This document shows, one piece after another, positions 1 to 64,000 of a stretch of 64,000 bases of DNA. Both the position numbers and the translations under genes were made by a program. The notes beneath the pieces were generated by a model, which saw only the letters and a program-made list of their open reading frames with translations, ran no database searches and was not told where the DNA came from. The first letter of the stretch is position 1; the number at the start of each line of letters is the position of its first letter. Origin of the DNA: Sphingobacterium sp. UT-1RO-CII-1. GTDB taxonomy: Bacteria > Bacteroidota > Bacteroidia > Sphingobacteriales > Sphingobacteriaceae. Where the stretch lies: the NCBI RefSeq assembly GCF_026711005.1, contig NZ_JAPPVJ010000006.1:124001-188000 (forward strand), written 5' to 3'.

Positions 1-346
1 ACTAATTTACACTCCACATACTCTATCAATTGTTCGTATTAGACAAATAAAAATATCTAAACCTTATCTCCCATCCTGTTCATTATCCCCCTCTTGTAGT
101 CATAGGAAGTCTCCCTCCAGAAACATTCTTCACTTTAATTTGATAAATACCACTCAGTTGTCATCACTCTTATTCCAACTTTAAAGATGCTTCATAGCTT
201 AAGTAAGCTTTGTGATATGTATAGCATATACATAAACAGCGTAAAAATCCATATTTTAAAAATCAGCTTTTCAAAGAAGTAAACGAAGCTATTCAATTTT
301 TCATCCATCAGCAACACATAGTCATTTTATGATTACATTTATTACC
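1..346. other. AT-rich stretch without a supported gene
   Basis: No reading frame of useful length and no recognisable motif is seen on either strand. It lies downstream of the pyruvyl transferase gene. Short open pieces on the minus strand are broken by several stops and resemble no family I know, so a decayed gene is possible but not shown. Confidence 0.5.
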
Positions 347-1477
347 TTACCGCAAGTTTTTTGATAGAAATTCTAAAGAAGCCCTTCTAAGTTCATTTAT
401 TTTAAAGTTAATCCTTTCATAATCATAATGAAATTTTAAAAAACTTTCATTAAAACTATCATTAGAATCAATTAATCTTGATTCTAAACCAAATAGTTTA
501 AGCAATGATTCAAATCTAGAGACACCTCGCTCCTTATTTATAATACTGATAAAAGGCTTATTAAATATAATAGAAAACACAGTGCCATGAAATGAGTCTG
601 TTATGACAAAGTCAGCATCCCGGAAACTCGCTAACCACCCCTCAATAGAAGGGTATCCAAAGTTATCATAAGAGAAGGGTATATCTTTATTATTTTCTAA
701 ACTATATTTAGGATGATTATTAAATACTTCAGTCTCCAGCGATTCCGCAATATTGTTTATTATATTTGTTTTTTTTTCATCAGAATCTAAGACATAATTA
801 AAAACACCTTTCCTTTTCTTAACACCCCGTTTATCAATTACTTTTAAATAATCCTCTTTTTCCAATAACATTGTTGGGTCTAGGACATGTTCGGCTGTGA
901 TTCCAAAATAATTATTACATAAAATCACAGCATCATCTTCTCTTACCCCAATAGCATTAAACTTCTTTGCGAGTTGACTACATTCATATCCTTGTTCTTC
1001 TGTATATTCCCATTCATTAGTTCCAAAAGAAACCGCATAAGCTAACTTTTTTATTTTTGGATCATCAGTAAAGTTTATAAAGTCATGTAATAGATTAATC
1101 GCATACTTAGGTCTCCAGACTTGATCACTTCCCACAAGTAGAATATCATATCCCCTTTCTATAACACAATGCTGTAACTTTTCATTAGTTGGATTGACTA
1201 CATCGAACTTATTAATATGTGTTTTGATAAATTGCTGGCTCTCTCGAATAATTAGGTCTCTTTGATAGTTAAAAACAATTTTATTATTATGATGATTTAA
1301 AAGTAATTGTTTGATCTTCTGAATAGTAATTTTGAAGTCCGAAATAGAACTAGTTCTATTAATAGTTTCAACTTCAAAGCCCAACTTTTCTAATATACGT
1401 TGTAATGCATAATTTTGTAAAATCCCACCATAGTTTGAGATTAATGACTGCGTTAATATTCCTATCTTCTTTTTCAT
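347..1477 (-). CDS. polysaccharide pyruvyl transferase family protein
   Basis: The 376-residue protein should add a pyruvate ketal (from phosphoenolpyruvate) to a sugar of the exopolysaccharide or its lipid-linked precursor in the cytoplasm. Visible family marks are the N-terminal NYGGILQNYAL (residues 15-25), GSDQVW (116-121) and a C-terminal ITDSFHGTVFSIIFNKPFI segment typical of the PS_pyruv_trans fold. Length is normal for the family. It is the last gene of the minus-strand polysaccharide run, one base after the nitroreductase stop, so the two are very probably co-transcribed. Base composition is strongly AT-rich, like the next three genes. Some family members instead modify phosphate-linked or other glycans, so the exact acceptor is unknown. 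Confidence 0.85.
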   Translation of the reverse strand: MKKKIGILTQSLISNYGGILQNYALQRILEKLGFEVETINRTSSISDFKITIQKIKQLLLNHHNNKIVFNYQRDLIIRESQQFIKTHINKFDVVNPTNEKLQHCVIERGYDILLVGSDQVWRPKYAINLLHDFINFTDDPKIKKLAYAVSFGTNEWEYTEEQGYECSQLAKKFNAIGVREDDAVILCNNYFGITAEHVLDPTMLLEKEDYLKVIDKRGVKKRKGVFNYVLDSDEKKTNIINNIAESLETEVFNNHPKYSLENNKDIPFSYDNFGYPSIEGWLASFRDADFVITDSFHGTVFSIIFNKPFISIINKERGVSRFESLLKLFGLESRLIDSNDSFNESFLKFHYDYERINFKINELRRASLEFLSKNLR

Positions 1478-1478
1478 A

Positions 1479-2483
1479 TTACTTCAACTTCTTAAAATTT
1501 TCCCAACTATCTCGCCTTAATGATAACGTAGTTCTAAATTCATCTTTACATATTCCTATTGGAATCATACAAATAATTTTTTCTGATTCAGGAATTGCTA
1601 CAATCTGTGATACAGCTTTATCATCCTTTGCCTCCTTTCCCCAGTTTGCAGGACAATTTGCCACTTTATAAAAATGAAGTGCATATAGTAAGTTCATTAA
1701 ATAAATACCTCCATCAATGTAAAATTGATTGCGCTCTCCGATTGTATAATAATACTCTCGATTATTTGTTAAAATTAGTAACTGTTCTACATGCTCAGTA
1801 TAACCAACGAATCCTCCTTGTATTTCCAATAAAGAGTCTATCTTTTTCTTCTCCTCTACTAAATAAACATTACTCGCTTGCCGATTGCATACTGATGGCG
1901 CAGTATTAGCTAGTTGAATCACTTTCCGTAAAATATCCTCTTCTATTTTTTCTCCCGTAAAATCTCTTATACTCTTTCTTGAGTATGCAAAACGTTCGAA
2001 ATTAGAAAAATTAATATTAGCATAAAATGCTTCTCTAGTAAAATCATAAACACCACTAAATTCACATGAGTAAGAAGCTCCTAAAATCTTTTTATAAGCT
2101 TTATATTGTTCTAATGTATAAAAATCACTTATGTCCCAATTTTTATTAGAGTGTAACTCATAATATTTGCACATCACTTCATAACCTACACGAATTTGAG
2201 AACGTGTGATATTTCTTTGCAATGTTGAATCTTCTAATATTTTATGAAGATTTATAATACGATAAGCAGCAAACCCTTTCTTCATATCTTTAAAAAGCAT
2301 ACCTTTTTCTAAACTATGATAATTTAAAATAAGGTCTGCCTCTTTATGATGTAAGCTATTAACATTGAACACTAAAGCATATTTCTTGAAAATTTTCAGA
2401 TCAGTATAAAAATTTCTATACAAATCATATCTATGCTTCAACCAATAATAATATGGCCTTAATATTATTTTAATTTTTTCCAT
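1479..2483 (-). CDS. nitroreductase family protein in polysaccharide cluster
   Basis: This 334-residue protein has the FMN-dependent nitroreductase fold in its C-terminal half. Around residue 170 it shows YSRKSIRDFTGEKIEEDILRK, followed by LANTAPSVCNRQ, the usual flavin-binding N-terminal signature of the family. A PANWGKEAK stretch and an IPIGICK segment lie towards the end. The first 150 residues are an extra, unassigned domain. It overlaps the glycosyltransferase stop by 19 bp and ends next to the pyruvyl transferase, so it belongs to the same operon. Nitroreductase-fold proteins recur next to pyruvyl transferases in glycan clusters, where a redox step on a sugar or carrier is presumed but not established. 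Substrate unknown. Confidence 0.75.
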   Translation of the reverse strand: MEKIKIILRPYYYWLKHRYDLYRNFYTDLKIFKKYALVFNVNSLHHKEADLILNYHSLEKGMLFKDMKKGFAAYRIINLHKILEDSTLQRNITRSQIRVGYEVMCKYYELHSNKNWDISDFYTLEQYKAYKKILGASYSCEFSGVYDFTREAFYANINFSNFERFAYSRKSIRDFTGEKIEEDILRKVIQLANTAPSVCNRQASNVYLVEEKKKIDSLLEIQGGFVGYTEHVEQLLILTNNREYYYTIGERNQFYIDGGIYLMNLLYALHFYKVANCPANWGKEAKDDKAVSQIVAIPESEKIICMIPIGICKDEFRTTLSLRRDSWENFKKLK

Positions 2484-3412
2484 CTCATTAAGAAATAAAA
2501 ATATGATTTAACAAAATTAGAGTCAAATAATAACCTGAAATTAGAGATAAGTAAAGAAACAGATTTGAAAAACATCTTAAAATCAGCCATTAATAATACT
2601 TCCTTTTTTAAGCTTAGATTATTAATTCCTCTAATTATTTGCATATTGTTATTTTTACAACAGTTTTTCTCTAATAAACGGATCTTAAGATTGGCTATAT
2701 CTTTAAGACGTTTTACTTGATTAAAAAAATCACCTAAATCTCTAGAATGAGAATTGTCTCGTACTAAATACCCCATTAATAACTTTCTAATAGTAATTGT
2801 ATCTTTACTACAAAATAGTGGAATAAACATTTGAAAGTTTTGCCCAATTCTATTTACTTCAATAGCTTCTCCTACATATTCTTTAACATATTCAGATTTA
2901 ACCATATAGCAAACAGGAGCAAACCAAAAGTTGTTTTCAAAAACACAGTCCATAAACAAATTAGGATTATATGGGGTCTTAGGATTACCTAATTTACCAA
3001 TAATTGACAAAGATTTTTCTGAATACATGTTTGCAAAAGCTCGAACTGATCCAACATTATTCTCTGATTGCTGTAGTGTTTTTACCATAACTTCTAATGC
3101 ATTCTCTGAAATATAAAAATCATCTGAGTCAGGCCAAGTTAAATATTCTCCAGTGTAGAGTCTCAATCCAGTATTCAGAGCCTTTGCCTGACCACCGTTT
3201 AACTGGAAAACATATTTAAACTGATACCCTTTTAGCTTAAACCTATCCTCATACGATAAAATAATTTCTTCTGTATTATCTGTTGATCCGTCATTAATAA
3301 TGATAATTTCTACAAAAGGGTACGTTTGCTTTAAAATTGATTCTAACAATCTATAAATATAAGTTTCGCCGTTATAACACGGAGTAATTATGCTTAACAA
3401 ATTTTTTTCCAT
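2465..3412 (-). CDS. family 2 glycosyltransferase
   Basis: A 315-residue GT-A glycosyltransferase. The N-terminus reads LLSIITPCYNGETYIYRLLESIL, then IIINDGSTDNTEEI for nucleotide-sugar binding. GEYLTWPDSDDFY carries the DxD-like metal site near residue 95, and LNGGQAKALNTGL lies between them. It should transfer one sugar onto the growing lipid-linked repeat unit at the inner face of the inner membrane. Its start overlaps the end of the flippase gene by 19 bp and its end overlaps the nitroreductase start by 19 bp, a tight translationally coupled run. Donor and acceptor cannot be read from sequence. It is the only clear glycosyltransferase in this window, so the remaining ones must lie outside it. 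Confidence 0.9.
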   Translation of the reverse strand: MEKNLLSIITPCYNGETYIYRLLESILKQTYPFVEIIIINDGSTDNTEEIILSYEDRFKLKGYQFKYVFQLNGGQAKALNTGLRLYTGEYLTWPDSDDFYISENALEVMVKTLQQSENNVGSVRAFANMYSEKSLSIIGKLGNPKTPYNPNLFMDCVFENNFWFAPVCYMVKSEYVKEYVGEAIEVNRIGQNFQMFIPLFCSKDTITIRKLLMGYLVRDNSHSRDLGDFFNQVKRLKDIANLKIRLLEKNCCKNNNMQIIRGINNLSLKKEVLLMADFKMFFKSVSLLISNFRLLFDSNFVKSYFYFLMRWKKLK

Positions 3413-4917
3413 TTATCAACAACTAAATCTATCAACTGGTTTCTTTCCCTACTATTTAATCCAAGGCCAAAACTTAACAACATAACCAGCAATGAAGAAA
3501 TTATACAAACGCTTAAAATACTTATTAAACTCTCACTAAATTGAACTGAAATATGCCTGACAAGAAAATATCCTACAATACAAATAATAAAGCATCTTAG
3601 CACTACTTCTCTATAAAATAATATGAAATCAAATTGATTAATATATCTTTTTAACAAAAAAGTATTTGATATTTGACCTGATAACATAAATATAATGCTA
3701 ATTATAAAGACAAAATCAGGAGATTTTCCCAGATAAAGAGCGAGCCAAGAAAATGGTAAGATTAATACATACAAAGTTCCGTTTATTAAACTCATACTTC
3801 TGACTCGTCCTGTAGCATGAATCGAAAACATTATTGTTCTAAATACCACAGATATTAATGTGAAAATTAAAATTAGCTTGCAAAAAGAAACAGCAAAAGC
3901 TGGAATATTTTTCAACCATAATTTCAGAATGATCTCCATGTACAAATACATTGGCAATGAAATTATAAACATCAATAGAAAGGAGAACTTAGAGCCTATG
4001 AATACAAGAGAAAACATCCGATCATAATCTTTTCTTGCATAGTTCTGCACTAGCTGTGGTCGTATGGCGATTAAAAAGTTATCTATAAAACTATTTAATA
4101 ATCCTTGAACTTGATTAGCTATACCTGTACTAGCATTGATGACTACTCCAAAGAACATGTTTAAAAGAATCATAACCCCCTCTCCTCTTGCCGCCACACT
4201 AAAATTACCAAATAAATCCCAACTAAAAAAAGAGATAATAGGTTTTGCTATTTCTTTATCAAACTTTAAAACAAGTTTACTCTCAGCTATGTTTTTATTA
4301 CAATAAATAACATAAATAATTCTCATCAACAGACTTACTACAAAAACCATTAACGCATAGATAATTAGATTATCTCCTAAACCAAGTTTAACTAAGTAAA
4401 CTACCAGTAAGTTTAGAAGAGACTGAGCAACGCCAAGGTAGGCTATAATCCTCATTTTCTCATATGCAATTAGCAAGGCATAATAAGGTATCTGCAATAC
4501 AGCAATACACGATGTAATTAACGAAAGTTGATAGATTATTTTTACAGCTTCAAATCTCTCTATTGGGAAATTCAATATATTCATTACGACATAAAGTCCG
4601 ACCGTCTCACCTATTACTAAAATTACTAAGCAAAGGAAAAAGTGTATAATAATGGCGTTATTAAATATTAATGAAACATTAGCTTTATCACCATTTGCCA
4701 AAGCAATATTCAAGAATCTAGCTGTTGCGGAGCTCATTGAACTCTGCAAAAAAGAAATAAAAATTACAATCCCCCCAACAACATTATATATACCATAATC
4801 TACAAATCCCAAAAACTCTAATAATAATCTTGATGTATACAATGATATCGACATAGAGATAAACATCCGTAGAAACAAAAAGATTGTATTTTTAGTTATT
4901 GTATTAGTATTCGTCAT
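3394..4917 (-). CDS. oligosaccharide flippase (Wzx-like)
   Basis: A 507-residue polytopic membrane protein with about 12-14 hydrophobic segments, matching the polysaccharide biosynthesis/MATE-like flippase family. The N-terminus (TNTITKNTIFLFLRMFISMSI followed by SLYTSRLLLEFLGFVDYGIYNVVGGIV) is the characteristic start of Wzx-type flippases in Bacteroidota clusters. It should move lipid-linked repeat units across the inner membrane. Its presence together with Wzz-like and Wza-like proteins argues for a Wzx/Wzy-dependent pathway, although no Wzy polymerase is in the window. Codon and base composition are AT-rich as in its downstream neighbours. Confidence 0.88.
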   Translation of the reverse strand: MTNTNTITKNTIFLFLRMFISMSISLYTSRLLLEFLGFVDYGIYNVVGGIVIFISFLQSSMSSATARFLNIALANGDKANVSLIFNNAIIIHFFLCLVILVIGETVGLYVVMNILNFPIERFEAVKIIYQLSLITSCIAVLQIPYYALLIAYEKMRIIAYLGVAQSLLNLLVVYLVKLGLGDNLIIYALMVFVVSLLMRIIYVIYCNKNIAESKLVLKFDKEIAKPIISFFSWDLFGNFSVAARGEGVMILLNMFFGVVINASTGIANQVQGLLNSFIDNFLIAIRPQLVQNYARKDYDRMFSLVFIGSKFSFLLMFIISLPMYLYMEIILKLWLKNIPAFAVSFCKLILIFTLISVVFRTIMFSIHATGRVRSMSLINGTLYVLILPFSWLALYLGKSPDFVFIISIIFMLSGQISNTFLLKRYINQFDFILFYREVVLRCFIICIVGYFLVRHISVQFSESLISILSVCIISSLLVMLLSFGLGLNSRERNQLIDLVVDKWKKIC

Positions 4918-5056
4918 ACGTTAAGACATCTACAAAATTAGATATTAAATCTATAAAAATCATCAACTACAATATAATAACTTACATCAAACCTCATATT
5001 AGGTACAAAAAAAAACGATATAAAAAAGCTATGGTTTGGATTATTAATCACTTTTT

Positions 5057-6427
5057 TCACAACCTCCCATCAATCATATCTTTCCTAAGAAAGGCCTTAG
5101 TATCAAACACAACTGAGTTATCATGTTTTAATTTATTAAAGTCGAGTCGCTTAAATTCTTCGTGAGCGACAGCTAATATTATAGCATCAAATGAGTGATC
5201 AGCACTAGAAATAACATCCCAACTTACGACTCCATACTCTTGCTCTACTTCCTTAGGGTCTGCCCAAGGGTCACATATATTAACCTTTATGCCATAAGAA
5301 ATCAATTCATGATAAATATCAATAACTCGAGTATTTCGCACATCAGGGCAGTTCTCTTTGAAAGTAAAGCCTAAAATCAAAGCTTTCGCCCCTTTTATTT
5401 TGATGTCTTTTTGAATCATAAGCTTGACAGTCTTTTGTGCAACAAACTCACCCATCGCGTCATTAACCTGCCTCCCCGAAAGAATAACATCAGGATGATA
5501 GCCTAACATCGTCGCCTTATGAGTGAGGTAATAGGGATCGACAGAAATACAGTGACCTCCTACCAAACCAGGCTTAAAAGGAAGAAAATTAAATTTAGTC
5601 CCCGCAGCCTCGAGCACATCATGTGTATCGATACCCATACGATCAAAAATTAAAGCTAACTCATTGACAAAAGAAATATTAACATCTCTTTGTGCATTTT
5701 CTATCGCTTTAGAAGCTTCAGCAACCTTGATAGAAGGGGCTAAATGTGTGCCCGCTCCAATAATAGAAGCGTATAAATTGTCTATATATTTCGCTATCTC
5801 TGGCGTTGAACCAGACGTAACTTTTACAATTTTAGTCAAGGTGTTGACCTTATCTCCAGGATTGATACGCTCGGGTGAATAGCCTACAAAAAAATCGTGA
5901 TTAAACTTTAAACCAGACGATTTTTCTAAAACGGGAACACAATCCTCCTCGGTACAACCGGGATAGACAGTAGATTCATAAATCACAATATCACCTTTTT
6001 TTAAAACGCTGCCTAACATTTCAGACGCTTTAAGTAATGGTGTTAAATCCGGTGCTTTAAATTGATCTATTGGCGTAGGTACAGTAATAATATATACGTT
6101 GCGCTCTGCTAAATCTTCCATATCAGCAGAAAAACATAGTCCCCACCCTTGATTTTGTTGTATCACATGATTAAGATCATTGATATTTGCTTCTTGCGTA
6201 CGGTCATGACCTCTGCTTAATTCATTTACACGCTCTTCATTGATATCAAAACCTAAAACATCATACTTCTTAGCAAACTCTATAGCTAATGGAAGGCCTA
6301 CATACCCCAATCCGACAACTGCTATTTTAGCATTTTCTACAACATCATTTGGTGTTTTTTCATTGCTAATCATGTTGTGTTTTCTGCTTGTTGCTTTTTT
6401 TATATTTTTTTGCTGAACTCTTGACAT
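5057..6427 (-). CDS. tviB: UDP-N-acetylhexosamine 6-dehydrogenase (TviB/WbpO-like nucleotide-sugar dehydrogenase)
   Basis: The 456-residue protein should oxidise C6 of a UDP-N-acetylhexosamine to the uronic acid with two NAD+. It has a Rossmann [10 protein letters not shown] at 39-48, [44 protein letters not shown] with the conserved Lys/Asn (240, 244), and the nucleophile Cys293 in [12 protein letters not shown]. The overall pattern follows Vi-antigen TviB much more closely than UDP-glucose dehydrogenases. The first ~30 residues are poorly conserved; Met19 (position 6373) is an alternative start. A second, different dehydrogenase gene lies immediately upstream. The exact substrate epimer (GlcNAc or GalNAc) is inferred from family resemblance. 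Confidence 0.88.
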
Positions 6428-6508
6428 CTTTAAACCCTACATATTTTAAATGGGCGGTTGATATTTTTAAGATTACCTAGCATACTCCCAATGACGATAT
6501 AATTTAAA

Positions 6509-7681
6509 CTAATCACTACCAAATAAATCTCTTGTATATATTTTATCCTGTACATCAACAACCTCCTCGGTGATACGGTTGACAATAATAACATCCGCCT
6601 CAGCTTTAAAGGCTTCCAAATCGCGAATCACACGCGAACCGTAAAACAACTCTTCTTCTAAAACAGGTTCATAGACAATTACTTCAACTCCCTTTGCTTT
6701 GATACGCTTCATGACGCCCTGCACAGCGGAAGCTCGATAATTGTCAGACCCGGACTTCATAATCAGACGGTATACGCCGACCACCTTAGGCTTCTTGGCC
6801 AAAATAGAATCAGCTATAAAGTCCTTCCGTGTGCGATTTGCATCGACCACAGCCTGAATAATATTGTTGGGCACGGTATCGTAGTTTGCCAACAGCTGCT
6901 TGGTATCCTTGGGCAAACAATAACCACCATACCCAAAAGAAGGGTTGTTGTAATGATTACCAATACGAGGGTCGAGACCGACACCTTCGATAATCTGCCG
7001 GGTATTGAGACCATAAATCTGGGCATAGCTGTCGAGCTCGTTAAAATAAGCAACACGTAAAGCTAAGTAAGTGTTAGAAAATAGCTTGATAGCCTCCGCT
7101 TCGGTAGAGTTTGTGAAAAGGACAGGAATATTTTCCTTAACGGCGCCCTGCTGCAAAAGATTCGCAAACAATTCCGCTCGCTCGCTCTGCTCGCCAACGA
7201 TAATGCGAGACGGATACAAATTATCGTACAAAGCTTTGCCTTCTCGCAAAAACTCTGGTGAAAACACGATATTATCCACACCTAGTCGCTCTCGCAATTG
7301 ATGCGTGAAGCCTACAGGAACTGTAGACTTGATAATGATCACAGCGCAAGGCTGAATAGCCAACACATCCTCAACAACTTGCTCGACCGACCGGGTATTA
7401 AAATAATTAGTTTTGGGGTCGTAATCAGTTGGCGTAGCAACAACGACATAGTCTGCCCCAATAACAGCCTCCTGATAATCTAGCGTAGCGCGAAAATTTA
7501 GACTTTTATTTTGAAAAAAATCGGCTATCTCGACATCTTCAATAGGAGACAGCCCCTGATTGAGCATATCCACTCGGCTAGCGACAATATCAAGAGCCAC
7601 GACTTCGTTGTGTTGTGCAAGAAGCACAGCATTTGACAAGCCAACATACCCCGTACCGACAACAGCTATTTTCATCATCAT
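6509..7681 (-). CDS. ugd: UDP-glucose 6-dehydrogenase
   Basis: A 390-residue dehydrogenase giving UDP-glucuronate from UDP-glucose with two NAD+. It shows [14 protein letters not shown] at 9-22, [27 protein letters not shown], the [18 protein letters not shown] helix, and catalytic Cys255 in [15 protein letters not shown]. The length matches the short bacterial Ugd class. The start codon region abuts the stop of the Wzz-like gene (shared base at 7681), so the genes are translationally coupled. The reading starts Met-Met-Met, and any of the three could initiate. It differs clearly from the TviB-like enzyme downstream and so is not a recent duplicate. Confidence 0.93.
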
Positions 7682-8754
7682 TAGCTACTCATAATATCTT
7701 GATAATACTTTCTACCTACTAAAAACGCAACAATGAGAAAACCAGCAATTAGCCCTCCTAACACAACAGCCTTAGCTTTGCCCAAGCGCTCTTGCTCTAA
7801 AGGTAAAATTGGCGAATCAACAACCTGTATGAGCGGAGCATCTTTTCTGAGTGTAACTTTTGCTAGCTCTAAATTTTTCACCAGCTCAGTGAGTATAGCC
7901 TGATTGGCCTGTACATCGACCTGTCGCTGTGCAGAGCCTACACGTAACACTTGGCGGGCAGGGTTGGCGTTGGGGTTAGCATCTGCAGAAGCCGCCACAC
8001 CGCCAATAGCCCGATTGAGCTCGCGGCGAACAGAATCGGCCTGATGTTGCAGAATATTCAAATTTTCCTGCGACTTTTGCGTGCGCCCATCGACGTAAAA
8101 AGCAGACACCTTGCTGACCAAAGTCTCAGTAAAGACTTTAGCAAAAACTTCGTCAGGAGCCTTGACTTCAACTTCGATCAGGCTCAGCGTTTTATGGGGC
8201 TTCCGCACATTTAATATATTCTCCCGAATATTTTTAACCAACAAGCCCATCAAGGAGTCGTGCTGCAAGGTGAACTTGGCACGAGGTAAGTCAAAATTAA
8301 CATCTGCTAAATCGCTACCGCTCCAAGCTTCACGAAGTTCATTCATGGCTATATAACGATCGACCAGCAGTTCTTTACCCTGCTCATCGACAAGGCTTAA
8401 AAGCGTCTCGGTGAGCATATGCCTAGACTTGTAAAGCTCTAATATATTATCGCCCTGAAACAGACCTCCCCCTGAAGTGCCAAGATTTACACCAGCCATA
8501 GCTGCCAATCCTCCTAAGTTACCTAAGCCACCTGATTTAGCATCTTCCAAAACGAAGTTAAGTTTAGCTATGTACGTAGGCTTAGAATTAATAGACATAA
8601 ATAAACCTATGGCTCCGCCAAATAATCCCACAAGTAAAATAATGAGCCATTTGCCACATAAATACTTCACCCAAGCTTGCAGATTGAGAATAAGTTCTTT
8701 TAAGGAGATTTCCTCTTCTGGGATACTTGATTGTATAACTTCTTTATCTGCCAT
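7681..8754 (-). CDS. polysaccharide chain-length determinant (Wzz-type co-polymerase)
   Basis: A 357-residue inner-membrane protein with two membrane segments (about 35-52 and 325-345) enclosing a periplasmic region, the layout of Wzz/PCP proteins. The stretch [21 protein letters not shown] after TM1 and the coiled-coil-forming [21 protein letters not shown] region are typical of Bacteroidota versions. It should set polymer length and contact the outer-membrane exporter encoded just upstream (3-bp gap). No Walker motifs follow TM2, so there is no fused BY-kinase. No separate kinase gene is visible either, although a Wzb-like phosphatase gene lies at the other end of the locus. Confidence 0.88.
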
Positions 8755-8757
8755 GGC

Positions 8758-11280
8758 TTATTTACGTAATAAAGAAACAATAATTGCTGCCAAAGAAGCT
8801 ACCCCCGTGCCCATACCAATCCAGGCTTGTGGGCTCATTTTCTCGCGGTAAGGCTTTTGAGGCACATAAAGTTCGGCCCCAGGCTCGACCTTAGGGTAGC
8901 TTTTAATACCTAAAAACGACTTTGTGCTACGCGCCGAACCGTTGGCATAAACAATATAAGCCTTCTTACGCAAAGCCTCGGAAGAGAAGCCCCCCGCTTG
9001 GGAAATGTAATCTTTAAAAGAAAGCCCCTCACGGTAGACAGTGTTAACCGGCGAAAGCACCTCGCCATTGACACGCACCGTTTGCAACTGTTTGGGTATA
9101 TACAACACGTCGCCATCCTCCAGGAAAATATTATCCCGAGAACCGTTATTCTCTAAAATAATGTCGAGACGAACCCCCACATAGTTATTTTTCTTACTTT
9201 GTGATAAGGTGCGTTGCGTAGCCGCATTATTTTGCACAGCCAAGCCCTGAACTTCGGCCAAGCGCTCCTGCTCTTCTTCCGCCAGTTTTTGAGCCTCAAA
9301 TTTTTCGGACTCACTCAGGCTATCAGCAGCAGGAGTTGTGCCATTATTTGGATCGCCTCCCCGCTTTAAGGAAGCCCCCTTGGCGTAGGCAAAGGCATTT
9401 AAACCACCGGCACGTTCTATCAGGTCGCTGATACGTTCGTCTTTCGAACGAATGGTATACACGCCGGGATAAAGCACCTCGCCCTCGATACGCACATTTT
9501 TCTGCGTTTCGTAGCCTTCTTTAGCACGGACTACAACTAAGTCAAATGGCTGCAAACTTAAACGCTCGTTCAACCCGGCCAAATCTTCGTCAAAATCCAA
9601 ATGATAGATTTCGGCAGTAGTAGCCGTAGGGTTCAGAACATCCCCATCGCGCACCCGGCGAGAAACCTCTATCCGCGAGCGCGAGGCTGCCTCTTTAAAG
9701 CCACCCGCAAGCATAATAAGCTCCTGTATTTGCGTGCCCTCTGCATATGGATATACACCAGGGAAACGTACTTCGCCCTCGATACGGACGGTCTGCTGGT
9801 CGCGCAGATCGAAAATAGACGCAATATGCACCACATCTTCCTTGCGGAGCAGAATGTCCTCCTGCGTACCCGCAAGAACCTCGGCCACATTAAAATTGAT
9901 GCGCTCGGGCTCCATATTGTCTTTCTGCCTATCGATATAGCCCACCTTTAGGAAAGCATCTTCGCGCAAGCCATCGGCCTTTTTGATAAGCATAGACAAA
10001 GACAAGCCCGCCGTAAGCTCGTAAGTACCGGGCTTATAAACAGCGCCCAACATTTGCACACGGTTTTCGAAACGATCTAAAATAGCGCTCACGTGGTAGC
10101 TATCACCAGCCTGCAAAGTAAACTGCCCAAACTGAGATTCTAAAACATCTTCTACACGCTTTTCACGCTTGGTAAGTCGCTCGACAGCGACTCGAGCCGT
10201 ATAGGCATTGTGGGTAAAACCACCTGCATAACGCACCAAGTCTTGAAAGGTATCGCCTTCTTTGGTGTCGAAAAACAAAGATCGGTTGACCTCCCCATCG
10301 ATAGCTACCCGACGGGTAGCAGGCGAAACCTGTACAATATCTTGATCTTGCAACGTGATATTACCTTGCAAATTGCCGTTGAGCAAAAAATCGTAGACAT
10401 CCAGCTCAGAAACCAGTTTATTGTTGCGAAATACTTTGACATTACGCAAGGAAGCTTTTTCTAAGGGTCCGCCCGCCGCATGAAGCGCATTGAAAACACT
10501 AGCTACCGACGGCAAGGTATAGGTGCCGGGTTGAACCAGCTCGCCCGTAAGTACAACCTGTATACTACGGATATCGCCTAAAGAAACGCCTACTTTCGTG
10601 CGCCCGGACGAAATACCGGAATAAACCGAAGAAAGCGATTGTTCGATGCGTGAAGTGACTTGCGCGATGTCTGTACCGGCAACAGCAAGCACCCCAACAT
10701 AGGGAATGTTGATTTTACCATCGGGGCTGACCTCAAGCTGATAAGAAACCTCCGAATCGCCATAGATATCGATCAACAGTTGATCGCCGGCACCAATAAC
10801 ATAGGATTTGGGCGTAGCTATTTTTAAATTGGGGACAAACTGCGGGTTCGCATTGCGGAAAAGATCGTGCCCGTAAACCTGCGATTTGGGCAATAATTGC
10901 TGCAAAGAATCGACTTCATTCTTCGATAAAGTGTCTGTAGCAGCTGCAGAACGCCCTACTTTATTAGTGTTACTTTTAACCTTCTCTGGACTAGTAACTT
11001 CTAATCTGGAAAGTCGTTCTTTTAATTTGGCGACTTCGCTAGCGCGCATACCTCTTGCGGTAGCCATTTGCTCCAGTTGAGAGTCGGGCAAGCCCGAATC
11101 GCGCACCTGTTTCATAAACTGGCGCACCTGCACATCAGAGAGCTCATCGACACGCACCTTCGACAAATCTTCAGCCTGCTGCACCTGTGCCACACCTTGT
11201 GCCAACATGAGGCAACAAAGAAAAAATGTCGCTAAAAATATCTTCGGTAATTGTTTAATCATATATCTCTTTAAAAGCAT
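8758..11280 (-). CDS. SLBB-domain polysaccharide export outer-membrane protein (Wza-like)
   Basis: At 840 residues this is much longer than E. coli Wza (about 380). After a signal peptide (hydrophobic stretch ending LMLAQGVAQ, best start at Met7, position 11262) comes a coiled, charged region with RVDELSDVQVRQFMKQV. A Poly_export domain around 155-230 (YVIGAGDQLLIDIYGD) follows. About five SLBB units come next, seen as repeated PGVY/PGTY motifs with AGG (VQPGTYTL, YKPGTYEL, RFPGVYPY, LYPGVYTI, EVLSPVNTV). A C-terminal hydrophobic helix (WIGMGTGVASLAAIIVSLL) ends the protein. It should form the outer-membrane channel for polymer export with the Wzz-like protein. Confidence 0.92.
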   Translation of the reverse strand: MLLKRYMIKQLPKIFLATFFLCCLMLAQGVAQVQQAEDLSKVRVDELSDVQVRQFMKQVRDSGLPDSQLEQMATARGMRASEVAKLKERLSRLEVTSPEKVKSNTNKVGRSAAATDTLSKNEVDSLQQLLPKSQVYGHDLFRNANPQFVPNLKIATPKSYVIGAGDQLLIDIYGDSEVSYQLEVSPDGKINIPYVGVLAVAGTDIAQVTSRIEQSLSSVYSGISSGRTKVGVSLGDIRSIQVVLTGELVQPGTYTLPSVASVFNALHAAGGPLEKASLRNVKVFRNNKLVSELDVYDFLLNGNLQGNITLQDQDIVQVSPATRRVAIDGEVNRSLFFDTKEGDTFQDLVRYAGGFTHNAYTARVAVERLTKREKRVEDVLESQFGQFTLQAGDSYHVSAILDRFENRVQMLGAVYKPGTYELTAGLSLSMLIKKADGLREDAFLKVGYIDRQKDNMEPERINFNVAEVLAGTQEDILLRKEDVVHIASIFDLRDQQTVRIEGEVRFPGVYPYAEGTQIQELIMLAGGFKEAASRSRIEVSRRVRDGDVLNPTATTAEIYHLDFDEDLAGLNERLSLQPFDLVVVRAKEGYETQKNVRIEGEVLYPGVYTIRSKDERISDLIERAGGLNAFAYAKGASLKRGGDPNNGTTPAADSLSESEKFEAQKLAEEEQERLAEVQGLAVQNNAATQRTLSQSKKNNYVGVRLDIILENNGSRDNIFLEDGDVLYIPKQLQTVRVNGEVLSPVNTVYREGLSFKDYISQAGGFSSEALRKKAYIVYANGSARSTKSFLGIKSYPKVEPGAELYVPQKPYREKMSPQAWIGMGTGVASLAAIIVSLLRK

Positions 11281-11405
11281 AAAATTATCCTCTCTGGTAT
11301 AAAGTGGCTACTGCGCAATGTTTTCAACAAAAAACCATAAAAGTGAGCAGTAAGGGGCAAATATCGGATTTTTATTTCATATACCTCGAAAAAAACGACG
11401 CAAAG

Positions 11406-12266
11406 CTAGCGCGCAATACGTTTTAAATATTCGCCATAACCCGACTTCTCTAAAGGCGCTGCCAAAAACAATAATTGCTCACTATCGATATACCCCATAC
11501 GGTAGGCGACCTCTTCAATAGCACCAATTTTCATCCCCTGCCGTTCTTCGATGACCTGCACAAACTGCCCTGCCTGCATAAGCGATTGCACCGTGCCGGT
11601 ATCGAGCCAAGCTGTGCCACGATCGAAAACACCGACCTTGAGCTTACCTTGCTTCAAATACGCGCTATTTACGTCCGTTATTTCTAGCTCGCCACGGGCA
11701 GAAGGCTTGATGCTCTTAGCGATATCAACGACAGCATTGTCGTAGAAATACAGCCCTGGAACAGCATAGTTGGACTTAGGCGCACTGGGTTTCTCTTCAA
11801 TAGACAGCACCTGACGATGGGCATCAAACTCGACAACGCCATAGCGCTGAGGATCATGGACAGGGTAGGCAAAAACATAAGCCCCGTCCGGGTCTGCGCA
11901 GGATTGCAGAAGCTTGGACATACCCGAACCATAAAATATATTGTCGCCTAAGATAAGCGCTACTTTATCATCACCGATAAACTCTTCTGCCAGGATAAAA
12001 GCTTGCGCTAAGCCCTCGGGCCTAGGCTGCTCTTTATAAAAAAACTGACAGCCAAGCTGCGAACCATCGCCCAATAGCTTTTGAAAATGGGGCAGATCTT
12101 CAGGTGTCGATATAATGAGGATTTCATTAATACCCGCCAACAACAAGGTGGAAAGTGGATAGTAGATCATGGGCTTATCGTACACAGGCATCAGCTGTTT
12201 GCTGACAGCTAATGTCAAAGGATGCAGACGTGTACCAGACCCTCCGGCCAATATAATTCCTTTCAT
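11406..12266 (-). CDS. rfbA: glucose-1-phosphate thymidylyltransferase
   Basis: A 286-residue enzyme making dTDP-glucose from glucose-1-phosphate and dTTP, the first step of dTDP-L-rhamnose synthesis. It shows the nucleotide-binding [20 protein letters not shown] at 8-27, [42 protein letters not shown] and GTAWLDTGT. Length and motifs are exactly those of RmlA. The other rhamnose genes rfbD, rfbC and rfbB are in the same locus on the same strand but not contiguous; a small membrane-protein gene separates rfbA from rfbD. Confidence 0.97.
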
Positions 12267-12293
12267 AAGATAAATTTAATCGAAAAAAAAACC

Positions 12294-12767
12294 TTAACTC
12301 AGTAAACTTGACTGAAACTCTTCATCAGCTATATTGCACACAACACAGGCTTGAAAAGATTTTAAATACCCATTTTCATGTCGATAGACACCATAAAAAT
12401 GTACTTTTATAGCTCTTGCTGCAACCTCTTGTTTAGTGAAGCGCCCTAATTGTAAAGGTACAGACAAAGGAGCATACTTAACCAAATCGAACTGCCCAAC
12501 AGTTTTTTTTGACAGAAAAAAACCATCTTTAAACTTCATTTCTTTTATCATTACCGAACGAACAGTAGGCTTGCTATCTGCTAGACTTATCAAAGCTATA
12601 ATCTGCTGATTTGCCTGTGTACCTTGATCTTCTACAGAAAATTTAATATCTACAGAGAGACTCATGTTTTTTGTATAATGCATGCATTGCTGCCTATCGA
12701 CATAATAAAATGTTAATAAGCATAAAAACAGTATAGCCAAAAAACCTGCCGCTAATAAAAAAAACAT
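12294..12767 (-). CDS. small single-pass membrane protein of unknown function
   Basis: A 157-residue protein I do not recognise. Residues 3-22 form one hydrophobic segment (FFLLAAGFLAILFLCLLTFYY), followed by a hydrophilic domain with alternating strand-like segments (SVDIKFSVEDQ, QQIIALISLAD, SVMIKEMKFKDG, ARAIKVHFYGVYRHENGYL). The domain probably faces the periplasm. It sits between rfbA and rfbD on the same strand with gaps of 27 and about 95 bp, so it is probably co-transcribed with them. Its base composition is more AT-rich than those neighbours, which may mean later insertion. A glycan-assembly role is inferred only from position. Confidence 0.6.
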   Translation of the reverse strand: MFFLLAAGFLAILFLCLLTFYYVDRQQCMHYTKNMSLSVDIKFSVEDQGTQANQQIIALISLADSKPTVRSVMIKEMKFKDGFFLSKKTVGQFDLVKYAPLSVPLQLGRFTKQEVAARAIKVHFYGVYRHENGYLKSFQACVVCNIADEEFQSSLLS

Positions 12768-12862
12768 ATTTATTTTATTCTTATATAAAAATGCATAAAC
12801 TCATGCTTTAATTACAGTAAATAATCTAGCATTATAATCCCTAAAAAATGGACTACGAGACC

Positions 12863-13741
12863 TCATGCTTTGCCCAACATCCGCTCTAAGCTACTGCGCC
12901 AAGCCGGGACCAGCACTCCATAAACTGCCTTAATTTTGGTTTTATCCAATAACGAGTAAGCAGGGCGTTTGGCTACAGTAGGGTAATCGGCCGTACTGAC
13001 CCCCTGAATAGCACAGGATAAACCAGCCAGATCGCGGATGGCGACTGCAAAATCATACCAGGAAGCCTGACCTGCATTGGAGTAGTGATAAACCCCAGAC
13101 ACCCAACGCTCCGGCAGCAAGATGCTAACAATAGCTAAAGCCAGGTCTTGGGCGTAAGTGGGCGAGCCCACCTGATCGTTGACCACAGAAAGCTCATCGC
13201 GAGATTTCATAAGTTTAATCATCGTTTTGACGAAATTGTTACCATATGAAGAATATACCCACGAAGTGCGGATAATGACGCTATCAGGAGCCCACTTTTG
13301 AATAGCCTGCTCGCCTTTGAGCTTGGTAAGGCCGTAAGTGTTTATTGGCATAGTAGGAGCATCTTCGCTTAAAGGTGTACTGGAAGCACCATCGAAAACA
13401 TAATCGGTAGAGATAGCGATTAATTTAACACCGTGCAGCCTGCAATACTTCGCTATCTCTTCACTGCCTAGATGATTGACCCGATCGGCCAGATCGGGCT
13501 CGTTCTCCGCCTTATCCACAGCGGTATAGGCCGCCGTGTGGATAATAACATTGGGCTGATACATGCCCAGCACATCCTGTATAAGAGCCGTATGCTCCAA
13601 AGGAAGAGCCTTACGGTCCAGAAAAAAACAGTCAAAAGATGGATCATCCACGAGCAGCTCTTTAAGCTCAGAGCCTAATTGACCAGAAGCTCCTGTAATG
13701 AGGAGCTTCAACTTTTCATTGCCTGTAGGCATACTGCACAT
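12863..13741 (-). CDS. rfbD: dTDP-4-dehydrorhamnose reductase
   Basis: The enzyme reduces dTDP-4-keto-L-rhamnose to dTDP-L-rhamnose with NAD(P)H. It shows LLITGASGQLGSELKELL near the N-terminus, VIIHTAAYTAVDKAE, IAISTDYVFDG, YGLTKLKGEQA (catalytic Tyr-x3-Lys), RTSWVYSSYGNNFVKTM and GVYHYSNAGQASWYDFA. The open frame extends upstream to 13807, overlapping the preceding gene. The extra residues are basic and unlike the family, so I place the start at the Met-Cys-Ser-Met pair (13741, or 13732), just before the Rossmann strand. That leaves 28 bp to the upstream stop. Confidence 0.93.
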   Translation of the reverse strand: MCSMPTGNEKLKLLITGASGQLGSELKELLVDDPSFDCFFLDRKALPLEHTALIQDVLGMYQPNVIIHTAAYTAVDKAENEPDLADRVNHLGSEEIAKYCRLHGVKLIAISTDYVFDGASSTPLSEDAPTMPINTYGLTKLKGEQAIQKWAPDSVIIRTSWVYSSYGNNFVKTMIKLMKSRDELSVVNDQVGSPTYAQDLALAIVSILLPERWVSGVYHYSNAGQASWYDFAVAIRDLAGLSCAIQGVSTADYPTVAKRPAYSLLDKTKIKAVYGVLVPAWRSSLERMLGKA

Positions 13742-13769
13742 ATATAAATGATGATATTTTACTAACGAC

Positions 13770-14246
13770 TTACTTCCCGTTTTTCTCGGCCTCTTTGTCG
13801 GCCACAATTTTACGTAGGCCCGAACTGGAAAAACGATGGTCGCGGCTATTAAAATAAAGATCTATACCTTTCTCTTCGCAATAGGCGCGCCCGGTAAAGT
13901 CTTTATCTATGTATTCATCGCCCACGATTCGCACATCGAGCTTGAAAGAACGCAAGATATCTTCCAGGTCCTGCTCGGTAGAGTAAGGGACAATCTCGTC
14001 GACATACTTGCACCCCCTTAACTGTATATAACGCTCGACCACAGTCTGCGTAGGTTTATTCTTATTCGGGCGGTCCAAGGTGGGGTCCATTTGCAAACCA
14101 CAGATGAGATAGTCGCACTGCCGCTTGGCCTCGGCTAACATCATGATATGACCGGCATGAAGCAGGTCGAAGGTGGAAAAAGTGATCCCGACGCGCGGAC
14201 CGGGATTATAATCGTCTGTAGCTTTAACAATCTCTTCTTTTATCAT
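13770..14246 (-). CDS. TagD-like cytidylyl-/adenylyltransferase
   Basis: A 158-residue nucleotidyltransferase of the HxGH superfamily. The motif HAGH is at 30-33 within GITFSTFDLLHAGHIMMLAEA, and the second nucleotide-binding motif is SSSGLRK at 140-146. It resembles glycerol-3-phosphate cytidylyltransferase (TagD) and the nucleotidyltransferase domain of RfaE/HldE. It should activate a small phosphorylated sugar or polyol with CTP or ATP. It is the first gene of the group that continues with rfbD, the small membrane protein and rfbA. A plausible role is making an activated decoration such as CDP-glycerol. It is not a PseF/NeuA-type enzyme, being far too short and from another fold. Confidence 0.8.
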   Translation of the reverse strand: MIKEEIVKATDDYNPGPRVGITFSTFDLLHAGHIMMLAEAKRQCDYLICGLQMDPTLDRPNKNKPTQTVVERYIQLRGCKYVDEIVPYSTEQDLEDILRSFKLDVRIVGDEYIDKDFTGRAYCEEKGIDLYFNSRDHRFSSSGLRKIVADKEAEKNGK

Positions 14247-14435
14247 TATTTTAAATTAATTATAATTATTATCCTCAACGCGTCAGCAGTGCTGAATACA
14301 ATATACTGACCATAGGCTTTTTTATGAGGCTAATAAGCCTAACACAAACAAACTTAATGCCAACATTGAGCTCCTTACACCACCTGAGAAAGATGTAAAA
14401 GGATAAAAAAAGCCCAAAAGGTTAGTACCCACTTA

Positions 14436-14443
14436 CAAAAGTA
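14436..14443 (-). promoter_or_regulatory. possible Bacteroidota -7 element for the nucleotidyltransferase-rfbD-rfbA group
   Basis: On the minus strand the sequence TACTTTTG fits TAnnTTTG exactly. It lies about 190 bp upstream of the nucleotidyltransferase start, inside the 234-bp gap after pseI. No clear -33 TTTG is seen at the expected spacing, so the call is weak. The leader would contain mutually exclusive short hairpins near 14314-14341, where two AGGCT copies can pair with one AGCCT. Confidence 0.3.
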
Positions 14444-14480
14444 AAGAATTATACCTAAAATAACTGTGCATTAACAAAAA

Positions 14481-15536
14481 TTAACCCTGCCCATCAGCCC
14501 TCGCAAGGACTTGCCAGCTTAAACGGTCGCCAAGTTCTAAATCTTGGGTAACAACCCGTCCGATAACTTCCGAGTAATATTGAGGATGCAGCCCAAAGCC
14601 AGGGCGCACCGAACGCACATGTGCCGATGTGAGCTTCTCGCCTTGACGTATGGGCTTTGCAATATATAACGAACGGGCAAAGTCGCGCCCTTGAACCTGC
14701 TTTGGAGTAGGTGTATAATCGACCCGCCCGATAGCTTGCTCAGCCGCACGCACCGCACGTACCATATCGGCAAATTCGCCCTCGTTCATAGAGAAGGAAG
14801 CGTCGGCACCACCTATGGAACGATCGAGTATAAAGTGTTTTTCGATGATTTTGGCACCAAAAGCAGTAGCCACTACAGGGACCACACTACCCATCGTGTG
14901 ATCGGAAAGGCCTGCAATGACGCCGTAGCGCTCGGCAAAATCGCGCACCATAGATATATTTGCTTCTTCTATAGGGGCAGGATAAGACGATGTGCACTTT
15001 AGAAGCGCAATATCATGGTTGCCCATACGCCTACAGGCAGCAAGAGCAAGCTCGATATCTTGATGACCAGCTATACCGGTAGATAGAATAACAGGTTTAC
15101 CTTTAGATGCAACAAGCTCGATAAGCGGAATATCGGTAATTTCGAACGAAGCAATTTTATAGGCTGGCACATCCAACGACTCCAATAGCGCGACAGCAGA
15201 AGCATCGAAAGGAGATGAAAAACAAAGTAACCCCTCTTCATGAGCAACTTCAAAAAGGCGCGCATGCCACTCCCAAGGCGTATAGGCTTCCTGATAAAGA
15301 TCGTAAAGGTTTTTACCGTCCCAGACCGTGCCTTTGACCATAAAATCAGGCTTGCAGCTGTTCAAAGTTATGGTGTCAGCCGTATAGGTTTGCAGCTTAA
15401 CACAGTCGGCACCGGCACGCTTAGCTGCACGAATAGTTTCAACAGCGGTGTCTAAGCTACCATTGTGGTTGGCCGAAAGTTCGGCTATAATAAATACAGG
15501 GCTATCCTTATGGATAGCATAATGTCCAATATGCAT
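14481..15536 (-). CDS. pseI: pseudaminic acid synthase
   Basis: A 351-residue NeuB-family enzyme that condenses phosphoenolpyruvate with 2,4-diacetamido-2,4,6-trideoxy-L-altrose to give pseudaminic acid. The barrel begins FIIAELSANHNGSLDTAVE and continues with ADCVKLQTYTADTIT, CFSSPFDASAVALLE, YKIASFEITDIPLIE, LSTGIA, LKCTSSYPAP, GLSDHT and IIEKHFILDRSIGGADASFS. A C-terminal SAF (antifreeze-like) domain covers about 285-345 (RSLYIAKPIRQGEKLTSAHV). The GGADASFS motif points to PseI rather than sialic acid synthase. The gene follows pseB, pseC and a GNAT gene in order. Confidence 0.92.
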   Translation of the reverse strand: MHIGHYAIHKDSPVFIIAELSANHNGSLDTAVETIRAAKRAGADCVKLQTYTADTITLNSCKPDFMVKGTVWDGKNLYDLYQEAYTPWEWHARLFEVAHEEGLLCFSSPFDASAVALLESLDVPAYKIASFEITDIPLIELVASKGKPVILSTGIAGHQDIELALAACRRMGNHDIALLKCTSSYPAPIEEANISMVRDFAERYGVIAGLSDHTMGSVVPVVATAFGAKIIEKHFILDRSIGGADASFSMNEGEFADMVRAVRAAEQAIGRVDYTPTPKQVQGRDFARSLYIAKPIRQGEKLTSAHVRSVRPGFGLHPQYYSEVIGRVVTQDLELGDRLSWQVLARADGQG

Positions 15537-15560
15537 AAGTTGTTTTTTTAAAAATATGTC

Positions 15561-16580
15561 TTAATTCGTCCCTAAAAGCTCAAACTTATAGGAGGAAACA
15601 AGCTCTTCCCGGCTAAAGCCGAGCTTTTCGAAGATTCGCACCGATGCGGCATTGTCTTTTTTGACATAAGCCACCAGCGGGTATGCATCAAAAGAGGTGT
15701 CTTGCGCTAGGTATTCCAGCAAGAGAACCACCAGGCGCGTACCCAAGCCGCGCCCATGATAGTTTTCGTCGACGACATAACTGATCAGCCCCTCGCCATC
15801 CTTACGATCGACACGGATGGAGCCTAGAGCCGTACCCAGAATATTTTCAAGAATGAGGTATAAACAATCGCTACTATCGATTTTGTCGGGAAACCAGTTC
15901 ATATGCTCTTCGTAGCTGATATCGTTGGGGTTGAAAGAGTAAAGTCGAGTTTTGGGGCTGATGACCCACCGGTAAGTAACATCAATATCGGTGATAACAG
16001 CCCGGCGAAAGGTAAACCTATCAACCTTGGCGTGGAGAAGCACGTCAACATAACGGCCAGCAAAGAAACAATGCTCTTCTAAACGGGCTTCCTGCTGAAA
16101 GCCACTTTCTTCTAAAGCCGGATAAAGACGCGGGCGAAGATCATAAGCATAGGTAAATATTTTATGAAGACCTAAACCCTCAAAAGCAAAGGGCTGTAAC
16201 AACTGTAAAAATATAGACCAAAGGGACTCAAATTGCTCTTTTTCTAATGCAGTTTTCATAAGAAAAGAAACTTCTGCATGTTTATCGCGCCAGTTGATGT
16301 GTACCAAACCGCCATAGCCTATGCACTCGTTGCGACGAAGTAGCGAAAACAGCAGCTGAGCCGGCCGCTCCTGACGGAATGAAGGCGCAAGAACATCTTG
16401 ATAATAACGGTTCTGCTGCTCTTCGCTAAGTGGCTCGACCTGACGCAGATGATACAGCTGCTCATTGCGCCACTTTCGTATCAGGTGCCTATCGCCGTAA
16501 CGAATAGGCACCAGCTGATAATCGCCTATAAACTGTTTATTGACGCGCAAAGCTTTATATTGGTAAGGAAACTTCTTCAT
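15561..16580 (-). CDS. tandem GNAT acetyltransferase (PseH-like, two domains)
   Basis: A 339-residue protein made of two GNAT domains. Domain 1 (about 20-180) starts YQLVPIRYGDRHLIRKWRNEQ and contains GYGGLVHINWRDKHAEVSF. Domain 2 (about 188-332) contains FRRAVITDIDVTYRWVISPKT, GTALGSIRVDR, and the acetyl-CoA loop YHGRGLGTRLV with AYVKKDNAASVRIFEKLGF. Single-domain PseH (about 180 residues) N-acetylates UDP-4-amino-4,6-dideoxy-AltNAc using acetyl-CoA. The position between pseC and pseI fits that step for at least one domain. Domain 1 lacks an obvious R/QxxGxG/A loop and may be degenerate or act on another acceptor. Domain 2 resembles the GNAT tail found fused to PseG in some species. Confidence 0.82.
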   Translation of the reverse strand: MKKFPYQYKALRVNKQFIGDYQLVPIRYGDRHLIRKWRNEQLYHLRQVEPLSEEQQNRYYQDVLAPSFRQERPAQLLFSLLRRNECIGYGGLVHINWRDKHAEVSFLMKTALEKEQFESLWSIFLQLLQPFAFEGLGLHKIFTYAYDLRPRLYPALEESGFQQEARLEEHCFFAGRYVDVLLHAKVDRFTFRRAVITDIDVTYRWVISPKTRLYSFNPNDISYEEHMNWFPDKIDSSDCLYLILENILGTALGSIRVDRKDGEGLISYVVDENYHGRGLGTRLVVLLLEYLAQDTSFDAYPLVAYVKKDNAASVRIFEKLGFSREELVSSYKFELLGTN

Positions 16581-16588
16581 AGGTGTAA

Positions 16589-17785
16589 TTACTTTACATA
16601 ATACGACTCGATGAGCTGAATGACACGCTCCTGATCGCTATCGCTTAATGTAGGAAACAAAGGTAAGCTCAAACAGTTTTTATAATATGCTTCTGCCTGG
16701 GGCAAATCACCCTCGCGCCAGCCCTGAGCTTGATAGTAGGGCATAAGATGTACAGGAAAATAATGTACCTGAGCGAAAACATGATGCCTGCGTAAGTAAT
16801 TGTACAGCCCTAAACGATCTTTCACTTCGAGAACGTAAAGATGGTAGGCGTGCCCACCTACATCGCCGGAAAGGTTATACACATAGTCTTTGCCAGTAAA
16901 GGCTGCCGTATATACCGCCGCAAGAGCACGCCTCCGAACCAGCCCTTGCGCCGCACACTGCAACTGGCTATTGCCCAAAGCGGCCTGTAAATCGGTAAGC
17001 CTATAATTAAAACCCAACTCTTGCATTTCCATATACCAGGCTGGATAGTCTTCGCCGCCACCAGCCAAAGCTACGCTGTTCAGAAAATCGTCGGCAGCAC
17101 GGGTAATACCATGTGTGCGGAGCTTGGATAGTTGTTGATAAAGATGCGCATGACGCGTTGTTACCATCCCGCCTTCGCCCGAGGCAATATGCTTGACAGG
17201 GTGAAAAGAGAAAACAGTAAGATCGGCAAAACGACCATTACCGCAAAGCTGCTCGCGCCCCTGCTCGTCTATAAAATAAGCACCAGGAGCGTGACAAGAG
17301 TCGGATATGATCCACATATCGTAGGCATCAGCCAGTAGACGCAACTCTTGCAAATTGACTGCACGGCCGGCAAAATCAACAGAAATAATACCAGCATAGG
17401 TGCCCTTAGGCGAATCAGCCAGTAATTGCCGAATGGCGGCTATATCGATCAAATTGGTAGCGGGAGCTATATCTACAAAATGTACATCAGCGCCAGCGTA
17501 GCGCACAGCATTGGCCGTAGCCGAAAATGTGATGGTGGTAGTAATAACTTTCTGACCAGGCTGTAGCCCCAAAGCCAAAACAGAAAGATGTAAAGCAGCT
17601 GTACCATTGGCAACACTAAGTGCAAAAGGAGCATCAACATAGGCAGCGAAGTTATGTTCGAAACGCGCTATCTCGGGCCCTTGTGTTAAATAATCAGAAC
17701 GTAGGCTCTTTACAACAGCCGCAATATCATCGTCGGTGATATGCTGCCGACCATAAGGAATAATTTTTTCGTTTACTTGTGTCAT
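16589..17785 (-). CDS. pseC: UDP-4-amino-4,6-dideoxy-N-acetyl-beta-L-altrosamine transaminase
   Basis: A 398-residue DegT/DnrJ/EryC1-type PLP aminotransferase. The PLP lysine is Lys198 in VFSFHPVKHIASGEGGMVTT. Other marks are SVANGTAALHLSVLALGL, SDSCHAPGA (158-170), LGFNYRLTDLQAALG and YPVHL-type C-terminal residues (FAQVHYFPVHLMPYYQ). It transfers an amino group from glutamate to C4 of the keto-sugar made by PseB. The start lies 3 bp after the pseB stop and the end 8 bp before the GNAT gene, so coupling is tight. Confidence 0.93.
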   Translation of the reverse strand: MTQVNEKIIPYGRQHITDDDIAAVVKSLRSDYLTQGPEIARFEHNFAAYVDAPFALSVANGTAALHLSVLALGLQPGQKVITTTITFSATANAVRYAGADVHFVDIAPATNLIDIAAIRQLLADSPKGTYAGIISVDFAGRAVNLQELRLLADAYDMWIISDSCHAPGAYFIDEQGREQLCGNGRFADLTVFSFHPVKHIASGEGGMVTTRHAHLYQQLSKLRTHGITRAADDFLNSVALAGGGEDYPAWYMEMQELGFNYRLTDLQAALGNSQLQCAAQGLVRRRALAAVYTAAFTGKDYVYNLSGDVGGHAYHLYVLEVKDRLGLYNYLRRHHVFAQVHYFPVHLMPYYQAQGWREGDLPQAEAYYKNCLSLPLFPTLSDSDQERVIQLIESYYVK

Positions 17786-17788
17786 ATT

Positions 17789-18805
17789 TTAAACTGTAAA
17801 AGTAGAGTCAACATGCTGTTTGATTAATCTGCGCAAGCTTTCGACAGTTTCCCACTCGGAGTTGTCTCTTGAGTTGTAGGCAAAACCATCACGTACTTTT
17901 GTACCCTCGAATGTTTCTAAAAACTCCTGTAGATTCCAACGGGGCTCGGCAGGAAGTATGGTGTAATATTGCCCCAGATCGTAAGTAAAAAAGGAGTCGG
18001 AGGGCGTAATCATTTCTTCGTGCACTTTCTCGCCAGGGCGTATGCCAACAACACGGATTTCACAGGCTGGACCTACGGCTTCCGCCACATCACCAATGCG
18101 ATAAGAAGGAATTTTAGGTATAAAAATCTCGCCGCCCCAAGCATGCTTTAAAGCATGTATAACCATATCGACACCACCTTGCAACGAAATATTAAAACGA
18201 GTCATATTGACATCCGTAACAGGAAGCACTCCCTCCGAGCGTCTCTGTATGAAAAAAGGAATGACCGAACCGTTAGACCCCATAACATTGCCATAACGAA
18301 CAACAGAAAAACGTATGGGATTTTCGCCTTTTATATTGTTAGCAGCGACGAAAAGTTTATCGGAAGCCAATTTCGTAGCACCATAGAGATTAATAGGCGC
18401 ACAGGCCTTGTCGGTAGAAAGTGCAACAACGCGCTCGACCTGTGTGTCTAAACAGGCGTCGATAACATTTTGAGCACCGTGAATATTTGTTTTCACACAT
18501 TCGTCGGGGTTATGCTCTGCAATAGGCACATGTTTCATAGCGGCAGCGTGCACAACATAATGCACTCCTTTAAAAGCACGTACAAGACGCTCCTTGTCCC
18601 GAACATCACCTATAAAAAAACGTATTTGCGGATAGAGATCAGCAGGGTATTCTTGAGCCATTTGGTATTGCTTCTGCTCATCACGCGAAAAAATAATGAG
18701 TCGCTTAATCTCGGGATAAGTAGCTAAAATATGCTTGGTAAGCGCTTTGCCCAGCGAGCCCGTGCCGCCGGTAATTAAGAGTGACTTGTTGTGTAATAGA
18801 TGCAT
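17789..18805 (-). CDS. pseB: UDP-N-acetylglucosamine 4,6-dehydratase (inverting)
   Basis: A 338-residue short-chain dehydrogenase starting pseudaminic acid synthesis: UDP-GlcNAc to UDP-2-acetamido-2,6-dideoxy-arabino-hexos-4-ulose with NADP+. It shows GGTGSLGKAL at 13-22, AAAMKHVPIAEHNPDECVKTN, the catalytic set Asp132/Lys133 (STDKACAPINLYGATK) and Tyr141, and VRYGNVMGSNGSVIPFF. These positions coincide with those reported for H. pylori FlaA1/PseB. The C-terminal GIRPGEKVHEEMI is also typical. It is the first gene of the pse block. Upstream lies a repeat-rich gap, so a promoter for the block is expected near its start but I cannot point to one. Confidence 0.94.
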   Translation of the reverse strand: MHLLHNKSLLITGGTGSLGKALTKHILATYPEIKRLIIFSRDEQKQYQMAQEYPADLYPQIRFFIGDVRDKERLVRAFKGVHYVVHAAAMKHVPIAEHNPDECVKTNIHGAQNVIDACLDTQVERVVALSTDKACAPINLYGATKLASDKLFVAANNIKGENPIRFSVVRYGNVMGSNGSVIPFFIQRRSEGVLPVTDVNMTRFNISLQGGVDMVIHALKHAWGGEIFIPKIPSYRIGDVAEAVGPACEIRVVGIRPGEKVHEEMITPSDSFFTYDLGQYYTILPAEPRWNLQEFLETFEGTKVRDGFAYNSRDNSEWETVESLRRLIKQHVDSTFTV

Positions 18806-19023
18806 ATAAAAAATTTAAATTCCAATACAGGAGTAAAGCACAAAAAAGACTGATACCGACCTGAAACAGATAAATACAGCTTATTGTATAAAAAATTGGG
18901 ATTGGTAAGGAGAGCAGACTCTAGCAGCCTCGCTTTAATTGCCCCATGAAATGCGGAGTTTCGGGCTCCGGCAGGCAGAAAACATGTTTATTGTAAACTA
19001 TCGTCGTCGTAAGAATACGCCTC

Positions 19024-19212
19024 AAGTTGGTAGGGATGCTATTTCGCCTCCGAAGACCATTCTTTTAGACCTTATTCACTACTTTTTTACGCGACAGCAT
19101 CCGAGGTAGCTCCTAGTTGCTTTCTTTCCTTCGCGTCATCGCGAGCACAGGGCGACGATCTCTCTTTTACTTTTTCAGTACTGCTTAACAATAAAACGTA
19201 GATTACTACGCT
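19024..19212 (+). repeat. dispersed repeat, copy a (diverged)
   Basis: This copy contains GGGATGCTATTTCGC, a middle part, ACGCGACAGCATCCGAGGT, then a second module starting GCGTCATCGCGAGCAC and ending CGTAGATTACTACG. Both modules occur in the same order and spacing on the minus strand at 29.85-30.18 kb. The similarity to that site is imperfect, so the copies are old. Confidence 0.75.
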
Positions 19213-19395
19213 ATGTTATATTCCTTTTTCTTGATAAAAAGGAAACAAAAATCAAGACTGGGATGCTGTTTCGCTTTCCAAACCCATTCTGTTCGGTCTT
19301 TTTTGATTGCTTTCTTTACGCGACAGCATCCAAGGTCGTTCCTGTTTTGTGTTTATGTCTCTGTGTTTCTTTTTCTCTGCGTCACGCTTGCTCGT
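19213..19395 (+). repeat. dispersed repeat, copy b, with conserved hairpin
   Basis: The copy begins with the hairpin CCTTTTTCTTGATAAAAAGG (7-bp stem) at 19223-19242, then AAAATCAAGACTGGGATGC, GCTTTCTTTACGCGACAGC and CTGTTTTGTGTTTATGTC. The same order is found on the minus strand at 29.6-29.85 and 29.93-30.18 kb. The internal stretch between the hairpin and the ACGCGACAGC motif is shorter here than in those copies. Confidence 0.8.
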
Positions 19396-19466
19396 AAGGA
19401 TGCATTTTGGCGATTTTCTGCTTGCTAAAAGGCAGAATATACAAAATATTAAGGAGAATATGAATT

Positions 19467-20033
19467 TTACCGCTCGCAGCTATTCAAAACCGAACGAAAG
19501 GCCGCAAAAGACTGCGCTTCCCGATCTTTATCGGACAGTAAGATTTGACCAGAAGTGACGCCCCAGTCAATAGCTAGATCAGCATCTAAAGGATGAATGC
19601 CATTTTCAGACTCTCTGTGATAGAAATTGTCGCATTTGTAGGAAAAAATAGCCGTTTCCGATAAGACGGAAAAGCCGTGTAAGAAACCACGGGGAATAAA
19701 AAGTTGCTTTCTATTTTCAGCAGAAAGCTCTACAGCGACAAATTGCCCAAATGTAGACGAATTTTTCCGCACATCGACAGCAACATCAAGCACACAGCCC
19801 TCGAGCACACGAACTAACTTAGCCTGCCCATGCTCTCCGGTTTGCATATGTAGACCCCGGACAACCCCGTAGCTTGACTTAGACTGGTTGTCTTGAACAA
19901 AAGTAGGGGAAAAACCCAAAACCGACGCCAAGCTATGCGAATTATAACTCTCGAAAAAGTAGCCTCGATCATCTTCAAAAACGTTCGGTTCTAAAATAAA
20001 ACAACCTTTTAATAGAGTTTCTGTAGCTTTCAT
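19467..20033 (-). CDS. rfbC: dTDP-4-dehydrorhamnose 3,5-epimerase
   Basis: A 188-residue cupin enzyme that epimerises C3 and C5 of dTDP-4-keto-6-deoxyglucose. It shows GCFILEPNVFEDDRGYFFESYN, NQSKSSYGVVRGLHMQTGEHGQAKLVRV with catalytic His62, FIPRGFLHGFSVLSETAIFSYKC with Tyr132, and DADLAIDW. Length and motifs are standard RmlC. The 17 bases upstream of its ATG are followed directly by the 9-bp repeat array, so the array lies in its 5' leader if it is transcribed from rfbB. Confidence 0.96.
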   Translation of the reverse strand: MKATETLLKGCFILEPNVFEDDRGYFFESYNSHSLASVLGFSPTFVQDNQSKSSYGVVRGLHMQTGEHGQAKLVRVLEGCVLDVAVDVRKNSSTFGQFVAVELSAENRKQLFIPRGFLHGFSVLSETAIFSYKCDNFYHRESENGIHPLDADLAIDWGVTSGQILLSDKDREAQSFAAFRSVLNSCER

Positions 20034-20050
20034 TGTTTGTATTTTATGTA

Positions 20051-20230
20051 GTTGATAGGGTGTATAGATTTGATAAAGTTAAGATGGTTGATAGAGTTGA
20101 TAAAGTGTATAAAGTTAAGAAGGTTGATAAAGTTGAAAGAGTTGATAGGGTGTATATAATTGAGAAGGTTGATAGAGTTGATAAAGTGGAGAAAGTTGAG
20201 AAAGTTCATAGGGTGGATAGAGTTGAGAAG
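20051..20230 (+). repeat. 9-bp tandem repeat array L, about 20 units
   Basis: Twenty consecutive 9-mers start at 20051 with no phase slip; the consensus is GTTGATARR. Variants include GTGTATAAA, GTTAAGAAG, GTTGAGAAG and GTGGATAGA. Positions 2 and 7 are nearly fixed (T and A). On the plus strand the units read as Val-Asp-Lys/Arg triplets, giving a 67-codon open frame with no sign of being a real protein. On the minus strand (transcribed direction of the operon) the array is a pyrimidine-rich YYTATCAAC series downstream of the S23 gene and upstream of rfbC. Confidence 0.95.
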
Positions 20231-20237
20231 TTTTGAA

Positions 20238-20585
20238 TTAGTTTTTTAGTGACTTTATCAAGTTAGAAAGCATACTTTTGATATAATTCATCTTAGTTTG
20301 AAATGTAGATAAATCTGCTATAAAGCCTAAACGAAAAGCTAATTCCAATTGTGTTTCTAGCTCGCTAGCTGAACCTAAAGCGATATAAAGAAAACGGATA
20401 AACTCCGCCTGACTTTGTCGCCCAGCCCCTTCTGCTATGTTTGATGGAATTGAAACCGCAGCACGCTTAATTTGACTAGTCAAACCGTACACCTCTTCTT
20501 TAGGAAAAAACCTTACCGTTTCGTAAACAGAAACCACCAAGTCCATAGACTCCTGCCAAACCTTCAAATCCTTATGACTAGCCAT
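20238..20585 (-). CDS. four-helix-bundle protein, S23/23S rRNA intervening-sequence protein family
   Basis: A 115-residue protein that is almost entirely helical. Family marks are KDLKVWQESMDLVVSVYE at the N-terminus, LTSQIKRAAVSIPSNIAEGAGR in the middle (the diagnostic AAVSIPSNIAEG), and FLYIALGSASELETQLELA. The family (TIGR02436-like) includes ORFs inside 23S rRNA intervening sequences and is related to the Avd accessory protein of diversity-generating retroelements, which bind nucleic acid as pentamers. No 23S rRNA, reverse transcriptase or variable-repeat target is nearby. The gene lies between rfbB and rfbC with 7 and 10 bp to the flanking repeat arrays. Function here is unknown. Confidence 0.9.
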   Translation of the reverse strand: MASHKDLKVWQESMDLVVSVYETVRFFPKEEVYGLTSQIKRAAVSIPSNIAEGAGRQSQAEFIRFLYIALGSASELETQLELAFRLGFIADLSTFQTKMNYIKSMLSNLIKSLKN

Positions 20586-20595
20586 CTCTTACTTT

Positions 20596-20714
20596 ATAAC
20601 CCTATTAACCCTCTAAACCTTATTAACCCTCTAAACCTTATTAACCTTATTAACCCTCTAAACCTTATAAACCCTATTAACCTTATTAACCCTCTAAACC
20701 CTACTAAATTAACC
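20596..20714 (-). repeat. 9-bp tandem repeat array R, 12 units plus degenerate end
   Basis: The tetranucleotide AACC occurs at 20598, 20607 and every 9 bp up to 20697, twelve times without a slip. Plus-strand units alternate between TTAACCCTM, TAAACCTTA and TTAACCTTA; read on the minus strand they are GGTTTAGAG and GGTTAATAA. A degenerate unit follows at 20706, and an off-phase TTAACCCTA overlaps the rfbB stop codon (20715-20717). The array lies 10 bp upstream of the S23 start codon, so it forms the leader of that gene in an rfbB-S23-rfbC transcript. Confidence 0.95.
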
Positions 20715-21770
20715 CTATTTATACTGCTGCTCGTAGTAAGACTGATAGGCACCTGAAGTGACATTGGCCAACCAATCGGGATTCGCAAGATACCAATCAA
20801 TAGTATGTGAAAGCCCTTCTTCGAAAGTGACCGTAGGTGTATAACCTAACTCTCTGTTAATCTTGGTGGCATCAATGGCGTAGCGCAAATCATGACCGGG
20901 ACGATCTTTAACAAAGGTGATCAGCTGCGCTGAAGTGCCTGCGCGGCGACCTAGCTTTTCATCCATCTGCCGGCATAACTCTTTAACCAGATCGATGTTT
21001 TGCCACTCGTTGAAGCCACCGACATTATAGGACTCACCATGACGGCCACCATGAAACACCAAATCGATAGCACGTGCATGATCGACAACGTAAAGCCAGT
21101 CGCGCGTAAACTTTCCATCGCCGTAGATAGGTAAAGGCTTATTGTTTAATATATTATGGATACAAAGCGGAATGAGCTTTTCTGGAAAGTGGTTTGGCCC
21201 ATAATTATTAGAGCAATTGGTAATAACGATAGGTAGACCATAGGTATCATGATATGCCCGAACAAAATGATCAGAAGCTGCTTTAGAAGCCGAATAAGGA
21301 GAGTGTGGGTCGTAACTTGTTTCTTCGGTAAACAGACCTACATCACCTAAAGTGCCATAGACTTCATCCGTAGAAACATGATGAAAAAGTTTCCCCGCAT
21401 AGTTACCTGCCCAGACTTCACGAACAGCATTAAGCAAATTTACTGTCCCTAATACATTAGTCGTGACAAAAGAAGTAGGGTCTGAAATAGAGCGATCAAC
21501 ATGCGACTCTGCCGCTAAATGTATGACCGCATCAGGCTTTAACGCCCTAAATAGAGAAAGAACCCCATCGAAGTCTCTAATATCTTGCTTAACAAAAGTG
21601 TAATTCTCTTTATCTTCTATATCCCGAAGATTTTCTAGATTGCCTGCATACGTTAACACATCGAGGTTAACTATCCGGTAATGAGAATACTTAACAACAA
21701 ATTCGCGAACAACATGCGAGCCTATAAAACCCGCTCCACCAGTAATTACAATTGTTTTTTGCATGATCAA
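20715..21770 (-). CDS. rfbB: dTDP-glucose 4,6-dehydratase
   Basis: A 351-residue NAD-dependent dehydratase making dTDP-4-keto-6-deoxyglucose. It shows GGAGFIGSHVV at 11-21, HLAAESHVDRSI, STDEVYG with Asp135/Glu136 at 133-139, YSASKAASDH with Tyr159/Lys163, and NNYGPNHFPEKLIP. Length is normal, and the ending YYEQQYK looks native rather than truncated although the repeat array abuts the stop. Met3 (21764) is an alternative start. Confidence 0.97.
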   Translation of the reverse strand: MIMQKTIVITGGAGFIGSHVVREFVVKYSHYRIVNLDVLTYAGNLENLRDIEDKENYTFVKQDIRDFDGVLSLFRALKPDAVIHLAAESHVDRSISDPTSFVTTNVLGTVNLLNAVREVWAGNYAGKLFHHVSTDEVYGTLGDVGLFTEETSYDPHSPYSASKAASDHFVRAYHDTYGLPIVITNCSNNYGPNHFPEKLIPLCIHNILNNKPLPIYGDGKFTRDWLYVVDHARAIDLVFHGGRHGESYNVGGFNEWQNIDLVKELCRQMDEKLGRRAGTSAQLITFVKDRPGHDLRYAIDATKINRELGYTPTVTFEEGLSHTIDWYLANPDWLANVTSGAYQSYYEQQYK

Positions 21771-21854
21771 ATCTACAATTAAAGCATTAATAAACCACCT
21801 TTGAAGATTAACGTACGCGCGACGAGTGCTTGCAGTAATGTTATCGGAAATAAT

Positions 21855-22844
21855 TTAAATAAGACTAGAACCTTCTTTTTCTAAGCTCTCGTAAACTCCC
21901 TTAACCTCTTGTGCAGAGGCCTTATTCAGAACCAAAACAGCATCATTTGTATTGACAACGATACAATTTTGTACGCCCAAAAAGACCGTGTGCTTATCGC
22001 CGCCGATTACAATATTCCCTTCGTCATCCACCGGGTGCTCTTTAGCAGCAAGGTAATCGTATAAAGAGTCAAAAGACCCCATATCTGACCATTGGAAAAA
22101 AGAAGGCACCACCTTGATACTGTCGCTACGCTCCATTATAGCATAGTCGACACTTTTAGATGGGATTTTGTTGGAAAGCTCGACATCCAACACAGCATCA
22201 ACCGAGGCCTCGAAAGCAATTTTAGCTGCCGCATAAAGCTTCGGATCGAAACGCTCTAACTCTTGAAGATAAACAGATGCTTTGAAGCAAAAGATACCGG
22301 AGTTCCATAAAAAGTTGCCACGTTTTAAAAACTCTTTGGCCGTCTCATAGTTTGGCTTCTCCCGGAAAGACAACACATCATTTCCTTCGGATTCTATATA
22401 GCCATAGCCTGTTTCGGGCTTGACAGGATTGATACCAAAAGTAACTAAATGCCCGTCGCGAGCAAATTCGATACCACGCTTGATAGCCTGTAGATACTGC
22501 TCCTCACCCTCGATCAAATGGTCGGACGGCGTTACAATAAGAATATCATCTGCAGAGGCTGCAAAAGCTGCAAAAGCAATAGCCGCTGCTGTATTACGAG
22601 GCACTGCCTCGACAATAATTTCGTGTGAAGTAGCGGCAAGGTCTTCTTTTGCCAGATCGATGTTCTGAACAGAGCCCACTAATATAAGATGATCGCAAAC
22701 TTTCTGATTGCGCTGGATTGTAAGCTCAAATAAGGACTTACCATTAAAAATAGGCAAATATTGTTTGGGCCTAGCCTTTCGCGATAGCGGCCACAAACGT
22801 GACCCAACACCACCGGAAAGAATAACATTAATAATTTTTCCCAT
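21855..22844 (-). CDS. manC: mannose-1-phosphate guanylyltransferase
   Basis: A 329-residue enzyme forming GDP-mannose from GTP and mannose-1-phosphate. The signature GGVGSRLWPLSRKARPKQY spans 11-29; VTPSDHLI, TFGINPVKPETGYGYIE, FREKPN and NFLWNSGIFCFKA follow. The phosphomannose isomerase domain of long bifunctional ManC/AlgA proteins is absent. GDP-mannose would feed this locus and the GDP-fucose synthase gene at 55 kb. Six bases separate it from the upstream exonuclease gene, so it is co-transcribed with it. Confidence 0.92.
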   Translation of the reverse strand: MGKIINVILSGGVGSRLWPLSRKARPKQYLPIFNGKSLFELTIQRNQKVCDHLILVGSVQNIDLAKEDLAATSHEIIVEAVPRNTAAAIAFAAFAASADDILIVTPSDHLIEGEEQYLQAIKRGIEFARDGHLVTFGINPVKPETGYGYIESEGNDVLSFREKPNYETAKEFLKRGNFLWNSGIFCFKASVYLQELERFDPKLYAAAKIAFEASVDAVLDVELSNKIPSKSVDYAIMERSDSIKVVPSFFQWSDMGSFDSLYDYLAAKEHPVDDEGNIVIGGDKHTVFLGVQNCIVVNTNDAVLVLNKASAQEVKGVYESLEKEGSSLI

Positions 22845-22849
22845 GTTTT

Positions 22850-23398
22850 TTATTTCGACACCTCCACCTTTTCTGGAAAATGTTGTTCGACTAAACTTTT
22901 AGTAACCCGATCGCGCATAAGGTAAAGCTCAGCGCTCGCTTTGGCATCAGACAAAGGGTCATGATGGTTAAGCTCAATGCCCATAATACGGCAACAGATG
23001 TTAAGCTTTGTCTTTTGAAAACCTTTAGCACGGTATATTTTACTCGTGCAATGCCATATGGCAGGCAGACGCAAAGAACGATAGTCTAAACTATAGTAGG
23101 CCATCGTTTTCATTAAGACTTCACGATCAAACTTCTCATTATGAGCAACCATTTTGCTACCAGCAAGGTAATGCTGAATTTTTGGATAAAGATCTAGAAA
23201 AGTAGGGGAATCGGACGTGTCTTTTGGGCGAATGCCATGAACACGCGTCGTTTGCCACATGTATTCGTTTTTGGGCGGCCGCACTAAACTATGAAACTCC
23301 TCGATAATTTGCCCGTCTTTCACCTTTACGATCCCTACTGCACACACACTAGTATAGGCTGCAGTAGCCAATTCAAAATCTATAGCGGTAAAAGTCAT
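22850..23398 (-). CDS. DnaQ-like 3'-5' exonuclease (DEDDh)
   Basis: A 182-residue exonuclease-fold protein. The DEDDh residues are visible: Asp7 and Glu9 in AIDFELA, Asp91 in AHNEKFDREVL, and His146/Asp151 in HHDPLSDAKAS. Length is that of a stand-alone proofreading-type domain without UvrC or BRCT partners. It should remove nucleotides from DNA or RNA 3' ends with two metal ions. Its place between a phosphatase and manC has no obvious link with polysaccharide synthesis; it may mark the chromosomal border of the locus. Confidence 0.87.
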   Translation of the reverse strand: MTFTAIDFELATAAYTSVCAVGIVKVKDGQIIEEFHSLVRPPKNEYMWQTTRVHGIRPKDTSDSPTFLDLYPKIQHYLAGSKMVAHNEKFDREVLMKTMAYYSLDYRSLRLPAIWHCTSKIYRAKGFQKTKLNICCRIMGIELNHHDPLSDAKASAELYLMRDRVTKSLVEQHFPEKVEVSK

Positions 23399-23457
23399 AT
23401 ATTCTCTTTATACAAACTTACATAATTTCATTTATATGTAAGTATTATTAGTGGTTG

Positions 23458-23913
23458 CTAAACTTGATTTTGACCAGTCAGCTTCTCCACCAATTGTTCG
23501 CAACGTTCAGCTATCATATGATAGACAGGCTCGAATTGAGTAGAATCGAAATAAGGATCGGGCACAATACCCTCCTCCAAAAACAGGCTGACTTTCGATT
23601 CATCCTGAGCATGGCGAGCCTGAGCTAGAACATCTTTCAAGTTATTCTCATCCATAACAAAAATATGATCGTACTCATCGAATAAAGCAGGAGTAAAATG
23701 CTGCGCGCGCTGCGCCGAGATGTCAACACCATATTTTTTTGCAACAGCAATAGAACGTTCGTCCGGAGCGTGACCGATATGCCAGTCGCCAGTACCGGCA
23801 GACTCTACTGACCACCCCAGGCCTTTGCTATTTGCTAAATGTTCTAATATACCATGCGCTAATGGAGACCTGCAAATATTCCCCAAACAAACCATTAAAA
23901 TTTTCATATCCAA
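23458..23913 (-). CDS. low-molecular-weight protein tyrosine phosphatase (Wzb-like)
   Basis: A 151-residue phosphatase with the P-loop Cys9-x5-Arg15-Ser16 (VCLGNICRSPLAHGIL) and the general-acid Asp119 in VPDPYFDS, both at canonical places. In polysaccharide systems Wzb-type enzymes dephosphorylate the BY-kinase that controls chain length. No such kinase is visible here, so the substrate may be encoded elsewhere, or the enzyme may act on something else (for example phospho-arginine or another phosphoprotein). It is the first gene of the minus-strand series, separated from htrA by a terminator. Met3 is an alternative start. Confidence 0.9.
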   Translation of the reverse strand: MDMKILMVCLGNICRSPLAHGILEHLANSKGLGWSVESAGTGDWHIGHAPDERSIAVAKKYGVDISAQRAQHFTPALFDEYDHIFVMDENNLKDVLAQARHAQDESKVSLFLEEGIVPDPYFDSTQFEPVYHMIAERCEQLVEKLTGQNQV

Positions 23914-23932
23914 ACTTAACCTTTTTCTTATA

Positions 23933-23967
23933 GAAAAAGCGACCTATCTCTTGATAAGTCGCTTTCT
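23933..23967 (-). terminator. intrinsic terminator after htrA
   Basis: Read on the minus strand, AAAGCGAC and GTCGCTTT form an 8-bp stem around a 14-nt loop, followed directly by a run of T. It lies 20 bp past the htrA stop and separates the protease from the phosphatase gene. Confidence 0.8.
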
Positions 23968-23987
23968 CCATTATTCATTTCTTTATT

Positions 23988-25526
23988 TTAAAGCCCTACA
24001 GGGAATCTATACTCGAAAGAACCTCTTTCGGAAACACCCGTAATGCGTATCATATTACGTGTGGTCTTCGCTAAAGCAGACTCAACCTCATCGACATTAT
24101 TAACCGGCTGGCCGTTCACGTGTGTGATGATCAAACCACGCTCTATACCAAACTCGTCAAAAATACCGCCACGGTGAACCTGAGAAACAACGACTCCGGA
24201 ATTTGCTCCAAATTTTTTCTTCTGAGCATCAGATGCCGGAGTGAAACTTGCCCCTAATTTATTGAAGATTTCAGCAGCACTTTTACTTGCTTCATCAGTA
24301 GCCTTATCCTTTTTAGCTTCTTGCCCTTTCAAGGTAAGAACCACATCTTTTTCTTTACCATCACGTTTGTAGGTAAGTTTTAGCTTATCGCCAGGGCTTA
24401 AACGTGCAACACGCTCTTGCAGATCAGAAGAAGCATAAACCGTTTGTCCTTCAACTTTGGTTATTATATCACCTTTTTTAATACCAGCTCCGGCAGCAGC
24501 ACCATCTTTAACGACATCGAAAACATACAAGCCATTGATATCGTCGATACCAAACTCTTTGCGGATAGCTTCATCAACCTCACTAAAATTAACACCTACA
24601 TAACCACGCTGTACGGTACCGAACTGTTTAAAGTCGTTAACAATTTTTGTAACCAAATTGACCGGGATAGCAAAACCATAGCCCGCATACGTTCCTGTAG
24701 GAGATGCAATTGCAGCATTAATACCAATGAGCTCGCCACGAGCGTTAACTAATGCACCACCACTATTACCTTTGTTAATAACAGCGTCTGTCTGAATAAA
24801 AGACTCCACTGCTGTATTTGCTATAGGCTCGTCAGACTGACCATACCCATAAGGGCTACTCTGCTCGCCCAATATACCGATTTTACGACCCTTAGCACTG
24901 ACAATACCGGCAGTAACAGTAGATTTCAAGCTAAGCGGGTAACCCACCGCTAAAACCCACTCACCAATACGAACACGATCGGAATCGCCAAGTTTTACAA
25001 ACGGCAGACCCGTTGCATTAATTTTAATAAGTGCCAAATCAAAATCAGGGTCACGACCAATTACCTTCGCCTCATAAATACGTTGGTCGGTCATTTTAAC
25101 CTCTATCTTATCAGCATCCTCTACAACATGGTTATTCGTAACGATATAACCATCGGCAGAAATAAGAACCCCAGAACCCGAAGCCGAAGCTTGTCTTGGT
25201 TGTTGCTGACGACGGCCCTGCGGCATACCAAAAAACTCCTCGAACATATCGAATGGACTTCCGCCACCACCCCGACGGCTTTCGCGGACCTTCATGTTAA
25301 CCTTAATATTGACAACACCGGGAGAAACAGCAGCAGCAGCCTGCGTGAAATCAGGATTACCGGTAGAAGACATGATTTCAGCCTCAGGATTGTTTGCGTA
25401 AAAAACCTTCTGTTTTTCTTCAAAGGTCATGCTTTCCATTTGCTTATTTTCGAAGAGCTTATAGCCTCCGATAGCCACCGCCCCACCGACGAAAGCTATT
25501 AATAAACTAACTCCTATCTTTTTCAT
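23988..25526 (-). CDS. htrA: HtrA/DegP-family periplasmic serine protease
   Basis: A 512-residue protease-chaperone for misfolded envelope proteins. An N-terminal membrane or signal segment (about 5-21) is followed by the trypsin-like domain with the triad His133 (IVTNNHVVEDA), Asp163 (DFDLALIKI) and Ser255 (NKGNSGGALV). A glycine/glutamine-rich LA-loop-like stretch covers 85-112. PDZ1 lies at about 300-395 (GYVGVNFSEVDEAI, GIKKGDIITKVEGQ) and PDZ2 at about 430-505 (GVVVSQVHRGG, GLIITHVNGQPVNNVDE). Two PDZ domains and the length fit DegP/DegQ rather than DegS. It is monocistronic, divergent from dapF. Confidence 0.95.
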   Translation of the reverse strand: MKKIGVSLLIAFVGGAVAIGGYKLFENKQMESMTFEEKQKVFYANNPEAEIMSSTGNPDFTQAAAAVSPGVVNIKVNMKVRESRRGGGGSPFDMFEEFFGMPQGRRQQQPRQASASGSGVLISADGYIVTNNHVVEDADKIEVKMTDQRIYEAKVIGRDPDFDLALIKINATGLPFVKLGDSDRVRIGEWVLAVGYPLSLKSTVTAGIVSAKGRKIGILGEQSSPYGYGQSDEPIANTAVESFIQTDAVINKGNSGGALVNARGELIGINAAIASPTGTYAGYGFAIPVNLVTKIVNDFKQFGTVQRGYVGVNFSEVDEAIRKEFGIDDINGLYVFDVVKDGAAAGAGIKKGDIITKVEGQTVYASSDLQERVARLSPGDKLKLTYKRDGKEKDVVLTLKGQEAKKDKATDEASKSAAEIFNKLGASFTPASDAQKKKFGANSGVVVSQVHRGGIFDEFGIERGLIITHVNGQPVNNVDEVESALAKTTRNMIRITGVSERGSFEYRFPVGL

Positions 25527-25816
25527 ATATATGTATAATTTATCTTTTATCTATCGTATGTAATTGTAATACACTTCTCTATTTATGTTTATAGAAGCAC
25601 CTTAATTTCATATTCTATACGATGTATTTTTAATTTATTTTTCTTTTACTTTGTACTAGGACCTGTTCAAATGTAATACCATTTGAGAAAGATTAATAAC
25701 TTTTGGCAGTTAAAAAATGTTAACAAAAAGATTGAAAATTAATTTTTAACACGCCTTAACACTTATTACAGCGCACTGTAACAAGAATATTAAATTTACA
25801 GCTAATTTTCAAGCTT

Positions 25817-26596
25817 ATGCACGAAAAAATTAAATTCTACAAATACCAAGGCGCAGGCAATGACTTTATTCTTATAGATAATAGACAGCACGTTTTTGAG
25901 CCGCAAAACAGCGCTTTAGTGAAAAAAATGTGTGATAGAAAGTTTGGGATAGGTGCAGACGGACTCATGCTTCTGCAAGAAACTGATGAAGCAGATTTTG
26001 AAATGATTTACTTTAACGCAAATGGTCTACAGGCAAGTATGTGTGGCAACGGAGGACGATGTATAGTTGCGTTTGCTAGAGATTTAAAAATCATTGAACA
26101 CAGAACTGACTTTTTGGCAGTGGACGGATTGCACTTTGCACAAATAAAGGGCAATGAAGTAGCTTTGAGTATGATAGATGTGCTGGAATATAGGAGAGAT
26201 TCGGATGCTTATATACTACAAACAGGCTCTCCACATTATGTAAAAATAACAACCGATGTTGAAAATCTAGACGTCTATAATGCCGGTCGAAAAATAAGAT
26301 ATAGCCAAACATACAGCCCCGAAGGCATTAATGTGAATTTTGTAGAACAAGAACAGGCGGGCTATTTTGTTCGTACCTATGAACGCGGAGTGGAAAATGA
26401 AACATTGGCCTGCGGAACCGGAGCTACCGCAGCAGCTATAAGTATAGCCATAAACGAAAACAGAACTGGCACGATTGAAATACCAATCCGTGTGTTAGGC
26501 GGGCAACTACAGGTGAGTTTTGAACGAGACGAAAATAGTTTCACTAAGGTAATACTCCAGGGTCCTGCTGAATATGTATTTGAAGGAACTTACTAA
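25817..26596 (+). CDS. dapF: diaminopimelate epimerase
   Basis: A 259-residue cofactor-free epimerase converting LL- to meso-diaminopimelate for lysine and peptidoglycan synthesis. The two catalytic cysteines are Cys76 in MCGNGGRC and Cys199 in ETLACGTGATAAA. KYQGAGNDFILIDNR at the N-terminus and GADGLMLL are also diagnostic. It is divergent from htrA across 290 bp, in which I see no clear promoter element, and convergent with the helicase gene (4-bp gap). Confidence 0.97.
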   Translation: MHEKIKFYKYQGAGNDFILIDNRQHVFEPQNSALVKKMCDRKFGIGADGLMLLQETDEADFEMIYFNANGLQASMCGNGGRCIVAFARDLKIIEHRTDFLAVDGLHFAQIKGNEVALSMIDVLEYRRDSDAYILQTGSPHYVKITTDVENLDVYNAGRKIRYSQTYSPEGINVNFVEQEQAGYFVRTYERGVENETLACGTGATAAAISIAINENRTGTIEIPIRVLGGQLQVSFERDENSFTKVILQGPAEYVFEGTY

Positions 26597-26599
26597 GTA

Positions 26600-29476
26600 C
26601 TAACGAAGAAGCTCCTGTATATCATCGGGGGAAAGAGATTTGACAAAACTTTCTTCCGTCGTAATTAAAGCTGCCGAATACTCTTTCTTACGATTCTGCA
26701 AAGCTAGTATCTTCTCTTCGACGGTATCCTTACTGATGAACTTATAAATAAATACATTCTTTGTCTGCCCTATACGGTGCGCCCGATCGATAGCCTGTTG
26801 TTCGACAGCAGGATTCCACCAAGGATCGAGCACAAAAACATAGTCCGCCTCGGTCAGGTTTAAACCCACGCCGCCTGCTTTGATGGAAATAAGAAAAACC
26901 TGCACGGAAGAGTCTTCCTTAAAAGTATTAACAGCTGCCGACCGATCCCGGGTAGCTCCGTCAAGATAGGCGTAACTTATTTTCGTTTCCTCAAAATAGA
27001 CACGAAATAGCTGCAAGTGTTTAACAAACTGGGAAAAGATTAAAACTTTATGCCCTTCGGCAATAATAGACTCCAACATTTCGATAGCAGCCTGGAACTT
27101 GCCGGAGGATATATGTGCTTCTTCATCTAACATTTTAGGGTGGTTGGCCGCTTGTCTAAGCTTAGTAAGCCCTTGCAGTAAAATAATTTGATTTTTAGCT
27201 CCTGCCTCCTTTAAAGAGTTGTTCAGCAAAGCGTTTCTATATTCAGATTTTATAGATTCGTATTTCTCGTACTGTTCATCAGTCATGTCGCAAAAAACGA
27301 CCTGCTCTGTTTTAGGCGGCAGCTCGGTAGCAACCTGATCTTTGGTACGACGAAGTACAAATGGTTTAATAATGGCCTGCAAACGCGCAGCTTTATCTTC
27401 GTCCTTTTTCTTCTCGATAGGGATGACAAATTCTTTCTGAAAATAGGTATAAGAGCCCAAAAGCCCGGGGTTGGCAAAATGCATTTGCGACCATATATCG
27501 GCCACAGTGTTTTCAATGGGTGTGCCGCTGAGCGCTAGTTTATATCTGGACTTTAAGCTCTTTATAGCCTTAAAAGCCTTAGAGCTAGGGTTTTTTATCT
27601 GCTGACTCTCGTCAAGAACAATATAATTGAAAAAGAATTTACTAAATAGCTCGATATCTCCCCGTACAATGCCGTAGGTAGTAATAACCAGATCGAAATG
27701 AGAGAAGCCAAAAGGGTCTTTCAATCGATTACTGCCCGTATGCCGAAGTATACGCAGCTGAGGAGCAAAGCGCTCCGCTTCTTTTTGCCAATTGTATATA
27801 AGCGATGTAGGCAAAATAAGCAATGAAGTTTGCGTATGATCACTCCCATGTAGCGCCTCTTTCTGCTTCTGCAAAAGAGCCAAAGTTTGCACAGTTTTAC
27901 CCAAGCCCATGTCGTCGGCTAGACACCCACCAAAGTTATAGCTTTGCAAAAAATGAAACCAATTGTAACCTGCCTTTTGATACGGACGTAATTGACCTAC
28001 AAAATGAGCAGGCATAGGCGCCTCTTCGATGTGATTAAAATCCAATAGTTTTTGCAAGCGTCTATTAAAAGCAATCTGAGTATGTTCGGATATTTCGTAA
28101 AGCAAACCAATATGTGATTTGCTTAACGTAAGCTCATTCTTCTGAAGTGCAAACTGGAACAAATGCTCATATTGCGCAAACCACTCGTCGGGCAGGATAG
28201 CGATTTCCCCATTGGGCAAAATAAATTCACGTATTTTATGCAAAATATGTTCACGTAGCTCAATAAAAGGTATCGTATAATCGCCAAAACAGGCAACCGC
28301 CTTAATATCAAACCAGTCGCTCTGTTCTTCAACAGTTATTTCTAAAGAGGTGCGCCCAATAAATATAGGCTTTGTACCTTTTGCCTGTATAATTTGATAG
28401 CCATTATCAAGGATATTTTCCTGATTTTTATTTAACCAATCGATAATCGTACCCTGATGATCAGGAAGAACAAAACTACCAAACAGGGGATCCTTTTTAA
28501 GCAAACCTTTATCTTTTAAGTAAGCAGCCTGCTTTTCCTCCCATAGCAAAGAACGCCTGATTCGATAAAACACATACTCGTCCTGATCTTCGTTATGCTC
28601 CATTTGAACTGTGACAGGATGGTCTGTGCCGTAATGAAAACGATAAGGCCCATAATCAAACAAAAGCTGTACAAAAGACTGCCCCGACTCTACATAATAA
28701 AATTGAAGAATAGGCTTTGCCTGTTCTCGAACGGTTTGTATAATAAAGCCTTCAGCATAAACATGATGCTTCTCGATTAGGCCTTTAACAAAAGTTTCGA
28801 AATATTTCTTTTCAGTCGACCGAGGCACCGCTATATATCGTTTATTTAAAAAAGGGCTTAGCTTCTTACCATCGATACCATCTTCAAAATAATGCAGGGT
28901 GTTTTCTAACAAAAGCCAAGCTTCTTTATTTACAACGACCTGACTATCTTTGTACATAAAGTCGAGCCGATTACCTTTATACTTTAAAGTAGGAAAGTAC
29001 CTCGTCTCGACGTCATTACGCCGGAAGTGAAACAAAATAGAACTGGGCTCATCAGCAATTTGCAATGCTTGATCGGCAGGGTAACCATCCTTACCCATTA
29101 AGAATAATGGTTTATCAGCCAACATTTTTAATACACGGAGCATCCGCTGCTCAATTTTTGGGCGTAATGTATTATAAGCACGCTCGTCAAATACTTTAGT
29201 GAAAAAGTCGATGGCACGCATAGCTTTCTTATTGTATTGCTTGATTAAGTGCGTTTGCTCTGTCTCGTCGAGTATACGGATGATCTCCCTGTCGGTTTCA
29301 TCAACAGCAGAAGCAAAATCATCAATAGTAGCACTAAAGACACGACGATAGCCTAAAGAATATGAACCATTTGGATTCAAATAAATGATATGGGGCTCTA
29401 AAATATAGCCCAAATAGGGATGCTCCCCTAACGAATAGACCAACTTAAATGAAACATTCCCCTCGACCTTACGCAT
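26600..29476 (-). CDS. SNF2-family DNA helicase/ATPase
   Basis: A 958-residue protein. The N-terminal half (1-490) is a poorly conserved accessory region with alternating strands. The SNF2 motor follows: QLRPYQKAGYNW (495-506), Walker A DDMGLGKT (521-528), DESQ box (622-625), LSGTPIENT (649-656), and the C-terminal RecA lobe with LIFSQF, SIKAGGVGLNLT and motif VI QAIDRAHRIGQ (894-904). It is expected to translocate on duplex DNA and remodel DNA-protein complexes. No SWIM zinc finger is visible. It is not placed beside a methyltransferase or nuclease, so a defence role is not supported. A repeat block lies upstream of its start. Confidence 0.9.
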   Translation of the reverse strand: MRKVEGNVSFKLVYSLGEHPYLGYILEPHIIYLNPNGSYSLGYRRVFSATIDDFASAVDETDREIIRILDETEQTHLIKQYNKKAMRAIDFFTKVFDERAYNTLRPKIEQRMLRVLKMLADKPLFLMGKDGYPADQALQIADEPSSILFHFRRNDVETRYFPTLKYKGNRLDFMYKDSQVVVNKEAWLLLENTLHYFEDGIDGKKLSPFLNKRYIAVPRSTEKKYFETFVKGLIEKHHVYAEGFIIQTVREQAKPILQFYYVESGQSFVQLLFDYGPYRFHYGTDHPVTVQMEHNEDQDEYVFYRIRRSLLWEEKQAAYLKDKGLLKKDPLFGSFVLPDHQGTIIDWLNKNQENILDNGYQIIQAKGTKPIFIGRTSLEITVEEQSDWFDIKAVACFGDYTIPFIELREHILHKIREFILPNGEIAILPDEWFAQYEHLFQFALQKNELTLSKSHIGLLYEISEHTQIAFNRRLQKLLDFNHIEEAPMPAHFVGQLRPYQKAGYNWFHFLQSYNFGGCLADDMGLGKTVQTLALLQKQKEALHGSDHTQTSLLILPTSLIYNWQKEAERFAPQLRILRHTGSNRLKDPFGFSHFDLVITTYGIVRGDIELFSKFFFNYIVLDESQQIKNPSSKAFKAIKSLKSRYKLALSGTPIENTVADIWSQMHFANPGLLGSYTYFQKEFVIPIEKKKDEDKAARLQAIIKPFVLRRTKDQVATELPPKTEQVVFCDMTDEQYEKYESIKSEYRNALLNNSLKEAGAKNQIILLQGLTKLRQAANHPKMLDEEAHISSGKFQAAIEMLESIIAEGHKVLIFSQFVKHLQLFRVYFEETKISYAYLDGATRDRSAAVNTFKEDSSVQVFLISIKAGGVGLNLTEADYVFVLDPWWNPAVEQQAIDRAHRIGQTKNVFIYKFISKDTVEEKILALQNRKKEYSAALITTEESFVKSLSPDDIQELLR

Positions 29477-29603
29477 GCTGCTTACTTTGCCTGATAAAAA
29501 GGTACTAATATACTGAATTTAGAGCGCTTTATACGAATCTTCACTGCTCACTTTGCTTTGAAAAAAGAGAGAGCCTTATGCTGCTAACACCATAACCAAG
29601 GAA

Positions 29604-29848
29604 GAAAAGAAGCAATGGCACAGGAAAGGAAAGCCAGACAGAGACATAAACACAAAACAGGACCGACCTCGGGTGCTGTCGCGTAAAGAAAGTAGCGAAT
29701 AAGACCGAAAAGAAGGGATTTTGGAAGTGGAGCATAGCGTAACGGCTTAAAGACATTCCGGGCTTGAAGATGCTTTTAGCGAAACAGCAACCCAGTCTTG
29801 ATTTTTGGTTCCTTTTTATCAAGAAAAAGGAACAGAGCATACAATAGC
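29604..29848 (-). repeat. dispersed repeat, copy 1
   Basis: About 245 bp nearly identical to copy 2 located 330 bp further on. On the minus strand it begins with the hairpin CCTTTTTCTTGATAAAAAGG (29811-29830) and continues with CAAGACTGGGTTGC, CTTTACGCGACAGCACC and CTGTTTTGTGTTTATGTC. It is the same family as 19213-19395 on the other strand. Differences from copy 2 are a few single bases. Confidence 0.9.
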
Positions 29849-29932
29849 ATAACCTGATAATCTACGCTTTATTAACAACCAAGACTCTGAAAGCAAAAGA
29901 AAGATCGCCGCACTACGCTCGCGATGACGCAG
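29849..29932 (-). repeat. linker module of the dispersed repeat
   Basis: Eighty-four bases joining copies 1 and 2. On the minus strand it reads CTCTGCGTCATCGCGAGCG and further on CGTAGATTATCAGG. The same module follows repeat copy a at about 19130-19212 on the plus strand. Hence the ancestral unit is hairpin module plus linker, about 330 bp. GCGTCATCGCGAGCG-type sequences are common dispersed intergenic repeats in Bacteroidota. Confidence 0.75.
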
Positions 29933-30178
29933 AGAAAAGAAGCAATGGCACAGGAAAGGAAAGCCAGACAGAGAAATAAACACAAAACAGGACCGACCTC
30001 GGGTGCTGTCGCGTAAAGAAAGTAGCGAATAAGACCAAAAAGAATGGATTTTGGAAGTGGAGCATAGCGGAACGGCTTAAAGACATTCTGGGCTTGAAGA
30101 TGCTTTTAGCGAAACAGCAACCCAGTCTTGATTTTTGAATCCTTTTTATCAAGAAAAAGGAACAGAGCATACAATAGC
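29933..30178 (-). repeat. dispersed repeat, copy 2
   Basis: Nearly identical to copy 1, offset by exactly 330 bp. The hairpin is at 30141-30160. The high identity suggests recent tandem duplication or gene conversion. Confidence 0.9.
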
Positions 30179-30181
30179 CAA

Positions 30182-30276
30182 CACAGAGACATAAACACAA
30201 AACAAGACCGACCTCGGGTGCTGTCGCGTAAAGAAAGTAGCAAATAAGACCGAAAAGAATGGATTTTGGAAGTGGA
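30182..30276 (-). repeat. dispersed repeat, copy 3 (partial)
   Basis: Contains only the part from the GACATAAACACAAAAC motif to TTTTGGAAGTGGAG as read on the plus strand, then stops abruptly before the hairpin half. The linker module is missing between copies 2 and 3. Confidence 0.85.
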
Positions 30277-30301
30277 GATAAAAAGACCTCAAAATCAGTA
30301 A

Positions 30302-30334
30302 TAAAAAAATGTCTCGATCAATTGATCGAGACAT
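30302..30334 (-). terminator. strong intrinsic terminator of the nuo operon
   Basis: A perfect 26-bp palindrome (30309-30334, arms ATGTCTCGATC) is followed on the minus strand by seven T residues. It lies about 42 bp past the nuoN stop. Confidence 0.93.
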
Positions 30335-30375
30335 CGCATTCTGTTATTCACTAGTTTTAAAAAGTAATTTTCTCT

Positions 30376-31761
30376 TTACAAAAGACCAATCAGACAATCT
30401 GGATATACACCAATAATGATTGTCAACAGAGCAGCTAAAGTAAGTACAATTTTATAGTTTGTAGGAATCGGAAGGTCCGAACCAGCATTTTCGTTTTCTG
30501 TTTTGAAATACATGCTAACTACTACACGCAAATAATAGTAAACCCCTATAGCGGCATTAATAGCTGCAAGTACAAGCAATACGACATGGTAATTGCCCAT
30601 CACATTATTGAACATCATGAACTTGCCTATGAAACCAGCTGTCAAAGGTATGCCCGCTAAAGACAACATAGCGACAGTAACTACAGCTGCTAGCCAAGGA
30701 TTACGTTTAGCTAAACCATTAAACGACTCAAAAAGATCAGAGCCCGTTTTGCGCTTTACCAAAATAAGAGCCGTAAACGCAACAATAGAAGCTAAAGCAT
30801 AGGCTGTTGCATAAGTAAGTATACTAGATGCGGATGTTGCACCAATAGCAACTATAGCAAATAACATATACCCGGCATGTGAGACACTGGAGTATGCCAT
30901 CATACGCTTAAAGCTGGATTGCATAAGTGCACTGATATTGCCCACAAAAAGGGTAATAATAATAACTGTTAATAGTACGGGTGTCCAGAAGGAATCTAGA
31001 GGCACTAAAACCTCACTGAATAAGCGTAGAAATCCTATAAAAGAAGCAATCTTAACAACAGTACTCATATAAGCTGTTATCAAGATAGGCGCACCATCAT
31101 AAACATCTGGAGTCCAGAAATGAAAGGGAGCAACGCCAACTTTAAAACAAAGACCACAAAGAACAAGAAGAATACCTGCGTAAAATATTGGCGATATGTC
31201 TGTGCCTGTAGCTACATAAGTCTGAAGTGCAGCTAAATCAAAAGTGCCGGATGCACCGTACATTAAAGCAATACCAAATAATAGGAAACCCGTAGAGAAA
31301 GCACCCATTAAAAAGTACTTTAAAGAAGCCTCATTAGAAGCCAAGTCGTTCTTACGTATACCCACTAGAATATAAAGTGCAACGGACATAATTTCTATAC
31401 CAATAAAAAGCATAGCAAAATTATGATAGGCATTAACCAAAATAGCACCTAGTAAAGAAAAGATAATCAAGCTATAATATTCGGCAACATTAGAACTGAT
31501 ACGATTAAAATATTCTTTAGATAACAAGAGGATAAGCCCCGTTACGAGAACACATAATATAGAAAAAGTTAAAGCAAGATGGTCAAAAATAACCATACCG
31601 TTATATAAAGGCAATGCCTCTTTCTGCCAATCGGAAACTAAAAAACCAAGTGTTACCACTAGGCCCAATAGCGTAACCGGAAGCAGTGCGTTTTTAGCTT
31701 TATACAAACCAACGTACAAAATTAAAATACCTAATATGCCTAACGTTATAATCGCCCCCAT
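30376..31761 (-). CDS. nuoN: NADH-quinone oxidoreductase subunit N
   Basis: A 461-residue antiporter-like membrane subunit of complex I with about 14 hydrophobic helices. Marks are YYSLIIFSLLGAILV, YNFAMLFIGIEIMSVALYILV (with the conserved TM Glu) and the FKVGVAPFHFWTPDVYDGAP proton-channel helix. It conducts protons across the inner membrane during NADH oxidation. Last gene of the operon, 20 bp after nuoM. Confidence 0.97.
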   Translation of the reverse strand: MGAIITLGILGILILYVGLYKAKNALLPVTLLGLVVTLGFLVSDWQKEALPLYNGMVIFDHLALTFSILCVLVTGLILLLSKEYFNRISSNVAEYYSLIIFSLLGAILVNAYHNFAMLFIGIEIMSVALYILVGIRKNDLASNEASLKYFLMGAFSTGFLLFGIALMYGASGTFDLAALQTYVATGTDISPIFYAGILLVLCGLCFKVGVAPFHFWTPDVYDGAPILITAYMSTVVKIASFIGFLRLFSEVLVPLDSFWTPVLLTVIIITLFVGNISALMQSSFKRMMAYSSVSHAGYMLFAIVAIGATSASSILTYATAYALASIVAFTALILVKRKTGSDLFESFNGLAKRNPWLAAVVTVAMLSLAGIPLTAGFIGKFMMFNNVMGNYHVVLLVLAAINAAIGVYYYLRVVVSMYFKTENENAGSDLPIPTNYKIVLTLAALLTIIIGVYPDCLIGLL

Positions 31762-31781
31762 AATATTCGTATAATCGCTAT

Positions 31782-33227
31782 TTAAAATTTAATTTGATTC
31801 AATAAGTTCATTACAGATGCTTCCGATAAATCTAAAATAGTATTTGGAAAAACACCAAGGTAGATTGTAAAAAACACCAGTACAGATAAAACAACCAGCT
31901 CGTAGCCACTAACATCAGCATAAGCTGTACCTGCTGAAGCAGGAGTACCTAACATAGTCTTCTGATAGAAACGCAACATATAAACCGCTCCCAATATAAG
32001 GGTCAGACCACCAAGAACAACATACCAAGGCTCGTACCCAAACACAGCTTTCAGAAGCAGAAACTCACCGATAAAACCATTGGTAAGTGGCAGGCCTATT
32101 GCCCCCATAAGAATAATAATAAATGCAATGGCAAGTTTTGGCATGCTTGAAGCAAGTCCGCCCAGATCGGCCAATTGACGGCTACCGGCACGGCGTTGTA
32201 TAATGTCGATAATGAAGAAAAGCCCCACCACACTTAAACCATGATTGACCATCTGTAAAATAGCACCTTGAAGGCCTTCCCCCTGCCAAGAAACCACACC
32301 AGCACTGATAAGACCGACGTGTGCAATAGAGGAATAAGCTATCAGACGTTTTGCATCTTGTTGTTTAAATGCAATGATAGATGCATAAACCACGCCGATA
32401 AGACATAACAACATAACGATATTGCTATACGCCAAGACTGCAAATGGTGTGACAGGAAGCAACCAACGAATTAACCCATACACTCCCATTTTAAGCATAA
32501 TACCCGCAAGGAGCATTGTCCCGGCTGAAGGCGCATGTGTATAGGTGTTTGGTTGCCACGTATGAAAAGGAAGAATAGGAATTTTAATAGCAAAAGCAAT
32601 AAAGAATGCCCAGAATATCCAACGCTGTTCGACTTCTGATAAATTAAGAGCAACTAAAGATGTCCATTCTAAATTACGATCAGGCACCTGATTGTACAAG
32701 TACACGATAGCCACAAGCATTAATATACTACCAAAGAAGGTATATACAAAAAACTTCATATTAATGGCGATGCGATCGCCTTCACCCCATAGAGCGCAAA
32801 TAAAATATATAGGTATTAAGGCAATTTCCCAACCTACGTAAAAAGAAAAAGCATCTAGAGCAACAAAGACTAACAGTAAGCCTGCTTGCATAAAGGCAAT
32901 AAGACCATAGAAGTTACCTTTAAAGTCTTTACCAAAAGAACTAAGGATGATTAAAGGAATTAATCCATTGGTAAGAATAACCATAGGTAGGCTAATGCCA
33001 TCTAAGCCAATATGAAATTGTAGGCCTAAAGATGAAATCCAAGTCCAGTTTTGCTCAAACTGTACACTCGCATCTGGCTTAAACCCGGTAAGAAATGGTA
33101 TAGTCAATCCAAGTTGCACCAATGATAAGATGAGTGCTAACCGTTTTGCCTGTGTTGAATCTTTCAAACAGAACAGCAACAATGCTGTAAGGATAGGTAC
33201 TGCTAATAATATAAAAAGGTTATCCAT
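31782..33227 (-). CDS. nuoM: NADH-quinone oxidoreductase subunit M
   Basis: A 481-residue antiporter-like membrane subunit. Diagnostic parts are LQFHIGLDGISLPMVILT, DAFSFYVGWEIALIPIYFI, KIPILPFHTWQPNTYTHAPSAG and KRLIAYSSIAHVGLI. It forms a proton half-channel pair with NuoL and NuoN in the membrane arm. Twenty-one bases separate it from nuoL. Confidence 0.97.
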   Translation of the reverse strand: MDNLFILLAVPILTALLLFCLKDSTQAKRLALILSLVQLGLTIPFLTGFKPDASVQFEQNWTWISSLGLQFHIGLDGISLPMVILTNGLIPLIILSSFGKDFKGNFYGLIAFMQAGLLLVFVALDAFSFYVGWEIALIPIYFICALWGEGDRIAINMKFFVYTFFGSILMLVAIVYLYNQVPDRNLEWTSLVALNLSEVEQRWIFWAFFIAFAIKIPILPFHTWQPNTYTHAPSAGTMLLAGIMLKMGVYGLIRWLLPVTPFAVLAYSNIVMLLCLIGVVYASIIAFKQQDAKRLIAYSSIAHVGLISAGVVSWQGEGLQGAILQMVNHGLSVVGLFFIIDIIQRRAGSRQLADLGGLASSMPKLAIAFIIILMGAIGLPLTNGFIGEFLLLKAVFGYEPWYVVLGGLTLILGAVYMLRFYQKTMLGTPASAGTAYADVSGYELVVLSVLVFFTIYLGVFPNTILDLSEASVMNLLNQIKF

Positions 33228-33248
33228 TGATTTCTACTGTATTTGAAA

Positions 33249-35168
33249 TTAAATCGCTAATATCCCATAAATCATGATGCCAACAATTGCTAGAACCATC
33301 ATTAAAATATAAAATCCTACGTAACCACTCTGCAACTGCCTAATACCTTTGCCTGAAGTTACGATAAATGCACAGACACTATTGACAATACCATCGATAG
33401 CGAGACGATCTATAGTTTTGTACAAGAAAATAGAAAGCTGATTTAAAGGCTTAACCACTAAGGCTCCGTATAACTCATCGATGTATAATTTATTATAAGA
33501 CAGTTTATGTAATAAGCCCTGCTCACTTCCTTCTTGTAAAGGAACACCTGCACGGGTTACATATTTATTGTAGGCAAAAATAGCTATCACTAACGCCCCT
33601 AAAGCGGAAGCTCCCATTAATATAAACTCTGTGCTGTGGCTTAATGTCAAACTCACTTGATAAGCACTACCCGATTCATATATAGGTGCTAAAAAACCTG
33701 CTAGTGCAAAATTACCTCCTAAGGCTTCTGGCCAATTTATCAGCCCACCAACAGCTGATAAAACAGCTAGCACTACAAGTGGCAATGTCATCTGCCAAGG
33801 CGATTCGTGCAATTTAGATTGCTGATCGGCAGTTCCTCTAAATTTACCAAAAAAGGTGAGGTATAGCAGACGAAACATATAGAAAGCGGTAAATAAAGCT
33901 GTAATAAAACCTACTGCCCAAAGCAAAGGATTGTGTTGAAAAGCATAGGCTAATATTTCGTCTTTAGAGAAAAAACCTGCAAATGGTGGGATACCACTAA
34001 TAGCTATTGTAGCAATCAGCATCGTGCTGAAGGTAATAGGCATAGCTTTGCGTAGACCGCCCATTTTGCGCATATCTTGCTCATCTCCCATAGCGTGAAT
34101 AACAGAGCCTGCGCCGAGGAACAAAAGAGCCTTAAAGAAAGCATGTGTTAATACATGAAAGAAAGCACCCGTAAAAGCACCAACTCCCAAACCTAAGAAC
34201 ATATATCCTAACTGAGAAACTGTAGAATAAGCCAACACTTTTTTGATATCATTTTGCGTCAGCGCTATAAATGCAGCGACAAGTGCGGTCGCTAAACCAA
34301 TGATTGCCATTATCTCCATGGTAACAGGAGATAATGTGAACAAAATATTAGAGCGCACAACCATATAAATTCCTGCTGTAACCATAGTAGCAGCGTGAAT
34401 TAATGCAGAGACAGGCGTTGGCCCAGCCATTGCATCTGGCAACCAGGTGAATAGAGGTATCTGTGCTGATTTTCCTGTTGCAGCAACGAAAAGAAGCAAC
34501 GTAATGATCAATAAGGTAGAGTCGCCCACTGTCATACCTGCAGCTTGACTAAAAACTCCATTATACTCTAGTGTACCAAATGTCACCAAGATAAAGAACA
34601 TGGCGATCAAAAAACCCAAATCACCGATGCGGTTCATTACGAAAGCTTTTTTAGCAGCGGCAGCGTAAGATGAGTTTTTATACCAGAAGCCGATAAGCAA
34701 ATACGAACAAAGACCTACTCCTTCCCAACCAATGAACATAACCAGATAGTTGGAGCCCATGACCAAAACACTCATGAAAAAGATAAAGAGGTTCAGGTAA
34801 GCGAAAAACTTACCAAATCCGCCGTCCTTGCCCATATAACTATAGGAGTAAAGATGGATTAAAAACCCAACTCCTGTGATAATAAGCAACATTAAAGAGC
34901 TTAAAGGATCAATCAGAAAAGACAATCCGACGTTTAACTGACCTACAGTAAACCAATCGAATAGATGCATCGTAATTTCTGCAACCTGACCAGAATCTCG
35001 TAAAGCTGCTATATCAAAATAAAGCAACAAGCTCATTAAGAAAGAAGCAAGTACAACAGAGCAACCTATGAAGCCAATGGCTATTTTAGGAAGGGTATTT
35101 CTAAATAAACCGTTTATAATAAATCCGATCAGCGGGATCAGGGGTATTAGCCAAATTAATTCCGACAT
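33249..35168 (-). CDS. nuoL: NADH-quinone oxidoreductase subunit L
   Basis: A 639-residue antiporter-like subunit with about 16 helices. It shows NVGLSFLIDPLSSLMLLIITGVG, MFIGWEGVGLCSYLLIGFWY, QIPLFTWLPDAMAGPTPVSALIHAATMVTAGIY and KKVLAYSTVSQLGYM (each read in shorter blocks). The extended C-terminus beyond residue 500 matches the lateral helix HL that braces NuoM and NuoN. Length is typical for NuoL. Confidence 0.97.
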   Translation of the reverse strand: MSELIWLIPLIPLIGFIINGLFRNTLPKIAIGFIGCSVVLASFLMSLLLYFDIAALRDSGQVAEITMHLFDWFTVGQLNVGLSFLIDPLSSLMLLIITGVGFLIHLYSYSYMGKDGGFGKFFAYLNLFIFFMSVLVMGSNYLVMFIGWEGVGLCSYLLIGFWYKNSSYAAAAKKAFVMNRIGDLGFLIAMFFILVTFGTLEYNGVFSQAAGMTVGDSTLLIITLLLFVAATGKSAQIPLFTWLPDAMAGPTPVSALIHAATMVTAGIYMVVRSNILFTLSPVTMEIMAIIGLATALVAAFIALTQNDIKKVLAYSTVSQLGYMFLGLGVGAFTGAFFHVLTHAFFKALLFLGAGSVIHAMGDEQDMRKMGGLRKAMPITFSTMLIATIAISGIPPFAGFFSKDEILAYAFQHNPLLWAVGFITALFTAFYMFRLLYLTFFGKFRGTADQQSKLHESPWQMTLPLVVLAVLSAVGGLINWPEALGGNFALAGFLAPIYESGSAYQVSLTLSHSTEFILMGASALGALVIAIFAYNKYVTRAGVPLQEGSEQGLLHKLSYNKLYIDELYGALVVKPLNQLSIFLYKTIDRLAIDGIVNSVCAFIVTSGKGIRQLQSGYVGFYILMMVLAIVGIMIYGILAI

Positions 35169-35198
35169 ACTATTCTTACTAAATTTCTCTTACAATTA

Positions 35199-35528
35199 TT
35201 ACCAACGTAGTTTACTTAATGACTCTATATCTACCGATTTTGTATTCCTATAGACCATAACTATAATAGCTAAGCCTACTGCAACTTCGGCGGCGGCCAA
35301 TGCCATAACAAAAAACACAAAAACCTGTCCGCTTGGATCTCCACGATAAGCAGAAAAAGCAACAAGCAACAAGTTTACCGAGTTCAGCATAAGCTCAATA
35401 GACATCATAATAATGATGATATTACGGCGAATAAGAACACCGGTAACACCAATAGCAAACATAATACTACAAAATATAATGTAGTGATTAAGTGGAACTC
35501 CTTGTATCTGATCAACTATATTTTCCAT
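35199..35528 (-). CDS. nuoK: NADH-quinone oxidoreductase subunit K
   Basis: A 109-residue three-helix membrane subunit. The essential Glu lies in helix 2 (IIMMSIELMLNSVNLLLV), and helix 3 begins with a second acidic site (AAAEVAVGLAIIVMVY). Its start overlaps the nuoJ stop by one base. Confidence 0.96.
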   Translation of the reverse strand: MENIVDQIQGVPLNHYIIFCSIMFAIGVTGVLIRRNIIIIMMSIELMLNSVNLLLVAFSAYRGDPSGQVFVFFVMALAAAEVAVGLAIIVMVYRNTKSVDIESLSKLRW

Positions 35529-36025
35529 TATGCTTTCTTAACGTCTTTTTTTGCTAATAATACGGTTCCTACCATAGCTGTTAGAAGTAGTACTGAAGAC
35601 AATTCAAACGGCAATAGAAACTCATTAAAAAGTACTTTCCCTAAGTTTTTCACCAAACCGATATCCGCATGAGCTGCTACCATTTCATTACTGGGCTCAA
35701 GCACACGGAAAGCACCAAGGAGTGTAGCAATCAAACACATACCCGCAATAGCTCCTATGATTTTGACAAGATTTGATTTCATAGGTTCGGATTCTTTGTT
35801 TAGATTAAGCAACATCAGAACAAAAAGAAAAAGCACCATGATTGCGCCCATATAAACAATAAAGTTTACAACAGCTAGAAACTGCGCATTGAGTAAGATA
35901 TAATGAATAGTAAGTGTGAAAAAAGTAATAACCAAATATAACACACTATGCACAGGGTTCTTTGTGAAGATGGTCATCAACGCAAAGATTATGGCAAGAA
36001 ATGCAACAAAATAAAATATAGACAT
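35528..36025 (-). CDS. nuoJ: NADH-quinone oxidoreductase subunit J
   Basis: A 165-residue membrane subunit with five helices; helix 3 (FIVYMGAIMVLFLFVLMLL) carries the pi-bulge region linked to coupling in complex I. It lies between nuoI and nuoK with minimal gaps. Confidence 0.95.
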   Translation of the reverse strand: MSIFYFVAFLAIIFALMTIFTKNPVHSVLYLVITFFTLTIHYILLNAQFLAVVNFIVYMGAIMVLFLFVLMLLNLNKESEPMKSNLVKIIGAIAGMCLIATLLGAFRVLEPSNEMVAAHADIGLVKNLGKVLFNEFLLPFELSSVLLLTAMVGTVLLAKKDVKKA

Positions 36026-36026
36026 A

Positions 36027-36557
36027 TTAACTAGACTGCTTTTGGTTTAACTTTTGAATATCAAATACAGGCTCGACAAGTTTATCTTTGCCATAAATAA
36101 AATCTTTACGTAAATACTCTGCTGTAACATGCGAACCATCTAAATAGATTGCCTCTTTCGGGCAAGCTTCCTCACATAAACCACAGAAAATACAACGCAA
36201 CATATTGATTTCATAAACCGCCGCATATTTCTCTTCTCTATACAAATGCTCTTCGCCCTTTTTACGCTCAGCAGCGGTCATAGTAATGGCCTCTGCCGGA
36301 CATGAAAGAGCACAAAGACCACAGGCTGTACAACGCTCGCGCCCCAACTCGTCTCTTTTTAAGGAATGTTGTCCACGAAAGTTTTTCGAATAAGGCCTCT
36401 CCTGCTCTGGATATTTTACCGTCGGTTTTTTCTTAAAATAGTGACGTATAGTAATACCTAGCCCTTTGACAATCGCAGGTAAATAAATACGCTCCCAAAA
36501 GTTCATGGGTTTCTGCTCGAGGACTTTTTTTCTGTTTGATAATGATTGCATGGTCAA
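36027..36557 (-). CDS. nuoI: NADH-quinone oxidoreductase subunit I
   Basis: A 176-residue ferredoxin-type subunit holding clusters N6a and N6b. The two CxxCxxCxxxCP motifs are at Cys76/79/82/86 and Cys122/125/128/132. The N-terminal part (WERIYLPAIVKGLGITIRHY) lies against the membrane arm. It passes electrons from NuoG to NuoB. Confidence 0.97.
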   Translation of the reverse strand: MTMQSLSNRKKVLEQKPMNFWERIYLPAIVKGLGITIRHYFKKKPTVKYPEQERPYSKNFRGQHSLKRDELGRERCTACGLCALSCPAEAITMTAAERKKGEEHLYREEKYAAVYEINMLRCIFCGLCEEACPKEAIYLDGSHVTAEYLRKDFIYGKDKLVEPVFDIQKLNQKQSS

Positions 36558-36605
36558 TATCTTTTTCTTTTCTAAATTAAATTAAGATGTACGTAAAAGG
36601 TAATC

Positions 36606-37643
36606 TTAAAAATAGGTGTCTTTTACCACCGTTATAACTCCTGTTAATACGATATTGGCAATAGCCAATGGAATTAAAACCTTCCATCCTAAGTTTATCA
36701 ACTGATCATAGCGAAACCGTGGCAATGTCCAACGGATCCACATAAAAAAGAAGATAAATCCAAATATTTTCGCAAAAAACACCAAGACTCCAATAATAGT
36801 AATCCAGTTATCTGAAAGCCCTAACTCGTACATGAATGGGAAATTATACCCACCAAAATATAACGAAGCCATTAAGGCGGAAGAAACAAACATGTTGATA
36901 TATTCAGAGAACATATATAAACCAAGCTTCATGGAGGAGTACTCTGTATGATAACCACCTACAAGCTCAGTCTCACACTCTGGCAAATCGAACGGAACCC
37001 GATTACACTCTGCGAAAGAACAGGTCATAAAAATAAGAAAGCCCAAAGGTTGAACCCAAATATTCCAATTGAGAAAGCCCGACTGCTGCGCAACAATTTC
37101 ACTCATGGATAATGTGCCAGAAACCATCAAAAGAGCAATAATGGATAAACCCATTCCGATTTCGTAACTGATACTCTGTGAAGCCGCTCGGATAGCTCCC
37201 ATTAAAGAGAACTTATTATTGGACGCCCAGCCCCCTAACATAATACCATAGACACCAAGCGCTACTACACCGAATATATAGAGTACGCCAACGTTAATAT
37301 CAGCAACTTGAAGCACTATAGCACGATCGCCAATAGTTAATGTTTGCCCCCACGGGATAACAGCAGAAGTAATACAAGCTGTAATAATGGTTAAAGTGGG
37401 TCCTAAGACAAATAAACTTTTATGCGCACCGGCCGGGATAATTTCTTCTTTAAAAAAGAACTTACCACCATCACACAAAGGCTGAAGTATCCCTTTAAAG
37501 CCAGCCCTGTCTGGACCTAAACGATCCTGCATGAAACCAGCAACTTTGCGCTCAGCCAAAGTAGAATACATAGCTATAACCAAGGATATCACGAAGATAA
37601 TGGTTACTAATATTAATTTTTCTAAAATAAAAGCTCCTTCCAT
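36606..37643 (-). CDS. nuoH: NADH-quinone oxidoreductase subunit H
   Basis: A 345-residue membrane subunit forming the quinone chamber with NuoB and NuoD. Marks are ERKVAGFMQDRLGPDRAG, LQPLCDGGKFFFKEEIIP, FMTCSFAECNRVPFDLPE (with the conserved acidic residues), ELVGGYHTEYSSMKLGLYMF and RWTLPRFRYDQLI. Eight hydrophobic segments, normal length. Confidence 0.97.
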   Translation of the reverse strand: MEGAFILEKLILVTIIFVISLVIAMYSTLAERKVAGFMQDRLGPDRAGFKGILQPLCDGGKFFFKEEIIPAGAHKSLFVLGPTLTIITACITSAVIPWGQTLTIGDRAIVLQVADINVGVLYIFGVVALGVYGIMLGGWASNNKFSLMGAIRAASQSISYEIGMGLSIIALLMVSGTLSMSEIVAQQSGFLNWNIWVQPLGFLIFMTCSFAECNRVPFDLPECETELVGGYHTEYSSMKLGLYMFSEYINMFVSSALMASLYFGGYNFPFMYELGLSDNWITIIGVLVFFAKIFGFIFFFMWIRWTLPRFRYDQLINLGWKVLIPLAIANIVLTGVITVVKDTYF

Positions 37644-37660
37644 ATATATGCTATCTATAC

Positions 37661-38680
37661 TTATTTTAATCGTTCTGTACGCGCTAATTGCTCTTCATTT
37701 GCTTCTTGCAATTCTGGATTATTCTTAATCACAGGAATAGGTTGGAACGTATTATAATGATTTGCCGTAATTACGGACTCTTTATCAAGTTTAGTCGGCT
37801 CATCTAAAACCCAATCGCTGGTTCTCTTTTTATCAAAACGACAGGTGTTACAGATAAAATCATGTACCTCATTATATTCGTCTTTCCGCCCTGTAACACG
37901 GAGAACCTCTTCTCCTTTATACCATAACGTAACTTGCCCGCTACAAGTTGGGCAATCACGATGAGCATCAACAGGTTTTGTAAACCAAACACGGCTTTTG
38001 AATCGAAATGTTTTATCGGTTAAAGCACCGACCGGACAAACGTCTATAACGTTGCCTATAAAATCATTATCAACCGCTTTTTCTATAAAGGTAGAGATTT
38101 CGGCATGATCACCACGGTACATGACACCATGCTGCCTACCCTCAGTAAGCTGGTTGGCAACGTAAACACAACGGTAACACAGAATACAACGATTCATATG
38201 CAATTGTATCTTGTCGCCTATGTCAATACGCTCAAAAGTGCGACGCTCAAATTCATATCGCGTTTGCTCTACACCATGTTCATAGGATAAATCCTGAAGT
38301 TTACACTCGCCAGCCTGATCACAAACAGGACAGTCTAACGGATGATTGATCAATAACATCTCTACTATTGATTTTCTCGCATCAAGAACTTCCGTAGAAG
38401 TAATATTTTGAACTTCCATACCATCCATTACATTGGTACGACAAGAAGCAACCAGCTTTGGCATAGGCCGCGGATCCTTTTCGGAACCTTTGGATACTTT
38501 CACCAGGCAGGTACGGCACTTACCACCGCTACCTTCCAATGTAGAATAGTAACACATGGCCGGCGGGACAATATCTCCACCGATCTGTCGAGCCGCATTC
38601 AAGATAGATGTACCAGGCTCAACCTGAACCGGGATTCCATCTATAGTGACTGTAAATTTCTCTAATTGTTCTACTGCCAT
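37661..38680 (-). CDS. nuoG: NADH-quinone oxidoreductase subunit G, short form
   Basis: Only 339 residues, against about 700-900 in E. coli or Thermus. The N-terminal electron-transfer region is complete: 2Fe-2S site Cys43/55/58/80, His113-Cys117-Cys120-Cys126 for N5, and Cys165/168/171/215 for the N4 site. After residue 240 a CPTC...CNTC remnant of the next domain is kept, while the whole molybdopterin-oxidoreductase-like domain is missing. There is no frameshift, and the following gene starts normally. Short NuoG is known in Bacteroidota, so I take it as native and functional. Confidence 0.93.
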   Translation of the reverse strand: MAVEQLEKFTVTIDGIPVQVEPGTSILNAARQIGGDIVPPAMCYYSTLEGSGGKCRTCLVKVSKGSEKDPRPMPKLVASCRTNVMDGMEVQNITSTEVLDARKSIVEMLLINHPLDCPVCDQAGECKLQDLSYEHGVEQTRYEFERRTFERIDIGDKIQLHMNRCILCYRCVYVANQLTEGRQHGVMYRGDHAEISTFIEKAVDNDFIGNVIDVCPVGALTDKTFRFKSRVWFTKPVDAHRDCPTCSGQVTLWYKGEEVLRVTGRKDEYNEVHDFICNTCRFDKKRTSDWVLDEPTKLDKESVITANHYNTFQPIPVIKNNPELQEANEEQLARTERLK

Positions 38681-38728
38681 TGTCCTATATATCGTTAATT
38701 CAAAAGAATTATTTAATGTTAAACAAAT

Positions 38729-40084
38729 TTATTCTGCAAGAGGTGCTAAAGGATCAGCATAGTGAGCTAATCCGAAGTTTTTTGTCTGTGCCTCCTGCGG
38801 ATTATTAATATGCCATTCAAACTCATCTCTAAAATGACGGATAGCAGCTGCTACGGGCCAAGCCGCAGCATCGCCTAATGGACATATGGTGTTACCCTCG
38901 ATATTACGCTGAATATCCCATAATAAATCTATATCCTGAGGGCTCGCCTGCCCATGCTCGATGTTGTATAATATTTTTTCCATCCAGCCTGTACCTTCAC
39001 GACACGGAGAACACTGTCCACAACTCTCATGACGGTAAAAGCGGGTGAAATTATAAGTGTTACGCACTATACATTGATCTTCATCAAATGCAATGAAACC
39101 ACCGGACCCCATCATAGTTCCAGTTTCAAAACCGCCTTCAGCTAATGATTCGTAACTCATCAGACGGGATTCTCCGGTGCTGGTTTTCAAAATCAGGTTA
39201 GCCGGTAGAATAGGCACCGAAGAACCTCCGGCTACTACAGCTTTCAGACGCTTGCCATCCGCAATGCCGCCACAATACTCATCAGAATAAATGAACTCTT
39301 CAACAGGAAGCCCTAGTTCGATTTCGTATACACCTGGCTTCCGAAGATTTCCACCCGCAGAAATAAGCTTTGTGCCGGTTGATCGACCAATACCTATTTT
39401 TGCGTATTCATCACCCCCATCATTAATAATAGGGACTACAGAAGCAATGGACTCAACATTATTGACTACAGTAGGACAACCATACAAACCCGAAACAGCA
39501 GGGAAAGGCGGTTTAATACGAGGATTACCACGCTTGCCTTCTAACGACTCGAGTAAAGCAGTCTCTTCTCCACAGATATAAGCCCCCCCTCCTGGGTGAA
39601 CAAATATCTCTAAATCATAGCCAGACCCTAATATATTTTTGCCTAATAGCCCTGCATTTTTTGCCTCTGCAATAGCCTGCTCCAAAATACGTATCTGAGG
39701 CATCATCTCGCCACGAACGTAAATATAGGAAGTGGCCGTTCCTAAAGCATAGCTTGAAACAATCATGCCTTCTATTAAAGCATGAGGGATATGGGTCATT
39801 AAATACCTATCTTTAAAGGTGCCAGGCTCGGACTCGTCGGCATTGCAAACCAAATAACGAGCTACCCCCTCAGGCTTTGCTAAGAAACTCCATTTCATTC
39901 CCGTAGGGAAACCAGCGCCTCCGCGCCCTCTTAACCCCGATTTCTTAACCTCTTCCAAGACATCATCAGGCGACATACTCTTTAAAGCCTTTTCGACTGC
40001 CCGATATCCGCCCTTCTGTCGGTAAACTTCCAAGGTGTTGATACCAGGGACATCGATATGCGTCAGCAATAATTTACGTGCCAT
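38729..40084 (-). CDS. nuoF: NADH-quinone oxidoreductase subunit F
   Basis: A 451-residue flavoprotein that binds NADH and FMN and holds cluster N3. It shows the NADH/FMN glycine-rich SGLRGRGGAGFPTGMKWSF, the second FMN-binding stretch HPGGGAYICGEETALLESLEG, and the 4Fe-4S ligands in ESCGQCSPCREGTGW with a later ICPLG. Electron entry point of the complex. Confidence 0.97.
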   Translation of the reverse strand: MARKLLLTHIDVPGINTLEVYRQKGGYRAVEKALKSMSPDDVLEEVKKSGLRGRGGAGFPTGMKWSFLAKPEGVARYLVCNADESEPGTFKDRYLMTHIPHALIEGMIVSSYALGTATSYIYVRGEMMPQIRILEQAIAEAKNAGLLGKNILGSGYDLEIFVHPGGGAYICGEETALLESLEGKRGNPRIKPPFPAVSGLYGCPTVVNNVESIASVVPIINDGGDEYAKIGIGRSTGTKLISAGGNLRKPGVYEIELGLPVEEFIYSDEYCGGIADGKRLKAVVAGGSSVPILPANLILKTSTGESRLMSYESLAEGGFETGTMMGSGGFIAFDEDQCIVRNTYNFTRFYRHESCGQCSPCREGTGWMEKILYNIEHGQASPQDIDLLWDIQRNIEGNTICPLGDAAAWPVAAAIRHFRDEFEWHINNPQEAQTKNFGLAHYADPLAPLAE

Positions 40085-40088
40085 ATAT

Positions 40089-40616
40089 CTACGTATTTTG
40101 TACTTTTTGTTTTAATTCACTGATCAACTGATCAACCTTTTCTTCGGTAAGATTTTCGTAGTAGGTATACTCAGGTCCAATCTGCAAAACCGGCCCATAA
40201 CCGCATGCAGCACTACACTCGACCCCTCTCCATGAAAACAGCCCGTCCTCAGTAACTTCACCTTCCTTAACACCAAGTTTATCTTCAATGTATTTCATGA
40301 TACGTTCAGCACCAACCAAACAACAAGGACCTGTACGACAAACCTCTAAATTATACTTACCGCGAGGTTCTAAAAAATACATGGTATAAAAGGACGCAAC
40401 TTCATAAACTTCCACAGGTTGGATACTCAAAAAAGAAGCAACCTTATCCATCGCATCTGTGCTTACCCAACCATACTCTTCTTGAACTAGATGAAGTATA
40501 GGCAATAAAGCTGACTTTTGTTTACCTTCAGGATATCTGGAAACAATTTCTGTGAAACTTTTCAGCAACTCTGCAGAAAAGTTAACTATCAAGTTTTCCT
40601 TTACACTAAGCATCAA
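40089..40616 (-). CDS. nuoE: NADH-quinone oxidoreductase subunit E
   Basis: A 175-residue thioredoxin-fold 2Fe-2S subunit (cluster N1a). Ligands are Cys93 and Cys98 in VCRTGPCCLVGA, and Cys134 and Cys138 in VECSAACGYGP. It overlaps the nuoD stop by 11 bp. Met2 is an equal start candidate. Confidence 0.96.
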   Translation of the reverse strand: MMLSVKENLIVNFSAELLKSFTEIVSRYPEGKQKSALLPILHLVQEEYGWVSTDAMDKVASFLSIQPVEVYEVASFYTMYFLEPRGKYNLEVCRTGPCCLVGAERIMKYIEDKLGVKEGEVTEDGLFSWRGVECSAACGYGPVLQIGPEYTYYENLTEEKVDQLISELKQKVQNT

Positions 40617-41841
40617 GTTCTCCGGCTATTATATTTAAACTACTCATGTTAATAATCGCATCTGAAATCAGCATTCCGCTACTCATAGGCGCAAACATCT
40701 GATAGTTGATAAATGAAGGTCTTCTAAAGTGCAGACGGTAAGGCGAACGCCCGCCATCGTGGATCAAATAGAAGCCTAACTCTCCGTTTGCACCTTCAAC
40801 AGCATGATAAACCTCAGATTTTGGTGTATCCCATTCGCCCATTACAATTTTGAAATGATATATAAGAGCTTCCATATTTGTGTAAACCTGCTCTTTAGGA
40901 GGTAAATAGAAAGCGGGGACATCCGCATGGAAAACACCACTAGGCTCTTTCTTAATTTTTTCTAATGCCTGCTCTATAATACGTACAGATTGGCGCATTT
41001 CCTCGTTACGCACCATAAAGCGATCGTATATATCACCGGTGGTTCCGACAGGAACATCAAAGTCAAAATCCTCATAAGAGCTATAAGGAGCTACTGCCCG
41101 CATATCATAATCCACTCCAGTAGCGCGCAATATTGGTCCTGACCAACTATAATCTAACGCTTGCTCCGGGGTAACAGCCGCTACTCCAGCTGTACGATCA
41201 ATAAAGATTCTGTTGCGAATAAAAAGCTCTACAAACTCCTCTAAGACAGGAGGGAACCGCTTTACAAACGCCTCTATTTTCCGAATAGCGATGTCATTAA
41301 AATCACGCTCAAAACCTCCGATACGCCCTATATTTGTAGTTAAACGTGCACCACATATTTCTTCATAAATCTCATAGATCTCCTCGCGCTCTTGCATCAC
41401 ATACAAAAAGCCTGAAAAAGCCCCCGTATCCACTCCTAAAATACCATTACAGATAATATGATCGGCTATACGAGCTAATTCCATAACGATAACACGCATA
41501 TAATCAACCCGCTTAGGCATTTCAATATCCAAAAGCTTTTCCACAGTCATGTGCCACCCCATATTGTTAATAGGTGACGAACAGTAGTTTAACCTGTCAG
41601 TTAAGGGAGTTATCTGATAGAATGGTCGATGTTCGGCAATTTTCTCAAAAGCCCGATGTATGTAACCAATAGTAGAGACGCCACTCACAATACGCTCTCC
41701 ATCAATTTGAAGGACATTTTGAAAAACGCCATGCGTAGCAGGGTGCGTAGGCCCTAGATTTAAGGTGATTAAGGCATCCTGCGGATCATTATCAGTAAAA
41801 ATGGGGTTGTTGTTGTTTAGTTTACTTATGGGTCTACTCAT
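40606..41841 (-). CDS. nuoD: NADH-quinone oxidoreductase subunit D
   Basis: A 411-residue 49-kDa-type subunit that forms the quinone site with NuoB. It shows LNLGPTHPATHGVFQNVLQ, GYIHRAFEKIAEHRPFYQ, DRLNYCSSPINNMGW, RIADHIICNGILGVDTGAF and the C-terminal HDGGRSPYRLHFRRPSF. Separate from nuoC, unlike the E. coli fusion. Confidence 0.97.
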   Translation of the reverse strand: MSRPISKLNNNNPIFTDNDPQDALITLNLGPTHPATHGVFQNVLQIDGERIVSGVSTIGYIHRAFEKIAEHRPFYQITPLTDRLNYCSSPINNMGWHMTVEKLLDIEMPKRVDYMRVIVMELARIADHIICNGILGVDTGAFSGFLYVMQEREEIYEIYEEICGARLTTNIGRIGGFERDFNDIAIRKIEAFVKRFPPVLEEFVELFIRNRIFIDRTAGVAAVTPEQALDYSWSGPILRATGVDYDMRAVAPYSSYEDFDFDVPVGTTGDIYDRFMVRNEEMRQSVRIIEQALEKIKKEPSGVFHADVPAFYLPPKEQVYTNMEALIYHFKIVMGEWDTPKSEVYHAVEGANGELGFYLIHDGGRSPYRLHFRRPSFINYQMFAPMSSGMLISDAIINMSSLNIIAGELDA

Positions 41842-41855
41842 TTCTTACACATCAG

Positions 41856-42359
41856 TTAACGGCCAAAATAAAAGTCTTTTTTATCAACCCGATTCGGGTC
41901 TTCTAAAGGATGTTCTTTTCGCATAGGATAAACATCAAGTTCATCCATATTTAGAATACGTCGCAAATCAGGGTGCCCATCAAAAATAATCCCAAAAAAG
42001 TCATAGGTTTCTCGCTCCATCCAATTCGCACCATTCCATACAGACGTAGCAGAAGAAATAATAGGATCAGGACCAGCGAGAAAAACTTTCAAACGCAATC
42101 TATGATTTTGAAGCATATTATAGACATGATACACAACACAAAAAGCTTTTTCCTGCTCTGGGTAATGCACACCTGTAATATCTGTCAAATAGTTAAACCG
42201 CAACCCAGGATCATCTTTTACATAACGAAGAACATCCAATATAGCATCCTTGTCGGTCTCGATGGTCAATAACTCATGAGGTTCACCAATCAAGGAAATT
42301 CTATCTCCAAACTTAGCTTGCAGCTTTTCTAAAACTATCGGGTTACTTAACTTATCCAT
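41856..42359 (-). CDS. nuoC: NADH-quinone oxidoreductase subunit C
   Basis: A 167-residue 30-kDa-type subunit. The signature [22 protein letters not shown] followed by [14 protein letters not shown] is diagnostic. It overlaps the nuoB stop by 8 bp. Confidence 0.96.
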
Positions 42360-42906
42360 TATCTGTAACTATACCGTATTTTTCTAACAATGCTTTATAC
42401 TCTGGCGTATTTCTTCTATTCAAAGATTCGGACTTCACAATCTCCTGAAGCTTCATAACACCATCTAAAATCGCTTCAGGTCTTGGGGGACACCCAGGAA
42501 CATATACATCAACCGGAATGATTTCATCTATACCCTGCATAACAGAGTAAGTGTCAAAAATACCACCACTAGACGCACAAGCCCCCACAGCAATAACCCA
42601 ACGGGGCTCTGCCATTTGCGTATACACCTGTTTTAAAACAGGCCCCATTTTTTTTGCAATCGTTCCCATCACTAACAGCATATCGGCCTGTCTAGGAGAA
42701 AAGCTTGGACGCTCTGCACCAAATCTTGCCAAATCATACGTAGCACCCATTGTTGCCATAAACTCTATCCCGCAACAAGAAGTTGCGAAAGGCAATGGCC
42801 ACAATGAATTAGCTCGGGCTAAACCAATAGCTTTATCTAAAGTGGTTGCAAAAAAACCGGCACCCTCTACGCCCGGAGGCGCTTCGGCCAATGACACTTT
42901 ACTCAT
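42352..42906 (-). CDS. nuoB: NADH-quinone oxidoreductase subunit B
   Basis: A 184-residue subunit with cluster N2, the last cluster before quinone. The four ligands are the adjacent Cys44-Cys45 ([12 protein letters not shown]), Cys110 (VGACASSGG) and Cys139 ([11 protein letters not shown]). Full length. Confidence 0.97.
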
Positions 42907-42985
42907 GATAATCGTTTATATTTACACTTACTAAATACACAAATTTATTATTTCAATTTATGGGACAATAGTTACTCTTGCCTTG

Positions 42986-43366
42986 CTAATCCCAATCTAA
43001 AGCTTTCTTCTTAATAACATAAATAAAGCCGAGAAGTAGCATGCCCATAAAAACAAACATCTCAATCAACCCTTGCACACCAAACTCTCTAAAATTCACT
43101 GCCCAAGGGTACATAAATATCACCTCAATGTCAAAAATCACAAAAAGAAGTGCTACTACGAAGTATTTAATTGAAAAAGGTTGTCGTGCATCCCCTATTA
43201 CTTCTACACCAGACTCAAATGATCCTAACTTGTTTTCCGTGCGAACCTTTGGCCCAATTAAATGTGTACCAATAATAGTTAACACACCGAAAGCTACCGC
43301 AACACCTAATTGTATAAGGATAGGAATATAATCAACAGGCATACTTGCCACATTTGCGCTCTCCAT
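42986..43366 (-). CDS. nuoA: NADH-quinone oxidoreductase subunit A
   Basis: A 126-residue three-helix membrane subunit. The SGVEVIGDARQPFSIKYFVVA loop, the FVIFDIEVIFMYPWAV helix with conserved acidic residues, and the ending ALDWD are typical. First gene of the operon, with a promoter-like element just upstream. Confidence 0.96.
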   Translation of the reverse strand: MESANVASMPVDYIPILIQLGVAVAFGVLTIIGTHLIGPKVRTENKLGSFESGVEVIGDARQPFSIKYFVVALLFVIFDIEVIFMYPWAVNFREFGVQGLIEMFVFMGMLLLGFIYVIKKKALDWD

Positions 43367-43396
43367 AAATTGTTAGTTTTATTATCTCTTCAGTAC

Positions 43397-43404
43397 CAAA
43401 TATA
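43397..43404 (-). promoter_or_regulatory. -7 promoter element of the nuo operon
   Basis: The minus strand reads TATATTTG, an exact TAnnTTTG match, 30 bp upstream of the nuoA start. A TTTG sits upstream but only about 14 bp away rather than the usual 19-20. The predicted leader is about 24 nt. Confidence 0.5.
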
Positions 43405-43420
43405 TCACTTTTTTATAACA

Positions 43421-43447
43421 AAAAAAAGGGACTGCAAGCAGCCCCTT
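43421..43447 (-). terminator. intrinsic terminator of the exb-tonB-TPR operon
   Basis: The stem AAGGGGCTGC / GCAGTCCCTT (one A-C mismatch, 2-nt loop) is followed on the minus strand by a run of T. It lies 24 bp past the TPR gene stop, insulating the downstream nuo operon. Confidence 0.88.
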
Positions 43448-43470
43448 AAATATCTCACTATTTATTTTGA

Positions 43471-45183
43471 TTATAAATAGTCTTGAAATTGCAATGCAAA
43501 TTCATCGGCCGGATTAATCGCTAATACAGCATCAAAATATGCTTTCGCTTTCTCTACTTCACCTTTACCAAATGCATAAACACCTAAATAGTTATTTGCA
43601 TCTAAAATATAAGCTCTGTTCTTATCGTCAACAGGCTTATCTTTATAAAAAGCTAAAAGTTTAGTAAACGGTTCAACGAAACTATCACTTAATCCTTCTA
43701 AGTCTCCCAAATCTTCTTGAGCTAACAAAGAATAAGCTTTATGATAAAGAGCAGATGCATGATAACGCTCGACAATTTCCTCTTTATTTCCTGTTAAAAC
43801 AATATCAAAAGCTTTAACTGCCGCATCAAACTTAGGCTTAGCTTCTTCCCTTTTATCTTCTCCTTCTTGTGCACCATCAATAATTTTACGACCTTGACTA
43901 TATTCCCCTAAACCAATATAGTAGTTTGCATCGTAATAATAGTCAGATTCTGGTTGTGATGCCGGAATAGCAAAAAGCTTAATAGCTACATCAATTTCGC
44001 CATCTTGGTACTTTGCAAAAGCAGTTTCTGAAATATCAGTCTCTATATTATCTTCTTCTGTTTGTCTAGCAACAGCTTCTTTCAAGTATTCTAACCCTTT
44101 TTCATCGTTATTGATACTTAGGTTCGCAAGCCCTCCGTAGAAAAAGTCACGTGCAATTAAGCGCTCTTTTGGTACTTCACTAAATAATTTGTTCATGTAC
44201 TCAGCAGCCTTCGGGTAATCTTTATCCTGAAGGTAAGTAGTATATCCTAAGTAACGGTAAATTTTCGCATCAACGCCAGGCATTGTAGCCAACTCTGTCG
44301 AAACAGTTTTCAACTCGTCATAGTTACCCGAGTAGACCAAGAAGTCAGCATAACGAGTTTTAGCCTCGATACTATTGTCTCCTGTTAAACTTAAATACTT
44401 CTTATAGTTTTCAACTGCTTTCGCATTAAGTTCACGATATTGCTCCTCAGGTGCTTTTAAAGACGACAAATAATAAGTCTCTGCTAACTCACGATAAATA
44501 GGTGCATAGTCAGGGTGTGACTGTTGCAATAAAGTTAACTCCTCTAAAACAACGTCATAAGCCTGCGCACGACGAGATATAACTGCTTGACCAATTTTAG
44601 GAGCCAATAAATTGGTATCCATATATTCAGCATCGCGATAGTTGACAAAAGCCTGACTGCTTTCTCCCAAACCAGCATATGCATCACCTAGGGCAATTAA
44701 AATAAAAGGATCTTTTTGATTCTTTTCCTTAGCTTGTGTTAAGTATTCAATCGCTTTTGTATAGTCAGGCTTAGGAGCTTGTATATAAGCTTCACCAATA
44801 TACAATAATGGCAAATAATCTTTTTTACCTAACCCAGTAACAGCTGTAGCAAATTTAGCCTCTGCTGCAGATTGATTGCCACTTAATAAATCAACAATCC
44901 CTAACCCTACATTGTTTAACTGCTCTTTCGGAGCATTTGTTAAACCTTCGTTAAAAACAATAGCAGCCGAATCAATTTTATCATTAATGATATGAACTTT
45001 ACCTAGGTAAAAATAGTTCTCTCCGTCCTTTGCTTTCTTCTCCACCAAGTTCTGAAGAATAACCTTAGCTTTGTCATACTGCTCTGCAGTTAATGCGGCT
45101 TTGGCATCCTTCAAGCTTTGTGCACTAACAGACCCTATCGTTCCTGCCAATAATAAGCTTAAAAATAATTTGCTGTTTGTCAT
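43471..45183 (-). CDS. exported tetratricopeptide-repeat protein
   Basis: A 570-residue protein with a signal peptide (FLSLLLAGTIGSVSAQ) and many TPR-like helical pairs. Examples are LTAEQYDKAKVILQNLVEK, NYFYLGKVHIINDKIDSAAIVFNEGL and KGEVEKAKAYFDAVLAINP. It should be a periplasmic scaffold. It is the last gene of the operon that starts with exbB and follows a PstS-like lipoprotein. The same arrangement (Exb/TonB, PstS-like, TPR) is, to my knowledge, common in Bacteroidota. Its partner is unknown. Confidence 0.85.
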   Translation of the reverse strand: MTNSKLFLSLLLAGTIGSVSAQSLKDAKAALTAEQYDKAKVILQNLVEKKAKDGENYFYLGKVHIINDKIDSAAIVFNEGLTNAPKEQLNNVGLGIVDLLSGNQSAAEAKFATAVTGLGKKDYLPLLYIGEAYIQAPKPDYTKAIEYLTQAKEKNQKDPFILIALGDAYAGLGESSQAFVNYRDAEYMDTNLLAPKIGQAVISRRAQAYDVVLEELTLLQQSHPDYAPIYRELAETYYLSSLKAPEEQYRELNAKAVENYKKYLSLTGDNSIEAKTRYADFLVYSGNYDELKTVSTELATMPGVDAKIYRYLGYTTYLQDKDYPKAAEYMNKLFSEVPKERLIARDFFYGGLANLSINNDEKGLEYLKEAVARQTEEDNIETDISETAFAKYQDGEIDVAIKLFAIPASQPESDYYYDANYYIGLGEYSQGRKIIDGAQEGEDKREEAKPKFDAAVKAFDIVLTGNKEEIVERYHASALYHKAYSLLAQEDLGDLEGLSDSFVEPFTKLLAFYKDKPVDDKNRAYILDANNYLGVYAFGKGEVEKAKAYFDAVLAINPADEFALQFQDYL

Positions 45184-45215
45184 AATCTATACGTATTCTT
45201 TTATTATCTGTTTTT

Positions 45216-46184
45216 TTAAATTTTATCTCTTATTATAAGCTCTCGTCCAGGCATAGTCGCAGGCAACAACCCTGATTTTAGAACAATCCGTTGCCCTCTA
45301 TCACCGGTGACAAATGCTGAAAAACCAACACCTAACCCCATGTTAGGTTGATAATTCATTACATAAAATGTATGTCTTAAAGGGTACTTTTGTGTAGCTA
45401 TTGTTGATTGACTTGGTTTATAATATAAACCATCAGCGTGCTCTCCAACAGTGTTCCCAAGGCTCAAGATACGAATATTATTTTTATTTGAAAGGGAAGA
45501 TTTAAAATTCAAATATTCATTATATCCCAGCACACCTACTGCATGAGCATCTGCTTCAATAGCCTCCAAAAGCTCTTCGATTTCATTTACGCCATCTACA
45601 AAGTTTGAAGCGACTTTATCAATATTTCCTAAGTCCTTAAGCAATCGAAAGTGACTTGAGTTTATATTATGAAACACAAGTTTCTTACCAACAGCGCTTC
45701 CCTGCATTATTTTAAATACATCTTCTACTCTAACGCTTGTATCTTGGGAATTAGTATTATTTATAAGAACTATTGCATCAGACCATACAGGAAAGACACG
45801 AGGTACAATTCCTCTTTTTGTAAAAAAGCCTTCTTCTTCCTCATTCAATTTTCGAGCCAAAATGGCTACACCTGCTTTCTCGCTCAACAGATCTTGAACT
45901 GCCATTACCTCAGGTTTTGCAATAAGATTAACCTTCGCATTATAATAAGAAGATAAAAAAACCTCTTTTTGCTCCTCAGCCAAAGATAGACCAGCCTCAT
46001 CTACCAGTACATTCAAGGTGCCGACTAAAATATCTTCTTTAGACTGGGTTCTTGATGAATCTCCCTCTCCTACTTGCGAAGTCTCTTTTACAGCTGATCG
46101 CTGACAGCCAAAATTAAATGTGAACACCATTAAAATTAAGCATGAGCTATATAAAACTCGTTTATAATCTCCAAAAAATCTCAT
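45216..46184 (-). CDS. PstS-like substrate-binding lipoprotein
   Basis: The protein has a hydrophobic N-terminus ending FNFGC, a loose lipobox, so it is probably a lipoprotein. A PBP-like domain follows with TLNVLVDEAGLSLAEEQKEVF, a variable middle, ATQKYPLRHTFYVMNY and GFSAFVTGDRGQRIVLKSGLLP. The last two are typical of PstS-type phosphate-binding proteins. The open frame reaches 46226, but Met at 46184 gives a better signal peptide. No pst transporter genes are adjacent. Its presence inside a TonB operon suggests a TonB-linked rather than ABC-linked role; the ligand is unproven. Confidence 0.75.
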   Translation of the reverse strand: MRFFGDYKRVLYSSCLILMVFTFNFGCQRSAVKETSQVGEGDSSRTQSKEDILVGTLNVLVDEAGLSLAEEQKEVFLSSYYNAKVNLIAKPEVMAVQDLLSEKAGVAILARKLNEEEEGFFTKRGIVPRVFPVWSDAIVLINNTNSQDTSVRVEDVFKIMQGSAVGKKLVFHNINSSHFRLLKDLGNIDKVASNFVDGVNEIEELLEAIEADAHAVGVLGYNEYLNFKSSLSNKNNIRILSLGNTVGEHADGLYYKPSQSTIATQKYPLRHTFYVMNYQPNMGLGVGFSAFVTGDRGQRIVLKSGLLPATMPGRELIIRDKI

Positions 46185-46284
46185 GATCATTACTTTAATT
46201 ACTGATTTGTTCAACATAAAAAACACTTTTTTGACCTCTAACTTGACTTCTAATTTACTGTTATTTCTCTAAGCTTAATATCGC

Positions 46285-46515
46285 TTAACGCATAAAGTTT
46301 TTTTGCCACAGCCTTGCAAAACGCATGAAAGAATAGACAATAAGTAATATGCCAAAGAAATTTTTATAAGTGGGGTCTATTTCCAGGGGAAAATTATCCC
46401 AAAATATAATTATCATGCCTAATGAAAAATAAAAGGCAAACATGGCTAGGCCTAAAATGGACAGAAATCGCTGTGTTGGCGATTTCTGTCTAAAATTATT
46501 CTGATTATTTCTCAA
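46285..46515 (-). CDS. small two-helix membrane protein
   Basis: A 76-residue protein with a basic N-terminus (NNFRQKSPTQRF) and two hydrophobic helices (about 17-36 and 49-64). It lies 15 bp after tonB on the same strand. Similar small proteins accompany TonB operons in this phylum. Function unknown; it may stabilise the ExbBD-TonB complex. Confidence 0.7.
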   Translation of the reverse strand: MRNNQNNFRQKSPTQRFLSILGLAMFAFYFSLGMIIIFWDNFPLEIDPTYKNFFGILLIVYSFMRFARLWQKNFMR

Positions 46516-46530
46516 ACCATTGAATTTATA

Positions 46531-47406
46531 CTATTGCTGAAGGTTCAAAGTCATTGGTAACTGATAGTTTACACGAACCTTTCTACCGTTCTGTACACCA
46601 GGTTTCCAAGGCTTAGCCTTCTTCAATACGTTAACCAACGCTTGTCCTGTTCCGTAGGATAAATCTTTTACGATTTTAATATCCGTAAGGCTTCCATCAC
46701 GTTCCACAACGAATGAAACAACAATTTGTCCTTTAACACCAGCATCGATAGCTCCTTGCGGATACTGATACTGATTCTGCACCCAAGTACGGAATGCATT
46801 AATACCTCCAACTGGATCAGGTGGTATCTCCACAGAGTTAAACACTTTATCGAGATCCGCATTGCCATCAGGATCACCAGTTAAGCTTCCTGTAATTTGA
46901 CCTTCTACTTTTTTAGGTCCAATTTCTCCACTAGCAATACTTGTTGCTTTACCTGTACCTTTTAACGTGATACGAGCTGGAGAAGCTTTTTCTTTAAACT
47001 CTTCCTGAGAAGCGATCTCCTCTGTTACTTGATTCTGAGGCACTACCTTAGGTTCAGGGAACCTTACAACATCCTCAGCCGGGGGATCTTGCGCGATCCG
47101 TTGTGGCGGTTCTTCTATCGGAAGTGGCTCTTCTTCTTCTTTTTCAGGCTCTGGAATTTCCAAATCCTCAAGAGTTACTTCCGTAATTACCGGAGCTTCC
47201 TCTATTGGCTTGTCTGGAAAGACCTTGATGTTAAACACCTTTGGAGCGCTAAAAAGAAATACAGCTGATGCTACTAGAACAAGTCCGGTATTGGTAGCCT
47301 TAGGCGCAAACTTACGTAAGTCATAGGCACCATATTCCCTGTTTCTATTCGCAAAAACGACATCGAGCCATTCTTTCTTGAATATATCTAATTTAGATCC
47401 AAACAT
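46531..47406 (-). CDS. tonB: energy transducer TonB
   Basis: A 291-residue protein that couples proton-motive force to outer-membrane receptors. The cytoplasmic start FKKEWLDVVFANRNREYGAY is the Bacteroidota type, then one helix (about 40-55). A proline/glutamate-rich spacer follows (EIPEPEKEEEEPLPIEEPP), then the C-terminal TonB domain (about 205-291) with YPQGAIDAGVKGQIVVSFVV and AKPWKPGVQNG. It follows the two exbD genes. Confidence 0.95.
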   Translation of the reverse strand: MFGSKLDIFKKEWLDVVFANRNREYGAYDLRKFAPKATNTGLVLVASAVFLFSAPKVFNIKVFPDKPIEEAPVITEVTLEDLEIPEPEKEEEEPLPIEEPPQRIAQDPPAEDVVRFPEPKVVPQNQVTEEIASQEEFKEKASPARITLKGTGKATSIASGEIGPKKVEGQITGSLTGDPDGNADLDKVFNSVEIPPDPVGGINAFRTWVQNQYQYPQGAIDAGVKGQIVVSFVVERDGSLTDIKIVKDLSYGTGQALVNVLKKAKPWKPGVQNGRKVRVNYQLPMTLNLQQ

Positions 47407-47427
47407 ATACTAATAAATATTGTGCGA

Positions 47428-47976
47428 TTAATCGTTATACAAATTTTCGCCTTTTAACACTTCTATTTCGTCGTCGTTGATCTTTGAAATCGTATAACGT
47501 TTGACATCTGTAATTTTCATTTCGTCAAGTATATCCACCAAATTATGGTGAACAGATTTATCGCTAGGTCTGATTACAACGATCAAGTCTTTACCTCCAC
47601 TGCGCGCAGGAACCTCTTTTTGCATTTTAAGGAGTACTTCACGAATACCTTCTTTACCATACTCCACAGTTGCTGGAGCATAAATAGGGTTCGCTAGCTG
47701 CCCGTAATACCAAGAGATTTTGTTGTCGGACCCCAATAAAAGTGTAATAGAACGAGTGTCAGCGATTTCCACATTATCTGTTGCATCTACTTTATTTTTA
47801 TCAGGCCACGCAACGTCCATCGCTTGCGGCTTATTCAACGAGGTTGTCAACATGAAAAAGGTAATCAAGAGGAACGCTAGATCCACCATGGCTGTCAAAT
47901 CGACGCTACCACCATTTTTCTTAGACCTTACTTTCCCGCCTTTTGCTTTTCCACTATCTTGATTTAATTCTGCCAT
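47428..47976 (-). CDS. exbD: biopolymer transport protein ExbD (second copy)
   Basis: A 182-residue protein: basic N-terminus, then one helix with the proton-carrying Asp (SVDLTAMVDLAFLLITFFML), then a periplasmic domain. It partners ExbB and TonB. It differs strongly from the adjacent ExbD, so the pair probably forms a heterodimer or serves different complexes. Confidence 0.93.
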   Translation of the reverse strand: MAELNQDSGKAKGGKVRSKKNGGSVDLTAMVDLAFLLITFFMLTTSLNKPQAMDVAWPDKNKVDATDNVEIADTRSITLLLGSDNKISWYYGQLANPIYAPATVEYGKEGIREVLLKMQKEVPARSGGKDLIVVIRPSDKSVHHNLVDILDEMKITDVKRYTISKINDDEIEVLKGENLYND

Positions 47977-47996
47977 TTTCTTTGTACTATTTTAAA

Positions 47997-48650
47997 TTAA
48001 TCGTCCGCGCCTCTTAACCCTGTTACAAAACTAAACTTGTTTTGTTTCTGATTACGTAACGTTTCGATAATTAAATAAACGGTTGGATATTTCTCATCGG
48101 CATTTGCTTTGATAGCTACTTTCATCGGTCCTGGATCAACGAAGTCTTTCTCTCCGTCTCTTGATCTATTGTACTCAATTGTAGCTTTTCTTGCTTCCTG
48201 GACCCATGAATACAACTCATTCGTTGCAGTTTCCGTACTATCTACAGGAATACCCACTTGAAGATCGACCGTTCTTTTATCATTTTCTAGTGAAAGCAAC
48301 TGACGCAAGTTTTTCATTGGAACTCCAAACTCGTCCAATTGTCTAAACTTCTCATATTCTTCTGCTGAAAAACCAACTCCATACTTAGCTGACATATTTT
48401 TCAAAGTAAGCTCCCGTACAGTGGGGTTCTTTACAGAGAAAAACACTTTGCCGCCGGCTACCGAAATGACACCTAAATTGTCATCAGGTAATTTATCCTG
48501 CGTAGTAGAAGCTGGTGTATCAACCTCCAAAACTTCAGGCTGGCGAGCTGTCGCTGTTAAAACGAAGAACGTAAGAAGCAAGAATGATACGTCACACATC
48601 GCCGTCATGTCGATGGTGGTACTGGCTCTTTTTACTTTTGCTTTACCCAT
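47997..48650 (-). CDS. exbD: biopolymer transport protein ExbD (first copy)
   Basis: A 217-residue ExbD with the helix TTIDMTAMCDVSFLLLTFFVL including the conserved Asp. The longer periplasmic part contains DKRTVDLQVGIPVDST and ends PTVYLIIETLRNQKQNKFSFVTGL. Twenty bases precede the second exbD. Confidence 0.93.
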   Translation of the reverse strand: MGKAKVKRASTTIDMTAMCDVSFLLLTFFVLTATARQPEVLEVDTPASTTQDKLPDDNLGVISVAGGKVFFSVKNPTVRELTLKNMSAKYGVGFSAEEYEKFRQLDEFGVPMKNLRQLLSLENDKRTVDLQVGIPVDSTETATNELYSWVQEARKATIEYNRSRDGEKDFVDPGPMKVAIKANADEKYPTVYLIIETLRNQKQNKFSFVTGLRGADD

Positions 48651-48749
48651 TTCTCTTTACTTCCTTAATTAACAATTCTTATTCTCTTTCTTTAAAGATG
48701 CAGTAACTATAAATTTTCCATAAAAAATTTAAAACTGCACCCAAATCTC

Positions 48750-49580
48750 TTACTTGTGGTTTGCAGCGTACGTTTGTACGATAGAGAAACCAGCTTCGTC
48801 GATTGAATAAGTTAAGTTGTCAATTTTAGCTGTTAAGATATTATATAAAACAATTGCAAATGTAGATGTAGCAATACCTGTAGCCGTATTAATTAAGGCC
48901 TCAGAAATACCGTTTGCTAATTTAGCCGAGTCAGGAGTACCTCCAGTTGCTAAAGCCGAGAAAGCTTTAATCATACCTGTTACTGTACCTAATAGACCTG
49001 TCAACGTACCGATAGATACTAATGTTGCAAGAACGTTCATGTTTTTCTCTAACATTGGCATCTCTAATGCAGTTGTCTCTTCGATTTCTTTCTGAATAGC
49101 AATTACAGACTTTTCTGAATCTAAGTTCGTATTAGCAGAAACATCTTTGTATTTTAACAATCCAGACTTCACAACATTTGCTACAGATCCTTTTTGTTTA
49201 TCACACTCAGCGATAGCTGAATCAATATTACCTGCATTAATTAAAGACTGAATTTTTCTCACGAAGTTACCCACGTTACCAGTACCCGATGCTCTATTGA
49301 TTACGATAAAACGTTCGATAGCGAAAACGAAAACCATTAAGAATAATCCTAATAAAACTGGAACTACATATCCAGCGTGGTAAACCATACCTGCATAGTT
49401 ACCCGGTACCGGTTGATTTTCACGATTTCCATCGATAAAGTTTGATGGGTTACCCATAACAAACTCATAAACAAGATAGCCAATTACAAAACAAATGATA
49501 ATTGCTAAACTCGCAAATAAATTACTTGAATTTCCGCCTTCTTTCTTAGCAGTCGTAGTAGTTTTTGGTGCGTTTGCCAT
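48750..49580 (-). CDS. exbB: MotA/TolQ/ExbB proton channel protein
   Basis: A 276-residue inner-membrane protein forming the ExbB pentamer. Helices lie near 22-42 and 66-85, with the channel helices later (NMNVLATLVSIGTLTGLLGTVTGMIKAF and the NTATGIATSTFAIVLYNILT helix with the conserved Thr). First gene of the operon. Confidence 0.94.
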   Translation of the reverse strand: MANAPKTTTTAKKEGGNSSNLFASLAIIICFVIGYLVYEFVMGNPSNFIDGNRENQPVPGNYAGMVYHAGYVVPVLLGLFLMVFVFAIERFIVINRASGTGNVGNFVRKIQSLINAGNIDSAIAECDKQKGSVANVVKSGLLKYKDVSANTNLDSEKSVIAIQKEIEETTALEMPMLEKNMNVLATLVSIGTLTGLLGTVTGMIKAFSALATGGTPDSAKLANGISEALINTATGIATSTFAIVLYNILTAKIDNLTYSIDEAGFSIVQTYAANHK

Positions 49581-50014
49581 TTTTACTAATTTTTAGATTT
49601 TTACTGTTGTTTATTATTTATGTTTAATTCAATTCTTGCAATTCAATAGCTTATATTTTGCAGCCTTGCAAAACAAATATACTATTTTGTATTAAAAATA
49701 AAACTTTGTTCGCATTAATTTACATCACTGTCAAATGAGCCTAATATTAGTGAACCATCAGCGGTTTCCATTCCTTTCTAATATTTCAATTACCATTGTT
49801 TGCCCACTTACTTAACGCCATATATTTTACAATGAAAACCATTTTTTTTGGTTTATGCAAATTAAAAAATTATTAATTCATAAAAATAAGTAAGCGTTCA
49901 CTCACCCAGGAGCGACCTTTTCATAAAAAAAAAGAAGTTCTCCTAACTAGCATTATTCCGCGTTCTATCCCGTTCAAACTTTGGCAACCATACTTTTTCA
50001 AACACTGTAAAACA
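49581..50014. other. 434-bp intergenic region upstream of exbB
   Basis: It contains the probable exbB promoter near 49674 and AT-rich sequence. No gene, repeat or convincing terminator for the upstream yciH gene is seen. Confidence 0.6.
49674..49681 (-). promoter_or_regulatory. -7 promoter element of the exb-tonB operon
   Basis: The minus strand reads TATATTTG, an exact TAnnTTTG match, about 94 bp upstream of the exbB start. No clear -33 element is seen. Confidence 0.45.
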
Positions 50015-50365
50015 CTAACCGCCAACTAATTTTACTTGATATCCATCCGTAATTAACATCTCAGAAATTTTAATCTTAAAATCTCCTTGAATCAATATCT
50101 CACCATCTTTAGCTGCCCCACCGACGCCACACTTCTGCTTGAGTTTCTTTGCTAAATCATTTAAGTCTTCCTCTCTTCCTACAAAGCCTTGAACAATTGT
50201 AACAATTTTTCCTTTACGAGATTTACGATCCAAAAGTACCTTTAGCTTTTGTTTCGAGGGAGCTAAAGTTTCTTCTTCTATATTGGAATCAGCTTCCTGG
50301 TATTCAAAATCATTTGCGGTAGAATAAACTACACCTTCGAATCGTTGCTTTTTTTGTTTTGCCAT
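50015..50365 (-). CDS. translation initiation factor SUI1/YciH family
   Basis: A 116-residue protein with an eIF1/SUI1 domain from about 45 to the end: RKGKIVTIVQGFVGREEDLNDLAKKLKQ, then GVGGAAKDGEILIQGD. Bacterial YciH-type proteins bind the 30S subunit and affect start-codon selection. It lies 4 bp after the lipid kinase gene. Confidence 0.92.
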   Translation of the reverse strand: MAKQKKQRFEGVVYSTANDFEYQEADSNIEEETLAPSKQKLKVLLDRKSRKGKIVTIVQGFVGREEDLNDLAKKLKQKCGVGGAAKDGEILIQGDFKIKISEMLITDGYQVKLVGG

Positions 50366-50369
50366 AAGT

Positions 50370-51260
50370 TTAACAGATTATTTTCAAAGATTTGTGTTGA
50401 ATACCGATATTAAGCTCTAAGCCCATTTCTAAAGGCTCTCCATCAACATGTACAGGCCCCTGATCTTTGCGGATAATAGTAATATCTTTACCTGGAATAA
50501 TTTCCACATAATCGCTTTGATCTGCACTTTTAGTAAAAAGGTGAAATATCATCTTTGGGAGTAAATATAAAGGAAACTTATCAACAATACATACATCGAG
50601 TATCCCATCATTAATCGAAGCTTGAGGCGCAATATAAGCATGATTACCATACTGCGGCGAATTGGCAACACTAATCATAAATGCTTCTTTCTCAAAACGC
50701 CTACCATCTATGATAAGGGTGTAATGACTAGGCTTAAATTTGCCAAGGACATTAATGGCAGACCTCAGGTAGCCTATGGGCCCCCGAATGGATTCATTCG
50801 CAAAGTGATCACTAACCGAAGCATCAAAACCTAAACCTGCCATATTAAAGAAACTACGCCCGTTAATCTCGCCTGTATCAACTTCTACTGTTTCGAACCT
50901 ATTGATACGTCTTATAGCAGCAGACTCATTTAAGGGAATACCTAGATAAAGAGCCAAACCATTACCTGAACCCTCAGGGATAATTCCTAAAGGCATACCT
51001 GTGCCTAAAATGGCAGATCCGAGTTCGTTAATTGTACCATCTCCCCCGACAGCTATAACAGCATCATATCCTTCCTCAACCGCCAACTTGCCAAGCTCAT
51101 ATGCGTGATTAGCATGATTGGTTATCTTAAAAGTTGGATCGAACTTTTCGAGATCCAAAACTTCCAATACCTGCTTATTAAATGCGGTTTTTTTCTTCCC
51201 CCCTGAAATCGGGTTTATTACAAATAATATTCGCTTACGTTGCTGCATATACCTCTCCAT
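50370..51260 (-). CDS. YegS/DgkB-type lipid (diacylglycerol) kinase
   Basis: A DAGK-catalytic-domain kinase: RKRILFVINPISGGKKK, then VIAVGGDGTINELGSAI with the ATP-binding GGDGT, then LGIIPEGSGNGLALYLGI, and a C-terminal PVHVDGEPLEMG. The open frame begins at 51323, but the first 21 residues look non-native. Starts at 51260 (MERYMQQRK) or 51248 place the Met just before the kinase fold. It should phosphorylate diacylglycerol or a related lipid at the membrane. Confidence 0.9.
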   Translation of the reverse strand: MERYMQQRKRILFVINPISGGKKKTAFNKQVLEVLDLEKFDPTFKITNHANHAYELGKLAVEEGYDAVIAVGGDGTINELGSAILGTGMPLGIIPEGSGNGLALYLGIPLNESAAIRRINRFETVEVDTGEINGRSFFNMAGLGFDASVSDHFANESIRGPIGYLRSAINVLGKFKPSHYTLIIDGRRFEKEAFMISVANSPQYGNHAYIAPQASINDGILDVCIVDKFPLYLLPKMIFHLFTKSADQSDYVEIIPGKDITIIRKDQGPVHVDGEPLEMGLELNIGIQHKSLKIIC

Positions 51261-51405
51261 GTTTCGGTTATCAAAGATATATAAATCCTTTATATAACGA
51301 ATAAACCCTATTTGGCTTTTCACACCGCTCCTTTAATTAAAATAAACATATAAGATGCTTTTCTGCCTTATATCACAAATACTTTTAAATATTCAGAAAG
51401 AGTAG

Positions 51406-51413
51406 TATTTTTG
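51406..51413 (+). promoter_or_regulatory. -7 promoter element for metK
   Basis: TATTTTTG fits TAnnTTTG exactly. Transcription would start near 51420, only about 10 nt before the structured leader described below, and leaves a leader of about 280 nt. Confidence 0.45.
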
Positions 51414-51429
51414 TGCACGAAAATGTGGA

Positions 51430-51502
51430 TTGATTTGCGCGCTGTATATAAACAAGATATACAGAAAGAGATTGCAACCACAGTAAAAAAGTGCTAAATC
51501 AA
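51430..51502 (+). promoter_or_regulatory. structured 5' leader of metK, candidate SAM-responsive RNA
   Basis: Seven-base arms TTGATTT (51430-51436) and AAATCAA (51496-51502) can close a helix. Inside it is a perfect 8-bp hairpin, CTGTATAT (51442-51449) with ATATACAG (51457-51464). After it come GCAACC (51474-51479) and GTGCTAAATC (51491-51500). The last two words recall the GCAACC...GGTGCTAAATCC part of SAM-I family aptamers, but the GAGGGA kink-turn half is missing. The call rests on structure, placement before the SAM synthetase gene and the promoter position. Confidence 0.35.
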
Positions 51503-51701
51503 GACTTTGTTTTTCCACTTCCATTTACCGGCAAGCTCTTTTATGACATCTATTTCATATGCTGTACAGTTAATTACTGAGCTTATGCGCTCGGTTTATT
51601 TAAAAAACATATCCATATTGCTTTCATGTTTTCAAAAACTCTACTGCCTTTTAGTGATTGTAAAGGGCATGAAGATTTATTTAAAATAAAAAAACGCTTA
51701 A

Positions 51702-52958
51702 ATGGCATACTTATTTACTTCAGAATCGGTCTCGGAAGGACATCCAGACAAAATTGCAGATCAAATATCTGATGCTCTGATAGATAACTTTTTAGCTTGG
51801 GACGAAGATGCGCGAGTAGCTATTGAAACCTTGGTCACAACCGGACAGGTAGTACTGGCAGGAGAGGTGAAATCAAAAATATATTTAGACGTTCAAAAAA
51901 TTACAAGAGCAGTAATTGAAAAAATTGGCTATACAAAGTCAGAATATATGTTCGAAGCAAACTCTTGTGGAGTACTATCCGCTATACACGAACAATCTGC
52001 AGATATTAATCAAGGTGTAGATCGTCAAAACAAAGAAGATCAGGGGGCAGGAGATCAAGGTATCATGTTTGGTTATGCAAACAATGAGACAGAAAATTTT
52101 ATGCCACTTGCTCTAGACCTATCACACCGCTTACTCTATGAATTAGCCGCTTTAAGGCATGAGGGCACAGAAATAAAATACTTAAGACCTGATGCAAAAT
52201 CTCAGGTAACACTGGAATATAATGATGAGCACAAACCAGTACGCATAGATACTATCGTTATTTCAACCCAACATGATGACTTTGATACAGAAGAAATTAT
52301 GCTCTCTAAGATAACAGAAGACATTAAAAGGATTCTTATTCCACGTGTTAAAGCGCAGTTAAAACCTGAACTACAGAAACTATTTAATGACGACATTAAG
52401 TTTCATGTGAATCCAACCGGAAAGTTCGTTATTGGAGGCCCTCATGGCGATACAGGTTTGACAGGGAGAAAAATCATTGTAGATACATACGGAGGCAAAG
52501 GTGCACATGGAGGAGGAGCTTTCTCAGGGAAAGACCCTTCCAAAGTCGATAGATCTGCGGCTTATGCAACAAGGCACATTGCTAAAAATCTTGTTGCAGC
52601 GGGTATAGCAGATGAGATATTAGTGCAAATATCCTATGCTATAGGTGTAAAAGACCCAATGGGTATATATGTCAACACCTATGGTACTTCTAAAGTAAAA
52701 GAAACAGATGCCGAAATAGCACAACGAATAAGCGGATTATTTGATATGACACCCTACGGAATAGAAACCCGCCTAGGTTTAAGAAATCCCATTTATTCCG
52801 AGACAGCGGCTTATGGACATATGGGAAGAACACCCAAAACAGTTACAAAAACATTTGAAAGCTCCAATGGAGAACAAAAAACTCTCACGGTGGATTTGTT
52901 TACATGGGAAAAGCTTGATTATGTTGATAAAATAAAAGAAGCTTTTGGTATTCAATAA
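51702..52958 (+). CDS. metK: S-adenosylmethionine synthase
   Basis: A 418-residue enzyme making SAM from methionine and ATP. It shows [54 protein letters not shown] and [19 protein letters not shown], the universal MetK motifs. It stands alone on the plus strand with a long leader (see 51430-51502). Confidence 0.98.
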
Positions 52959-52970
52959 TTTCTTTATAAT

Positions 52971-53022
52971 AGCTTCCATCTGTTGACTTTTTAAATATAT
53001 AATTAATCAACAGATGGAAGTT
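52971..53022. terminator. 14-bp perfect inverted repeat after metK, possible terminator
   Basis: CTTCCATCTGTTGA (52973-52986) and its exact reverse complement (53007-53020) flank a 20-nt AT-rich loop. It lies 14 bp past the metK stop. The long loop and short T run (TTT) make it an unusual terminator; transcript 3'-end protection is another option. Confidence 0.5.
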
Positions 53023-53307
53023 TCAGCATACCTCTCTATAAATAAAACGCACCCCATTTCACTTCTCCATTCTAAACCTGCCCCACTACCTATAAACTAG
53101 AGCATTTTGTTTCACTGGTTTTGTTTTTTATTATAAAACACCTATTTTAGGATATAATTACGACGCTAGCCAACTCGTTTATGAAAAACCTATGTATTAC
53201 AAACACTGATAATTGCAAAATGATTTGCTCATCATTTGTTTAAAAGTATATTTATACACTAATTCCAGGATACTTTATACCCAATTAAAAAACAAAATAA
53301 AACACAT
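53023..53307. other. intergenic region between metK hairpin and membrane protein gene
   Basis: AT-rich sequence with no open frame, repeat or certain promoter. Confidence 0.5.
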
Positions 53308-54417
53308 ATGACTACTCAGCCAAAAAACACAATGCGTATCGTTTCGTTAGATGTTATGAGAGGCCTAATTATGTTATTACTAGCAGCAGAAAGCACACGT
53401 TTATACAGACATCTTTATAATGGATTTCCAGATGGGTTAGCACATGAGATAGTAAAACAATTCACCCACCATAAATGGCATGGTTTATATTTTTGGGATC
53501 TTGTACAACCGGCTTTTATGCTAATAGCTGGATCAGCTATGTACATATCCTATTCTAGTAAACTACAAAAAGGCATAACATGGGAAAAGAACTTAAAGCA
53601 TATTTTAAGTCGTTGCCTTAAATTATTTATTGCAGGAGTAGCTCTGCATTGTATATATTCTGGAAAATTGGTTTTTGAACTTTGGAATGTATTAACTCAA
53701 CTAGCTTTTACAACCCTCATAGCTTATCTTATCATTCAGTGGAAGCCTAGTGTTCAAATAGCCTTTTCATTAGCCCTTCTTATCCTAACCGAATTACTTT
53801 ACCGCTATACAAATATCCCTGGTTTTGATCAAGCCTTCATTAATCAACATAATTTCGGAAATTATGTTGACCTTAAAATAATGGGTGTTATAAACTCGGG
53901 AGGTTGGGTTGCTATCAACATTATCCCAACAGCGGCACACACAATATGGGGAAGCTTAGCCGGCAGATTGCTTATTGCAAACAAAACGCAATTGAAAAAA
54001 ATATATTATTTAGCATTATATGGAGTAGTTTTATTAATAGCGGGCTATACATTGGACTTAAGCAACATCACACCTATAATAAAAAGAATAAGCACATCTT
54101 CTTTCGTACTCGTATCAGGAGGTTATGTATTATTGATCATGGCCATGCTTAGCTATATTGTAGACGTAAAGAAACAATCTAAGTATAGCTGGGTATTGAC
54201 GGTCATTGGGATGAATGCTATATTTATATATCTATTCTTTGAAACTGTCGGAAAACAATGGTTCAATCAAACGATAGAAATATTTATTGCCGGAGGCTTA
54301 TCCTTTGTAGGAATAAGCGGACTACTAAGTCAACTCATTGTTTCGATTACAACATTATTTGCGTTATGGTATCTGTGTTATTGGCTTTATAAAAGAAAAA
54401 TATTTTTTAAAATCTAG
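53308..54417 (+). CDS. HGSNAT-like/DUF5009 multi-pass membrane protein
   Basis: A 369-residue protein with about ten hydrophobic helices. The start MRIVSLDVMRGLIMLLLAAES and FWDLVQPAFMLIAGSAM match the DUF5009/COG4299 group, which includes bacterial relatives of heparan-alpha-glucosaminide N-acetyltransferase. These move an acetyl group across the membrane onto a sugar amine; that activity is inferred only from family. No polysaccharide-lyase or glycosidase neighbours support a substrate. Convergent with trmB. Confidence 0.8.
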   Translation: MTTQPKNTMRIVSLDVMRGLIMLLLAAESTRLYRHLYNGFPDGLAHEIVKQFTHHKWHGLYFWDLVQPAFMLIAGSAMYISYSSKLQKGITWEKNLKHILSRCLKLFIAGVALHCIYSGKLVFELWNVLTQLAFTTLIAYLIIQWKPSVQIAFSLALLILTELLYRYTNIPGFDQAFINQHNFGNYVDLKIMGVINSGGWVAINIIPTAAHTIWGSLAGRLLIANKTQLKKIYYLALYGVVLLIAGYTLDLSNITPIIKRISTSSFVLVSGGYVLLIMAMLSYIVDVKKQSKYSWVLTVIGMNAIFIYLFFETVGKQWFNQTIEIFIAGGLSFVGISGLLSQLIVSITTLFALWYLCYWLYKRKIFFKI

Positions 54418-54447
54418 TAACGGAAATTAGTCATCAACGTAGTTACA

Positions 54448-55095
54448 TCAAAAAAGCCATTGAACATAGTTTATGTTTTTATCATTAGCTAAATATTTCC
54501 TTTCGTAATATGTTTTAATAGACAATACGTTATCAACAAGATTGGATTTATACAAATCAGTAGTTTCTTTCACTTTATGTAATTTTAAAATATTGATTTG
54601 TTCAAGCGTATAAGCATAGAAACTATCACTATCTGTTTTCAAATGCATGATGCCCTTATCTTTTAAGATGGATCTATACATCTCTAAAAATTTGGGGTTC
54701 GTGAGACGCTTTTTCTCTCTACTTTCTTGGGGCTGTGGATCGGGAAATGTAATCCATATTTCTTCAACTTCTCCCTTTTGAAAATAATCAAGAATAGTTT
54801 CAATTTGAATCCTTAAAAACCCAACATTATTTATCTCCTCTTCCAAAGCGGTCTTTGCACCTCTCCATATTCTATTACCCTTATAATCTATACCCAAAAA
54901 ATTTTTGTCGGGAAACATACGTGCCAAGTTCACTGTGTATTCACCCTTTCCACAAGCTAATTCCAATATAACAGGGGCATCATTATTAAAAAACATTTTA
55001 GCCCAATTCCCCTTGTACTCTTTTCCTTCGTCAAGCTGTAATACATTCTTAAAAGTTGCTATTTCAGCAAATTTTCTCAATTTGTCCTTGCCCAT
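54448..55095 (-). CDS. trmB: tRNA (guanine-N7-)-methyltransferase
   Basis: A 215-residue SAM-dependent enzyme methylating G46 of tRNA. It shows VILELACGKGEYTVNLARMF for SAM binding, FLGIDYKGNRIWRGAKTA, and the diagnostic WITFPDPQPQESREKKRLTNP. Divergent from the GDP-fucose synthase gene across 57 bp. Confidence 0.95.
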   Translation of the reverse strand: MGKDKLRKFAEIATFKNVLQLDEGKEYKGNWAKMFFNNDAPVILELACGKGEYTVNLARMFPDKNFLGIDYKGNRIWRGAKTALEEEINNVGFLRIQIETILDYFQKGEVEEIWITFPDPQPQESREKKRLTNPKFLEMYRSILKDKGIMHLKTDSDSFYAYTLEQINILKLHKVKETTDLYKSNLVDNVLSIKTYYERKYLANDKNINYVQWLF

Positions 55096-55152
55096 TTTAT
55101 AATATTATGTGCGCAAAATTAACCTTATATTTGCAGTTATCAAGATTATAAC

Positions 55153-56091
55153 GTGGAAAAAGATTCTAAAATATTTGTAGCAGGTCATCGCGGTATGGTG
55201 GGATCTGCACTAGTTCGTGCACTAGAGCAAAAAGGTTATAGAAATATTATCAAAAGAACCTCTCAACAATTGGACTTACGTAAGCAAAGTGAAGTCGTTA
55301 ATTTTTTTGAACAAGAGAAACCAGATTATGTCTTTTTGGCAGCTGCAAAAGTTGGTGGGATAATCGCAAATAATACTTATCGAGCTGACTTCATTTACGA
55401 AAATATTGCTATACAAACGAACGTTATCCACGAATCGTATCGTAATAATGTAAAAAAGCTGTTATTCCTCGGATCTAGCTGTATCTATCCAAAAATGGCT
55501 CCACAACCTCTAAAAGAAGATTCATTATTAACGGGATTATTAGAACCCACAAATGAGCCTTATGCCATAGCTAAAATTGCAGGTATAAAAATGTGTGAAG
55601 CTTACAGAGCTCAATACGATTGCGACTTTATTGCAGCAATGCCCACAAACCTTTATGGAATAAATGACAACTATCATCCGCAAAACTCTCATGTCTTGCC
55701 AGCGCTGATACGCCGATTTCATGAAGCAAAAGTTAATAATGAAAGAGAAGTGGTGATATGGGGAACGGGAGCTCCCTTACGAGAATTTTTATATGCAGAC
55801 GATTTAGCAGACGCTTGTTTGTTTCTAATGAACAACTATAGTGAGTCACAATTTATCAACATAGGTGTCGGTGAAGACTTAAGTATTAAAGAACTAGCAT
55901 TGATAATTAAAGAAGTTACAGGATTTAGTGGCACTATGCAATTTGACACATCTAAACCAGATGGCACCCCAAGGAAACTAATGGATGTCACTCGCCTACA
56001 AAAGTTGGGATGGAAACATAAAACAGACCTTAAAAAAGGTATACACCTTGCTTATCAAGATTTTTTAAATAACAAAGTAGACAAATTATAG
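55153..56091 (+). CDS. fcl: GDP-L-fucose synthase
   Basis: A 312-residue epimerase/reductase making GDP-L-fucose from GDP-4-keto-6-deoxymannose with NADPH. It shows [14 protein letters not shown] (11-24), [29 protein letters not shown], and the Tyr137-x3-Lys141 pair in [10 protein letters not shown]. The start codon is GTG at 55153; no in-frame ATG lies upstream. The partner GDP-mannose 4,6-dehydratase is not in the window, though manC is at 22 kb. Confidence 0.94.
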
Positions 56092-56616
56092 TTAGGAAGT
56101 TGGAATACTGGACTCACTAATTATATCGTGATTCATATCACTATATGCCGAATCTACAACCGTTTTCTTTTTCTTCTTTTTATTCTTCGGGCTAATAAAT
56201 GAGCTTACCTTAGTTATAACATTACTTATGCTGTTTTGATTAATTTGTCCGACAGCTTTTTCAGATGCTATTAACACTAATGCTTTCTTTAGCCATCCCG
56301 ACTTTTTTAATAAGGTAGAGTTTAAAACAAAAGGTGCTGCTAAACTTAACACTTTGGTCAACCAATCTGCATCTTTATTATTTCCTGTTACTGTTTGACG
56401 AACTCCAGAAACGACTCCCCTCAAGACGCCAGTACCTGGCACGTAAGAAACCAAGGTATTAAAGAAACGGATCGGACCATTAATTTTTTTATTTAGCAAA
56501 CGATATTGATCAGACAAATAAGCTTCCTGCTCAGTCTTTCTCAAGGTAAGTCTAGCGATCTCTGCTTTTAAATCACGAACGCTTCTTATAGTGTTTTTTT
56601 CTTCTGTATTAATCAT
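56092..56616 (-). CDS. conserved small protein of unknown function in holin-like module
   Basis: A 174-residue protein I do not recognise. The N-terminal 45 residues are a charged, probably coiled-coil helix (VRDLKAEIARLTLRKTEQEA). The middle is weakly hydrophobic (WLTKVLSLAAPFVLNSTLL, WLKKALVLIASEKAVG), and a lysine cluster KNKKKKKKT lies near the end. It ends the three-gene minus-strand run with the holin-like and YtxH genes (3-bp gap), so a shared envelope or stress role is likely. Convergent with fcl, whose stop abuts its own. Confidence 0.65.
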   Translation of the reverse strand: MINTEEKNTIRSVRDLKAEIARLTLRKTEQEAYLSDQYRLLNKKINGPIRFFNTLVSYVPGTGVLRGVVSGVRQTVTGNNKDADWLTKVLSLAAPFVLNSTLLKKSGWLKKALVLIASEKAVGQINQNSISNVITKVSSFISPKNKKKKKKTVVDSAYSDMNHDIISESSIPTS

Positions 56617-56619
56617 ACC

Positions 56620-57012
56620 TTATAAATTTACTTCATCTTCCTTAGTAGTTTCTTTTTCCTCATCATCATCCCACCTACTAGCTATTTTACTGATTGTAAA
56701 GTCCCTGATTTTATCTTCCAGTTTGGGTTCAATGGCACGCACAATCAATAATATAAGGGCAAAAAATAAACCTGTTACTAAAAAGCCTAAAGCATTACTT
56801 CCGAGTAATTCTCCCAAGAAAAAAGCCAAAGCTAAAGACAAAAAGAAAACAATAAACAAGGTAAACACTAATTTTACCATATCCACCGCTATTACACCTA
56901 AAATACGGGACCCCCGAGCTAAAGCTTTCAACTTAAGCAATTCAAGCTGCGTATCCACATATTCTTTTCCTTTTTGAAAAGACCCACTAAATGAGAATTT
57001 TTCCTCTTCCAT
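56620..57012 (-). CDS. phage-holin-family (Holin-X/DUF1469-like) membrane protein
   Basis: A 130-residue protein with two central hydrophobic helices (about 47-68 and 75-95) flanked by charged helices, beginning FQKGKEYVDTQLELLKLKALAR. The fold resembles the YqjE/phage_holin_3_6 group, stress-associated membrane proteins common outside phages. No phage genes are near, so it is not a prophage holin. Confidence 0.78.
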   Translation of the reverse strand: MEEEKFSFSGSFQKGKEYVDTQLELLKLKALARGSRILGVIAVDMVKLVFTLFIVFFLSLALAFFLGELLGSNALGFLVTGLFFALILLIVRAIEPKLEDKIRDFTISKIASRWDDDEEKETTKEDEVNL

Positions 57013-57155
57013 ATCTATTAATTTTTACCAAGGGCTAACGAGCATTAATTTTAAAGTCGCAAAACTCAGTGAATATTGATTTATTATTTTAAATGATAGT
57101 ACATAGTAAAATTTACCAAAGCCCACATTTTGCCACTTCTTAAAGTTAGAGCATG

Positions 57156-57425
57156 CTATGCATGCTCGACAATCTCATCGTCTATAATAGACTCTATAGT
57201 TGCACCTTTTCTCTTCAGAGCGGTAACAATCTTCTCTTTTAAGTCGTTTAATTGACCAAATTGCTCGTCAGCACGTTCTTTAAGCTCATCTCCTAAATCA
57301 GACAAAGAGTCACTGATTTTGTCTCTTGTTTCAGATCCTTTATCTGGTGCAAATAATAATCCTAAAACTGCACCTGCCGCCAGCCCTGCTAAAAGTGCTG
57401 TTACTATTTTCCCGTTTTCATTCAT
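57156..57425 (-). CDS. YtxH-domain protein
   Basis: An 89-residue protein. The glycine/alanine-rich membrane helix VTALLAGLAAGAVLGLLFAPDKG at 9-31 is the YtxH hallmark; a charged amphipathic helix follows. Probably general-stress related. First of the three-gene run. Confidence 0.85.
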   Translation of the reverse strand: MNENGKIVTALLAGLAAGAVLGLLFAPDKGSETRDKISDSLSDLGDELKERADEQFGQLNDLKEKIVTALKRKGATIESIIDDEIVEHA

Positions 57426-57655
57426 ATTGCTTGTTTTTTTAAACTCAACTGTATCTATGCTCTAAATAATTAACACAATAACTATCGATTCGTTTTAAAT
57501 TTACAAAAGTATTTTTTATAATCACCACACTATACTGTAATACAACAAAAACCTCTCCAAAAGACAAGAAACTTATTCAGGCAATTATTAGTTTACTCTA
57601 TAGAAATGGAGAAGCAGTCAAGCTATAAACAGCTACCTAACAACCGACTAGATTT

Positions 57656-57693
57656 GGATTATCTAAATAGAATGTGTTATATTTAGATAATCC
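57656..57693 (+). promoter_or_regulatory. 13-bp perfect inverted repeat just upstream of comM
   Basis: GGATTATCTAAAT (57656-57668) and its exact reverse complement (57681-57693) are separated by 12 bp. The right arm ends 17 bp before the ATG. It could be an operator for a dimeric repressor or an mRNA hairpin that affects translation. Confidence 0.5.
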
Positions 57694-57710
57694 ATATTAT
57701 AGACAGAACC

Positions 57711-59249
57711 ATGCTCATTAAAACATTTAGCAGTGCCGTACATGGCATTGAAGCGACCAGTATAACAATTGAAGTAAATATTTCTACAGGTGTACGCTAC
57801 TATATAGTTGGCTTGCCTGACAATGCAGTTAAAGAAAGCTTACAGCGTATAGAAAGTGCGTTGCAAACGAATGGCTTTCGCATGCCCAGGCAAAAAATAG
57901 TTGTAAATCTTGCTCCTGCAGATATCAAAAAAGAGGGAGCCTCGTATGATCTCTCTATAGCCATTGCAATCTTGGCAGCATCGGGCCAAATAACGGCCAA
58001 CAATTTAACGAATTATATGATTATGGGAGAGCTTTCCCTCAATGGTGATATACAACCCATAAAAGGAAGCCTCCCTATTGCGCTGCAAGCTAAAAAAGAC
58101 GGTTTCAAAAGATTAGTAGTTCCTTATTCTAATGCAAGAGAAGCTGCAATAGTGGAGGGTTTAGAGGTATTTGGCATGAAAAACATGAAACAACTGGTGT
58201 CTTTTTTAAACGGAGAAAGCGCAGACAAGCCAACTACTGTTGATATAAGTAAAGAATTTATCAACCAAAACAATGACTATGATGTTGATTTTTCCGATGT
58301 AAAAGGACAAGAAAATATCAAACGAGCACTTGAAATAGCAGCAGCAGGCAGCCATAACGTCTTATTAATAGGTCCGCCCGGATCGGGGAAAACTATGCTT
58401 GCAAAACGGCTACCTAGTATACTTCCTCCGCTAAGCTTAGAGGAGTCGTTGGAAACAACAAAAATACACTCGGTTGCAGGCCGTCTCAGCGCTCAATCTA
58501 CTATTATGACAACACGCCCCTTTCGCTCACCACACCATACGATATCAGATGTCGCTTTAGTGGGAGGGGGATCCAATCCTCAACCAGGTGAAATCTCGCT
58601 TTCTCATCACGGCGTACTTTTTTTAGACGAGCTTCCTGAGTTTAAACGTAGCGTATTGGAAGTTATGCGCCAACCTTTAGAAGCAAGGTCGATTACAATA
58701 TCGCGTTCAAAACTCACAGTAGATTATCCAGCCAGCTTTATGCTAATCGCAGCTATGAATCCTTGCCCATGTGGGTATTATAATCATCCCGAAAAAGCAT
58801 GTACTTGCGGAAGTACTGCTGTTCATAAATATTTAGGAAAAGTATCAGGCCCATTACTTGACCGCATTGACTTGCATATTGAAGTGACACCAGTTGAATT
58901 TAACCAGCTCTCAAATCAGGAGTTAGCCGAAGAAAGTAGCCTTATAAGAGCGCGTGTTTCAAAAGCCAGAGAGAGACAATTAGTTCGCTTTAAAAATAAA
59001 ACGAATATACATTGCAATGCCCAAATGAATACAAAAACAGTTAGAGAAATCTGCAAAATAAACCAAGAGGGAAAATTACTTCTAAAGCAAGCAATGGATA
59101 AGCTAGGCCTATCAGCTCGTGCTTACGATCGTATTCTAAAGGTAGCAAGAACAATTGCAGATATGGAAAATTCCGACAAAATTGAAAGCCATCACTTGGC
59201 AGAAGCTATACAATATAGAAGTTTAGATCGTGACAACTGGGCAGGATAA
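57711..59249 (+). CDS. comM: YifB/ComM-family Mg-chelatase-like AAA+ ATPase
   Basis: A 512-residue protein. The N-terminal Lon-like ChlI domain (about 20-165) shows VGLPDNAVKESLQRI. The AAA+ core carries Walker A GPPGSGKT (221-228) and HHGVLFLDELPEF as Walker B. A cysteine cluster CPCGYYNHPEKACTC is a zinc-binding insert, and Mg_chelatase_C lies at the end. ComM is known as a hexameric branch-migration helicase in natural transformation; that role here is by family. It is monocistronic and convergent with the rhomboid gene. Confidence 0.93.
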   Translation: MLIKTFSSAVHGIEATSITIEVNISTGVRYYIVGLPDNAVKESLQRIESALQTNGFRMPRQKIVVNLAPADIKKEGASYDLSIAIAILAASGQITANNLTNYMIMGELSLNGDIQPIKGSLPIALQAKKDGFKRLVVPYSNAREAAIVEGLEVFGMKNMKQLVSFLNGESADKPTTVDISKEFINQNNDYDVDFSDVKGQENIKRALEIAAAGSHNVLLIGPPGSGKTMLAKRLPSILPPLSLEESLETTKIHSVAGRLSAQSTIMTTRPFRSPHHTISDVALVGGGSNPQPGEISLSHHGVLFLDELPEFKRSVLEVMRQPLEARSITISRSKLTVDYPASFMLIAAMNPCPCGYYNHPEKACTCGSTAVHKYLGKVSGPLLDRIDLHIEVTPVEFNQLSNQELAEESSLIRARVSKARERQLVRFKNKTNIHCNAQMNTKTVREICKINQEGKLLLKQAMDKLGLSARAYDRILKVARTIADMENSDKIESHHLAEAIQYRSLDRDNWAG

Positions 59250-59252
59250 TTT

Positions 59253-59879
59253 CTAAAACTGACTGATAAAGTGTCTGAAAGCCCAAGGGTACATTAAAAG
59301 AGTAATAGCTAGCCCCGAAAGTGCTCCAAAAAGGTGGGCATCATGGTTGATATGATCATTAGCCTTTTTTGCAGCCCAAATGCAATAGCCCAAGAAAAGA
59401 AAAGCAAACAAATAGGCAGGCATAGGAATAATCATGAACAAACCTAATGTAGCTTTCGGTTGAAAAAGAATAAAACTGAAAAGAATAGCACAAATTGCTC
59501 CTGATGCACCTAAACTGAAGTAGCCCGGGTTGTTTTTTTGTTGCATTATAGTAGGTAAATCACTAAGAACTAAACTCACTATATAAAGTCCTGCAAATAA
59601 AAAATGTCCCGTAGGCCCACTAAACTGCACAAACATAGCCTCCAAACTGAATCCAAAAAAATAAAAAGTCATCATATTAAACAAGAGATGCATCCAGTCT
59701 TTATGAACTAAACCACTTGTAAAAATAGTAAACAACCGGCTCTTATCACGATGGATAGCATAGGGATTCAGCATCAGTTTACTAAAGTACTGCGGATTAG
59801 AAAAGGTATACAAACTAACCGCAATAGTTAGTGCAAAAATCACTGAAGCTACAGGTGTAGTAATTAAATAGTTTAACAT
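59253..59879 (-). CDS. rhomboid intramembrane serine protease
   Basis: A 208-residue six-helix protein. The catalytic Ser126 is in FSLGASGAICAIL and His182 in NHDAHLFGALSG; the LVHKDWMHLLFNMMTFYFFG segment gives the conserved His/Asn of helix 2. It cleaves membrane-spanning proteins within the bilayer. It follows the LUD gene by 12 bp. Confidence 0.94.
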   Translation of the reverse strand: MLNYLITTPVASVIFALTIAVSLYTFSNPQYFSKLMLNPYAIHRDKSRLFTIFTSGLVHKDWMHLLFNMMTFYFFGFSLEAMFVQFSGPTGHFLFAGLYIVSLVLSDLPTIMQQKNNPGYFSLGASGAICAILFSFILFQPKATLGLFMIIPMPAYLFAFLFLGYCIWAAKKANDHINHDAHLFGALSGLAITLLMYPWAFRHFISQF

Positions 59880-59891
59880 TTCTTTTACAGA

Positions 59892-60539
59892 TTAAAACCT
59901 GTCTTCTAATAAAAAGACATATAATTCTTTAGGCCCGTGCGCACCTAACACCAATTCCTTTTGAATATCAGCAGTTCGACTAGGCCCGGTAATAAGACTA
60001 ATCATACTGGGTAATTGCGCGCCATATCGATTGCTCAAACGCTTCAAGCCATGCCTAATATCTATAACTAATTGAGACGCCTTAGCAATAACAATATGAA
60101 CAGGTGGGTATATACTAAGCCTTCTTCCCGCCAGATCTACATTAGATACCAAAACACTTCCATTCCTCGCGACTAGCACTTCACAAGCAGTAATACTTGC
60201 ATCTGTATCTTCAAAATGGTGTTCATTCGTATAAATTGGAAAACCATATTGTTGCAACAGTTGCTGTACACCCGGCTCCCAAGCATGAATTTTATTTATC
60301 TTAAGTTTCTCGGCTAAAAGAATCAGACTTTCTATTACAGCAATCTCGCCATCACAATAAACGAAGTTCCCCCCAGCCTCTGTCAACTCCCTTGCGAAGG
60401 TCACATCTAAAGAATCTTCCGCATCTTTATATAAAGGAGTTTCTTCAAAATCCTTATGGGGATGATCTTGCTTCACCAGTAATGCTTGTCTAATATTTTT
60501 AAGCATACTTTCCTTTGCTGTCGTATTCCTTTTGTTCAT
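59892..60539 (-). CDS. LUD-domain (LutC/YkgG-like) protein
   Basis: A 215-residue protein with the LUD fold: VFARELTEAGGNFVYCDG, ITACEVLVARNGSVLVSNVD, RRLSIYPPVHIVIAKASQLV, and the C-terminal ISLITGPSRTADIQKELVLGAHGPKEL split over adjacent strands. LutC acts with LutA and LutB in lactate oxidation, but neither is here. In Bacteroidota a lone copy often follows ftsH, and its function is open. Confidence 0.9.
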   Translation of the reverse strand: MNKRNTTAKESMLKNIRQALLVKQDHPHKDFEETPLYKDAEDSLDVTFARELTEAGGNFVYCDGEIAVIESLILLAEKLKINKIHAWEPGVQQLLQQYGFPIYTNEHHFEDTDASITACEVLVARNGSVLVSNVDLAGRRLSIYPPVHIVIAKASQLVIDIRHGLKRLSNRYGAQLPSMISLITGPSRTADIQKELVLGAHGPKELYVFLLEDRF

Positions 60540-60632
60540 CGTTTATAAAAAAAGAGGTGATTCACTTAATATAGGTAGCATCTTTCTAGACAATATCTAC
60601 CCTTAGGTTGCGAACATTCTTTACTTATGGCC

Positions 60633-60679
60633 AAGAGAGGCTCAAGCTTCTAATTTAATTAGAAACGTGGGCCTCTCTT
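60633..60679. terminator. hairpin after ftsH, probable terminator
   Basis: Outer arms AAGAGAGGC and GCCTCTCTT (9 bp) and inner arms TTCTAAT and ATTAGAA form a two-part stem with a small internal loop. It lies about 47 bp past the ftsH stop. No T run follows on the minus strand. Confidence 0.5.
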
Positions 60680-60725
60680 CTCGATCTATTCAATTGAATA
60701 AATATGCTCCTATACAGTAGCATGC

Positions 60726-62819
60726 CTACTCCTGTATATTAGACTTCCCTTCCGGAGTTCTGTCTTCGCTATGATCTAATTTATCCTGAGGCAGCTCGGT
60801 TTTAGGCATTTCTAAAGGCAGATTAGTTTGTGGTACACCTCCACCGTCTACTCCGCCGTTCACAAACTCATCATATGTCGTTCTATGATCAAATGGTCTT
60901 TTACCCAATATTTCCTCTAAATCACTTTGGAATAAGATCTCTTTTTCCAATAATTTTTCAGCAATTTTAATCAAGCCTTCCTGGTTATCTAAAAGCAATT
61001 GTTTTGTTCTTTCATAAACAGTCGATACCAGCACTCTTACTTCCTGATCAATTAGCTCAGCAGTTTGGTCTGAGTAAGGCTTTTGAAATTGAGAATCACC
61101 TGCGCTATCTTGGAAGGATACATTTCCAACTTTATGATTCATACCATAGACTGCAGTCATAGCATATGCTAACTTAGTTATACGTTCTAAATCATTCTGA
61201 GCACCCGTGCTAATTCTGCCAAAGGTAATATCCTCTGCCACTCGCCCCCCCATGGTCATACACATACTATCTAATAACTGTTCTGTAGTATATAAAAATT
61301 GTTCTTTCGGCAGATATTGTGCATATCCTAATGCGGCTACGCCACGTGGAACAATAGAAACTTTCACCAATGGATCTGCATATTCCAAAAACCAACCAGC
61401 TATAGCATGCCCTGCTTCATGATAAGCAACTATCTTTTTCTCTTCTGGAGATATAATTTTATTTTTCTTTTCCAAACCTCCTATGACACGGTCAATTGCA
61501 TCCTGAAAGTCTTGCATATCAATCGAAGGTTTGTTTTTCCGCGCTGCGATAAGAGCAGCCTCATTACATACGTTAGCAATCTCTGCCCCTGCAAACCCTG
61601 GAGTTTGTGCCGATAATTTCTTAGCATCAACTTCCTCAGCTAGTTTTAACGGCTTCAAGTGAACATTAAAAATATGCTCCCGGCCGATTAAATCAGGTTT
61701 GTCAATAGATATTTGCCTGTCAAAACGTCCTGGACGTAATAGTGCACTATCCAAAACATCCAGCCTATTTGTTGCTGCTAGAATAATTACACCAACATTG
61801 GTACCGAAACCATCCATCTCAACCAATAATTGGTTCAATGTGTTCTCACGCTCATCATTCCCCCCCATCATAGAATTTTTGCCACGGGCACGTCCTATCG
61901 CATCTATTTCATCTATAAAAATAATGCATGGGGCCTTTTCTTTAGCCTGCTTAAAAAGATCACGGACTCGAGAAGCTCCCACTCCAACAAACATTTCAAC
62001 AAAGTCAGATCCGGATAGAGAGAAAAAAGGAACTTGCGCTTCACCTGCTACCGCTTTTGCTAATAAGGTTTTACCGGTACCTGGAGGGCCTACTAATAAT
62101 GCCCCTTTGGGTATCTTTCCTCCCAAATCCGTATATTTTTTAGGATTCTTCAAGAAATCAACAATTTCCATCACCTCAACTTTAGCTTCTTCTAAACCTG
62201 CCACATCGTTAAACGTGATATTGATCTGTGATTCTTTATCAAACAATTGCGCTTTTGATTTACCAATGTTAAAAATAGCACCACCACCACCACCAGCACC
62301 ACCGCTCATACGGCGCATTAATAACATCCAAATACCAACAATAATTAAAAGCGGCAGCATAAAAGATAAAAACCATCCAGCCCAGGGGTTAGACCTATCT
62401 TCATAGGCCACTGAAACTTTTGCTTGCCCTGTTGCCAAACTATCTTGCGATGCATTAAGCTTTTTTTCTAAAATTTCGGCTGAAGGTTCAGTAAAAACAT
62501 ACTGCGGTCCAACTGCAGGATTCAACATCAAAGAGTTTTTACTCGGAGCAACCTCTTCATATTTCGACTCAGAGAGCTTGTCTTTCTTTATGTATACTTC
62601 AACATCAACTAAATCATTACTTTTAACTGCGACAAGTTTTTCGACATCTCCTGGCAACAGCATTTTCTCTTCAAATTCGGCGTACGATATTTTTTTCGCA
62701 GACTCGCCGCTAAAAAAATACTGCAGACCAATGAAGCCAAGGATAATAAATATCCAAAGCCACATCATATTAAATTTAGGAGGAATAGGAGTTACTTTCT
62801 TACTTGGTATTTTCTTCAT
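60726..62819 (-). CDS. ftsH: ATP-dependent zinc metalloprotease FtsH
   Basis: A 697-residue membrane AAA+ protease. Two membrane helices (about 19-36 and 148-168) flank a periplasmic domain. Walker A GPPGTGKT is at 244-251, Walker B FIDE at 301-304, the SRH with [18 protein letters not shown] follows, and the zinc site HEAGH is at 467-471. A glycine-rich run GGAGGGGGA (173-181) lies after TM2. It degrades misfolded membrane and regulatory proteins. It follows rsfS by 41 bp. Confidence 0.97.
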
Positions 62820-62860
62820 TATAATGTTCTATATATAGCTTATTATCAAATATTTTTCAC

Positions 62861-63235
62861 TTACGCACTTTGGTAAGTTTCTACTTGGGCATCCCCCCAA
62901 AGGTCTTCAATTCTATAACGACTTCTTGTCTCTGTTTTGAAAATATGAATCACAACATCAACAAAATCCAACAACAGCCACTCCCCGTTGCCATGCCCTT
63001 CTTTATGCCAGGGCTCTTGACCTAATGCCTTGTATACTTCTTCTTCTACACTCTTTGCTATAGCATTAACTTGTGTGGTCGAATCCGCATGGCAAATGAC
63101 AAAGTAGTCAGATAAAGTAGCATTAACACCTCGCATATCCAAGCGCTTTATATCGTTACCTTTCTTTTCCTGCATACCTATCACAGCAAGTTGTGCAAGC
63201 TTATCTGACAAGTGAGTTTCAATCTTTTTATTCAT
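62861..63235 (-). CDS. rsfS: ribosomal silencing factor RsfS
   Basis: A 124-residue protein that binds uL14 on the 50S subunit and blocks subunit joining. It shows DIKRLDMRGVNATLSDYFVICHADS and GEWLLLDFVDVVIHIF, the conserved RsfS/Iojap segments. It precedes ftsH and is divergent from birA across 48 bp. Confidence 0.94.
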   Translation of the reverse strand: MNKKIETHLSDKLAQLAVIGMQEKKGNDIKRLDMRGVNATLSDYFVICHADSTTQVNAIAKSVEEEVYKALGQEPWHKEGHGNGEWLLLDFVDVVIHIFKTETRSRYRIEDLWGDAQVETYQSA

Positions 63236-63283
63236 TAAAAAATACTAGTTTTGAACGGTATTTATTTTCTTAATCATTATCAT

Positions 63284-64000
63284 TTGCAAAATAGCACAAT
63301 TTACGGACTTTACCCTAGAGAAAGTATAATTATACTAGAAGAGTTATCATCAACAAATGACTACCTAAAGCTACTTTTGTCAAATATTAAGCCACTTTAT
63401 CAAGGCACTGCCATTATGGCAATGCACCAAACCCGCGGCAAAGGACAAAGAGGCAATAAATGGCGAAGCACACCAAACGAAAACCTGATGTGTAGCATAC
63501 CATTATTTCCTAAAAACATTGGAATAGAAAAAGCATTTAATTTAAGTATACTTATTAGTTTAGCCACGCACTCGTGGTTAAGTAAATATGTGAGCAATGT
63601 ACAGGTTAAATGGCCTAACGATATTTATGTCGGCAATAAAAAAATAGCTGGGATACTGATAGAAAACCAACTCATCGGTACAAGAATAAGATCCTGTATT
63701 ATCGGCATAGGTGTTAACATTAACCAAACAGTATTTTCTCCAGAGATGGAAAATAAAACCACTTCATTAAAACTATTAACAGGGTGTGAAAAAAATTACA
63801 ACTTAGTTTCTTGCTGTAAAGAATTACAAACAGAAATTATGCTATTTTATCAATACCTCGACTTAACACTAGACGAGGTACTATTAGACAAATACAACGC
63901 ATTATTATATAGAAAGAATAAGTCCGCTTTCTATAAAGTACAAGGAGAAATTAAAGAAGGTACCATTATAAGAGTAGCGCCCAATGGTCAGTTAATTATT
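63284..64000 (+). CDS. birA: biotin--[acetyl-CoA-carboxylase] ligase, 3' end outside window
   Basis: The frame is open from a TTG at 63284 to the window end (239 codons). It shows EELSSTNDYLK, MAMHQTRGKGQRGNKWRSTP, VKWPNDIYVGNKKIAGILIE and GIGVNIN, the motifs for biotinyl-AMP formation and transfer to the biotin carrier protein. No ATG lies in frame near the conserved start, while TTG followed by QNSTIYGL gives the expected N-terminus, so TTG initiation is the best reading. There is no N-terminal helix-turn-helix, so it is the non-repressor type. Confidence 0.9.
   Translation, partial: MQNSTIYGLYPRESIIILEELSSTNDYLKLLLSNIKPLYQGTAIMAMHQTRGKGQRGNKWRSTPNENLMCSIPLFPKNIGIEKAFNLSILISLATHSWLSKYVSNVQVKWPNDIYVGNKKIAGILIENQLIGTRIRSCIIGIGVNINQTVFSPEMENKTTSLKLLTGCEKNYNLVSCCKELQTEIMLFYQYLDLTLDEVLLDKYNALLYRKNKSAFYKVQGEIKEGTIIRVAPNGQLII

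What the first reader, a model, noticed from the sequence alone, without database searches (positions are those of the whole stretch)
20051..20714. S23 four-helix-bundle gene bracketed by inverted 9-bp tandem-repeat arrays: a candidate undescribed element
Seen: about 20 GTTGATARR units (20051-20230) and 12 in-register GGTTWANAR units (AACC every 9 bp from 20598 to 20697) surround one 115-residue S23-family ORF. The arrays lie in inverted orientation and share the backbone GTTNANARR. The gaps to the ORF are only 7 and 10 bp. The unit exactly fills the space between intact rfbB and rfbC. Known: S23 proteins are encoded in 23S rRNA intervening sequences, and a related family (Avd) serves retroelements. 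Inference: the arrays act as terminal inverted repeats or as binding/processing sites for the encoded protein, making a minimal mobile or selfish element that spreads into intergenic gaps. I know of no description of such an element, but cannot check.
Basis: partly seen in the sequence, partly recalled or inferred. Interest (0 to 1): 0.85.

Follow-up and report, generated by a model that had tools for sequence, protein, structure and literature searches.

The report
S23 gene cassettes with repeat arms
A small gene of unknown function sits between two mirror-image blocks of a 9-letter DNA repeat; the same arrangement, usually with a 7-letter repeat whose spelling goes with the version of the gene, surrounds most relatives of this gene in several bacterial phyla, so gene and repeats look like one exchangeable cassette and may explain short DNA repeats that have puzzled people for years.

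Summary
One S23 gene (PF05635) lies between inverted 9-bp arrays in the rmlB-rmlC gap; it is the genome's only S23 gene, and the arrays are private to this site. The pattern is general: 91% of 108 S23 genes in the genus have a tandem array (mostly 7 bp, some 8 or 9) on at least one side, against 7% of neighbouring sequence. The two arms match in inverted orientation. S23 genes from other Bacteroidota, Cyanobacteria and some other phyla look the same. The unit goes with the S23 lineage, not the genome. At an orthologous fadB-fadA gap, three S23 classes with three units replace each other between species whose flanking genes are up to 99-100% identical. Empty gaps, scars and arrays without the gene also occur. 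Dispersed arrays of two tested units are frequent only in genomes with S23 (48 of 65 against 0 of 29), though phylogenetic correction weakens this. Best reading: an exchangeable gene-plus-repeat cassette whose Avd-fold protein recognises its own repeats, comparable to REP-RAYT but without a transposase. Binding, enzyme and mobility are inferred. Heptamer arrays (TAACTGA, GGGAATC) were described before; the two papers checked do not mention S23.

The parts
20238..20585 (-). S23 / 23S_rRNA_IVP (TIGR02436, four helix bundle) gene, 115 aa, Avd-like fold
   Evidence: PF05635 135.5 bits; TIGR02436 138.5 bits; AlphaFold model of an aligned homologue (L015) pLDDT 94, matches 2gsc TM 0.93 and Avd 4dwl TM 0.82
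20597..20707 (-). upstream arm (relative to S23): 9-bp array GGTTWANAR read on the - strand, 11 strict units
   Evidence: TRF period 9 score 117, period 27 score 131; unit count
20050..20230 (+). downstream arm (relative to S23): 9-bp array GTTGATARR read on the + strand, i.e. inverted with respect to the upstream arm
   Evidence: TRF score 161; unit count; inverted match score 46 against 8 direct
19467..20033 (-). rmlC (rfbC), intact downstream neighbour, co-directional with S23
   Evidence: ORF; tblastn to relatives
20715..21764 (-). rmlB (rfbB), intact upstream neighbour, co-directional with S23
   Evidence: ORF; empty rmlB-rmlC gap of 10-16 bp in most related species compared

Best explanation
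The locus is one copy of a widespread gene-plus-repeat cassette. A small S23 gene, which codes for an Avd-fold four-helix protein, is bracketed by convergent arrays of a 7-9 bp repeat that belongs to that S23 lineage. The cassette lies in sense orientation inside host operons, so host transcription probably expresses it. The protein recognises its repeat unit, on DNA more likely than as an RNA helix. Through that recognition and a still unknown partner enzyme or host recombination, the cassette is inserted, lost and swapped at intergenic gaps, and arrays also spread without the gene. In organisation it works like a REP-RAYT system or a semi-selfish passenger, without a transposase. SHOWN: anatomy; generality; unit goes with S23 lineage; the two arms match each other; cassette replacement, empty gaps and scars; dispersed arrays concentrated in S23-positive genomes. 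INFERRED: physical binding, trans-mobilisation, partner enzyme, expression by read-through.
For: Genus: array score of 10 or more in 81% of upstream and 70% of downstream 250-bp flanks (either 91%) against 6.7% of neighbouring sequence; own-arm inverted match median 16 against 9 for mismatched arms, p 5e-34. Beyond the genus: inverted match of 14 or more in 57% (other Bacteroidota), 80% (genomes chosen for TAACTGA arrays) and 79% (cyanobacterial phylum) of S23 loci against 3-8% for mismatched arms. Unit goes with lineage: period needs 4 changes on the S23 tree against 14 or more (mean 17) in shuffles; cross-locus arm match 14-15 for close S23 in different genomes, 8.5-9 for distant S23 in one genome. 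Arms at one orthologous site match their own partner (634 against 447; none of 20,000 permutations reached it). Cassette swaps: S23 46% identical with flanks 90-92% identical, G002/G039 upstream flank 97-100% identical up to the gene end, class uncoupled from the flank tree (21 changes, shuffles mean 23). Empty gaps, scars and gene-less arrays. Arrays (2 units, 3 or more hits): 48/65 S23+ against 0/29 S23- genomes. 23 of 24 genomes picked for TAACTGA arrays without regard to S23 carry S23; base rate in the cyanobacterial phylum 74/146. Sense orientation to both neighbours in 105/108, against about 43% expected from 87% same-strand gene pairs.
Against: The window's own genome has no dispersed 9-bp arrays. 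Dispersed units do not always match the resident S23: G028 and G058, whose single S23 belongs to the AGAT-type class, hold 200 and 370 AGTANTN hits. The independent-pairs test gives about 4:0 at the threshold of 3 hits, not significant, and at 1 hit about 3:1. Gene and arms could share history through simple linkage, without recognition. No target duplication was found, no transposition between strains could be tested, and the fold has no known catalytic relative. Cassette swaps could be old alleles exchanged by homologous recombination. In 17% of loci a direct match of 14 or more also exists.
Confidence: 0.5

Rival explanations
1. Host regulon: S23 is a domesticated nucleic-acid-binding regulator encoded within operons; arrays around it and elsewhere are its binding sites controlling stability or translation of polycistronic mRNA. 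No mobility is needed.
For: Purifying selection on S23 at the fad site (median dN/dS 0.15); long persistence at the fadB-fadA site; dispersed arrays sit in operon gaps, often beside stop or start codons; earlier proposal of translational regulation for TAACTGA arrays (PMC4679880).
Against: Patchy presence (65/94 genomes), scars and decayed copies, class switching uncoupled from flank phylogeny, unit differing between paralogues in one genome.
Confidence: 0.2
2. IVS-like RNA passenger: the inverted arms form a long hairpin in the operon transcript with S23 in the loop, cut out by RNase III as in 23S rRNA intervening sequences, so that the cassette is tolerated between genes.
For: The window transcript folds as one giant hairpin, -185 against -143.6 kcal/mol for shuffles, z -6.2; sense orientation in 105/108; same protein family and complementary ends as the Coxiella IVS (PMC4990558).
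Against: Arm mismatches are not biased to G.U pairs (81 wobble-compatible against 123 A.C transitions), so the helix does not look optimised as RNA; none of the genus sites examined lies in rRNA.
Confidence: 0.15
3. Long-kept alleles: S23 classes A, B and C are old allelic cassettes at a fixed site, exchanged by homologous recombination between flanking genes and perhaps kept by balancing selection; there is no own mobility.
For: Same site, three classes, sharp boundaries, flank identity often highest next to the element; class uncoupled from flank tree.
Against: The same 9-bp lineage sits in two different gaps (between rmlB and rmlC in G000 and G016, upstream of rmlB in G003); truly empty sites and gene-less arrays exist; dispersed arrays.
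Confidence: 0.1
4. The arrays are ordinary microsatellites that happen to lie next to S23.
For: Short tandem repeats can expand by slippage; gene-less arrays also occur.
Against: 91% against 6.7% in neighbouring sequence; inverted matching of arms; unit goes with S23 lineage; fixed inner end NAGAY in 21 of 23 dispersed arrays against 0.8% per-position background for AGAY.
Confidence: 0.03

Closest known systems
23S rRNA intervening sequences with S23 ORF (e.g. Coxiella, Leptospira; PMC4990558)
   Same: S23-family ORF bracketed by complementary ends; described as a selfish element
   Different: Here in protein-coding operons, not rRNA; ends are tandem arrays of a lineage-specific 7-9 bp unit; arrays also dispersed without the gene in relatives
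REP / REPIN-RAYT systems (PMC3116915, abstract only)
   Same: One gene of low copy number, matching short repeats around it and dispersed in intergenic gaps
   Different: RAYT is a Y1 transposase (own knowledge); S23 has no catalytic domain and the repeats are tandem arrays, not single palindromes
Dispersed heptamer arrays: TAACTGA in Beggiatoaceae, Cyanobacteria and Bacteroidetes (PMC4679880); GGGAATC convergent pairs in Xanthomonas and GGGGATT in Nostoc (PMC4692102); cyanobacterial STRR (own knowledge)
   Same: 7-bp tandem arrays in intergenic regions, in Xanthomonas often convergent pairs
   Different: No S23 mention found in the two papers searched; here an S23 gene is found inside such pairs, and the window unit is 9 bp
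Avd of diversity-generating retroelements
   Same: Same fold (Foldseek TM 0.82 to 4dwl, 0.81 to 8ub7)
   Different: Fails the Avd equivalog model (18.6 against cut-off 80 bits); no reverse transcriptase directly next to it

Membership tests
S23 / 23S_rRNA_IVP protein family | profile match over the curated cut-off | tested here: met
   PF05635 135.5 against 33.8 bits; TIGR02436 138.5 against 24 bits
S23 / 23S_rRNA_IVP protein family | four-helix fold as in 2gsc | tested here: met
   model of aligned homologue L015 (53% identical to the window protein), TM 0.93 to 2gsc
S23 / 23S_rRNA_IVP protein family | homopentameric ring | not tested
   known for the Xanthomonas protein (PMC4990558); no oligomer model made
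23S rRNA intervening sequence (IVS) | located in an rRNA gene | tested here: not met
   rmlB-rmlC gap; no Rfam match in 19400-21000
23S rRNA intervening sequence (IVS) | complementary ends around the ORF | tested here: met
   inverted score 46; hairpin z -6.2
23S rRNA intervening sequence (IVS) | excision by RNase III | not testable with these tools
   needs RNA work
Insertion sequence / transposon | encodes a transposase or recombinase | tested here: not met
   between rmlB and rmlC the only ORF not made of the repeats is S23, whose only Pfam match is PF05635
Insertion sequence / transposon | target-site duplication | tested here: inconclusive
   no clear duplication; empty sites too diverged at rml and fad. 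The ~3-bp duplication of G630 belongs to an IS-like carrier
REP-RAYT | Y1 (HUH) transposase gene | tested here: not met
   the gene matches PF05635 only
REP-RAYT | dispersed cognate repeats in the same genome | tested here: not met
   none for the 9-bp unit in the own genome; frequent in S23-positive relatives for 7-bp units
Diversity-generating retroelement Avd | Avd equivalog profile | tested here: not met
   NF033474 18.6 against 80 bits
Diversity-generating retroelement Avd | reverse transcriptase with template and variable repeats | not tested
   no genome-wide RT search made; direct neighbours are rmlB and rmlC

The most novel reading that the evidence does not exclude
S23 proteins are sequence-specific readers, and with a polymerase or reverse-transcriptase partner (as Avd has) writers, of short tandem repeats. 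S23 cassettes would then be a class of gene-repeat element spanning several phyla that makes the heptamer arrays known as STRR, TAACTGA and GGGAATC repeats, adding units directionally outward from a fixed inner end.
Probability: 0.12. Interest if true: 0.95.

Novelty: categorically new. Interest (0 to 1): 0.85.

Why it matters
The S23 family is common (298 of 395 Bacteroidota genomes) and has no known function. Intergenic heptamer arrays in Bacteroidota, Cyanobacteria, Beggiatoaceae and Xanthomonas have been described without a responsible gene. This links the two (Xanthomonas and Beggiatoaceae untested or negative here) and makes both testable: one small protein, one short DNA, one binding assay. 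If the recognition is real, the many S23 lineages with different units (7, 8 or 9 bp) form a natural set of protein-repeat pairs from which a recognition code could be read. It would also place the rRNA IVS with S23 as a special case of a wider intergenic element.

Tried and rejected
Early reading that S23 occurs in both orientations at one site: wrong, the loci had not been oriented; after orientation 105 of 108 are in sense with both neighbours. RNA helix as the selected feature: the wobble test goes the other way. Gene-less arrays as copies of the resident S23 arms: fails in G028 and G058. G630 multicopy element as proof of own mobility: rejected, it is an S23 module inside an IS/MITE-like carrier with its own ends. 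Duplicate S23 pair in G042 (L086/L087) as recent transposition: the whole 4.3 kb is identical, so it is a segment duplication or assembly effect. Rfam: nothing. Plasmid collection: S23 mainly on cyanobacterial plasmids, no strain series useful for empty sites. Literature: no paper found linking S23 to tandem arrays among open-access texts, but subscription journals are not covered. The one Parabeggiatoa genome searched (G492) has TAACTGA arrays but no PF05635 match: an unexplained exception. Xanthomonas (XCC0516 with GGGAATC arrays) could not be tested with the collections left. Charge gives no hint (window protein pI 8.0).

Full report
OBSERVATION. The window has an S23-family gene at 20238-20585(-) between two 9-bp arrays (20050-20230 and 20597-20707) that lie in inverted orientation, inside the rmlB-rmlC gap. 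PF05635 scores 135.5 bits. The arrays are by far the strongest tandem repeats of the window (TRF 161 and 131; next best 49) and the 9-bp pattern is private to this site in the 4.5-Mb genome (22 of 23 hits here, reversed-pattern control 0). The genome has one PF05635 gene.

GENERALITY IN THE GENUS. 65 of 94 genomes of the genus carry PF05635, with up to 13 copies. I analysed 108 distinct S23 loci with sufficient flanks. In 250-bp flanks a periodic array (score 10 or more) is present upstream in 81%, downstream in 70%, on either side in 91%, against 6.7% of neighbouring sequence and 4.8% of shuffles; period 7 (or 14) dominates, then 8 and 9. The left arm matches the reverse complement of its own right arm (median 16) far better than right arms of other loci (9; p 5e-34) or the direct strand (10). 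The unit differs greatly between loci: AGTATTT, AGTATTG, AGATTTG, AACGAGT, AAACGGG, AGGCTAT, AGTTATCG and so on.

BEYOND THE GENUS. PF05635 is in 298 of 395 Bacteroidota genomes; 30 of those S23 loci show the same arms (inverted match of 14 or more in 57% against 2.5% for mismatched arms). I then started from the repeats: TAACTGAx4, the heptamer described in Beggiatoaceae, Cyanobacteria and Bacteroidetes (PMC4679880), found 111 stretches in several phyla. Three contain S23, each with the array within 16-206 bp and in the same polarity, TCAGTTA-S23-TAACTGA. Of 24 genomes chosen from this list without regard to S23, 23 carry S23, against 74 of 146 for the cyanobacterial phylum as a whole and 0 of 14 control genomes. 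The exception is a Parabeggiatoa genome. Their S23 genes, including some from Chloroflexi, Verrucomicrobia and Gracilibacter, mostly have matching arms (80% against 8%). Not all do: the Pyrinomonadaceae locus L341 shows none.

THE UNIT GOES WITH THE S23 LINEAGE. On a tree of 108 S23 proteins the period needs 4 changes against 14 or more (mean 17) in shuffles. The window protein falls in a supported group with the S23 of G003 and G016, both also with 9-bp arms. Arms of close S23 proteins in different genomes match each other (14-15, nearly the own-locus value 16), while arms of distant S23 proteins in one genome do not (8.5-9). So the unit belongs to the S23 lineage and not to the genome's mutational habits. 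Linkage alone would also give this correlation, so it shows one inherited unit and only suggests recognition.

ONE SITE, THREE CASSETTES. In about 50 species S23 sits between fadB and thiolase. The site is empty (9-10 bp) in seven species, holds 30-33 bp scars that look like the end of a right arm in about a dozen, and a decayed S23 in one. S23 here falls into three supported main classes with three units (AGTATTG, AGATTTG, AGTATTT), and the two arms match their own partner. The class is unrelated to the phylogeny of the flanking genes (21 changes in 48 genomes, shuffles mean 23). Class A and C species have flanks as alike as within a class (90-92%) but S23 only 46% identical. In G002 and G039 the upstream flank is 97-100% identical and the first 900 bp downstream 98-100% identical, right up to the stop and start codons, with the whole cassette different. 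The cassette is therefore a discrete exchangeable unit; whether by own mobility or by homologous recombination is open. At the window's site, most related species compared have an empty 10-16 bp rmlB-rmlC gap; five hold arrays without the gene, inverted in the cases I read; in G003 the 9-bp lineage lies upstream of rmlB instead.

DISPERSED ARRAYS. Patterns (AGTANTN)x3 and (AGATNTG)x3 give 3 or more hits in 48 of 65 S23-positive and 0 of 29 S23-negative genomes. Independent-pairs analysis leaves about 4:0, so part of this is shared ancestry. Twenty dispersed arrays read in three genomes are intergenic, some as inverted pairs without S23 and with unrelated loops; 21 of 23 end on their inner side in NAGAY, so they are discrete structures. 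The dispersed unit does not always match the resident S23 (G028, G058).

HOW IT MAY WORK. S23 lies in sense with both neighbours in 105 of 108 loci; with 87% of other neighbouring pairs on one strand, about 43% is expected. This suggests expression by host read-through. S23 at the fad site is under purifying selection (dN/dS 0.15). A model of an aligned homologue has the fold of 2gsc and of the retroelement accessory protein Avd. The transcript of the window cassette would form a giant hairpin (z -6.2), but mismatches between arms are not biased to G.U pairs, so recognition of the sequence, more likely as DNA, fits better than selection for an RNA helix. My preferred reading is that S23 recognises its own array and that recognition, with an unknown partner, underlies insertion, exchange and array spread. 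Rivals are a host regulon, an IVS-like RNA passenger, and old alleles exchanged by recombination.

KNOWN AND NEW. S23 ORFs in rRNA intervening sequences (PMC4990558), dispersed heptamer arrays (PMC4679880, PMC4692102) and REP-RAYT gene-repeat systems (PMC3116915) are known. I found no text that joins S23 to the arrays, within open-access papers only. It fails defining features of IVS (not in rRNA), transposons (no transposase), RAYT (no Y1 enzyme) and Avd (profile). I rate the system as a new kind, with the caution that its mechanism is inferred and that subscription literature was not searched.

Noticed in passing
G630 (cyanobacterial-phylum genome), L362 and L391-L399, L401, L402: About a dozen dispersed copies (mostly 96-99% identical) of a ~560-800 bp element with ends TAACTGAYGTTACGCA and, in several copies, ~3-bp target duplications, carrying an S23 gene with AGGTTTC heptamer arms; only L362 has an uninterrupted S23. 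An S23 module appears to have been captured by an IS/MITE-like carrier.
   Followed up: partly
L159-L163, rmlB-rmlC gap of G052, G004, G005, G024, G055: GTAAC/GTGAC-type arrays without S23 fill the same gap that holds S23 in the window; G004, G005 and G055 have an S23 gene with related arms one gap further on.
   Followed up: partly
L040, L043, L066, L077, L099: Two S23 genes of the same or different lineages lie within about 1.3-1.8 kb of each other, most with arms of their own.
   Followed up: no
L174 (G012:C1:548039-550065): A tandem repeat of about 45 bp (ATATTGGAACGGGAAACGCTATTTGTGATTGATGGAAGTGGAA) lies next to a heptamer array.
   Followed up: no
L438 (NZ_CP081930, Riemerella anatipestifer 'plasmid'): The record holds lepA and suf genes with S23 between an iron-sulphur assembly gene and sufB; it looks like a piece of chromosome filed as a plasmid.
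   Followed up: no
[quoted passage not shown]
   Followed up: no
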